Positions 1 through 30,375 of a stretch of 30,375 nucleotides of DNA are shown here, piece by piece. Below the pieces are notes generated by a model. It saw only the letters and a program-made list of their open reading frames with translations. It did no database searches and had not been told where the DNA came from. Position numbers and translations under genes: made by a program. Source of the stretch: a virus; IMG/VR virus record IMGVR_UViG_3300048838_000549, positions 1 to 30,375 of that record. One strand, 5' to 3'. Position 1 is the first letter of the stretch, and the number at the start of each line of letters is the position of its first letter.

Positions 1-241
1 CCGTTCTATTACTAATATTGAAGTGTTTACATATATCATGCAGATTATATGCCACAACCATATCAATTTGTTCTGGTAATCTTTTCAATAACTTAAGATG
101 CAAGCCTGGGATTTTAAGATTACGTTTAGTGACTATAAAGAAGTCGCCTGTATATTTGTTAGACAGGTAATCCCCTTTTCTAAAATCGGTAATAAAAACG
201 CCACCAGGCCACAAAGGATTATATTGTCTCTTTTTTGCCAT
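1..241 (-). CDS. Small accessory protein, GD-motif family, cut by the window edge
   Basis: Reading leftward from the ATG at 241, the frame stays open to base 1 (80 codons, C-terminus missing). The N-terminus is basic (MAKKRQYNPLWPGG) and is followed by FRKGDYLSNKYTGDFFIV, which has the Gly-Asp plus beta-strand pattern seen at the start of many small proteins in this window. The start codon lies inside the Tyr-Gly codons (tATGGc) of the upstream gene's C-terminal VLYG motif, a 23-nt overlap. The same arrangement occurs at several junctions between 4.4 and 9.5 kb. Function is unknown. Whether it ends in the LYG tail cannot be seen. Confidence 0.7.
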   Translation of the reverse strand, partial: MAKKRQYNPLWPGGVFITDFRKGDYLSNKYTGDFFIVTKRNLKIPGLHLKLLKRLPEQIDMVVAYNLHDICKHFNISNRT

Positions 242-644
242 ATAACACCATAAGACTAGAAGGACCATTTTCTACTACAAAATCAATAAAAGGTTTACAA
301 CTGTTTAAAAACTTAGCAGCATTTGACGTGTTATTAGTTCTATAAACTCTAGCATCGTGTATTGCTTTAGACTCTGCAAGACCTAGGCCAAAAGCTCGCC
401 TAATCTCTTTAATCATAGGTATAGCTTGATTTTTATTGACCGTAAATCTTATAACTATAGGCTGGTCAGTATCGTCGTCCGCAAACAGTAGCCTAAGTGT
501 TTTGTATTCGTTTAATTTTGACTCAATTTGAATAACGTTTCTTCGTTCTTCTTTATTCTCGGGCCAGGCTGCGGCGTCTTGGATACTTTCGCCCATCTCC
601 CATCGACCTGTAGTTCTCTTAACTAAGTATATGATTTTATTCAT
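219..644 (-). CDS. L7/L12 C-terminal-domain-like protein with LYG tail
   Basis: This is a 141-residue protein. Residues about 64-126 resemble the C-terminal domain of ribosomal protein bL12: a beta strand (IVIRFTV), then helix residues 72-98 with the signature IKEIRRAFGLGLAESKAI, comparable to the IK.VR..TGLGL.EAK element of L12, and a final strand FIDFVVE. In the ribosome this domain recruits translation GTPases; phages occasionally carry stand-alone copies of unknown role. The protein ends SLMVLYGKKETI, matching the C-terminal tail of the small-protein family at 4.2-9.8 kb, so it may be a domain fusion to that tail. The start has GGTAGG about 5 nt upstream. The resemblance is judged by eye, without a database search. 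Confidence 0.72.
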   Translation of the reverse strand: MNKIIYLVKRTTGRWEMGESIQDAAAWPENKEERRNVIQIESKLNEYKTLRLLFADDDTDQPIVIRFTVNKNQAIPMIKEIRRAFGLGLAESKAIHDARVYRTNNTSNAAKFLNSCKPFIDFVVENGPSSLMVLYGKKETI

Positions 645-690
645 AAAAGCCTACCCTGCCTTTGTTTTAGGGGCTATCCAAAACAGCGCC

Positions 691-873
691 CTATTGTTTA
701 CAGTCCTCGTATAAGTAAAATAATACAACCGGCCACCCTAATAAACCCAGCAACCCCCTAATGATACTACCTATAGTAGCACTCCTGAAGCTCTTATGAT
801 TGATTATAGCCATAGTTAAGTAGACACCTAACCCGATACTAGCATACATGATTAAAACTGTGTTGTGGTCCAT
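691..873 (-). CDS. Small two-helix membrane protein
   Basis: This 60-residue protein has two hydrophobic segments, about residues 5-24 (VLIMYASIGLGVYLTMAI) and 35-54 (IIRGLLGLLGWPVVLFYLY). A basic stretch (NHKSFRSATIGS) separates them, and the C-terminus is charged. This hairpin layout fits a small inner-membrane protein, possibly a host-interaction or superinfection-exclusion product, but no family is recognised. It directly follows the gene at 874-1083 with no gap, so it is probably translationally coupled to it. The lysis holin of this phage is more likely the gene at 24649. Confidence 0.62.
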   Translation of the reverse strand: MDHNTVLIMYASIGLGVYLTMAIINHKSFRSATIGSIIRGLLGLLGWPVVLFYLYEDCKQ

Positions 874-1083
874 TTAGGAAGCTCTTTCTAGCCATAGGCT
901 ATTAATTAGGTGTCCTTCTTCTATCTCTTCAATAGTTACCATATAATAGCCATTATTAAGGTTGTCTATACAGCAACTAGCAATAGTTAAGGTTTTACCC
1001 TTGTAGTTAGAAAAGTAACCATCGTAGTCAGGGTAGAACTTAACCTTAGAACCAATTTCCATAACTTGGCTTTTGCCTTTCAT
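874..1083 (-). CDS. Small hypothetical protein, SH3-like beta barrel suggested
   Basis: This 69-residue protein contains IGSKVKFYPDYDGYF followed by KGKTLTIASCC and GYYMVTIEEI. The alternating strand and turn pattern resembles small SH3/KOW-like barrels and the other small proteins of this phage. It ends NSLWLERAS and lacks the LYG tail. The chosen ATG at 1083 has a strong Shine-Dalgarno (AGGGGG, 9 nt upstream). The internal Met at residue 8 lacks one. Its start overlaps the end of the 1080-1412 frame by 4 nt (ATGA). A sigma-54-like element on the same strand sits 65-80 bp upstream. Function unknown. Confidence 0.62.
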   Translation of the reverse strand: MKGKSQVMEIGSKVKFYPDYDGYFSNYKGKTLTIASCCIDNLNNGYYMVTIEEIEEGHLINSLWLERAS

Positions 1084-1412
1084 AAAAGGGTACCCCCTAT
1101 TGTTTTTGAGGTAGTTTCAAAAAGACTACCCCCTTTACTTTTTAGGTAAGCAGAATTTGTGCCATGTGTTATTTCAATAGGATAGCTGTATAATACCTGT
1201 GTAATAAGTGTACAAGTGTATGAGATATGGTGTACAATATACATATAGGTCATATAGGTTATAATAGAGGTAATAAGTAGGGTAGTAGATATGGTAAGTA
1301 GTTGTAATTGTTTAGGAATAGTAAGTAATTGTAGTAGTAATATTAGTACAATCGGGGACCAGTTTTCATCTAACCTGCCGGTTTTACTGGTGAAAATAGC
1401 ATTTTTCATCAT
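1080..1412 (-). CDS. Possible hydrophobic small protein (uncertain gene)
   Basis: This open frame of 110 codons has ATGATG at its start, a Shine-Dalgarno-like AAGGGT 5 nt upstream, and an ATGA overlap with the next gene, all favouring a real gene. The translation is Leu/Ile/Thr-rich with hydrophobic stretches at about residues 21-31 and 42-60 and no recognisable domain. Against it, the DNA is low-complexity (repeated GTAAGTA/TTGTA words) and a sigma-54-like promoter element lies inside it near 1150-1164. It could instead be an upstream regulatory region that happens to be open. Confidence 0.35.
   Translation of the reverse strand: MMKNAIFTSKTGRLDENWSPIVLILLLQLLTIPKQLQLLTISTTLLITSIITYMTYMYIVHHISYTCTLITQVLYSYPIEITHGTNSAYLKSKGGSLFETTSKTIGGTLL
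1148..1164 (-). promoter_or_regulatory. Sigma-54-like promoter element, minus strand
   Basis: On the minus strand the sequence reads TGGCACAAATTCTGCTT. GG (1163-1162) and GC (1151-1150) are separated by exactly 10 nt, as in RpoN promoters (TGGCAC-N5-TTGC). It deviates from consensus only at the base before TGC. Transcription would start near 1138 and feed the gene at 874-1083, whose AGGGGG site is at 1093-1098. It may be fortuitous, but four similar elements lie in the next 2.4 kb. Confidence 0.4.
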
Positions 1413-1578
1413 AAAATACCCTTAAATAGCATATAAAGCTCTATAAACTGTAAAAATAGCCTTATTACTACAAACATTATATATAATTTAAGTACTACTA
1501 GAGCCTTTTTACCTATAGGTAGAGCTAAAAATTCTATATATAGGGCTTTCCCTTTCACACATAGCATATACTAGTCCT

Positions 1579-1653
1579 TTCTCAGTATGAGTCATCTCAA
1601 AATGAGACGTATCAGATTAAGACGTATCATTATGAGGCGTTCATTTTGGTACG
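1579..1653. repeat. Tandem array of five 15-bp dyads upstream of a sigma-54-like element
   Basis: Four units abut exactly, starting at 1579, 1594, 1609 and 1624 (TTCTCAGTATGAGTC, ATCTCAAAATGAGAC, GTATCAGATTAAGAC, GTATCATTATGAGGC). A fifth, degenerate unit follows at 1638. The strict 15-bp period resembles iterons or a cooperative operator. The array ends 10 bp before the sigma-54-like element at 1663. Confidence 0.8.
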
Positions 1654-1662
1654 AGTAGGCCG

Positions 1663-1680
1663 TTGGCACGGAAATTGCAT
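1663..1680 (+). promoter_or_regulatory. Sigma-54-like promoter, full consensus match
   Basis: TTGGCACGGAAATTGCAT matches the RpoN consensus TGGCACG-N4-TTGCA at every conserved base, with GG 1665-1666 and GC 1677-1678 ten nt apart. Transcription would begin near 1690. It lies between two tandem dyad arrays, reminiscent of activator sites near sigma-54 promoters. The usual activator position is about 100 bp upstream; here the sites are closer and on both sides. Confidence 0.65.
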
Positions 1681-1700
1681 ATATAGCAAATAGCGTACCA

Positions 1701-1744
1701 GTCCCAAATAGAGACGTATCAGATTGAAAATACCGCATTGAGAC
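1701..1744. repeat. Second tandem dyad array
   Basis: Three consecutive 15-bp units start at 1701 (GTCCCAAATAGAGAC), 1716 (GTATCAGATTGAAAA) and 1730 (ATACCGCATTGAGAC). They are more degenerate than the upstream array but keep the period. The array lies just downstream of the presumed sigma-54 start near 1690, so protein bound here could also block transcription. Confidence 0.65.
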
Positions 1745-1870
1745 GTAGCTGCAAATACCGTGCTTGTATTGGAATGATACGTAATTCGAATTGTAAGTCT
1801 ATAAGTATATGAAACTACTAGTGATTCTCAATTTGATATGTGAATATTGAGTGGTGTCTAACTGACGTAT

Positions 1871-1998
1871 ATTGACTATAAGTTATACAAGCTTGTAACC
1901 TATTGATTCTATTAAGTAATATGTAATTGTTCTATATATGAGACTCCCCTTGTATATAAGTTCAACGTACCATCATAAGATTGACAGTCTAAGTACTT
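1871..1998. repeat. Intergenic shared-word module, copy A
   Basis: Three words occur here and again at 3364-3443 in a different order: ATTGACTATAAGTTATAC (1871-1888), GTATATAAGTTC (1952-1963) and CTAAGTACTT (1989-1998). Both modules end shortly before a sigma-54-like element (2010 and 3485). No gene is predicted across them. They are probably protein-binding or promoter parts. Confidence 0.5.
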
Positions 1999-2009
1999 GA
2001 ATTTACGTT

Positions 2010-2027
2010 GTGGCACCTAAACTGCAT
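2010..2027 (+). promoter_or_regulatory. Sigma-54-like promoter upstream of the 2056 gene
   Basis: GTGGCACCTAAACTGCAT has GG 2012-2013 and GC 2024-2025 with the required 10-nt gap, and an intact GGCAC block. The TTGC block is degenerate (CTGC). The predicted start near 2037 leaves a short leader containing GCGAGG before the ATG at 2056, a sensible promoter-gene geometry. Confidence 0.5.
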
Positions 2028-2055
2028 TAGTTACTTGTATGAAAGCGAGGCATAT

Positions 2056-2286
2056 ATGAATCAGATACCTAGAGGCATATATAAGCACTACAAGAATACA
2101 GATACTCATACTATAACGTTTTATACTGAGACTAAGACCTATAGCTTATCTTGTGATTCACTCTTAGGTTTATTAAGTTTAGTTGATTCGTTCTTTAGCC
2201 CTAGACCTGATATGAGTCTAAGTGAATACACTTTAGCTCTAGAGTCAAGTTTAGACAACACTGTAAAACTTAATAAGGTGGCTTAA
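2056..2286 (+). CDS. Small hypothetical protein
   Basis: This 76-residue protein starts MNQIPRGIYKHYKNTDTHTI. A central beta-type stretch (ITFYTETKTYSLSC) is followed by an amphipathic C-terminal half (SLLGLLSLVDSFF and SEYTLALESSLDNTVKL). No family is recognised. The ATG at 2056 is chosen because GCGAGG precedes it. The longer in-frame TTG at 2008 would sit inside the sigma-54-like element, upstream of its expected transcript start. It is the first gene of a short plus-strand operon with 2288 and 2511. Confidence 0.6.
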   Translation: MNQIPRGIYKHYKNTDTHTITFYTETKTYSLSCDSLLGLLSLVDSFFSPRPDMSLSEYTLALESSLDNTVKLNKVA

Positions 2287-2287
2287 T

Positions 2288-2470
2288 ATGGTACAGATTA
2301 AAGAGTCTCAAGTTGAGGCGGTTATTACAGTGTGCCCGTATTGCATGGACGAAGTGTCTCATAACAAGACAGGCTGTTGTGGGGAGAGTTCGTGTCACTT
2401 TGAGACGGCTGTGGTATATGATGGCATGGCATACCTTGAAAATGAGATTGATATAATTGAAGGACAATAA
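2288..2470 (+). CDS. Small cysteine-rich, probably zinc-binding protein
   Basis: This 60-residue protein has a CPYC knuckle (Cys16, Cys19) followed by Cys30, Cys31, Cys36 and His37, consistent with one small zinc-binding module. The C-terminus is acidic (YLENEIDIIEGQ). The ATG follows AAGGTGG, 6 nt away, and the previous gene's stop is 2 nt upstream, so co-translation is likely. It carries three dyad copies in its coding sequence (2305, 2356, 2392). Nucleic-acid or protein binding is possible; no family is recognised. Confidence 0.65.
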   Translation: MVQIKESQVEAVITVCPYCMDEVSHNKTGCCGESSCHFETAVVYDGMAYLENEIDIIEGQ

Positions 2471-2510
2471 ACTGTCTCATAACGAGACAATACACTATAA
2501 CGGGGGTTAT

Positions 2511-3239
2511 ATGTTTAGGAACTACGCTAAAGATGAAATAGAGGCGCTTCAAATTGAGACAGGCGTCAAGTCTGTACTCACTCAGAATGCTAAAATGAAG
2601 CGTTCGTCTCAAAATGGGATTCACTTGTATAACTTCGGTATTCCAGCCTTTAGGTCTCAAACTGGTCTTGCCACTTGTCCCAATGCGAAACACTGCGTTA
2701 AAGGCTGTTATGCTAAAAGCGGCTCTTATCTGTACTCGGGCACCGTAGCAGCCTATGAGAATCGTCTCAGTTTGACACGAACCAAAGGTTTTGAACAAGT
2801 AATAACGTACCATATTGATAAACTCCTCAAAAAACACCCCACTGGTCTCATATTGATACGGGTGCATGATAGTGGGGACTTTTACAGTGAAACATATCAT
2901 AGAGCATGGTATTTAATAGCGTCTCAGTATGAGACTAATCCTAGAGTCAAGTTTTATGCTTATACCAAAATGGTACAGCAGTCTTTAGGCTTATCGGCTT
3001 TAGCGCCTAAAAACTTTAGGTTAATTTTTAGTTATGGCGGAAGTGAAGATTCTCATATTGATACAGAGAAGCATTACCATAGCCGAGTGTTTGAAAGTCT
3101 AGAGGCATTGAGTCAAGCCGGATATATAGATGGTACTCACGACGATACTTGCGCTGCCATTGGTCCAGACGTGAAAATAGGTCTAGTATATCATGGTATG
3201 CGAAGCTTTAAAAACACAACATGGGATAAGGTCTCATAA
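2511..3239 (+). CDS. Gene product 88 (gp88) family protein
   Basis: This 242-residue protein resembles the phage gp88 family named after mycobacteriophage L5 gp88. Recognised elements are NGIHLYNFGIPAF (residues about 35-47), a cysteine cluster TCPNAKHCVKGCYA with C56-x5-C62-x3-C66, AYENR, RVHDSGDFYS (117-126) and KFYAYTK (147-153). A further cysteine follows near residue 219. The family's biochemical function is not established to my knowledge; the cysteines suggest a metal or Fe-S site. GGGGG lies 4 nt upstream of the ATG at 2511, preferred over the in-frame ATG at 2457. At least nine dyad copies lie inside the gene, and its TAA stop is the spacer of the dyad at 3231. Confidence 0.82.
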   Translation: MFRNYAKDEIEALQIETGVKSVLTQNAKMKRSSQNGIHLYNFGIPAFRSQTGLATCPNAKHCVKGCYAKSGSYLYSGTVAAYENRLSLTRTKGFEQVITYHIDKLLKKHPTGLILIRVHDSGDFYSETYHRAWYLIASQYETNPRVKFYAYTKMVQQSLGLSALAPKNFRLIFSYGGSEDSHIDTEKHYHSRVFESLEALSQAGYIDGTHDDTCAAIGPDVKIGLVYHGMRSFKNTTWDKVS

Positions 3240-3255
3240 TGATATAACCCCCAAG

Positions 3256-3302
3256 CTGGCACGGTAGTTGCTTATGCAATTGCTGTGCCAGTCTCTTTAT
3301 TA
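3256..3302 (+). terminator. Long hairpin after the gp88-family gene; overlaps a sigma-54 consensus
   Basis: Bases 3256-3271 pair with 3276-3291 through 16 consecutive RNA base pairs (three of them G-U) around a TTAT loop. A moderately T-rich tract (TCTCTTTATTA) follows. The full pairing only holds with wobble pairs, which points to selection on RNA, so an intrinsic terminator is the simplest reading. The left arm also reads CTGGCACGGTAGTTGCTT, a full RpoN consensus (GG 3258-3259, GC 3270-3271). The right arm read on the minus strand is another (CTGGCACAGCAATTGCAT). Confidence 0.6.
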
Positions 3303-3363
3303 TACATAATTCGAAATATGGCTTATATTGAGACATTCGAGGACTGTCTAAGGTATGACTCTC

Positions 3364-3443
3364 GTATATAAGTTCGCCACCTGCTAAGTACTTATAACTA
3401 TTAAGCTTATTAGAACTAAGGCTATATTGACTATAAGTTGTAC
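3364..3443. repeat. Intergenic shared-word module, copy B
   Basis: It contains GTATATAAGTTC (3364-3375), CTAAGTACTT (3384-3393) and ATTGACTATAAGTTGTAC (3426-3443), the same three words as at 1871-1998. Stretch 3303-3484 holds no gene that I can support; dyads at 3320 and 3447 are its other features. Confidence 0.5.
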
Positions 3444-3484
3444 GTCTTCTCTATTCGAGACTTGAGTAATTACAACTACTTAGG

Positions 3485-3502
3485 TTGGCACGAGGACTGC
3501 AA
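3485..3502 (+). promoter_or_regulatory. Sigma-54-like promoter
   Basis: TTGGCACGAGGACTGCAA has GG 3487-3488 and GC 3499-3500 ten nt apart and an intact TTGGCACG block; the distal block is CTGC rather than TTGC. Transcription would start near 3512, just before the short frame at 3514 and 139 nt before the gene at 3651. Confidence 0.5.
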
Positions 3503-3513
3503 TACTAGTATAT

Positions 3514-3609
3514 ATGAAGACGTTAACTGTTACAACTAAGAAGATAAGTGATAAGCAAATAAAACAACTAGAGTGTTTAGGCTTTAAAGTTAAAGTGATT
3601 TTAAAATAA
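3514..3609 (+). CDS. Possible 31-residue basic peptide
   Basis: The frame MKTLTVTTKKISDKQIKQLE continues CLGFKVKVILK and stops at 3607-3609. It has a plausible strand-helix-strand pattern (a small double-psi or ribbon-like fold is conceivable) and 10 lysines. No Shine-Dalgarno is present and the ATG lies at the predicted sigma-54 transcript start, so it would have to be leaderless. Treat as tentative. Confidence 0.35.
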   Translation: MKTLTVTTKKISDKQIKQLECLGFKVKVILK

Positions 3610-3650
3610 ACCGTCTCTATATGAGACATAACTATACCTAGGGGGTATAT

Positions 3651-3902
3651 ATGAAGCATTCAGTAAAACAAACAGTATTCAACGCATTGAATACAGAACT
3701 AGAATCTGGTCGCATGACCTTGACTCAGTTACTCAATCCCAATTGGGGACAGTGTCAAGACTTTGGTCTATTCATTACTGGACTAGTGTCTTATATTGGC
3801 ACTAATTATGGTACTGTCAGACCTGAAACTGTAAACGTATATATTAGAAGCTTTAAAGCTAAGGAACGACGCAAGTTGTCTCAAGCTAAAACAACTATCT
3901 AA
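3651..3902 (+). CDS. Small hypothetical protein
   Basis: This 83-residue, mostly helical protein starts MKHSVKQTVFNALNTELESG and has a basic C-terminus (SFKAKERRKLSQAKTTI). It contains the Trp/Cys segment LLNPNWGQCQDFGLF. It has a very strong Shine-Dalgarno (AGGGGG, 5 nt before the ATG). A near-perfect dyad (3613-3627) lies in its leader and another near 3788 inside it. No family is recognised. The basic tail could contact nucleic acid. Confidence 0.62.
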   Translation: MKHSVKQTVFNALNTELESGRMTLTQLLNPNWGQCQDFGLFITGLVSYIGTNYGTVRPETVNVYIRSFKAKERRKLSQAKTTI

Positions 3903-4183
3903 AAGTTAGACATTGTATCATACTGAGCCGTACCTCTAAGGGGGGTACGGTAATCAGTTTACCTCCCCTAACCCCTCCAGTTACCAAAAGAGTATCGGTT
4001 TGGAATTTTAAAAAAAATTAAAAATCAAACTTACGTATTATAATATTATACTCTTAAAGGTATATTTTAACAGTTTAAAGCTCTAACTAGTTAATAAGAC
4101 TGGCTTATGTATTTACGTATATTAACTAATATAAGGGGTACTACCATTAAAACGGACTCTACAACAAAGTGACATTCTAAATT
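3903..4183. other. Convergent intergenic region
   Basis: About 280 bp lie between converging genes. It holds the last dyad (3915-3929), the hairpin at 3928-3950, C-rich runs (CCTCCCCTAACCCCTCC), then a very AT-rich stretch with A8 and T-rich runs that may end transcription from both sides. No gene seen. Confidence 0.5.
3928..3950 (+). terminator. Possible hairpin terminator
   Basis: CCGTACCTC (3928-3936) pairs with GGGGTACGG (3942-3950) with one G-U pair, around loop TAAGG. It sits 26 nt after the stop at 3902, the right place for a terminator, but no T-run follows. It may be a terminator needing other factors, or an operator. Confidence 0.35.
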
Positions 4184-4423
4184 TTAAAAAATTCTTAAAA
4201 AGGAACTAGTGGTGATTACATCAGGTATAGGGTCTGGACTGGGCCAATATAACGTAATTTCAGCCTTAGTAGCCAATCTACAAGTAAACATACCATCTTC
4301 TAAATACCAACGGTTATAATTACCATTATCCCATAAAACTTCAAACCACCTGTTAGTAACTCGGGATATCTTACCCATACTAACGTCAGTGACTATAATG
4401 TCGCCTTTATTAAAAGGGACCAT
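4184..4423 (-). CDS. GD-motif small protein, SH3-like, with altered tail
   Basis: This 79-residue protein opens with MVPFNKGDIIVTDVSMGKIS and continues to RWFEVLWDNGNYNRWYLED, a KOW/SH3-like strand pattern. The C-terminus reads KAEITLYWPSP followed by 13 or more residues, instead of the family tail xxTLYG. Removing one T from the TATATTGG stretch would restore ITLYGPVQTLYLM and a stop, so the gene may carry a one-base insertion. Its ATG overlaps the end of the previous gene (GGTCCC after TLYGPF) by 14 nt, in the tATGGt context of that gene's Tyr-Gly codons. It is the last gene of the minus cassette. Confidence 0.66.
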   Translation of the reverse strand: MVPFNKGDIIVTDVSMGKISRVTNRWFEVLWDNGNYNRWYLEDGMFTCRLATKAEITLYWPSPDPIPDVITTSSFLRIF

Positions 4424-4661
4424 ATAAAGTCTCTATAACTTTGATTCTAGTGTCTGAGTCGTCTACAACTTCAAATAGCCGCTGTAAATCGTACCTAGTA
4501 AAGTGAAGTTCATTTCCAGTATTAAAGGAATAGAATAGAAGCTCATAAGGCTTATTTCTTACGTAGTTATTAACTTTAATAAACTTATATAGCCTAGTGT
4601 GGTCTAGGGATACCCAGTCGCCAGGTTGCAATAAATTGATTTCTCTAAACGTCATTGCCAT
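4410..4661 (-). CDS. GD-motif/LYG-tail small protein
   Basis: This 83-residue protein starts MAMTFREINLLQPGDWVSLD. It has the family's Gly-Asp strand near the N-terminus and the tail IKVIETLYGPF at the very end. The start at 4661 is chosen because it has GGCGAG 7 nt upstream and uses the ATG inside the Tyr-Gly codons of the preceding gene's LLYG tail; the Met at 4655 is an alternative. It overlaps its upstream neighbour by 17 nt. Function unknown. Confidence 0.7.
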   Translation of the reverse strand: MAMTFREINLLQPGDWVSLDHTRLYKFIKVNNYVRNKPYELLFYSFNTGNELHFTRYDLQRLFEVVDDSDTRIKVIETLYGPF

Positions 4662-4950
4662 ATAACAGCTCGCCAGCAGGAGTATGTGGCACAAAAGTAA
4701 CGTAGTCCATATTAACCCAACACCGCGTATTATACAGTTCAATAAGTAAAGTATTATCTTCTATTTTAAATTCTGTCAATTCTTCTTGTATCAAAGCCCA
4801 AGGTCCGTTGTCAATTTGACGGTAATATTCTAATTTGACTGGAATAGCAAGTTTAACGTAAGTATCAGTCTTTTCTAAATAAAATAGAGGACTATCTGAC
4901 ATATAAGCGTGTAACAGCTTGACTTGTTGGGCAGGAACTTTAGCTTCCAT
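4645..4950 (-). CDS. LYG-tail small protein
   Basis: This 101-residue protein starts MEAKVPAQQVKLLHAYMSDS at an ATG with AGGA 7 nt upstream. A beta-rich middle (YVKLAIPVKLEYY) and VNMDYVTFVPHTPAGELLYGNDV follow, the latter carrying the shared tail. It overlaps the upstream gene by 11 nt. The longer in-frame start at 5025 would run deep into that gene and is not favoured. Function unknown. Confidence 0.68.
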   Translation of the reverse strand: MEAKVPAQQVKLLHAYMSDSPLFYLEKTDTYVKLAIPVKLEYYRQIDNGPWALIQEELTEFKIEDNTLLIELYNTRCWVNMDYVTFVPHTPAGELLYGNDV

Positions 4951-5287
4951 CTGAAGGTCCTGTAAGTACTTGTAAAGCTGGAGTTTCTTCAAATACGCTA
5001 AAATGGTGTACGTTATTAGCGTCAATCTCTAACCTAGCAGTACCAGCAGCTAGAGTCCAATTAACTACTGATAAGCTAATAGAGTCTTTTGTAAAAGAAT
5101 AGGCTCTAACTTCAAATATATGAAATTTACCGTTATTATCTAGATATTCAGGGTTTGTATAGACTAAGTGACATATAGTAGTCCTACCTATGTCGTAGGG
5201 CCTCTCAGCTTCTTTTTGAGCTTTAGTCAACTTGTATCTTTTTAATTGTTTCTTTAAGACGTTCAAGGGTAGAGCTTTTCTAGGCAT
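4940..5287 (-). CDS. Small accessory protein with degenerate tail motif
   Basis: This 115-residue protein has a strongly basic N-terminal helix (residues 1-28, with KKQLKRYKLTKAQKEAERP), then a beta-rich domain (FHIFEVRAYSF, ISLSVVNWTL, ARLEIDANNVHHFSVFE). The end, TPALQVLTGPSDGS, is a degenerate version of the VLYG tail. An AGGAG lies 9 nt before the ATG. The start codon overlaps the stop of the 5287-5418 gene by 1 nt. The basic helix suggests nucleic-acid or ribosome contact, but this is inference. Confidence 0.66.
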   Translation of the reverse strand: MPRKALPLNVLKKQLKRYKLTKAQKEAERPYDIGRTTICHLVYTNPEYLDNNGKFHIFEVRAYSFTKDSISLSVVNWTLAAGTARLEIDANNVHHFSVFEETPALQVLTGPSDGS

Positions 5288-5418
5288 TATAAGCTCCTAA
5301 TAGCCCGTTTAAGGCGTCTCATCTCATCAAGGCTGATACTGGGGTACATCCAGTAATCTAAAGGAATCTGAGGCGTTATAGAGGCCGACGCTTGCAAGGG
5401 CTTAGGTGGCATGCTCAT
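5287..5418 (-). CDS. 43-residue Pro/Ser-rich small protein
   Basis: The frame starts MSMPPKPLQASASITPQIPL and ends with a short amphipathic helix, SLDEMRRLKRAIRSL. It is joined to the next gene by a TAATG overlap, and its C-terminal codons contain that gene's AGGAG site, a typical coupled mini-gene. The Shine-Dalgarno of its own start is weak. No family recognised. Confidence 0.5.
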   Translation of the reverse strand: MSMPPKPLQASASITPQIPLDYWMYPSISLDEMRRLKRAIRSL

Positions 5419-5450
5419 ATATTGACTCTACTGTAACCTAGGTAGAACAT

Positions 5451-6044
5451 TTATAGCATACCTTGTTGTTTAGCCTTATTACGTAAGTACGTCATAAAGT
5501 TATCTTGAGTGTAAGTAACAGCTTCAGTAGCTCCTATCACAGTTTTAGAAGGCTTAGACAAAGTTATAAATATTTCGTTATGATGATTTTTAAAAGTTTT
5601 AAGGTTAACCCAACCGTCTTGTTTGACAATTTCAGAAGCTATTGCTAAATAAGGATTAGGGGTCGAGGATGCGATTGTGCCAGAGCTTGAAGAGTCAGAC
5701 CGAGTAGTACTTCTTTTATCGTAGTTTAGAAGGTCTGACCCAGGCTTAGGGGTTCCTAGGTTGCCTGTCCCTATTACCTTAGTTCTTTTTTCTAGTTCGT
5801 TTTTTAGGTTTTGTAAGGTCGTAGAAGAACGTGACGTCGTCTTCTGGGCTAGAGGGTACGACGTGAACTTTTGGTTTACGTTTGTTTGTCGATTTTCGGG
5901 GGCGGCCTTCGGCCTTGACAGGGCTAGGGAGGCTCGGAGGGTATATACTTTTTTTTTAAGCTGAAGTACTAACTGGTACAATTTAGTACCAAGGTTTATG
6001 ACAGCTTCGCCTAACAAAGTTAGGAAATCTTTATTTTGTTCCAT
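5451..6044 (-). CDS. Hypothetical protein with disordered middle and A9 slippery run
   Basis: This 197-residue protein has an N-terminal amphipathic helix (residues 1-32, ending LQLKKK). A Ser/Thr/Pro/Lys-rich, probably disordered linker follows (about 35-130). A compact C-terminal domain (about 131-197) contains DGWVNLKTFKNHHNEIFITL and ends TYLRNKAKQQGML. Codons 30-32 form an A9 run (5949-5957). After it the DNA becomes unusually GC-rich for this phage, and the -1 frame is open for 56 codons encoding an AT-hook-like segment (see 5779-5957). No family is recognised. A sigma-70-like promoter lies directly upstream. Confidence 0.6.
   Translation of the reverse strand: MEQNKDFLTLLGEAVINLGTKLYQLVLQLKKKVYTLRASLALSRPKAAPENRQTNVNQKFTSYPLAQKTTSRSSTTLQNLKNELEKRTKVIGTGNLGTPKPGSDLLNYDKRSTTRSDSSSSGTIASSTPNPYLAIASEIVKQDGWVNLKTFKNHHNEIFITLSKPSKTVIGATEAVTYTQDNFMTYLRNKAKQQGML
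5779..5957 (-). other. Candidate -1 frameshift extension encoding an AT-hook-like basic tail
   Basis: If one extra A is read at the A9 run (ribosomal -1 slippage or transcript slippage), the 32-residue N-terminus joins 56 new residues. These start SIYPPSLPSPVKAE, then GRPRKSTNKRKPK, and end KPKKRTRKKN, with the stop at 5781-5779. GRPRK in a basic Pro-rich context is typical of AT-hooks. The new frame has a TAA just upstream of the run, so it can only be reached by slippage or if the true run length is ten. A GGCC-GAA-GGCC hairpin lies about 30 nt downstream. A sequencing error in the homopolymer is possible. Confidence 0.45.
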
Positions 6045-6050
6045 ACTTAA

Positions 6051-6079
6051 GCTATATCAAACTTGTTAGTTTGAGTCAA
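6051..6079 (-). promoter_or_regulatory. Possible sigma-70-like promoter for the 5451-6044 gene
   Basis: On the minus strand TTGACT (6079-6074) and TATAGC (6056-6051) are separated by 17 bp. Transcription would begin at or next to the ATG at 6044, implying a leaderless or near-leaderless message; that gene indeed lacks a clear Shine-Dalgarno. Confidence 0.35.
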
Positions 6080-6087
6080 GCAATATA

Positions 6088-6471
6088 TTACTTTGACTTG
6101 ATTTCTTCTCCAAATAAGACTTCTCTGTTATCAACTATCTTGGCGTCTACCCATTCCCCATACTCAAGTATCTTTTCTCCGAAACTTTGACGAAGAAAAG
6201 TCTCTGCGTTATCTAATTTCTCTTCGTAGTCCTTACCTTTGATTTTTACGCCCATAGCGTCAAACAAGCCATTATCCAACATCATCTGAGCGTTGCCCCT
6301 AAATCCTAACACTCCATTGTGTATTTTAGTTGCGTCATTTACTGCCGCCAGAAATTCCTTTTCCTGGCCCACTTTGGCTACCAAATATTTTTGGGTCAAG
6401 GAGGCTTCGTTTGATGAAGTTGAGGGCTTCTTGGATTTTGGCTTTGCGGTCGTCCTTGGCTTTTTCTTCAT
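6088..6471 (-). CDS. Small protein with basic N-terminus and LFG tail
   Basis: This 127-residue protein has a Lys/Pro/Ser-rich N-terminus (MKKKPRTTAKPKSKKPSTSS). A helical domain follows (LTQKYLVAKVGQEKEFLAAV through AETFLRQSFGEKIL), and the tail is DNREVLFGEEIKSK, a family match followed by five extra residues. GGAG lies 9 nt before the ATG at 6471. An alternative ATG at 6486 sits in the His-Gly codons (cATGGa) of the upstream gene, matching the overlap habit of the family. About 137 nt of it overlaps the 6335-6712 gene in another frame. Confidence 0.6.
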   Translation of the reverse strand: MKKKPRTTAKPKSKKPSTSSNEASLTQKYLVAKVGQEKEFLAAVNDATKIHNGVLGFRGNAQMMLDNGLFDAMGVKIKGKDYEEKLDNAETFLRQSFGEKILEYGEWVDAKIVDNREVLFGEEIKSK

Positions 6472-6712
6472 CTTCAGTGTCTCCATGTAAAAGTCTGTAA
6501 TTTCCAATATTTATAAGTTTTAAGAAACTCATTTTTTCAATTTTAAAACGATGTCTAATTAGAGTTTGTTTTGTATCGTAGTCTAGAATCTCATAAGCAT
6601 GACCATCATATTCACATTTAAAAACATCCAATACTAGGTAATGGTTACGTTCATCTATTAACTCCGAGCCTGGAGCGTATTTGGCTAATCTTTTATAACC
6701 GTTATTGCCCAT
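6335..6712 (-). CDS. Small accessory protein with LLHG motif and C-terminal extension
   Basis: This 125-residue protein starts MGNNGYKRLAKYAPGSELID. Beta-rich stretches follow (HYLVLDVFKCEYDGHAYEIL and TLIRHRFKI). NYRLLHGDTEDEE at about residues 72-84 corresponds to the family tail. Unlike its relatives, it does not end there but runs 41 more charged and Gly/Ser-rich residues over the start of the next gene. Loss of an ancestral stop after LLHG is a possible explanation. The ATG overlaps the end of the 6702-7139 gene by 11 nt and has TAAGGTG 7 nt upstream. Confidence 0.6.
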   Translation of the reverse strand: MGNNGYKRLAKYAPGSELIDERNHYLVLDVFKCEYDGHAYEILDYDTKQTLIRHRFKIEKMSFLKLINIGNYRLLHGDTEDEEKAKDDRKAKIQEALNFIKRSLLDPKIFGSQSGPGKGISGGSK

Positions 6713-7139
6713 CAAATAACACCTTAGTTGTTTCTGAATATGGGGCCAATTCATCTTGAGGAATGAATCTACTAGAAGGTGTAATTCTTCCGTCTTTTCC
6801 AACAGTTACAAAATGTACCACATATCCAGGCGGCGACTCTTTAGTCCAACCTTCAGGAGCATTTGGAGGAGAAGAACCCCAATCCGTATAAAGTTTAAAA
6901 ATTGAGTCCACAAAAGGAGCGACAACAATTCCGTTACCAAACTCCTTATTGAATACGACTTCTCCTCGTTTATACGTTAAAGAGGAAACTTCAGCTATAG
7001 CTTGAACTATACCGGCTCTACGAGCCTCTAGCCTTTTTAGGTCAGCGTTTAATACTTCTAGAGTATCTCTATAAGGTATTTGTGCAAAAGTAGCAGCTTT
7101 AAAAGTTTCTAAAATTTTACTAATATCATCATTTTCCAT
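6702..7139 (-). CDS. LFDG-tail protein with N-terminal helical region
   Basis: This 145-residue protein is the first gene of the minus cassette. Residues 1-50 are helical and heptad-like (LEVLNADLKRLEARRAGIVQ). The rest is beta-rich, with YKRGEVVFNKEFGNGIVV (an SH3-like opening) and GYVVHFVTVGKDG. It ends SETTKVLFDGQ, a tail variant with Asp inserted before Gly. AAGAGGT precedes the ATG. The palindrome at 7173-7195 lies about 35 bp upstream. Function unknown. Confidence 0.68.
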   Translation of the reverse strand: MENDDISKILETFKAATFAQIPYRDTLEVLNADLKRLEARRAGIVQAIAEVSSLTYKRGEVVFNKEFGNGIVVAPFVDSIFKLYTDWGSSPPNAPEGWTKESPPGYVVHFVTVGKDGRITPSSRFIPQDELAPYSETTKVLFDGQ

Positions 7140-7172
7140 TATACCTCTTTAAATACTATATACTATAATCTA

Positions 7173-7195
7173 GTAACTTTCTACAAGAAAGTTAC
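7173..7195. promoter_or_regulatory. Perfect 9-bp inverted repeat, operator or leader hairpin
   Basis: GTAACTTTC-TACAA-GAAAGTTAC is a perfect dyad with a 5-nt centre, 34-56 bp upstream of the minus cassette's first ATG. It has no T-run, so it is more likely an operator or a 5' leader stem-loop than a terminator. Confidence 0.5.
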
Positions 7196-7362
7196 GTACT
7201 AGTATGTTCTATATAAATTACATAGTTTTATTTAATATCACACTTTTTATATAAAGTAAATAGGGAATTAAAAATAAATTCATTTTATATTGAATCCTCC
7301 TTAAACCCCCGTTCCGCAGCCCCCCTTTATGGTTCCTTTTTGCAAAATACATGCCAAACTTC

Positions 7363-7390
7363 TTGACATACCTATATTTTATGTTATAAC
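7363..7390 (+). promoter_or_regulatory. Sigma-70-like promoter for the plus cassette
   Basis: TTGACA (7363-7368) and TATAAC (7385-7390) are spaced 16 bp apart, with an extended -10 TG at 7382-7383. A short leader with AGGAG follows before the ATG at 7406. This is the clearest housekeeping-type promoter in the window. Confidence 0.7.
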
Positions 7391-7405
7391 CAATATAGGA
7401 GTACT

Positions 7406-7912
7406 ATGGCTAAAAATCAAAAAACTATAGATATAACAACTATTACGTCAGGTACACAAGTAAACTGGCCAACTTTCGTTTATGACAGTTTTCATAAGGC
7501 TCGGTCCTTTAATATGAACAGATTCATAAATTACTGTCACCCTGGTACAGTATTAGTACACGGCACCAGTAAGGTTAAGTGGACGGTTAAAGAACTTGTA
7601 AAAGTAAAAGAAGGTTATGACGAATGGCCCTATACCGAATCTACTACTGATAAGATTTTTGTTTCTATAGAATCTGAAAAAGGTTATAAAAAACAAGTAG
7701 ATACAGAACAATTTTATATGTACGACATTGTTCATATTCCTAAAGCTGTAGAAGTTCTTTGGGGCAGTTTGGCGGACAATCCTACAAAAAAACCAGAAGA
7801 CTTTATTGCCGAACAAGCAGGTATATTTTTTATGGAGTTGCAGGTACGTAAACCGGCTTCTATGACCTATATTCCGATTACTCTGCATTTGCCGGTTATA
7901 AAAAATGAGTAG
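7406..7912 (+). CDS. Accessory protein with internal VEVLWG motif
   Basis: This 168-residue protein is the first gene of the plus cassette, with AGGAG 4 nt before its ATG. It has alternating strands through residues 40-110. KAVEVLWGSL at about residues 112-121 matches the family tail, here followed by a 47-residue extension ending ITLHLPVIKNE. The motif position implies a family core of about 120 residues plus an added C-terminal beta segment. The end overlaps the next gene by 8 nt. Function unknown. Confidence 0.7.
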   Translation: MAKNQKTIDITTITSGTQVNWPTFVYDSFHKARSFNMNRFINYCHPGTVLVHGTSKVKWTVKELVKVKEGYDEWPYTESTTDKIFVSIESEKGYKKQVDTEQFYMYDIVHIPKAVEVLWGSLADNPTKKPEDFIAEQAGIFFMELQVRKPASMTYIPITLHLPVIKNE

Positions 7913-8237
7913 ATTTCCCCGAGTCGGAGACTATATTAAATTTGAACAACTGTTCACTGTAAATTTAGGAGACTTAGGGTCAGGTCCTTTGTATATAGAT
8001 ATACCTAAAAATACAATATGTGAAGTACTTGATACTCATATAACTAAAGACGATAAACGTTCTTCAATGATAGACTACGCTCCATTTCAAATATATTTGG
8101 GTATAACAGATAAAAATATATCTCCTCATAAATTTATCATAAGATTCAACTACTTACAACATCAAGAGATTGTATCTATAATTCCAGGAGGGAACCCAAA
8201 AACGGTGGAAACACTGTTCGGTCAAAATGAAAGTTAA
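7905..8237 (+). CDS. GD-motif/LFG-tail small protein
   Basis: This 110-residue protein starts MSRFPRVGDYIKFEQLFTV, showing the N-terminal Gly-Asp strand. A central beta-rich region (PFQIYLGITD, KFIIRFNYL) follows, and it ends KTVETLFGQNES with the shared tail. The Shine-Dalgarno is weak, and translation is probably coupled through the 8-nt overlap with the upstream gene. Unknown function; likely a paralogue of its neighbours. Confidence 0.7.
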   Translation: MSRFPRVGDYIKFEQLFTVNLGDLGSGPLYIDIPKNTICEVLDTHITKDDKRSSMIDYAPFQIYLGITDKNISPHKFIIRFNYLQHQEIVSIIPGGNPKTVETLFGQNES

Positions 8238-8469
8238 CGAATACCAAAATTTCAAAAAAGGCGACTTCGCATTAGTAGCGAATAAATTAGTTAAGATAGT
8301 TCATTTTAAAGTGTATTATACGGGATTAGGTTTGGAGTATGGAGAAGTGTTTTTCAAATACGTTAAAGACGATAACAGCTTCACTTTTAATGCCTCAATA
8401 ACTCTTCTTAAAAAATTAGAACAAGGCCCAGCTAAGGTGTTGTATGGTTCCAGTAAAAGCCAATTCTAA
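8227..8469 (+). CDS. GD-motif/LYG-tail small protein
   Basis: This 80-residue protein starts MKVNEYQNFKKGDFALVANK, then has KLVKIVHFKVYYTG and GEVFFKYVKDDNS, a small barrel-like strand pattern. It ends GPAKVLYGSSKSQF. It overlaps both neighbours (11 nt upstream, 26 nt downstream). The downstream ATG lies in its Tyr-Gly codons. It is among the most compact members of the family and a useful reference for its core. Confidence 0.7.
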   Translation: MKVNEYQNFKKGDFALVANKLVKIVHFKVYYTGLGLEYGEVFFKYVKDDNSFTFNASITLLKKLEQGPAKVLYGSSKSQF

Positions 8470-8731
8470 ACAATTTAGGGGTTTTTTGCAAGACGGCTTC
8501 GTAACTGACGCATTATTACGTCCGTATTTTACACCTGGAAATCTCTATCTAGTTAAAATTACTACATATTTTGATGAATATGGTAACGAGACCTCCATAG
8601 AAATGATAATAGTTGACGAATTGACCGGATTCTCTAAACTAATAGAATTGCCTCCGTATTACATAAATGACCTGTTTATCGAGGCTAAATCTCCAGCAGC
8701 CTCCGTCTTATTTGCAAAACCGTCAAAATAA
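8444..8731 (+). CDS. LFA-tail small protein
   Basis: This 95-residue protein starts MVPVKANSKQFRGFLQDGFV. A beta region (NLYLVKITTYFDEYGNE) and a second strand pair follow, and it ends SPAASVLFAKPSK, a tail variant with Ala in place of Gly. TAAGGTG lies 4 nt before the ATG. No gene overlaps its end, yet the tail is kept, which argues that the tail is a protein-level feature. Confidence 0.68.
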   Translation: MVPVKANSKQFRGFLQDGFVTDALLRPYFTPGNLYLVKITTYFDEYGNETSIEMIIVDELTGFSKLIELPPYYINDLFIEAKSPAASVLFAKPSK

Positions 8732-8744
8732 TTGACACTACACG

Positions 8745-8768
8745 TTGACTTAGCATACACATTATAAT
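8745..8768 (+). promoter_or_regulatory. Conserved short-spaced promoter-like element, copy 1
   Basis: TTGACT (8745-8750) and TATAAT (8763-8768) are separated by 12 bp and share 15 of the intervening bases with the element at 9802-9824 (GACTTAG-C/T-ATACACA). A second TTGACA lies at 8732-8737, also wrongly spaced for sigma-70. The position, just before the isolated gene at 8788, supports a promoter role. Confidence 0.55.
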
Positions 8769-8787
8769 AGGGCATGAGGAGTCACCT

Positions 8788-9015
8788 ATGGACCTACGTT
8801 TTATAGAATGGCAACAGTCCATTTACATTGTGATAGGTATAGGTCAAGATACTAAATTTGACCCGCCAGACGTGTATTATTGCATCCTGCTAGAAAATTC
8901 TCTCATAGCTGACGTCTTAAGGGCTATAGACACTGTTATTATACCTTTTTCAGAAGCTATTGAAATTACTGATAAAAATAGAGTAAAGGCTATAAATATT
9001 TTATTTGGCAGGTAA
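8788..9015 (+). CDS. LFG-tail small protein
   Basis: This 75-residue protein starts MDLRFIEWQQSIYIVIGIGQ. It is beta-rich (VYYCILLEN, DTVIIPFSEAIEI) and ends VKAINILFGR. It has its own promoter-like element and GAGGAG 6 nt before the ATG, so a new transcription unit (8788-9795) starts here. Function unknown; member of the tail family. Confidence 0.7.
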   Translation: MDLRFIEWQQSIYIVIGIGQDTKFDPPDVYYCILLENSLIADVLRAIDTVIIPFSEAIEITDKNRVKAINILFGR

Positions 9016-9016
9016 T

Positions 9017-9256
9017 ATGCAATGGTCTAAGTTTAATATTGGAGATTCTGTTATATATCAAGGACTGGTGTATAAAGTAAGAAGTGTTCACGCTTTAAAC
9101 TGGAGCATGAATAATCCCTTTGTTTACGGGTTGATTTTGGCTCACAAATCTTCAGACGGCTGCGTATCTAGACAAGTTTACGTATGCGAACAACAAATAG
9201 CCGAAGCAACCACTCAACAAATACAAGTGTGGGAGTTACTATATGGCAACAGATAA
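9017..9256 (+). CDS. GD-motif/LYG-tail small protein
   Basis: This 79-residue protein starts MQWSKFNIGDSVIYQGLVYK, then has VRSVHALNW and VYGLILAHK, and ends IQVWELLYGNR. The ATG at 9017 follows the previous stop by 1 nt with AGG close upstream. An in-frame TTG at 9005 lies in the Phe-Gly codons of the upstream LFG tail, the analogue of the tATGG overlaps, and remains an alternative start adding four residues. Confidence 0.68.
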   Translation: MQWSKFNIGDSVIYQGLVYKVRSVHALNWSMNNPFVYGLILAHKSSDGCVSRQVYVCEQQIAEATTQQIQVWELLYGNR

Positions 9257-9521
9257 GAGTAGAATTTTTACCGAATTAATTGAAGTTCATCTAAAAGAGA
9301 TGAATATTGTAGAAATCTACCACAACAAAAGTATTGATTTTAAAGCTAAAGATGTGGTACAGTGTAGCTATATGAAGGGTCTTTACGAAGTAAAACTCAT
9401 CACGCCCACGTACTTAGAGGTGGCTCCAATCGAAAATAACAGCCTACGCCATTTTATAGGACCTAATTTTCTAAAAAAAGTCTCTATAAACCAGAATATA
9501 AGGAAAATATTATATGATTAA
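9243..9521 (+). CDS. LYD-tail small protein
   Basis: This 92-residue protein starts MATDKSRIFTELIEVHLKEM. Strand-like segments KDVVQCSYMKGLYEVKLI and TYLEVAPIEN follow, and it ends INQNIRKILYD, a tail shortened by one residue with Asp for Gly. GGGAG lies 7 nt before the ATG, which sits in the upstream LLYG codons (14-nt overlap). Function unknown. Confidence 0.68.
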   Translation: MATDKSRIFTELIEVHLKEMNIVEIYHNKSIDFKAKDVVQCSYMKGLYEVKLITPTYLEVAPIENNSLRHFIGPNFLKKVSINQNIRKILYD

Positions 9522-9795
9522 TATAAATACTGGAGATTATATTTTAGGTAAAGACGAAATCTGGGAAATAACAAATATATACCAATCTGGACAAGATACT
9601 CTTTTTAATTTGAGATTACTCTCAGAGCCTGGCGACTTTTTAGAAGTATACGACCATGAGTTAGCAGAATACAAAGGCGCGGAACCAGTAGATAGGTTAG
9701 TTGGAGTATCCTTCAGTTATATCAAACACTTAGGTCAAATCGTCCCCAAAGATTCTCAAAAGGCAGTAGAAATTCTATTCAAAGATAACAAATAA
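9514..9795 (+). CDS. GD-motif/LFK-tail small protein
   Basis: This 93-residue protein starts MININTGDYILGKDEIWEIT, with the Gly-Asp strand only seven residues in. TLFNLRLLSEPGDF follows, and it ends DSQKAVEILFKDNK. The tail matches family spacing with Lys replacing Gly. AAGGAAAA precedes the ATG, which lies inside the Tyr codon of the upstream ILYD tail (8-nt overlap). Last gene of its unit. Confidence 0.7.
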   Translation: MININTGDYILGKDEIWEITNIYQSGQDTLFNLRLLSEPGDFLEVYDHELAEYKGAEPVDRLVGVSFSYIKHLGQIVPKDSQKAVEILFKDNK

Positions 9796-9801
9796 AAACC
9801 A

Positions 9802-9824
9802 TTGACTTAGTATACACATATAAT
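9802..9824 (+). promoter_or_regulatory. Conserved short-spaced promoter-like element, copy 2
   Basis: TTGACT (9802-9807) and TATAAT (9819-9824) are 11 bp apart with the same intervening word as the copy at 8745 (TAGTATACACA versus TAGCATACACAT). It lies directly before the gene at 9843. The shared word, rather than a standard -35/-10 pair, looks like the conserved unit. Confidence 0.55.
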
Positions 9825-9842
9825 ATATGAATGGGGCATCGA

Positions 9843-10187
9843 ATGTCAAACAAATCTGATAAGTTTTCATCTCCAGAAGATGAACAAGACGACGACACTT
9901 TTGCTGACATGACCCCTGAACAATATAAAAAGTTGATGGAGGATATTGAAAACTTCAACACTTCATTTTTGAGTCATTTGGCTGGAACATCAAATTACGA
10001 GTTAGTACCAACTGAAAACGAATTTGGTGAATATTTAGAAGACGGACACTATAAATTAATTAAAAAAGAATGTGCCAAAACTGGAGCTAAAATATTATAT
10101 ACTTATTCTATAAGTCCTAATATTAGTATTGTGATTGAACCTAAATCATTAAAGTCAATTATTTTACAAGAAGGGGAATTGCATTAA
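9843..10187 (+). CDS. Hypothetical acidic protein
   Basis: This 114-residue protein has a strongly acidic, probably disordered N-terminus (SSPEDEQDDDTFADMT). A helix follows (PEQYKKLMEDIENF), then a beta-rich domain (YELVPTENEFGEYL, ISPNISIVIEPKSLKSI). It ends ILQEGELH and lacks the LYG tail. The ATG at 9843 has GGGG upstream; the ATG at 9831 would be almost at the expected transcript start. Unknown function. Confidence 0.62.
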   Translation: MSNKSDKFSSPEDEQDDDTFADMTPEQYKKLMEDIENFNTSFLSHLAGTSNYELVPTENEFGEYLEDGHYKLIKKECAKTGAKILYTYSISPNISIVIEPKSLKSIILQEGELH

Positions 10188-10241
10188 ACAGTAGCTTTTA
10201 ATAAGCTCAGATTTAATCCTCCCCCAGGCTCCTAATTGAAT

Positions 10242-10282
10242 CCCCTTGTAACGTCCTGTTACCTTTTAGGGGCCATTTTTTT
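10242..10282 (+). terminator. Intrinsic terminator before the packaging genes
   Basis: The outer stem CCCCT (10242-10246) pairs with AGGGG (10268-10272) and the inner stem GTAAC (10248-10252) with GTTAC (10258-10262). A T7 run follows (10276-10282). The bulged stem is imperfect, but the T-run and the position after 10187 support termination of the accessory unit. Confidence 0.55.
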
Positions 10283-10307
10283 CTTCTTAATTTGAAAAGA
10301 GGAGAAT

Positions 10308-10532
10308 ATGAGGAAAATTAAGTACGCATGCGAGAATTGTGGCTGGGAAACGTCCATTTGGGAAGAATGGGAAGACCTCAAACCACAGAGATGTATGAAT
10401 AAGAAATGTAATACGAGTTTTAGATTAAATCCCGAGAAGCTCAAGATTACTAGACCAGAGGCAGTAGTTGTCAAACAAGAGTCTGTGCAGCAAGAAGAAA
10501 AGAAATCTTATGGCAAAAAGCACAAGTCTTAA
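10308..10532 (+). CDS. Small zinc-ribbon protein upstream of terminase
   Basis: This 74-residue protein has Cys8-x2-Cys11 and Cys29-x4-Cys34, a single zinc ribbon (YACENCGWETSIWEEWEDL and QRCMNKKCNTSF). The tail is Lys/Glu/Gln-rich. It resembles in general form the small Com-like zinc fingers of phages, but relatedness is not shown. A strong Shine-Dalgarno (GAGGAG) precedes the ATG. It opens the late gene block; the next gene's ATG lies within its Tyr-Gly codons (SYGKKHKS). Confidence 0.68.
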   Translation: MRKIKYACENCGWETSIWEEWEDLKPQRCMNKKCNTSFRLNPEKLKITRPEAVVVKQESVQQEEKKSYGKKHKS

Positions 10533-10671
10533 ACAGTCTGCAAAAATTTCCAATAATAGAGTAATTAAAGGAACTATTTCAGATACAAGCAAGGCTAGTT
10601 ATGGAAAACAACGAAAACAGCCCACCAAAAAACGGACCTCAAAGCTCCGCTCAAAAGCTAGAAGCAGTTAG
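10510..10671 (+). CDS. 53-residue highly basic peptide overlapping terminase small subunit
   Basis: The frame starts MAKSTSLKQSAKISNNRVIK and ends with GKQRKQPTKKRTSKLRSKARSS, giving a net charge above +15. It overlaps the previous gene by 23 nt and the terminase small subunit by 71 nt, with that gene's ATG in its Tyr-Gly codons. A purine-rich AAGAAGAAAAG precedes the ATG. It could be a DNA-binding mini-protein or a translated coupler. Moderate support. Confidence 0.5.
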   Translation: MAKSTSLKQSAKISNNRVIKGTISDTSKASYGKQRKQPTKKRTSKLRSKARSS

Positions 10672-11149
10672 AGCAGTTAAAAAACTGTCTAATGGAAATT
10701 CTCCTTGGACTATCCCCCAAGAGATTCTTCAAGAAGTTATAGCTGGACACACCGTAGCCAATCCTGATAGTATTCCGCCAATCACACAGATGACGGAAGA
10801 ATTAAAAAAAGAGATTGCAGCTCGTTATGTGGATGACCCAGAAACCAGAGACTTATTACTAGAAAGCATTCCTGAAGTTCGTTCTATCCGATTATGGGTT
10901 AAGAAAGAAGGTTGGGATGAAGCTGTTTGGCAAAAAGTTAGAGGAGACAGGTTATTTTCAGCAGACAAAAGAGCACAAGTTATTGAATCGTTAAGACAAA
11001 GAGCTATAGACAAATCAGACGTTGCAGCAAAGATATGGCTAACTTTATCTGGTGATTATTCAGAAAAAATGGAAATTGATAATAAGACTGTAGATACTTA
11101 CAGAGAAATTAACAATATTCTTCATCGAAAGAGTCGTGAGGATACTTAA
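10601..11149 (+). CDS. Terminase small subunit
   Basis: This 182-residue protein lies immediately before the large terminase. It is helical throughout, with TQMTEELKKEIAARYVDD, then RSIRLWVKKEGWDEAVW, then DKRAQVIESLRQRAIDKSDV, and a C-terminal part with AKIWLTLSGDYSEKMEIDNK. The last segment resembles the ..GDY.EK.EID.. region common in small terminases before their C-terminal large-subunit-binding end. Small terminases recognise phage DNA and regulate the motor. AAGG lies 6 nt before the ATG. The call rests on gene order and this C-terminal pattern. Confidence 0.82.
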   Translation: MENNENSPPKNGPQSSAQKLEAVRAVKKLSNGNSPWTIPQEILQEVIAGHTVANPDSIPPITQMTEELKKEIAARYVDDPETRDLLLESIPEVRSIRLWVKKEGWDEAVWQKVRGDRLFSADKRAQVIESLRQRAIDKSDVAAKIWLTLSGDYSEKMEIDNKTVDTYREINNILHRKSREDT

Positions 11150-11152
11150 TTT

Positions 11153-12763
11153 ATGACACAAGAAGTAAATACAGAAGGTAGACCATTACGGATACACGAA
11201 CTGGACATTGAAGCATTAGCTCAATTTCTTATGGAAAAGCGAGTCAGAACCTCTCAAGGTAAACTGATTATGCCTTTACATGAAGGACATAGAGAGGCTT
11301 TACGTGACGCCGGTCGTTTTAAAGTTTTGGCATGTGGCCGACGATGGGGCAAAACACTCTTAACAAGTTTAATGGCTCTTGCAGTATTAATGCAAATGAA
11401 CCGTAGAGTATGGATTGTTGCTCCTGATTATGGCTTGACCGAGAAAGTATTTCGTGAATTGTATCATATTTTAGTTACTCAATTACAGATAATCAAACCT
11501 GGTAAAAGAGGTGGAGGTAGGGCGCGTAATCAAAAAGGCGACTACTACTTAGAAACTCCGTGGGGCTCCGTTTTGGAAGCTAAATCAATGGAGAATCCAG
11601 ACTCACTAGCAGGGGAAGCATTAGACCTCGTAATCGTTGATGAGGCTGCTTTGCAGCCTAATATGGACGACATTTGGACTCAGATGTTACGTCCTACTCT
11701 TATGGATAAAGAAGGCTCTGCTGTATTTATCTCTACTCCGCGTGGAAAAAATGGCTTCTTTAAACTGTTTATGTTCGGCAGTGTCGGTAGAAAACAACGA
11801 GAGAATAAATTAAGAATTACACTTGATGCAGACGGTAATTCTAATGACATGAGGGATTGGAGTTCTTTCCAACGCTCAAGCTATGATAACCCTTTATTAT
11901 CTTCTTCTCCAGAAAAATCTAAAGATGAAATTGACCACGCTTATCGTCAAGCAGCGATGGAAGGTAAATTAACTAAGTTCAAGCAAGAATACTTAGCAGA
12001 CTTTGAAGCAGTAGCTGATAGTTGTTTCCCTGGATTTACTCCAGAAGAAACAGATAAATCCAAAGTACCGCATGTAGTTGATTACGTATGGCATCCAGAT
12101 GAAGGTCCAGTTTTCGCAGCTTGTGACCATAACTTCGCAAAACCAGCAAGCACATTATTTGCCCAAGTGAATAAGTTTGGGGATGTAGTAATTTTTGATG
12201 AGAGATTTACTCCACACACAACTACTTACATGCAAGGTCAACAGATTATAGACAAAGAAGCTGAACTTACTAGAACAGCTTTGCAAATCTGGCAAGACGA
12301 AGCCGCACTACAGAAATCAAGACACCATATAAAATTTCAAGATATCGTAGCAGATGTTTCAGGAGACCAAGTCCAACTTAACGGACGGTCAGCATGGGAC
12401 GATATGACAGCAATTACTGGCCGCAGACCTACTGGTTTAAAGCAACCAAGAGATGTCGGCTCTAATATGATTAGGTTGTGGTTAAACTACCCACAATTTG
12501 ATGAACGAGGCAGACCAAAATTAGACCCTGTTTCAGGAGACCAAGTAACTCTTCCTAAACTGTTCATCAATAGAAATTGCATTAATTTGATTTATGCTAT
12601 CCAAACAGCCAAATTTAAAAAAGGCCAAAATGGAGTATTGAAAGAAGATTACGAAGAAACTCCTGATGGATATGAGGGACTTCTAGATGCTTTAAGGTAT
12701 TTACTAGTACATCTATTTCATGATAGAGGAGAACATTTTACTATAATAAAAGGAGTACAATAA
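11153..12763 (+). CDS. Terminase large subunit (packaging ATPase-nuclease)
   Basis: This 536-residue protein has both motor and nuclease domains. ATPase: Walker A ACGRRWGKT (residues 60-68), Walker B LVIVDEA (159-165, with D163 and catalytic E164) and coupling motif STPRGKNGFFK (194-204). RNase-H-like nuclease: acidic residues at D325 (FAACDHNFAK), D401 (IVADVSGDQ) and D512 (GLLDALRYL). It cuts concatemeric DNA and pumps it into the prohead through the portal. The stop overlaps the next gene's start (TAATG). The sequence appears intact and of normal length. Confidence 0.96.
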   Translation: MTQEVNTEGRPLRIHELDIEALAQFLMEKRVRTSQGKLIMPLHEGHREALRDAGRFKVLACGRRWGKTLLTSLMALAVLMQMNRRVWIVAPDYGLTEKVFRELYHILVTQLQIIKPGKRGGGRARNQKGDYYLETPWGSVLEAKSMENPDSLAGEALDLVIVDEAALQPNMDDIWTQMLRPTLMDKEGSAVFISTPRGKNGFFKLFMFGSVGRKQRENKLRITLDADGNSNDMRDWSSFQRSSYDNPLLSSSPEKSKDEIDHAYRQAAMEGKLTKFKQEYLADFEAVADSCFPGFTPEETDKSKVPHVVDYVWHPDEGPVFAACDHNFAKPASTLFAQVNKFGDVVIFDERFTPHTTTYMQGQQIIDKEAELTRTALQIWQDEAALQKSRHHIKFQDIVADVSGDQVQLNGRSAWDDMTAITGRRPTGLKQPRDVGSNMIRLWLNYPQFDERGRPKLDPVSGDQVTLPKLFINRNCINLIYAIQTAKFKKGQNGVLKEDYEETPDGYEGLLDALRYLLVHLFHDRGEHFTIIKGVQ

Positions 12764-13218
12764 TGAAATTTTGTATTTCTTGTAAAAAAGTTAAATTTTT
12801 ATCCGATTATGTAAAAGATTGCAGCAGAAAAGACGGATACCAAGTTTATTGTAAAGAATGCTTTCGTAATAAAGGGTATAAAAGTAAGTATAAAAAATCT
12901 CTAAAAGGAAAGCAAGCTAATCAAAGATATCAAAAAAATAATCCTGGAACAGTTAATGCTAAGACAGCCAGACGTCGAGCAACAAAATTGAAAGCTACGC
13001 CAAAATGGTTAACTATACAACAATTACAAGAAATTAAAAATATTTATACTCAGTGCGCTAAAATAAATAGAACATCTGAAATTGAATATGAAGTTGACCA
13101 TATATTCCCATTACAAGGGGATAATAGTTGTGGTCTCCACGTTCCTTGGAATTTACAAATAATTGAAAAGTCTGTAAACAGGTCAAAAGGAAATAAGGAG
13201 AATTATAATGGCCACTGA
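12763..13218 (+). CDS. HNH endonuclease with N-terminal zinc finger
   Basis: This 151-residue protein has Cys4-x2-Cys7 and Cys30-x2-Cys33 (a zinc module in KFCISCKKVKF and YCKECF). A basic linker follows, then an HNH core: EVDHIFPLQG with D112-H113, H126, N130 (WNLQ) and N139 (SVNRSKGNK). Such genes are often free-standing homing nucleases. Next to a terminase, an HNH can also be a packaging cofactor, as for HK97 gp74. Its Lys/Asn-rich, more AT-rich coding resembles the LAGLIDADG gene at 14400 more than the virion genes, which hints at mobility. Confidence 0.88.
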   Translation: MKFCISCKKVKFLSDYVKDCSRKDGYQVYCKECFRNKGYKSKYKKSLKGKQANQRYQKNNPGTVNAKTARRRATKLKATPKWLTIQQLQEIKNIYTQCAKINRTSEIEYEVDHIFPLQGDNSCGLHVPWNLQIIEKSVNRSKGNKENYNGH

Positions 13219-13537
13219 ACCAAGAGGTCTTTTAAAAAAGCAGTCTAGACTAGCTAGACAGCCCGTAAAATCTGGAGAACTAGTAGCTACTGGTACTCTT
13301 GATGGAACAACTACCATAGAAGTATTAACTCTATCAGTAGTAGCTGAAAAGTTATCTTTGCAGATGCAAGGAACTTTAACTGGTACAATAGAATTTTCTA
13401 TTGACGGAAAAACATTTATAAATTCTACAGCAATTCCTGCTGCCGGAGTTATTACAAATTTTAGTACACACTTAGTTGCGTCAGTTAAAGTCACTAGAGC
13501 TACAGGTAGCGGTACTTTGACTGTGGCGGCAAGGTAA
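13208..13537 (+). CDS. Probable small virion beta-sandwich protein
   Basis: This 109-residue protein has a short basic N-terminal arm (MATEPRGLLKKQSRLARQPV). A Thr/Ser/Val-rich beta domain follows (GELVATGTLDGTTTIEVLTL, SLQMQGTLTGTIEFSIDG, TRATGSGTLTVAAR). The composition fits head-surface or fibre-like domains, and it lies between packaging and portal genes. AAGGAG precedes the ATG, and it overlaps the HNH gene by 11 nt. No specific family recognised. Confidence 0.65.
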   Translation: MATEPRGLLKKQSRLARQPVKSGELVATGTLDGTTTIEVLTLSVVAEKLSLQMQGTLTGTIEFSIDGKTFINSTAIPAAGVITNFSTHLVASVKVTRATGSGTLTVAAR

Positions 13538-13764
13538 TGGAAACAGTTATTTATAGAAAAAATAAATTATTTATTATATCTAAAGATAAGTTGAAACCAC
13601 ACGCACGTAAGGAAGAGATTTACACCGCCTTGTATGCCGCTATTTATAGCGAATTTCAAGGAGCTAGTAATCATCCTAACTATAAAGATTTAACAAATTT
13701 AGACAGATTAGCAGAAATTAATAAGTATGCTTTTAATTGGCTAAAGTCGAGAGGTTTTATCTAA
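13537..13764 (+). CDS. Small hypothetical protein
   Basis: This 75-residue, mostly helical protein starts METVIYRKNKLFIISKDKLK and ends with LDRLAEINKYAFNWLKSRGFI. It is coupled on both sides by 1-nt TAATG overlaps. It has no recognised domain. Position between packaging and portal genes suggests a head-assembly accessory role, but nothing in the sequence proves it. Confidence 0.62.
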   Translation: METVIYRKNKLFIISKDKLKPHARKEEIYTALYAAIYSEFQGASNHPNYKDLTNLDRLAEINKYAFNWLKSRGFI

Positions 13765-14036
13765 TGAAAAAACAAAAACAAACCGAGATTAAACCAGCTA
13801 AATTTTCTGATTTAGTTAGGGAAGGTAAAGCGAAAGCTGTAGCACCTCCACCCGAAACTAACAGAGGTATGGATGGTAAATACTCTATTGATAGAGCTAA
13901 AGCAGCTCAATTCTGGTTCAAAGCAGCTAAAGAACAAACTCCAGGTGGAGGATTTTTAGGTGTTCCAACAGAAACAATTGATGAAAAAAAATCTCAATCA
14001 GAACGAGACATGCTTTATAAAGGCAATAAAAAATAA
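13764..14036 (+). CDS. Small hypothetical protein
   Basis: This 90-residue, Lys/Ala-rich protein starts MKKQKQTEIKPAKFSDLVRE. A helix DRAKAAQFWFKAAKEQ and the Gly-rich loop TPGGGFLGVP lie in the second half. The ATG at 13764 overlaps the previous stop (TAATG); the upstream in-frame TTG at 13737 would add nine residues inside the previous gene and is not favoured. Unknown function; likely a head-region accessory protein by position. Confidence 0.6.
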   Translation: MKKQKQTEIKPAKFSDLVREGKAKAVAPPPETNRGMDGKYSIDRAKAAQFWFKAAKEQTPGGGFLGVPTETIDEKKSQSERDMLYKGNKK

Positions 14037-14047
14037 GGAGTATCTTA

Positions 14048-14326
14048 ATGAAAAAAACTATGGCTTATAAGCACAAAGGTATGAAAGCTCCGCGACCAGA
14101 TATGTCTGCTCCTGCATTGGACCAGTCTTCTGCTCCCAAGCATAAACCTTCTATGCAACACAAAGAGCCTTCTATGCCGATGAAGCCAGAAATGGCGTCA
14201 ATGGCTCCAGAACACAAGAAAAAAGCTTTACCAATGCAAGACGCTCCTAAAGGCGTATCTAATGTGAATGGTGGAGTTTCTGTAGCATTGCCCAAATCCG
14301 GTAATGTCGGAGAATCTGAAGTGTAA
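14048..14326 (+). CDS. Met/Pro/Lys-rich low-complexity protein
   Basis: This 92-residue protein has 14 Met and many Pro, Lys, His and Ala, with repeated pieces such as KHKPSMQHKEPSMPMKPEM. It is probably disordered, except perhaps for the C-terminal SNVNGGVSVALPKSGNV. AAGGAG precedes the ATG. It lies just before a terminator and the portal locus. Short Met/Pro-rich proteins of this kind occur near phage head genes, but I cannot assign a role. Confidence 0.6.
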   Translation: MKKTMAYKHKGMKAPRPDMSAPALDQSSAPKHKPSMQHKEPSMPMKPEMASMAPEHKKKALPMQDAPKGVSNVNGGVSVALPKSGNVGESEV

Positions 14327-14334
14327 TTGTAGGG

Positions 14335-14358
14335 GGAGGGAACTCCCTCTATTTTATT
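14335..14358 (+). terminator. Intrinsic terminator
   Basis: GAGGG (14336-14340) pairs with CCCTC (14345-14349) around AACT, extendable by a G-U pair. TATTTTATT follows. It separates the packaging and accessory genes from the portal and probably attenuates rather than stops readthrough, since the genes downstream continue in the same direction. Confidence 0.6.
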
Positions 14359-14373
14359 GTTAGTAGAGCTAAC
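14359..14373 (+). other. Leader stem-loop with TAGAG loop
   Basis: GTTAG-TAGAG-CTAAC is a perfect 5-bp stem with a 5-nt loop, placed after the terminator. Similar small stem-loops with a YAGAG loop occur at 17377-17389 and 19762-19774, each just upstream of a virion gene. Confidence 0.45.
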
Positions 14374-14399
14374 AAGTCTTAACTATAGAGTAGTAGGAT

Positions 14400-15083
14400 A
14401 TGAAGAAGTACAAAGTAGATGATACTGTTTTTGAAAATATTGATAATGAAGAAAAAGCTTATTGGCTAGGTTTTATACTAGCTGATGGAAGTATTCAAAT
14501 TAGAAAAAATACTGGGCAACATTTATTAAAAATATCATTAGCAATTAAGGACAAAGAACATCTAATAAAATTTAAAACTTTCATAAAAACTCAAATACCA
14601 ATAAAAGAATATTTAGTTGGAAATGGTTTAAATGACAATAAATCTAAATCTTGTGAAATTATTATTTATAATAAAAAAATAGTACAAGATTTGATTAAAC
14701 TTGGCATAGGACCTAAAAAGAGTTTTAATGTAAAAATACCTACTATAAAAAAATCCCTTCTTTCCCACCTTATTAGAGGTATATGGGATGGAGACGGTTC
14801 AGTATTATTTAGAGCTAGAAATAGTAAATATCCAGACTACTATCGTCCAGAAGTTCAAATTTGTGGTAATAGTTTTGTTTTGGGTAAAATAAATGATATT
14901 TTTAAAGATAAACTTTTTCTGTCTAAGTCTAAATTATCTCCAATAGGAAATATATTTGTATTTAGAAAGTCTTCCAGTTCTGCTCAAAAGATTGCAAAAT
15001 ATTTATATAAAGATAGTACTATACATCTTAATAGAAAATATGAAAAAGCAATTCAGTGTATAAATTGGATAGCAAAAAGGTAG
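14400..15083 (+). CDS. LAGLIDADG homing endonuclease
   Basis: This 227-residue protein has two LAGLIDADG motifs: YWLGFILADGS (residues 21-31) and LIRGIWDGDGS (124-134), each with the catalytic Asp. A single chain with two motifs acts as a monomer that cuts a long asymmetric site. The gene is rich in Lys, Ile and Asn and more AT-rich than the virion genes around it, consistent with recent arrival. It ends in TAG at 15081-15083, immediately followed in the same frame by portal coding sequence. The flanks (73 bp before, about 10 bp after) are too short to hold a group I intron core, so it is read as free-standing. Confidence 0.9.
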   Translation: MKKYKVDDTVFENIDNEEKAYWLGFILADGSIQIRKNTGQHLLKISLAIKDKEHLIKFKTFIKTQIPIKEYLVGNGLNDNKSKSCEIIIYNKKIVQDLIKLGIGPKKSFNVKIPTIKKSLLSHLIRGIWDGDGSVLFRARNSKYPDYYRPEVQICGNSFVLGKINDIFKDKLFLSKSKLSPIGNIFVFRKSSSSAQKIAKYLYKDSTIHLNRKYEKAIQCINWIAKR

Positions 15084-15092
15084 GGTATTTAT

Positions 15093-17009
15093 ATTTCTTT
15101 TAATTTAGGTGTATCAAATCATCCTGTAAGTAGGCTCGGCGGATTAAGTTCTGTTGGTATCTATTTATACGAAGATATTTATTACAGACAATGGATTACT
15201 GAAGTAGCACTTGCTTTCTACGAAGGTAGGCAGGATGAGTTTATTTGGTTAGATTTAGTTCGCCAATTCAGGAACCCCGAAAAACAGCAAATACTACCGT
15301 CAAATTTGACTAGAGAAGTCATTGATGAAATTTCTATTCTTTACCAAGAAGACCCAACCTATCAGGTAACTGATGAAAAAGGTAAAGTCTTAAAAGAAGA
15401 CCAAGAATTGTGGGAAGATATTCAAAAGCATAGCCGTTACAAAATGGTTATGGATAAAGTTGATAGATGGTGTTGGCTTCTAGGAACGGTACTGGTAAAG
15501 GTCAGCTTTGTTGACCCTAGAACAGGCCAAGTAGTAGAAGAAAATAAAGGTGGACAAGTTCAATTAGATGTTATGCACGGCGGCGTGTACGACATTAAAC
15601 ATGGAGCGTCTCCTTATTATATCACTGAACTATTGATTGGTTTTGGAAACAGGTTTGGAGGTTTTGGAGCTTCAGGTTCACCTGCCTCTCCCATGACTTC
15701 TAAAGTAGCTTCCTCTGTTCCTAGTCCTTCTAATTTAGGGCCAAATGATATCCAAAATAGAGCAAAAAAAGTTAATGATGCAGGCTCTCTAGGAAAGTTA
15801 AATAGAATTTATTGGAGTCCAAACTCACATAAATCTATTGACGAAGAGAATAACGAGTACGAAATTGATAATCCGTATGGAATAGTTCCGGCTGTTCCGT
15901 TCTTCAATTCGGACCCAGCACATTATTATTTTTTACCAGTCAATGAACCTCTTATTTACGCAAATCATGCAGTAAATATGAGAATAACTGACCTTAACCA
16001 TATCGCTAAATTTCAATCCTTTGGAGTACCTGTACTTAAAGGAGTTGAGCGACCTACTTCAACAAGACAAGGGAGACCGACAGATGACTTTAACTATCTT
16101 AAAGGCGGTTCTGCTCAATCTCGTTTTGGAGGCGTTAGTGGTGCTGGGGCAGGTTCAGGTCAATTTAGAACTTTTGATGCTGGCTTCGGTTTATTTAAAG
16201 ACGGTAATGCAGATGCTAATGCTTTAGGGTTCAGCCTTGGACCTGATACAGCAGTAGCAGTAGGCGAAAAAGGCGACTTCAAATTCGCCCACCCGTCCGC
16301 AGACATTATGGGATTGGTTAAGACGATTCATTCTATTACAGATATGGTTCGCATTAATCACGGACTTCGACCAAAATACGACCAACAAATTCCAAGTTCT
16401 GGTTTTGCTGTTCTTATGGAAAAAATCGGAGTACTTCAAAATAATATTCGCCGTTCTAGATTATTCAAAGAACGCGAACAACAATTATTCCATGTGATTA
16501 AAACTCTATGGAATACGCACCACAATAAAGCAGGTCAGAAAAAATTTAGTAAAGACGCAAAACTGGACGTAACTTATAGACAACCTGAGTTTCCAGTAGA
16601 CCCGAAGACTAAAAAAGAAGACCTTATTATGGAGCAAAAAATCTTAGACTCTGGCGATAAGTTTGCAGTTAAGAAGCTTTACCCACATTTAGGGGAAGCA
16701 GAAATAGCTAAAATTATTAAAGACAGACGAAAAGATAAAATGGAACAAGCTAAGTTTGATGCTGAAGTACAAGTTGAGCAGACTAAGATATTGCAGGAAG
16801 CAGGAATCTTTACTACTCAAAATAATTCTAGTGCCACTATCGGTGATACTAGAACTGCGGCTTCATCAACAATCACCTCTCAGCCGAAAACTGAAACAGG
16901 AGATAAAGACGTAGCCAAACCAAAAATTGACAATAGGGCCAAACACGCCGAAAAAAGCTCAGTACAGCCAAAGAAAAATGGCGACCCTAGAGGCAAAAAA
17001 GAGGAGTAA
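15093..17009 (+). CDS. Portal protein (start codon abnormal)
   Basis: This would be a 638-residue protein that forms the dodecameric ring through which DNA enters the head. The reading frame is open and portal-like from right after the endonuclease's TAG (SNHPVSRLGGLSSVGIYLYE, ITEVALAFYEGRQ), well upstream of the first conventional start (TTG 15306). It contains no ATG or GTG there. The best candidate is ATT at 15093, 7 nt after AGGTAGGG; if it were ATG the protein would begin MSFNLGVSNHPVSRLGG. Later regions include MRITDLNHIAKFQS, HPSADIMGLVKTIHSI, and the long helical stretch before the charged C-terminal tail (from about residue 520). The identification rests on length, gene order and these features. 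The 5' end is probably disturbed by the inserted endonuclease. Confidence 0.8.
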   Translation: MSFNLGVSNHPVSRLGGLSSVGIYLYEDIYYRQWITEVALAFYEGRQDEFIWLDLVRQFRNPEKQQILPSNLTREVIDEISILYQEDPTYQVTDEKGKVLKEDQELWEDIQKHSRYKMVMDKVDRWCWLLGTVLVKVSFVDPRTGQVVEENKGGQVQLDVMHGGVYDIKHGASPYYITELLIGFGNRFGGFGASGSPASPMTSKVASSVPSPSNLGPNDIQNRAKKVNDAGSLGKLNRIYWSPNSHKSIDEENNEYEIDNPYGIVPAVPFFNSDPAHYYFLPVNEPLIYANHAVNMRITDLNHIAKFQSFGVPVLKGVERPTSTRQGRPTDDFNYLKGGSAQSRFGGVSGAGAGSGQFRTFDAGFGLFKDGNADANALGFSLGPDTAVAVGEKGDFKFAHPSADIMGLVKTIHSITDMVRINHGLRPKYDQQIPSSGFAVLMEKIGVLQNNIRRSRLFKEREQQLFHVIKTLWNTHHNKAGQKKFSKDAKLDVTYRQPEFPVDPKTKKEDLIMEQKILDSGDKFAVKKLYPHLGEAEIAKIIKDRRKDKMEQAKFDAEVQVEQTKILQEAGIFTTQNNSSATIGDTRTAASSTITSQPKTETGDKDVAKPKIDNRAKHAEKSSVQPKKNGDPRGKKEE

Positions 17010-17011
17010 TA

Positions 17012-17368
17012 ATGTCTCAGCAAGCTAAAGAGGATAAGAAAACCCTTTATGCTTTGTATGTATTACGTAGAGACGGAGACCATATTTCTGTGGTCGAGTC
17101 TCTTAACTACGACGAAGTATATGAGAGTTATCTTAAGCTTACTGCACAGTGGTCCGAGTGCATTAAAGAGAGTAGGCCGTTCGCATTAAAAGTACCTGTA
17201 GTCACAAGTTTTGACCCAGGACTGATTTACGAGATTACCGTTAAACCTGTAATCTTAGACCAAACACAAACCAAGTACGATAACCCATATCAACAAGACA
17301 TGATTAAAAAAGGTTTCTCAGGAACTTTTGGTAATAAAGGTGACTTGTTAGATGGTGGATATCGCTAA
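17012..17368 (+). CDS. Hypothetical protein between portal and scaffold
   Basis: This 118-residue protein starts MSQQAKEDKKTLYALYVLRR. It has an alpha/beta front half (DHISVVESLNYDEVYESYLK) and a beta stretch (LIYEITVKPVILDQ). The Gly-rich end is KKGFSGTFGNKGDLLDGGYR. It starts 2 nt after the portal stop. The slot often holds a prohead protease in other phages, but no Ser/His/Asp protease signature is visible and the protein is too short. Role unknown. Confidence 0.65.
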   Translation: MSQQAKEDKKTLYALYVLRRDGDHISVVESLNYDEVYESYLKLTAQWSECIKESRPFALKVPVVTSFDPGLIYEITVKPVILDQTQTKYDNPYQQDMIKKGFSGTFGNKGDLLDGGYR

Positions 17369-17376
17369 CCTAAAAC

Positions 17377-17389
17377 CTAGCAGAGCTAG
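17377..17389 (+). other. Leader stem-loop with CAGAG loop
   Basis: CTAG-CAGAG-CTAG forms a small stem-loop (or CTAGC-AGA-GCTAG) ending 5 nt before the scaffold gene's ribosome-binding AAGGAAAT. It could affect translation of that gene. Comparable elements are at 14359 and 19762. Confidence 0.4.
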
Positions 17390-17403
17390 TGAAGGAAATA
17401 AAA

Positions 17404-18366
17404 ATGTCAGATTTATTGAATAAGTTAAATTCGCAACAAAAGGGACAAGTAACACCAAAAACAGCAGAAGGGGCAGCTAATAGTGCTGCACCAGTACAAC
17501 CAGACTCACAGTCTACCCCTCGACTAGAGGTTGACCGTGGCGATGATTTGCTGAGACAGGTTAAAACAAAAGCACATAACGCGAGTTCTGCCGACTCAAA
17601 TTATAGTGGTGCTGATTCGTCACATTCCAATAAGGTTGAGCCTTCTGGAACTGATAACGCAGGTGTCGATGACCCTGATACATGGACAAAAGATAGTGCT
17701 TTCAAAGAAGTCAAGAAACTAAGAGAAGAAAACAAAACTTACCGCCTTAAGTATCAAGAACAAATTGAATCTTTGAAAATGGAAACTGAAGCTCGAATGC
17801 AAGCTAAGGAAGATGAACTCAAGTCAGCTATGGAAGCTCAAAAAGAACTTTCTAAAATTAAAGCTGAACAAGAGGACAAAAAACGAAGCTTGGAAGAAAA
17901 GCTAGCACATCGAGAAGCGAAAGCTGCTGAATTACAAGCTGTTATGGACGCTAAAGAAAATGAGTACAGACGTAAAATGTCTGAACTTGAAGCTATGGCT
18001 CATACATACAAAGCTAAAGAAGCAGCAGAAAAACAAATTTATGTTCAACGTATTTCTGAGGAAATCGACAAGATTCCCGAAAAATATCGTGAAATTGCCA
18101 ATATGATTGTAAAAGGCGCAGGGGAAGACCCTCGTGATGGTTTACTTGCTTTAAACGAAGCTAAGTTACGAAATATCTTTGAGGACAAAACTGTGGTTGT
18201 TAATCACAGCGTTCCAGGAGCTTCGGACGGCGCTAGAGTTAGCAAGACCAAAATGGATGAAATGCAAGCAGAGAAACGCGCACAGATGAATTCGGGTCAA
18301 AAGATTCGTTCAGCATTAGATGCGATTAAGTCTGGCACTTCAAATACCGCTTTTAGAATGAAATAA
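17404..18366 (+). CDS. Head scaffolding protein
   Basis: This 320-residue protein lies directly before the major capsid gene. The first 100 residues are Ser/Gln/Asp-rich and probably disordered. Residues about 105-225 form a long coiled coil (KKLREENKTYRLKYQEQIES, then many Glu/Lys/Ala heptads). A small C-terminal region with KMDEMQAEKRAQMNSGQKI follows. Position, coiled coil and charged C-terminus match phage scaffolds that guide capsid assembly and leave the mature head. The ATG at 17404 follows AAGG; the GTG at 17389 would place the start in the stem-loop. Confidence 0.85.
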   Translation: MSDLLNKLNSQQKGQVTPKTAEGAANSAAPVQPDSQSTPRLEVDRGDDLLRQVKTKAHNASSADSNYSGADSSHSNKVEPSGTDNAGVDDPDTWTKDSAFKEVKKLREENKTYRLKYQEQIESLKMETEARMQAKEDELKSAMEAQKELSKIKAEQEDKKRSLEEKLAHREAKAAELQAVMDAKENEYRRKMSELEAMAHTYKAKEAAEKQIYVQRISEEIDKIPEKYREIANMIVKGAGEDPRDGLLALNEAKLRNIFEDKTVVVNHSVPGASDGARVSKTKMDEMQAEKRAQMNSGQKIRSALDAIKSGTSNTAFRMK

Positions 18367-18381
18367 AAGGAGAATTTTTAA

Positions 18382-19716
18382 ATGGCTCAAGTAATTTCTT
18401 TATCCGATGCAGCAACACTCTCTAACAATATGTTAGTTGAAGGTATCGTTGCCGACATCATTTCTGTTGACGACTGGTTTAAACACTTACCATTCGTAGT
18501 TTTTGAAGGTCTAGCTTATACCTTCACTCGTGAGAAACGTTTAGCTAAGGCTGACTTTGCTTCTCCTGGGACAAATTTGAACGCTGCCAAATACCAAGAT
18601 GGCGCTTCATTTGAAAGCGTAAACGTCAATCTTTCTGCTATCATCGCTGATATTATCATCGACGGTCAGATTGAAGACCAATTCTCAGAAACTAACGACC
18701 AATTACAGGTCCAAATTTCTGCGAAAGCAAAACAAATCGCTCGTATTTATATGAATGCTATCATCAATGCTCGACGTGGCGGTTCGCTCGTTCAAGCAAA
18801 CAACGGACCTATCGGCATCGCTGACCGTTTCAATGGTATGTCTTCTATTTTGGATGCAGAGCAAGGTAACGTCGATGACGTAAATCACCCATTCTACAAC
18901 GGCGGAGCTGCTACACAGTCTCTTGAACTTGTAGAAGATGATGCGTCTTCTTCTCGTTCTGGCCTTCCTGGACGTGTTTTCACGTTGGAAGACCTTGATG
19001 ACTTGGTTGACCGTGTTACTGGTTCTAAACCTGAATTTTTGATGATGAACGCTCGAGAGATTCGTACTCTTCGTACATTGTTGAGAAACACAGGCGGCGG
19101 AACTGATGCTTATATGATTCAACAATCTGGATTGGGTTCTGCTCGTCCTATGTTGATGTATCAAGACATCCCTGTTTTCCGTAACGACTTTATTTCTAAA
19201 GCCGACGCAGTGAACACAGCGTCTGTAACTATCTCTTCTATCTCAGACACTGATACACTCGTTGTATCTGCTGACCCTTCTACTGCCTTGGGCGGTGCTG
19301 CTAACGTTAAGCATCTGCTTATTCGCGGCCTTGACGGTGTTATGTACCGTTATGCGACTGTCGGTTTTGCTGGTGGAACAACTATTGACGTAACTGCTAC
19401 TGGTCAATTTTTTGACCCTGAGCAGAACAAAGTAGTTAGCCGAGTTGCGCTTAATGGCGGTAACTTTGCTGGTGTCACTACTGCCACTGTTGCAGAGCGA
19501 TTAGATGGTTCATCTATCTATTCTGGCGCATGGGGAGAATTGAAAGGTTTAGTAGGTTTCACTTCTGCTAACAACGCTGGTTTAAAACTAGAGTATGTTG
19601 GTCCTCGTGAAAACGAAAATGCTTACCAATATCGTATGAAATGGTATTGCGGCTTTGACCTGTACAACCGATTAAGCCTCGGACGTATTAAAAACGTTTT
19701 GCCTCTTGGTTCTTAA
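18382..19716 (+). CDS. Major capsid protein (HK97 fold)
   Basis: This 444-residue protein has the HK97-type order. A helical N-arm is followed by an E-loop-like region (TREKRLAKADFASPGTNLNA), then a spine helix DDLDDLVDRVTGSKPEFLMM with nearby REIRTLRTLLRN, a P-domain loop (MYQDIPVFRNDFI), and a C-terminal A-domain ending YQYRMKWYCGFDLYNRLSLG. About residues 275-335 (NTASVTISSISDTDTLVVSA onward) look like an inserted beta domain. GC content at third codon positions is higher than in neighbours, as expected for a highly expressed gene. A strong terminator follows. Confidence 0.92.
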   Translation: MAQVISLSDAATLSNNMLVEGIVADIISVDDWFKHLPFVVFEGLAYTFTREKRLAKADFASPGTNLNAAKYQDGASFESVNVNLSAIIADIIIDGQIEDQFSETNDQLQVQISAKAKQIARIYMNAIINARRGGSLVQANNGPIGIADRFNGMSSILDAEQGNVDDVNHPFYNGGAATQSLELVEDDASSSRSGLPGRVFTLEDLDDLVDRVTGSKPEFLMMNAREIRTLRTLLRNTGGGTDAYMIQQSGLGSARPMLMYQDIPVFRNDFISKADAVNTASVTISSISDTDTLVVSADPSTALGGAANVKHLLIRGLDGVMYRYATVGFAGGTTIDVTATGQFFDPEQNKVVSRVALNGGNFAGVTTATVAERLDGSSIYSGAWGELKGLVGFTSANNAGLKLEYVGPRENENAYQYRMKWYCGFDLYNRLSLGRIKNVLPLGS

Positions 19717-19728
19717 TGATTAATTAAA

Positions 19729-19757
19729 GAGGGAGGCTTAACCGCCTCCTTCTTTAT
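19729..19757 (+). terminator. Intrinsic terminator after the major capsid gene
   Basis: GGAGGC (19732-19737) pairs with GCCTCC (19744-19749), extended outward by three more pairs including one G-U, around TTAACC. TTCTTTATA follows. It is well placed to lower expression of the genes downstream relative to capsid. Confidence 0.78.
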
Positions 19758-19761
19758 ACTT

Positions 19762-19774
19762 GCGGTAGAGCCGC
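19762..19774 (+). other. Leader stem-loop with TAGAG loop
   Basis: GCGG-TAGAG-CCGC, extendable with TTG/CAA around a bulge, lies 3 nt before the AAGGAG of the 19787 gene. It shares its loop with 14359-14373. Confidence 0.42.
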
Positions 19775-19786
19775 CAAGGAGATTTT

Positions 19787-20482
19787 GTGAGTGTATGGAC
19801 AACCAAATCACTAGAGAGTGATAGAAATTATATCGTTCTTCAACACACCCTTAAAGGTGTAAATTATATTGTCAATGGAATAAAGTTTAGAGAAAGTTAT
19901 GCCGTTGTAGAGAAGAACAGTAAAACTTATACAATGCTTAAAAGAATACCTGTTTTACGAGGTTCTAGAGAATACCCTCTTTCGTACCTTAAGAATCTAC
20001 CTTTTATAACAAGACTTGCTGATATCAAAATGGTCTATGGCCAAGACGTATATCGCCGATTTTTGGAAGAGGAAGATAAATCAAGAAAAACTGAAGCTTT
20101 GGTCCTTGAACAAGAGACTGAACTACTTAAGAATCTTGAAATTGAGAAACGAAAAGAAGATATCAAACTTAAAGAACAAATTGAACAGATTATCGAAGAA
20201 GCAAAAGCATCTGGAGAATCTCAGGAAGTAATTGAACAGCTTAAAGAAAATCTACCAGAAATTAAAAAATGCACAGCTTTTACTGAAAAAGGCGAACTTT
20301 GCGGAAGAGATTCCTTAGAGTACAGTCCAAGCAACTATTGCCACGTACACCTTTTTGAAGATAAAAAAATGTCTCAATTTGGAATTGAAGTTCCTAAGTT
20401 TATGGACAAAAAAGAACGTAAGTCTCTTAGAAATAAGATAGAAGACGTTTTGACTAAAGCCAAAAAACAAGGAAAATTCTAA
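19787..20482 (+). CDS. Coiled-coil virion-region protein with C..C..C..H zinc knuckle
   Basis: This 231-residue protein starts at GTG with AAGGAG 5 nt upstream. Residues 1-95 are alpha/beta, with LPFITRLADIKMVYGQDVYR. Residues 96-160 form a charged coiled coil. Residues 161-188 form a short zinc-type module, KCTAFTEKGELCGRDSLEYS then SNYCHVH, with C162, C172, C185 and H188. This resembles the small C-x8-9-C-x-C-x2-H knuckles (DUF5763-like) in other proteins. The C-terminus is basic. It sits in the head gene block, so a minor head or assembly protein is likely, but its function is not established. Confidence 0.72.
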   Translation: MSVWTTKSLESDRNYIVLQHTLKGVNYIVNGIKFRESYAVVEKNSKTYTMLKRIPVLRGSREYPLSYLKNLPFITRLADIKMVYGQDVYRRFLEEEDKSRKTEALVLEQETELLKNLEIEKRKEDIKLKEQIEQIIEEAKASGESQEVIEQLKENLPEIKKCTAFTEKGELCGRDSLEYSPSNYCHVHLFEDKKMSQFGIEVPKFMDKKERKSLRNKIEDVLTKAKKQGKF

Positions 20483-20613
20483 TGGCACGTCACTTAGCTT
20501 TAATAACTAAAAATGACAAAATAGTTAAAAAATTAAACTGGGAAAAATGTTTGTTAATTACAAACAGTATAGTACTAGCTTTAATTGCACTAAAGCTTTT
20601 TGGAGTATTATAA
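20482..20613 (+). CDS. 43-residue single-span membrane peptide
   Basis: The frame starts MARHLALITKNDKIVKKLNW. It has one hydrophobic helix, LLITNSIVLALIALKLFGVL, at the very C-terminus, preceded by lysines. It overlaps the previous stop by 1 nt (TAATG) and ends directly against the next ATG. It could be a small holin-like or assembly membrane peptide; no family can be assigned. Confidence 0.5.
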   Translation: MARHLALITKNDKIVKKLNWEKCLLITNSIVLALIALKLFGVL

Positions 20614-21264
20614 ATGAGCACTAAAGGTAACAGGTCGTCTGGAACACAGATTACCCCAAAAGGAGTCAATCAAGGCCAAGTCTTAGTTGACCCAAATACA
20701 GGTTTGCCTGTTACCGTTGTGACGGATAATCAAGGCAAACGTCGCCTTGCCGTCGATGCCAATGTTACGGCGTCAATAGGCAATATTAATGTAGATTTAG
20801 ATTTTAATGAAGATAGTGTTCAACTTGGAGACCCTAATTCAGGTTTTACATTAAAAATAAATAGTGACGGTTCAATAGATTGTAATGTTAAAGTCGATGC
20901 CGCTGACGGTGATAACGTCGCCATAAAAGATAGCAACGGCGACGAACTAAACATTAATCCTGACGGGTCCTTAAATGTAGTATTTAATCCACTTACGACC
21001 CCGAATATACAAAACATAACAACAGTTTTAGCTAATACAGAGTATTCGTACACTTTCCCTATAAACACTAAAAAGTTTAAAATTAGAGCAAGAGGAAATG
21101 CTAAATTACAATTAGCTTACACTTTGGGACAAACAATCACCAACTATATTACTATTGTTGCAGGAAATACTCATGAGGAGAGTGGTCTTTCTGTAACTTC
21201 TTTAACAGCCTATTTTATATCAAACAAAGCTGGAGAAGTAGTAGAGATATCAAGTTGGACATAA
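20614..21264 (+). CDS. Virion beta-repeat protein (fibre or decoration-like)
   Basis: This 216-residue protein starts MSTKGNRSSGTQITPKGVNQ. A repetitive, Asp/Asn-rich beta region follows (GNINVDLDFNEDSVQLG, NSDGSIDCNVKVDAADGDNV, GDELNINPDGSLNVVFNPL). A C-terminal beta-sandwich-like domain contains RARGNAKLQLAYTLGQTI. It shares a module with the next gene: a .GKR.LAVD.V element then NVDLDFNEDSV. GGAG precedes the ATG. A surface protein of head or tail is likely. There is no host-binding signature. Confidence 0.7.
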   Translation: MSTKGNRSSGTQITPKGVNQGQVLVDPNTGLPVTVVTDNQGKRRLAVDANVTASIGNINVDLDFNEDSVQLGDPNSGFTLKINSDGSIDCNVKVDAADGDNVAIKDSNGDELNINPDGSLNVVFNPLTTPNIQNITTVLANTEYSYTFPINTKKFKIRARGNAKLQLAYTLGQTITNYITIVAGNTHEESGLSVTSLTAYFISNKAGEVVEISSWT

Positions 21265-21282
21265 CAAAAGGAAATTAAAAAT

Positions 21283-21975
21283 ATGAAAGACCATTTAATT
21301 TTTGATACAACCGATGCTGACACAATCGCAGCAACGGATAGCGTAGGCGCGTATCTTAGAGCGTCAGATGGAACTCTCCTCACACACACAGACGTAGGCG
21401 GAAAGAAAGCCTTAGACGTGCGAGTGGCAGAGGGAATCAACGTAGAAGTTGACTTAAACTTCGCAGATGACTCAGTTACTGCGCATCAAGGTGGAACTTG
21501 GACAATCGACAGCATTACAAATGCAGTCACTGTTACAGCCACAAATTTAGATATCCGCGACTTAACCGCAGCTAGCGATAGCGTAGATTCTTGGTTAAAC
21601 GACGGAGCCGGTACCGCATTAACATCTACTTTAGTGAGCGGCAAGCAAGCATTAGATGTAAATATTGCAAACACTATTGCAGTAAATGATGCAGCTTTAG
21701 CAGACACGGCAATACTCAGTACTGCTAATCCTCTTGCAGTAGCAAACACTGCGGAATTAATTGTAGCGTCAGCATTAGCAAATAGAAAATACTTATTTGT
21801 ATACAATAACGCAAATACCAAGGTTTTTGTTGGTAGTTCTGGCGTTACTGAGGCTAACGGTTTCCCTCTTTCTCCAGGTTCATATATGGAACTTAGAGCT
21901 GGAGCGTCTTCTGCACCTTATTTTGTTGGACAGGCTGGAAAAACTCCAGAAATCCGAACTTTAGAATTAAGTTAA
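21283..21975 (+). CDS. Virion beta-repeat protein, paralogue of the preceding gene
   Basis: This 230-residue protein contains two copies of a module of about 70 residues: ATDSVGAYLRASDGTLLTHT then GGKKALDVRVAEGINVEVDL, and ASDSVDSWLNDGAGTALTST then SGKQALDVNIANTIAVND. The first copy ends in NFADDSV, as in the preceding gene. The C-terminal domain (LANRKYLFVYNNANTKVFVG, SPGSYMELRAGASSAPYFVG) resembles small phage beta-barrel caps. A strong terminator follows. Probably a fibre or capsid-surface protein. Confidence 0.7.
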   Translation: MKDHLIFDTTDADTIAATDSVGAYLRASDGTLLTHTDVGGKKALDVRVAEGINVEVDLNFADDSVTAHQGGTWTIDSITNAVTVTATNLDIRDLTAASDSVDSWLNDGAGTALTSTLVSGKQALDVNIANTIAVNDAALADTAILSTANPLAVANTAELIVASALANRKYLFVYNNANTKVFVGSSGVTEANGFPLSPGSYMELRAGASSAPYFVGQAGKTPEIRTLELS

Positions 21976-21985
21976 TATTCTTTAG

Positions 21986-22012
21986 GGGGAGATATTTTCT
22001 CCCCTTATTTTT
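21986..22012 (+). terminator. Intrinsic terminator
   Basis: GGGGAGA (21986-21992) pairs perfectly with TCTCCCC (21998-22004) around TATTT, followed by TTATTTTTA. It ends the capsid-surface gene group and is the strongest terminator in the window. Confidence 0.85.
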
Positions 22013-22021
22013 AGAGGACTC

Positions 22022-22231
22022 ATGAGCGAATTAAATTTTAATGAAGAAGATAAGCAGAAATTTGTAGAATTTTTGAATATGATAGCTAAGAATGCAGAAT
22101 TTAAGCTAGATACAACACAGATTATACAGTATTTCAAATTGCTATCACACGTCCAACAAAAAATATTACCTAAAATAGATGCTAATATTTTAGAAGTTAA
22201 AAGAGTAGTAAATTCTACTGAAAACAGTTAA
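22022..22231 (+). CDS. Small helical hypothetical protein
   Basis: This 69-residue, all-helical protein starts MSELNFNEEDKQKFVEFLNM and continues through LDTTQIIQYFKLLSHVQQKI. AGAGGA precedes the ATG, which follows the terminator closely. No family recognised. Short helical proteins in this position can be chaperones or connectors, but nothing specific supports that here. Confidence 0.62.
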   Translation: MSELNFNEEDKQKFVEFLNMIAKNAEFKLDTTQIIQYFKLLSHVQQKILPKIDANILEVKRVVNSTENS

Positions 22232-22239
22232 GGATTATT

Positions 22240-22545
22240 ATGTCAAGATTGTTAGATGGCCCAGCAAAACAGACAAAGGTTTCTGTAGGAACTGGAACTG
22301 CTGTAGAAGTAAAAGTAGGTGCTTCATCTTTCACTGACAGACAAGCAATTACTATACAGCCCACTGGAAAACTTAAAGTATATTTTGCAGACGAAGGTGA
22401 GACGCCCTCGGCAGCCACAGTCGCCGCAAATGGTTTTATTCATTTTAAAGATGCAAAAGAAACTTATGAAGCCGGTCCACAACAAAAAGTATTCATAGTA
22501 TCAGATACCGGAACTATTGATGTAGTGGTGTGCGAAAGAGCGTAA
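22240..22545 (+). CDS. Small virion-like beta protein
   Basis: This 101-residue protein starts MSRLLDGPAKQTKVSVGTGT. It is a compact beta fold (AVEVKVGASSFTDRQAITIQ, KLKVYFADEGETPSAATVAA, KVFIVSDTGTIDVVVCERA) much like the C-terminal caps of the 21283 protein (compare KVFVGSSGV). AAGGA precedes the ATG. Likely a decoration or fibre-associated protein. Confidence 0.62.
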   Translation: MSRLLDGPAKQTKVSVGTGTAVEVKVGASSFTDRQAITIQPTGKLKVYFADEGETPSAATVAANGFIHFKDAKETYEAGPQQKVFIVSDTGTIDVVVCERA

Positions 22546-22546
22546 T

Positions 22547-23329
22547 ATGTCAAAAGATAGATTCATACAAGTTGCTGGAACTGTTCCTTTTGATACTGTA
22601 GGTAATCATTTTTCTAGTACAAATGTGCAAGAAACAATTGAAGAAGCTAGAAAAACGGACTCCTTTTATACTCAAGCGACATCGGCCAGCACTCTAGTAA
22701 TGACTTCCGCGTTTCAAAAAGTAATACTATTTACTGGAACCGTATCAGGTCAAGTATTAAGATTGCCACCAGCAAATACAGTGCTCGTCGGCACCTGGTA
22801 TACAATAATTAATACTACAAATGACGATAGTATAGCGGTACAAGACGGTTCTTCTACTTTAATTTATACACTAGGCGCAGGCGAAGCTATTCAAGTATAC
22901 TGTTCTGATATATCTTCAGTTGCAGGAGTATGGACTAAAATAACTCCTTTAGCATTGTTCGGCAGTCAATATCAAACGGCTGGAACTGCTACAGAAACAA
23001 GCACAACTTCCGCTACGTTTCAAAATAAAGTGACACTAACGACAATATCTCTTCCAGCAGGAGATTATAGATTAAGTTGGTCTTTGCAATGGCGAGCTGC
23101 CAATGCAAATAGAGGTATAGGAATAAGAGTTCAAAGAGATGCTGTAGAATTAGCAAACTATACAAGATTTTCAGGAAGCGCGTCAGATGCTCCCCCTGAA
23201 AGCGGCTTTATTACTCTAACTGCACAAACAGCCGGAGTAAAAGTTTATACTTTAGATTTTAGAGTTGCCATAGGCTCCACAACAATTTTTGTTAAAAATT
23301 CTTACTTAGAACTTTGGAGAACTAGATAA
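22547..23329 (+). CDS. Tail or head fibre-like protein
   Basis: This 260-residue protein has HFSSTNVQETIEEARKTDSF (residues about 22-41), the NVQ.AIEE element common in phage fibre and baseplate-linked proteins. A beta repeat region follows (GQVLRLPPANTVLVGTWYTI), and the C-terminal jelly-roll-like domain is Thr/Ser-rich (SLPAGDYRLSWSLQWRAANA through NSYLELWRTR). The C-terminal domain could bind a receptor or trimerise. The precise location on the virion is unknown. It overlaps the next gene's start (TAATG). Confidence 0.7.
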   Translation: MSKDRFIQVAGTVPFDTVGNHFSSTNVQETIEEARKTDSFYTQATSASTLVMTSAFQKVILFTGTVSGQVLRLPPANTVLVGTWYTIINTTNDDSIAVQDGSSTLIYTLGAGEAIQVYCSDISSVAGVWTKITPLALFGSQYQTAGTATETSTTSATFQNKVTLTTISLPAGDYRLSWSLQWRAANANRGIGIRVQRDAVELANYTRFSGSASDAPPESGFITLTAQTAGVKVYTLDFRVAIGSTTIFVKNSYLELWRTR

Positions 23330-24105
23330 TGTCTTATTCATTTGACAAATTATGTAATTCTGCAAGATTAAAGCAAGAAATTGAAAATTCAACAATAACA
23401 GTCGCTTTGGATTACATCAATACTACCACTTCTCCAGAAAATACAACTATATTTTTTAAAGCCGAATTAGCTTTAGGAGAAGAAACAACATTAGAAGAGT
23501 TAGTAGAAAATCATACTAACATCCCATTACCTGACCAAGAAGTTATCTTTACTTTGGATACCCCTAAAGATACTGACGGCTCGCCTCTACAAAGAATCAA
23601 AGTTACGGCGACAGGTTGGAGCTATCAGCTTCATGGAGTAGAGTTTAAAACCTCACAATTATCTTCTATACACTCTAAAAAGGCTGATGGTACAGATTTT
23701 GGCTTCGCCAATATAAAATGTTATGACTCTGACAATGATTTAATAGAAACTCAAGAATTAGCAGATACCGACTGTGTAAAAACCGTAATCGACTGGGAAC
23801 CTACGCACGATTACGAAATAGTGGGTGGAATGTTTAAGTTGGCAAGTTTACCGGAAGTGGACGTCAGACTGTGGGTGATAGGTGTCCCTGATGTGCCCGT
23901 TGAATACGGCGGCAGTAAAGAATTCGTAACTTCGGTCAACATTAAGTATATAGGATTAGAAGAGGGTGTCCGCGCAGACGGCAGAGCCTCTAAATATCTA
24001 GCTCATAATGCACAGTATCATACAAATAAAATGCGGTTAGTATTAAAGCATCCAGCAGGATATAAACAAGATTTTCAAATGATATTTGAAATATTTAAGG
24101 CTTAA
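23329..24105 (+). CDS. Probable virion protein
   Basis: This 258-residue, beta-rich, acidic protein starts MSYSFDKLCNSARLKQEIEN. It contains TPKDTDGSPLQRIKVTATGW, a Gly/Val-rich middle (YEIVGGMFKLASLPEVDVRL) and a C-terminal basic helix-strand part (YHTNKMRLVLKHPAGYKQ). It lies between fibre-like and lysis genes. No family is recognised; a head-surface or fibre-attachment protein is the most natural guess from position and composition. Confidence 0.62.
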   Translation: MSYSFDKLCNSARLKQEIENSTITVALDYINTTTSPENTTIFFKAELALGEETTLEELVENHTNIPLPDQEVIFTLDTPKDTDGSPLQRIKVTATGWSYQLHGVEFKTSQLSSIHSKKADGTDFGFANIKCYDSDNDLIETQELADTDCVKTVIDWEPTHDYEIVGGMFKLASLPEVDVRLWVIGVPDVPVEYGGSKEFVTSVNIKYIGLEEGVRADGRASKYLAHNAQYHTNKMRLVLKHPAGYKQDFQMIFEIFKA

Positions 24106-24106
24106 T

Positions 24107-24601
24107 ATGGCAAATATATACGTTGGTTTTTCGTACCCCATAGAATTTAAGTTAGGAGCTTACGCGATTAAATCGTGGAGCGGAGTAGATTACTCTCATG
24201 TATATATTAGATTTGAAAGTAGTAATACAAAAGTACCTTCTAACGTATATCACGCTGCTCACGGAATGGTACATTTTATAGAGTTTGAAAATTTTAAGAA
24301 AAACAACAGAGTAATTAAAGAGTATACAATAGAACTTTCCGACGAAGATAGATTAGACATTTTGATTGAGTGTATGTATCTGAGTGGCGAAGGCTACGGT
24401 TATACAGAACTTATTAAAATATTATTTACAGATTTGGTTTACGGGGCGTTAAATAAAAATTTGATAACCAGTAATAGCAGAGGCTATATATGTTCAGAAT
24501 TAGTTGGAAAATTGCTAATTGATAAATTAAAACTAAGTTTTTCAAAGCCGACCCATCTACTAAAACCCGTAGACATAGATAACAAATTAAGAGATTATTA
24601 A
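24107..24601 (+). CDS. Permuted papain-fold (NlpC/P60- or YiiX-like) amidase, candidate endolysin
   Basis: This 164-residue protein shows the reversed catalytic order of permuted papain-like enzymes. A His comes early (SGVDYSHVYIRFE, H31) and the nucleophile late in RGYICSELVGKLL (C129, within the typical CSEL signature). VYHAAHGMVHFIEF and the Glu-rich helix DRLDILIECMYLSG lie between. Such enzymes cleave peptide or amide bonds. Placed right before the holin gene, it is a reasonable endolysin, though virion-borne or host-directed roles are possible. The ATG at 24107 is preferred; it follows the previous stop by 1 nt. Confidence 0.66.
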   Translation: MANIYVGFSYPIEFKLGAYAIKSWSGVDYSHVYIRFESSNTKVPSNVYHAAHGMVHFIEFENFKKNNRVIKEYTIELSDEDRLDILIECMYLSGEGYGYTELIKILFTDLVYGALNKNLITSNSRGYICSELVGKLLIDKLKLSFSKPTHLLKPVDIDNKLRDY

Positions 24602-24648
24602 AAATACCCCTCACACCATATAGGTTTGAATTACATTAGAGGTTAATA

Positions 24649-25047
24649 ATGAATGAGTGGCTTACAAAGCTTTTAATAGCTTCGTTAGCAGCTTTGGCTC
24701 CAATCCACATGGTAATGATTACCGTAGGATTCCTTATCTTTGCTGATTTGGTCACAGGAGTATGGGCAGCTAGAAAAAGGGGAGAAAAAGTATCATCTGC
24801 GGCATTGCGCAGAACAGTATCTAAAATAGTGATATATCAATTAGCCGTAATAAGCGGATTTTTGCTTGAGACTCACTTGTTAGATAAACTACTCCCAGTA
24901 GCTAAAATAGTAGCTGGAGTAATTGGTATGGTTGAGTTTAAATCTATTTTAGAAAACTCAAATACCATTGTGGGTGGAGACCTTTTCAAACTTGTTTTGA
25001 AAAAATTAGGGTCAGATAACGACCCAAAAAATAAACCACAGGAGTAA
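24649..25047 (+). CDS. Holin
   Basis: This 132-residue protein has hydrophobic helices at about residues 6-18, 20-40, 58-75 and 84-96. The element FADLVTGVWAARKRGEKVSS then LRRTVSK matches the D..TG..A..K....SS.....K region of the phage holin 4 (Cph1) family. Holins form membrane lesions that time lysis. The hydrophilic C-terminus (KKLGSDNDPKNKPQE) is cytoplasmic by analogy. AGAGG precedes the ATG. The amidase gene just upstream completes the lysis pair. Confidence 0.85.
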   Translation: MNEWLTKLLIASLAALAPIHMVMITVGFLIFADLVTGVWAARKRGEKVSSAALRRTVSKIVIYQLAVISGFLLETHLLDKLLPVAKIVAGVIGMVEFKSILENSNTIVGGDLFKLVLKKLGSDNDPKNKPQE

Positions 25048-25049
25048 TT

Positions 25050-25808
25050 ATGGCTCGTATCGTATCTTCGGTCGCTGGTACAAGAAGTGAGCCTAAAGAC
25101 GGTTACGCTTTTGTTCGCGGCACAACAGCTACCTTTAAAATAATTTTTACCAGTGAAGGACGACCTACCCAGGTTGACACTTTAACTGTACCGGTAGCTA
25201 GAATATTAAAACCTGTATTTTTGAGTCACTCTGGCAGCCCTATTCCAGAAGTAATAGCGTCTCTTAATGGAGTCCTTACGGGTGGACAAGAATTTGAATA
25301 TAGCTTTACATGGAACATTCCTCAAAACCTAGACCCGAGTGACGAATATATCGTTACTTATGAAGGTATTTTAGGTGGAATGACATTTGGCTTTGGAGAT
25401 GAATTTTTCGCAATAAACCATTCATCAGGTGTCGTCGGAACTAAAACTCCATCATTTGCAACAGCAGACGATGTGAGAAAAAAGAAGTTCAATATTGACG
25501 ACTACTTTCCTGAAATTTTTAAGAAAGATTTAGACTCTAGAAATAAGCTATTAGAAGACCATCTAAACGACGCAGCAGTAAGACTTAGAGAAGAACTGAG
25601 TTTACATAAGCAGCGCGGGTTTTCAGAAAATTATAGACTATTTTGTATATATTACACTATTTGGAGCATACTATTAGCTTCCAGAGGAGAAGACGGAAGT
25701 TCTGTTTCTGACCAAAATATTCAATTTTGGCGTGCGGAATGGGAAAGAATCTTGTCTCAAGAAAAACGTCAAAGTTTATTTCAAGGTCTTCCGCTGGGTC
25801 GTGGATAA
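25050..25808 (+). CDS. Neck or head-completion-like protein
   Basis: This 252-residue protein has an N-terminal Ig-like beta domain (residues about 20-120, with YAFVRGTTATFKIIFTSEGR and FEYSFTWNIPQNLDPSDEYI). A helical C-terminal half follows, with FNIDDYFPEIFKKDLDSRNK then YRLFCIYYTIWSILLASRGE. The helical part, rich in aromatic residues, resembles small head-tail connector proteins. With the next two genes it fills the neck position between lysis and sheath genes. The start is 2 nt after the holin stop. Confidence 0.6.
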   Translation: MARIVSSVAGTRSEPKDGYAFVRGTTATFKIIFTSEGRPTQVDTLTVPVARILKPVFLSHSGSPIPEVIASLNGVLTGGQEFEYSFTWNIPQNLDPSDEYIVTYEGILGGMTFGFGDEFFAINHSSGVVGTKTPSFATADDVRKKKFNIDDYFPEIFKKDLDSRNKLLEDHLNDAAVRLREELSLHKQRGFSENYRLFCIYYTIWSILLASRGEDGSSVSDQNIQFWRAEWERILSQEKRQSLFQGLPLGRG

Positions 25809-26911
25809 TGGTTAAATTCAAGTTTGATTCTAATACAGAAGTCGTAAAAGACTTAAAAAAGTTTAGAGAAGATATTAGTAATAATATTGTCTTTAAAGGT
25901 TTAGATGAAAGATTAGCTTCAGACGTGATGTTGCTTAAGAAGCAACTATTGAATGTAATTAACCAAGCAAAACCAGAAAAACCGACAGACCAAACAACTG
26001 TTACAGAACCTGAAGTTTTTGTCACAAAATCAGAAAGTGAATTAATAAAACACTTTACTGGACTAGACCCGAATGATATTAGAAAAAGTCAAGACTTCAC
26101 CAAACTCATAGAAGGTAAAGTCGCTTTTGTCCGCAAAGATAGAAATATGCTAGGAGATGACACCGCTCCTAGCAGAATGACACCAGGAGTAAGTTATAGA
26201 TTGGACATGAGCCAATACGATACCTTTGAATCTCAACACTCTAGAGCAATAGACTATTTTAATAACTCTCTATATGTCATTGAAGAGGGCGGCAAACGTA
26301 GAATATTTGCTAACCCTGGTGGACACGATTTAAGTAGATTTGTAAAGGTCGTCTGTACAAGAGAGCAGGGTGACACCGCCGCTGCTAGAAAACGTTTTGA
26401 AAAGTATAGAAACGGTAATAATAGAAGCCGCAATGCCGACACAGCAGGTTTCGCCGATTGGACACTGCAAAAAGAAGGCATAGAATATATTCGTAAAAAC
26501 TTTGTCGATTTAACAGATATTGTTGAAAAGATAAAAGAAGGTGACGAAGAAGAAGCTTTTAATATAGCGGCTCGCAAAGGAAGTCGGTCTGAACCAATTA
26601 GAGACTTTCAAGAAAAGTTGCAAGACATTAAGGATAGAAAAAATCTTAATCCTTCAACAGAAGCCTATCTGAATCTTGTTCGATTAGTTAAAAATTTAAA
26701 AATTCTAAAGAGAGTGTCTCCTAATATTAAAGTAGAATATTCTTTGGTTACTAATGACAACTCCTCTACTCAAGAAAACGACGACAAGTTTGTAGATAGT
26801 ATCAAAAACCACATTTATATGTGGGAAGTATCTCATCAAGAAAAATGGGTTAGTACGTTGTTAAGAAAAATCGACAAAATACTACAAAAATATACAACAA
26901 AGGAAACTTAA
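25808..26911 (+). CDS. Hypothetical neck/tail-completion-region protein
   Basis: This 367-residue, charged protein starts MVKFKFDSNTEVVKDLKKFR. It has a helical N-terminus (residues 1-60), a Thr/Glu linker, a central part with VSYRLDMSQYDTFESQHSRA and KRRIFANPGGHDLSRFV, and a helical C-terminus. The opening (KFKFD.N..V.KDLKKFRE) resembles minor tail proteins of the HK97 gp10 kind in style, but the protein is far longer. The ATG at 25808 overlaps the previous stop (TAATG). Tentative placement only. Confidence 0.58.
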   Translation: MVKFKFDSNTEVVKDLKKFREDISNNIVFKGLDERLASDVMLLKKQLLNVINQAKPEKPTDQTTVTEPEVFVTKSESELIKHFTGLDPNDIRKSQDFTKLIEGKVAFVRKDRNMLGDDTAPSRMTPGVSYRLDMSQYDTFESQHSRAIDYFNNSLYVIEEGGKRRIFANPGGHDLSRFVKVVCTREQGDTAAARKRFEKYRNGNNRSRNADTAGFADWTLQKEGIEYIRKNFVDLTDIVEKIKEGDEEEAFNIAARKGSRSEPIRDFQEKLQDIKDRKNLNPSTEAYLNLVRLVKNLKILKRVSPNIKVEYSLVTNDNSSTQENDDKFVDSIKNHIYMWEVSHQEKWVSTLLRKIDKILQKYTTKET

Positions 26912-26914
26912 TAT

Positions 26915-28393
26915 ATGTCTAGAAGAATCTTTCTTGATGTAGAAGAAGCTTTAGCACGAGAAGTTCGTAGGATTACATTTCACGACTCTCGTACTCAGGA
27001 CAAAGTAATTCTTCAAGACACTTATGATGTATTTACTGGAGAAGTAATACAAGCTCCAATTGAAGCTAACTTCTATGATTCTAGTGCAGATACCCAACAT
27101 ATTCAGTATCCTCACGTTTTTATTAGATTAATGAAAACTAAAGAAGATAGAACTACTGGAAGAGTGGTTCCTCAATACGGTAAATGGATTGTATCTCCAG
27201 TTACGACCTCCCCTGGCGCATATCAAATTATAGTACCAGGTTCAGACGCTCTTATCACAGCGTTGGGAAGCTCACTAACAACTACTATATTTCAAATTAG
27301 AAAAGTCCAAGTAGGACATCTGATTAGACTTTTAGCAGGTAATAACAAAGGAACTTATACTGTAAGCTCGATAACAATTAATCCGTCGGGCGACCACACA
27401 ATAACTGTATCCAATACACTTGTTACAAATTTACCTGCTCTATCTTACAATTTAGTAAATGGAGTAGTGACTTTTTTAAATGATATAGACCTTAATACAG
27501 TAAAGATAGGTGATATTTTTACTGACGCAAGTTCTAATACGTTTTCTATTACTGCTGTAAATCCAAGCCAAGCTTCTATAACTTTGGCACCTTCTTTAAT
27601 AGTGAATACTGCTCTTGGCGGTTCAGTATCACGTTCAGGAAATGTTTTTACAGCAACGGATTTGAGTCCGGTAAAATATTTAGTAATGGACCCAAACCAA
27701 CCAATTCAAACAGTTGGAGTTTGTGGGCCTCAAAATGCTTCTAGTAGTTACGCAGGGGTGAGCCCCGAAGTTCCTATTGACGCTTATTACTTAATACGAA
27801 TCGACTCCAAGACACGCGAAAACCACATATCAGTCCTTAATAGGGTTTGGGAGGAATTTAATCCTCCTAGAACAGCTTTACCTGTTATACGACGTTCTTC
27901 TCTTAGTGCCGAACAATCATTGACCGTGGATATTACCCTCGGTGGCAGCAATATTGTTGAAGTGGCCGATACTACCAAGTTTAAAGTAAATGACCAAGTA
28001 TTTGTATTTGATGATTTTACTCCAACAAAAGCAGTATCAGGTGACGGTTTTCAAAGACCGTTTAGTTCTAAAGTTGTAAATATCCTGTCAGCTACAGAAA
28101 TAGAGCTGGCAGATACAGTCCCCGATACTTACAAAGTTGAAAAAAGTTCTAAAATTGTAAGTAATGCACAGTTTCAGTTATTCATGTTTCATTTCGTGGA
28201 CCATGTTACAAAAGATGTCGAGGGAGCCCAATACTGGGTTCACGAGTTTACATTTTGGGTACAAGTGTTCGTAGATAGACTTGAAACACCTGCCGATACT
28301 TCGGCAGTTGTGGGAGCTGATTCTTCTGCTATTCTTGATATTGCTATTCCAATTGAAAATCTGGAAGGCGATATCATTATCGAAGACACTTAA
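26915..28393 (+). CDS. Virion neck or tail-terminator-region protein with repeated beta inserts
   Basis: This 492-residue protein starts MSRRIFLDVEEALAREVRRI. A core domain (residues about 1-130 and 265-330) is interrupted by beta modules near 133-167 (VGHLIRLLAGNNKGTYTVSS) and 196-227 (VKIGDIFTDASSNTFSITAV). A related module lies further on, near 350-400 (KFKVNDQVFVFDDF). These resemble an insert in the tail sheath (28411). It ends with an acidic tail. Position directly before the sheath suggests a tail-completion or collar protein; no family name can be given. Confidence 0.62.
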   Translation: MSRRIFLDVEEALAREVRRITFHDSRTQDKVILQDTYDVFTGEVIQAPIEANFYDSSADTQHIQYPHVFIRLMKTKEDRTTGRVVPQYGKWIVSPVTTSPGAYQIIVPGSDALITALGSSLTTTIFQIRKVQVGHLIRLLAGNNKGTYTVSSITINPSGDHTITVSNTLVTNLPALSYNLVNGVVTFLNDIDLNTVKIGDIFTDASSNTFSITAVNPSQASITLAPSLIVNTALGGSVSRSGNVFTATDLSPVKYLVMDPNQPIQTVGVCGPQNASSSYAGVSPEVPIDAYYLIRIDSKTRENHISVLNRVWEEFNPPRTALPVIRRSSLSAEQSLTVDITLGGSNIVEVADTTKFKVNDQVFVFDDFTPTKAVSGDGFQRPFSSKVVNILSATEIELADTVPDTYKVEKSSKIVSNAQFQLFMFHFVDHVTKDVEGAQYWVHEFTFWVQVFVDRLETPADTSAVVGADSSAILDIAIPIENLEGDIIIEDT

Positions 28394-28410
28394 TTTATGG
28401 GAGATAATAA

Positions 28411-29856
28411 ATGTCAATTTTAAATACAAATATCGGTCCTGAAAGGGTTCAGGTCTTCGACCAACCCATTGGAACCGTACAAGTTGCTGGAGCTTCTACT
28501 TCAGTTACGGCATTTCTTATCAGCACATCTAAAGTCGGCGCACCTCTTAATACACCTACTGCTGTCAATACATTTGAAGAGTTTGTGGATGCTTTTGGAG
28601 ACGCTGATGATATCCTTTACGACGGTTATTACGCTGTAAAGGGTTTTTATGATAATGCTGGTTCGGGAGCTGATGCTGTGATTGTTCACGTAGGAACAAC
28701 CCCAACTTCGTCTTCTTTCATTGGAAATGCCTCCCTTGGAACAGGTTTGCGAGCTTTAGATACTGTAGACTCAATTGGTCTAGTGTGTATTCCTGGTTTG
28801 CCTCTGTCTATGGCCTACGCAGTTCACGGCCCATTGATTGATTACTCTGAAACGGTTAGAGCGGAATTTGGTGCTACCCTTTCTACTCTCTTTTCGCTGC
28901 TTGCAGTGCCTAAAGAGATTAGTAAAGCTAATACTGACACGCAACTCTTAGGACCACTTACTGTTAGTACAGTAACTGGCCTTGTTGTCGGGTTTAGCGG
29001 TACGCCGAACCTTTCAAGTATCACTCCTGGTATGATTGTTAAAAAGGCAGGAGCATTCGTTGGAACAATTACTGCGGTAAATGACCCTTCAGATGAGTTG
29101 ACTTTGACCTCTGTTGGAACGATTGCAGTTTCTGATGCAAATATTACGTTGCACATGCCTTCTGCAATTACTTACAAAGATATGGTAGTTAACAACCCTT
29201 CACGAGTTTCTGCTTGGTATTTTAATAACCCAATCATGCGTGATGAAACTACTGGCGCAGCGCCTGATGACACAGTGGTCGTTGACCCTGTAGGACATTG
29301 TGCAGGAATTATGGCACGTATTGACCAAAATATTGCAATTGGCGGAGTATCACATGCTCCATCAGGAATTCAATATGCAGGACTTTCTGGCATTCAAGGA
29401 TTAAATCTTAGAATTTCTGAAAGACTGGATGCTGAACCTCTTCGACTTGCATTCATTAATAGACTTACGTCTTTTCCTGGTCAAGGTAATGTTATTTTTG
29501 GAGGATATACTGCTGGCGGCTCAGCCGTAACAGCTAGTGAACAACTCATTCAAGTAATGAGAAGTTTGCAGTATATTAAGTCTTCTTTGGAGCCAGGTTT
29601 GAGAGGCTTCTTGTGGGAAAATTTCTCACCAGAAACACAATCTCAAGTTGAACGGTCTATTGAGTCGTTTATGCGAAACAATATTCACCTGTTCCCTGCT
29701 GGTTTACCAGAGTCGCAACAATTTCGTGTTCTTAGAGTGGAACCAACTCAAGACGAACTTGACCAAGGACTCTTACGAGTACGAATTCAAGTTAAACCAA
29801 ACCAAGCGGTCAGATTCATTGAGATTTCTCTTGAATACCCACTTCCTACGGCTTAA
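28411..29856 (+). CDS. Tail sheath protein
   Basis: This 481-residue protein forms the contractile outer tube. The N-terminal part includes TAVNTFEEFVDAFGDADDIL and the strand AVIVHVG. The conserved C-terminal sheath domain is clear: SAWYFNNPIMRDETT, then DPVGHCAGIMARIDQ, then SAVTASEQLIQVMRSLQYIK, then FLWENFSPETQSQVERSIES and the final handshake strand VRFIEISLEYPLPTA. An inserted beta module lies at residues about 183-248 (ITPGMIVKKAGAFVGTITAV). It proves a myovirus-type tail. AAGGAG for the tube gene follows its stop. Confidence 0.93.
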   Translation: MSILNTNIGPERVQVFDQPIGTVQVAGASTSVTAFLISTSKVGAPLNTPTAVNTFEEFVDAFGDADDILYDGYYAVKGFYDNAGSGADAVIVHVGTTPTSSSFIGNASLGTGLRALDTVDSIGLVCIPGLPLSMAYAVHGPLIDYSETVRAEFGATLSTLFSLLAVPKEISKANTDTQLLGPLTVSTVTGLVVGFSGTPNLSSITPGMIVKKAGAFVGTITAVNDPSDELTLTSVGTIAVSDANITLHMPSAITYKDMVVNNPSRVSAWYFNNPIMRDETTGAAPDDTVVVDPVGHCAGIMARIDQNIAIGGVSHAPSGIQYAGLSGIQGLNLRISERLDAEPLRLAFINRLTSFPGQGNVIFGGYTAGGSAVTASEQLIQVMRSLQYIKSSLEPGLRGFLWENFSPETQSQVERSIESFMRNNIHLFPAGLPESQQFRVLRVEPTQDELDQGLLRVRIQVKPNQAVRFIEISLEYPLPTA

Positions 29857-29871
29857 TAAGGAGTACATAAT

Positions 29872-30375
29872 ATGGCAAGAAGTTCAGTCGTAGACCCATT
29901 AGAGAAGTTCCGGTTTGCAATTTCATGGACAGCAGATGGTGATTCTGAAGGTACAGCTTTAGTGCGCCTCGGTTTTCACGATATGCAAATGCCCAAACGA
30001 GCGACTAATAAAATTAGTTATCGTGAAGGTATTGACCCTGATATCAACCAACTAGCTCCAGGTTTGAGTACCACCGAAGATGTGGTTATGAGTCGCGGTA
30101 CTATTATCACTGATATGAATGATGAATTCTATAAGTGGATTAGTGCTGTTCATAATCCCACTGCTGGTCACGTAGGACGCGAAGCTCTAGCAGCTCGAGC
30201 GTCAAACGCAGCAGCACACAAGTTTCGTAAAGACGTAACTGTTCAGATGTTAGACCGTGAAGGTAATGTAGCCCGTCAATGGGTTTTGTACCAAGCATGG
30301 CCAACTAACTTTGTACCTGCTTCAGATTTGAATGCAGGCGAAGACGGTGAAAAAGCAATGGAACAACTTACTATT
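29872..30375 (+). CDS. Tail tube protein, truncated by the window
   Basis: The first 168 codons are present: MARSSVVDPLEKFRFAISWT, then RLGFHDMQMPKRATNKISYR, then PGLSTTEDVVMSRGTIITDM, then NDEFYKWISAVHN and the end WPTNFVPASDLNAG with MEQLTI. This matches the T4 gp19-type tube family (EDVV..RG...D..FY.W and the late P..F.P..DLNA...ME.LTI pattern). Few residues are likely missing. The tube forms the inner channel beneath the sheath. AAGGAG precedes the ATG. Confidence 0.9.
   Translation, partial: MARSSVVDPLEKFRFAISWTADGDSEGTALVRLGFHDMQMPKRATNKISYREGIDPDINQLAPGLSTTEDVVMSRGTIITDMNDEFYKWISAVHNPTAGHVGREALAARASNAAAHKFRKDVTVQMLDREGNVARQWVLYQAWPTNFVPASDLNAGEDGEKAMEQLTI

Follow-up and report, generated by a model that had tools for sequence, protein, structure and literature searches.

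A dense array of dyad sites beside sigma-54-type promoter elements around the gp88 gene of a phage

The window analysed here (a stretch of 30,375 nucleotides from the viral record IMGVR_UViG_3300048838_000549) carries about 35–38 copies of a short dyad (GTCTCA-NNN-TGAGAC-like), packed in a single block of ~2.4 kb (positions 1579–3929) that shares its region with elements resembling the -24/-12 promoters of sigma-54. At least nine other phages, which belong to two separate groups, have this dyad too, each in a single block surrounding gp88. From their sequences, array and elements look like an undescribed phage control region, and the explanation that we favour, plausible if somewhat short of an even chance, is an enhancer-like platform at which a recruited host regulator would activate the gp88 region through sigma-54-type transcription.

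Extent and architecture of the array

Sites were called with an iterated palindromic matrix, using cut-offs of 6.5, 8 or 10 according to the analysis. At scores of at least 6.5, 39 sites are found near 1579–3929, while at scores of at least 10 there are 31 sites in 1551–3950 vs. five across the remaining ~28 kb of the window, the chance expectation at this cut-off being 0.28 sites (dinucleotide shuffles). These counts bear out the original prediction, i.e., about 30 copies in 1579–3929 and near-absence from the other 28 kb. The IMG/VR contig 3300048837_000378 from the same phage (104,793 bp) contains the sequence of the window unchanged (offset 3354), and on it the array holds 21 of the 26 sites with at most two mismatches; a dyad scan of this 104.8-kb contig returned no second array. 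The spacing of roughly 75 bp that had also been described does not hold, the actual spacing ranging irregularly from 14 to 181 bp, in addition to contiguous tandem copies, and helical phasing of the sites gave no clear signal.

In the matrix scan (~38 copies, no strand assigned), the array opens with four contiguous 15-bp dyads (1579–1638, starts at 1579, 1594, 1609 and 1624), followed by two more at 1701–1730 (starts at 1701 and 1716). Then come GTATTGGAATGATAC (1766–1780), TTCTCAATTTGATAT (1825–1839) and TTCTATATATGAGAC (1930–1944), as well as the weak copies GTACCATCATAAGAT (1967–1981) and GTATGAAAGCGAGGC (2037–2051), ahead of a forward ORF of 76 aa without family match (2056–2286). The latter contains GTTTTATACTGAGAC (2118–2132) and the weak GAGTCAAGTTTAGAC (2242–2256), and GGCTTAATATGGTAC (2280–2294) lies at its junction with a forward 60-aa ORF (2288–2470) having a homologue in phage G010, which harbours GTCTCAAGTTGAGGC (2305–2319), GTCTCATAACAAGAC (2356–2370) and GTGTCACTTTGAGAC (2392–2406). 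Past GTCTCATAACGAGAC (2474–2488), the forward gp88-family gene (PF17338; 2511–3239) includes GCTTCAAATTGAGAC (2546–2560), GTCTCAAAATGGGAT (2606–2620, a position common to the gp88 genes of three phages), GTCTCAAACTGGTCT (2654–2668), GTCCCAATGCGAAAC (2677–2691), GTCTCAGTTTGACAC (2764–2778), GTACCATATTGATAA (2807–2821), GTCTCATATTGATAC (2845–2859), GTCTCAGTATGAGAC (2921–2935, the top-scoring copy and a perfect dyad also recovered by the perfect-dyad scan), ATACCAAAATGGTAC (2962–2976) and TTCTCATATTGATAC (3050–3064), while GTCTCATAATGATAT (3231–3245) spans its stop codon, as originally described. Downstream, GTCTCTTTATTATAC (3291–3305), GGCTTATATTGAGAC (3320–3334) and TTCTCTATTCGAGAC (3447–3461) precede a forward 31-aa ORF kept in G008 and G009 (3514–3609). 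After GTCTCTATATGAGAC (3613–3627), a forward 83-aa ORF with homologues in other lineage A arrays (3651–3902) bears ATCCCAATTGGGGAC (3736–3750), GTCTTATATTGGCAC (3788–3802) and GTCTCAAGCTAAAAC (3878–3892), the weak ATCTAAAAGTTAGAC (3897–3911) overlaps its end, and GTATCATACTGAGCC (3915–3929) is the right end of the array.

The consensus is symmetric but its arms are degenerate. In a set of 134 sites drawn from four phages, the sequence of one half does not depend on that of the other and only two copies are perfect palindromes, at odds with the paired arm variants reported earlier; similarly, only one of the 14 perfect 6-3-6 dyads of the window belongs to the array family, most copies of which are imperfect. 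Since the half-sites vary independently, the dyad is best read as a double-stranded-DNA site for one presumed dimeric protein, not as a hairpin. Accordingly, an RNA or single-stranded-DNA hairpin family was rejected (no compensatory arm changes, no Rfam match), and so were type IIS restriction sites (GTCTC), given how frequently the dyad has GTATC or another half-site instead.

Selection on the DNA and recurrence in other phages

By its placement, the array follows no gene boundaries across the gp88 region, and in most arrays the share of dyads in coding DNA is close to the coding share of the region. When the codons of gp88 were permuted synonymously and scored with a matrix trained solely on intergenic copies, none of 2000 shuffles was as high as the 11 sites seen (mean 3.5). 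Two relatives show the same excess in their gp88 homologues (14 vs. 5.3 and 9 vs. 2.8 sites; 0 of 2000 shuffles each), while the excess is not clearly significant for the small genes of the window taken singly. Copies had been placed in all three codon positions of gp88; at scores of at least 8, copies inside the gene occupy two frames, the stop-codon copy being the sole one in the third. With 53% identity between them, the gp88 genes of G001 and G010 each contain 10 sites, two of them shared, and relatives hold the density of dyads constant while their positions shift. The sites even leave an imprint on the encoded proteins, with SQNE-like peptides at a frequency (per 1000 aa) of 1.43 in the ORFs of arrays vs. 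0.09 elsewhere. Codon shuffles, the upkeep of the block in other phages, position turnover at constant density and this protein imprint all support the original view that the DNA, not the protein, is under selection. If the link to sigma-54 described below holds, the array would be an example of a DNA-binding demand shaping protein sequence.

Phages carrying the dyad have one block per genome, with 20 to more than 100 copies in the other blocks (maximum 125 per genome). A matrix trained on the first phage group detected the second, in which the neighbouring genes differ, and contiguous 15-bp copies also occur in L093, L095 and L108. Named phages yielded no nucleotide match. Apparent arrays near gp88 of L220, L223, L261, L267 and L229 turned out to be simple tandem repeats, and L218 features a dispersed motif of its own (TCAAC-N7-GTTGA).

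Sigma-54-type elements and the putative regulator

Array regions are enriched in TGGCA-N7-TGCA elements, which match the sigma-54 -24/-12 consensus and are absent from the original prediction. In 12 gp88 regions, TGGC[AC]-N7-TGC[AT] has 113 matches vs. at most 10 for any other spacer from 0 to 19. Such -24/-12 elements with a fixed spacing are what is expected of a sigma-54 regulated region, in which RpoN would presumably be used. Among 224 gp88 loci, every dyad-array locus has the element above the spacing control and only eight other loci are element-rich; dyads are found only where the elements are present.

In the window, motif scans locate a forward element at 1664–1679 (TGGCACGGAAATTGCA), in a convergent pair with a reverse one at 1685–1701 (one mismatch), another forward element at 2011–2026 (TGGCACCTAAACTGCA), ~30 bp ahead of the 76-aa ORF, a second facing pair after gp88 (3257–3272, forward, TGGCACGGTAGTTGCT; 3275–3291, reverse), which also scans as an intrinsic terminator, and a forward element at 3486–3501 (TGGCACGAGGACTGCA) ahead of the 31-aa ORF. 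Overall, elements are found 10–50 bp ahead of starts with a ribosome site more frequently than are random positions, and they favour intergenic DNA in G001, G010, G002, G011 and G018.

We propose that the array is a dense cis-acting set of ~35 sites for one dimeric protein, sitting in a regulatory island together with sigma-54-type promoter elements. The dyads would serve as enhancer-like sites at which a regulator loads in many copies, the loaded regulator then driving the promoters within the island. This regulator would probably be host-encoded, because no candidate is common to the dyad-bearing phages. Enhancers are effective from a distance, whatever their direction, so that single sites may drift while their number is kept, which is the pattern observed. 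The enhancer-like platform further draws support from an array that greatly exceeds chance and has no counterpart elsewhere in its genome, from selection acting on the DNA, from a dimer-type site shared by two phage groups with different neighbours, and from N7-specific elements tied to dyad-array loci. Moreover, four forward elements of G002, a phage devoid of the dyad, are each preceded at 88–107 bp by a TCCGGA site, which is within the range usual for activator sites of sigma-54 promoters (about 80–150 bp upstream).

Several observations fit this platform less well. Its 35–125 sites are far above the few known at sigma-54 promoters. Dyad centres prefer positions near -12, -38 and +40 relative to the start of the element, abutting the elements and with no preference for the upstream side, so that a bound protein could also block the polymerase. 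In the second phage group, the share of elements in coding DNA is close to expectation, which is not promoter-like, and the convergent pairs, 18–21 bp apart in seven phages, are odd for promoters. Finally, no sigma-54 activator domain (AAA+) or enhancer-binding protein was found in 15 phage records, which obliges us to assume an unseen host protein.

As to the reader of the sites, ParB_N (PF02195) is absent from 13 phage records, the proteins exclusive to dyad-bearing phages include none that looks like a shared DNA-binding regulator, and protein scans revealed no recognisable phage repressor, small proteins without family match remaining. Without an enhancer-binding protein, ParB or shared phage DNA-binding protein, a host-encoded binding protein appears likelier. 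A terminase search of species genomes gave one remote match, in a Poribacteria MAG (30% identity), and identified no host. On a bolder reading, which we regard as doubtful, a super-enhancer-like block (tens to more than 100 activator sites written through genes, with sigma-54-type promoters) would have arisen convergently in unrelated large phages or passed between them, placing control of an early or accessory region with a single host regulator. In any case, a second motif of known type beside the dyads offers a testable lead to function, and if the sigma-54 link holds, a phage region would be run by the enhancer-dependent transcription system of its host.

Rival readings and comparison with known systems

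None of the four functions originally suggested (partition, origin, stoperators, decoy) is established. An unlikely alternative is silencing, in which a phage repressor would coat the region and, until released, prevent transcription of the gp88 unit from starting or elongating. Sites do extend across entire transcription units and directly flank the promoter-like elements on either side, the stoperators of Cluster A mycobacteriophages (L5, Bxb1) provide a precedent in which one repressor reads many short sites, mostly outside promoters (PMC6550527), and the 83-aa protein, all-helical in its model, might be a binder, its top structural matches being DNA-binding domains, albeit not significant. 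Yet Cluster A stoperators are asymmetric, oriented with transcription, genome-wide and read by a known repressor (PMC6550527), whereas our array, if also made of many copies of a short site, is symmetric with independently varying halves and confined to one block per genome, which speaks against the L5-type stoperators first suggested. Moreover, the two phage groups share no recognisable repressor, the DNA polymerase, ribonucleotide reductase and ligase genes of the window's phage suggest a lytic lifestyle, and were the silencer the host's, selection would favour loss of the sites, not their upkeep.

A decoy titrating a host regulator during infection is improbable: multiplied by the number of phage copies, 35–125 sites per genome would exceed many regulators in number, and density is kept while positions drift, but a decoy could lie anywhere, yet each phage has one block around gp88 with sigma-54-type elements. 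We find it quite improbable that the array is a centromere-like, compaction or anchoring site, where a spreading or bridging protein would gather the phage genome. A single compact cluster per genome, placed indifferently to coding, would suit this role, and parS sites, bound by ParB, are likewise clustered short dyads recognised by a dimer, with a 2-bp spacer and, on chromosomes, a GTTTCA half-site that GTNTCA of the array resembles. The array nonetheless differs by its 3-bp spacer and far more copies; the lack of ParB_N in 13 phage records argues against a ParB-based form of the partition role once proposed, no lysogeny or plasmid maintenance genes were noted, and the tie to sigma-54-type elements would be left unexplained. 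A replication origin with initiator boxes is highly improbable, for although in the window's phage the block lies close to the point where cumulative skew over the first 20 kb is lowest, it does so at a coding-strand switch that alone explains the skew, and up to ~100 copies over ~10 kb with strong position turnover do not resemble known origins.

Dyads inside phage genes were known before, without function. In Cluster O mycobacteriophages (Corndog), a 17-bp dyad (TGTTCGG-NNN-CCGAACA) occurs more than 30 times per genome, with about one third of the copies within coding regions, no assigned function and a proposed dimeric binder; the arms are invariant and the copies spread genome-wide, mostly away from promoters (PMC4351075). 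Our array shares the number (more than 30 per genome), the 3-bp spacer and the partial location in genes, but its arms are degenerate and of another sequence and length, and it forms one compact block around gp88, beside sigma-54-type elements, in at least 10 phages of two groups. Closest to the enhancer-like platform are the sigma-54 enhancer sites of the NtrC type, i.e., a few upstream sites per promoter that act at a distance: the dyads are of similar size and also lie near -24/-12 elements, but they number dozens, on both sides of the elements and inside genes.

A dense dyad array and its turnover among relatives

An iterated palindromic matrix for the 15-bp dyad (consensus GTCTCA-NNN-TGAGAC) finds about 38 copies between positions 1579 and 3929 of the window. 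The dense array noted there by the original prediction is borne out, with 31 dyads scoring at least 10 within 2.4 kb vs. five over the other 28 kb, where shuffles lead one to expect 0.28. The same holds under the codon-preserving shuffle proposed as a check: when gp88 (the PF17338 gene under the array, 2511–3239, plus strand) was permuted and scored with a matrix built from intergenic copies only, the mean was 3.5 sites and the 11 observed were never equalled in 2000 trials. The outcome was similar for the gp88 homologues of two relatives (L093 and L095).

The window corresponds exactly to a segment of the IMG/VR contig G001 (104,793 bp), which, scanned as a whole, carries no other array. This contig encodes a family A DNA polymerase, a helicase-primase, a class II ribonucleotide reductase and an ATP-dependent ligase, along with a terminase, a major head protein and a tail sheath; neither tRNAs nor Rfam family matches were found in it. 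The minus strand encodes its left-hand genes; the plus strand, from about 10.8 kb onwards, encodes its structural genes. The array spans a short plus-strand unit flanked by minus-strand gene groups. A LAGLIDADG homing endonuclease gene (window positions 14400–15083) separates the terminase and head genes, and a 31-aa ORF (window positions 3514–3609) is conserved in sequence in three array-bearing phages.

Among relatives collected via the terminase, the array occupies the same place in G008/L093 (terminase 86% identical to that of G001), G010/L095 (73%), G013/L108 (71%) and G009/L094, where the contig end interrupts it. The gp88 proteins of G001 and G010 are 53% identical and their genes have 10 dyads each, of which only two are common to both in the gp88 alignment; G001 and G008 have more in common. 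The array is thus conserved as a density, not as a set of positions. Across 134 sites from four phages, the half-sites vary independently and only two sites are perfect palindromes, which is the pattern expected if a dimer binds the dyad in double-stranded DNA and selection acts on the number of sites.

Arrays in a second group of phages

A gp88-alignment search, followed by a scan with the matrix derived from the first group, revealed large arrays in L203/G019, L204/G020, L205/G021 and L213/G024 (116, 104, 85 and 125 dyads genome-wide, respectively) and smaller ones in L272/G026 (25 dyads), L208 and L225; in the five genomes counted, the dyads are concentrated in one block with gp88. Apart from gp88, the block genes are unlike between the two groups; they include DUF932 and an MPTase-PolyVal protein, and some blocks contain, or have close by, a PhaR-type DNA-binding protein. 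Genes at G021 8581–8883, G024 67921–68208, G019 48000–48278 and G020 53328–53660 encode proteins related to the PHB/PHA accumulation regulator DNA-binding domain (two confirmed by Pfam). Most of the closest plasmid matches to these proteins are alphaproteobacterial, which hints weakly at the host. One reading frame of the dyad specifies SQNE-type peptides, and these are about 16-fold more frequent in array ORFs than in other ORFs; the tally takes in every ORF of at least 60 aa, some of them spurious. The array is near a contig end in about seven of ten records (G008, G009, G020, G021 and others) and may mark a genome end or an assembly break. Near the gp88 gene of L218 (4101–9671), a dispersed TCAAC-N7-GTTGA dyad is possibly an independent array of other specificity.

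Every relative is a metagenomic contig whose completeness is uncertain, and arrays lacking both gp88 and terminase would escape, since these genes were used for recruitment.

Sigma-54-type elements beside the dyads

TGGCAC-N5-TTGCW-like elements stand in the array region of the window at 1664, 2011, 3257 and 3486 (plus strand) and at 1685 and 3275 (minus strand). Over 12 gp88 regions, TGGC[AC]-Nk-TGC[AT] occurs 113 times at k = 7 vs. at most 10 times at every other k from 0 to 19. Sigma-54 (RpoN) promoters have a familiar −24/−12 consensus. The aligned k = 7 elements (Y at position 6, R at 7, T preceding TGC, A/T following) agree with it (PMC12316311), and their reading as RpoN promoters rests on consensus and spacing. 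All dyad-array loci among 224 gp88 loci have the element above their own spacing control, and eight loci are element-rich but dyad-free; because some of these loci overlap and come from a single phage, distinct dyad-bearing phages number about 12.

In the dyad-free G002, a TCCGGA-containing site lies 88–107 bp upstream of four forward elements. Such sites occur at 23446–26778 (L009), are almost absent from the remaining G002 genome, and also adjoin dyads in G008 and G010. Convergent element pairs, with starts 18–21 bp apart, occur in seven phages (one or two per region, often dyad-flanked), as at 1664–1700 and 3257–3290 in the window, and are hard to explain as promoters; the latter also scans as an intrinsic terminator. 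Tandem pairs 27–30 bp apart exist too. At L204 4192–4295, four tandem elements with a 29–30 bp period precede a GC-rich hairpin.

Possible function, reader and precedents

From sequence evidence throughout, we tentatively favour, with rather less than even confidence, an array that would act as an enhancer-like platform for sigma-54-type promoters, as this would account for the strict co-occurrence of dyads and elements, their independence of position and the constant neighbourhood. This reading leaves unexplained the sheer number of sites, the dyads abutting elements and the coding-DNA placement of second-group elements. Its rivals are silencing, a decoy, partition and an origin. Neither a sigma-54 activator domain nor ParB_N was found in the phage records searched, and the proteins common to both groups and absent from dyad-free relatives are homing-endonuclease-like or scattered unknowns, with no evident regulator among them. 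The reader might be a phage protein that evolves fast, and the 83-aa helical protein of lineage A arrays is one such candidate. A host protein whose binding benefits the phage would be more economical, because the groups have the dyad but no candidate reader in common, and the phages keep renewing their sites.

No nucleotide relative was found in the named phage collection. Stoperators (PMC6550527) are unlike the present dyads in their symmetry, their orientation and how they are spread. The closest known parallel is the 17-bp dyad of Corndog, for which a role in transcription initiation was judged unlikely by its authors, the majority of sites being distant from promoters (PMC4351075); the present arrays, in contrast, are compact and linked to promoter-like elements.
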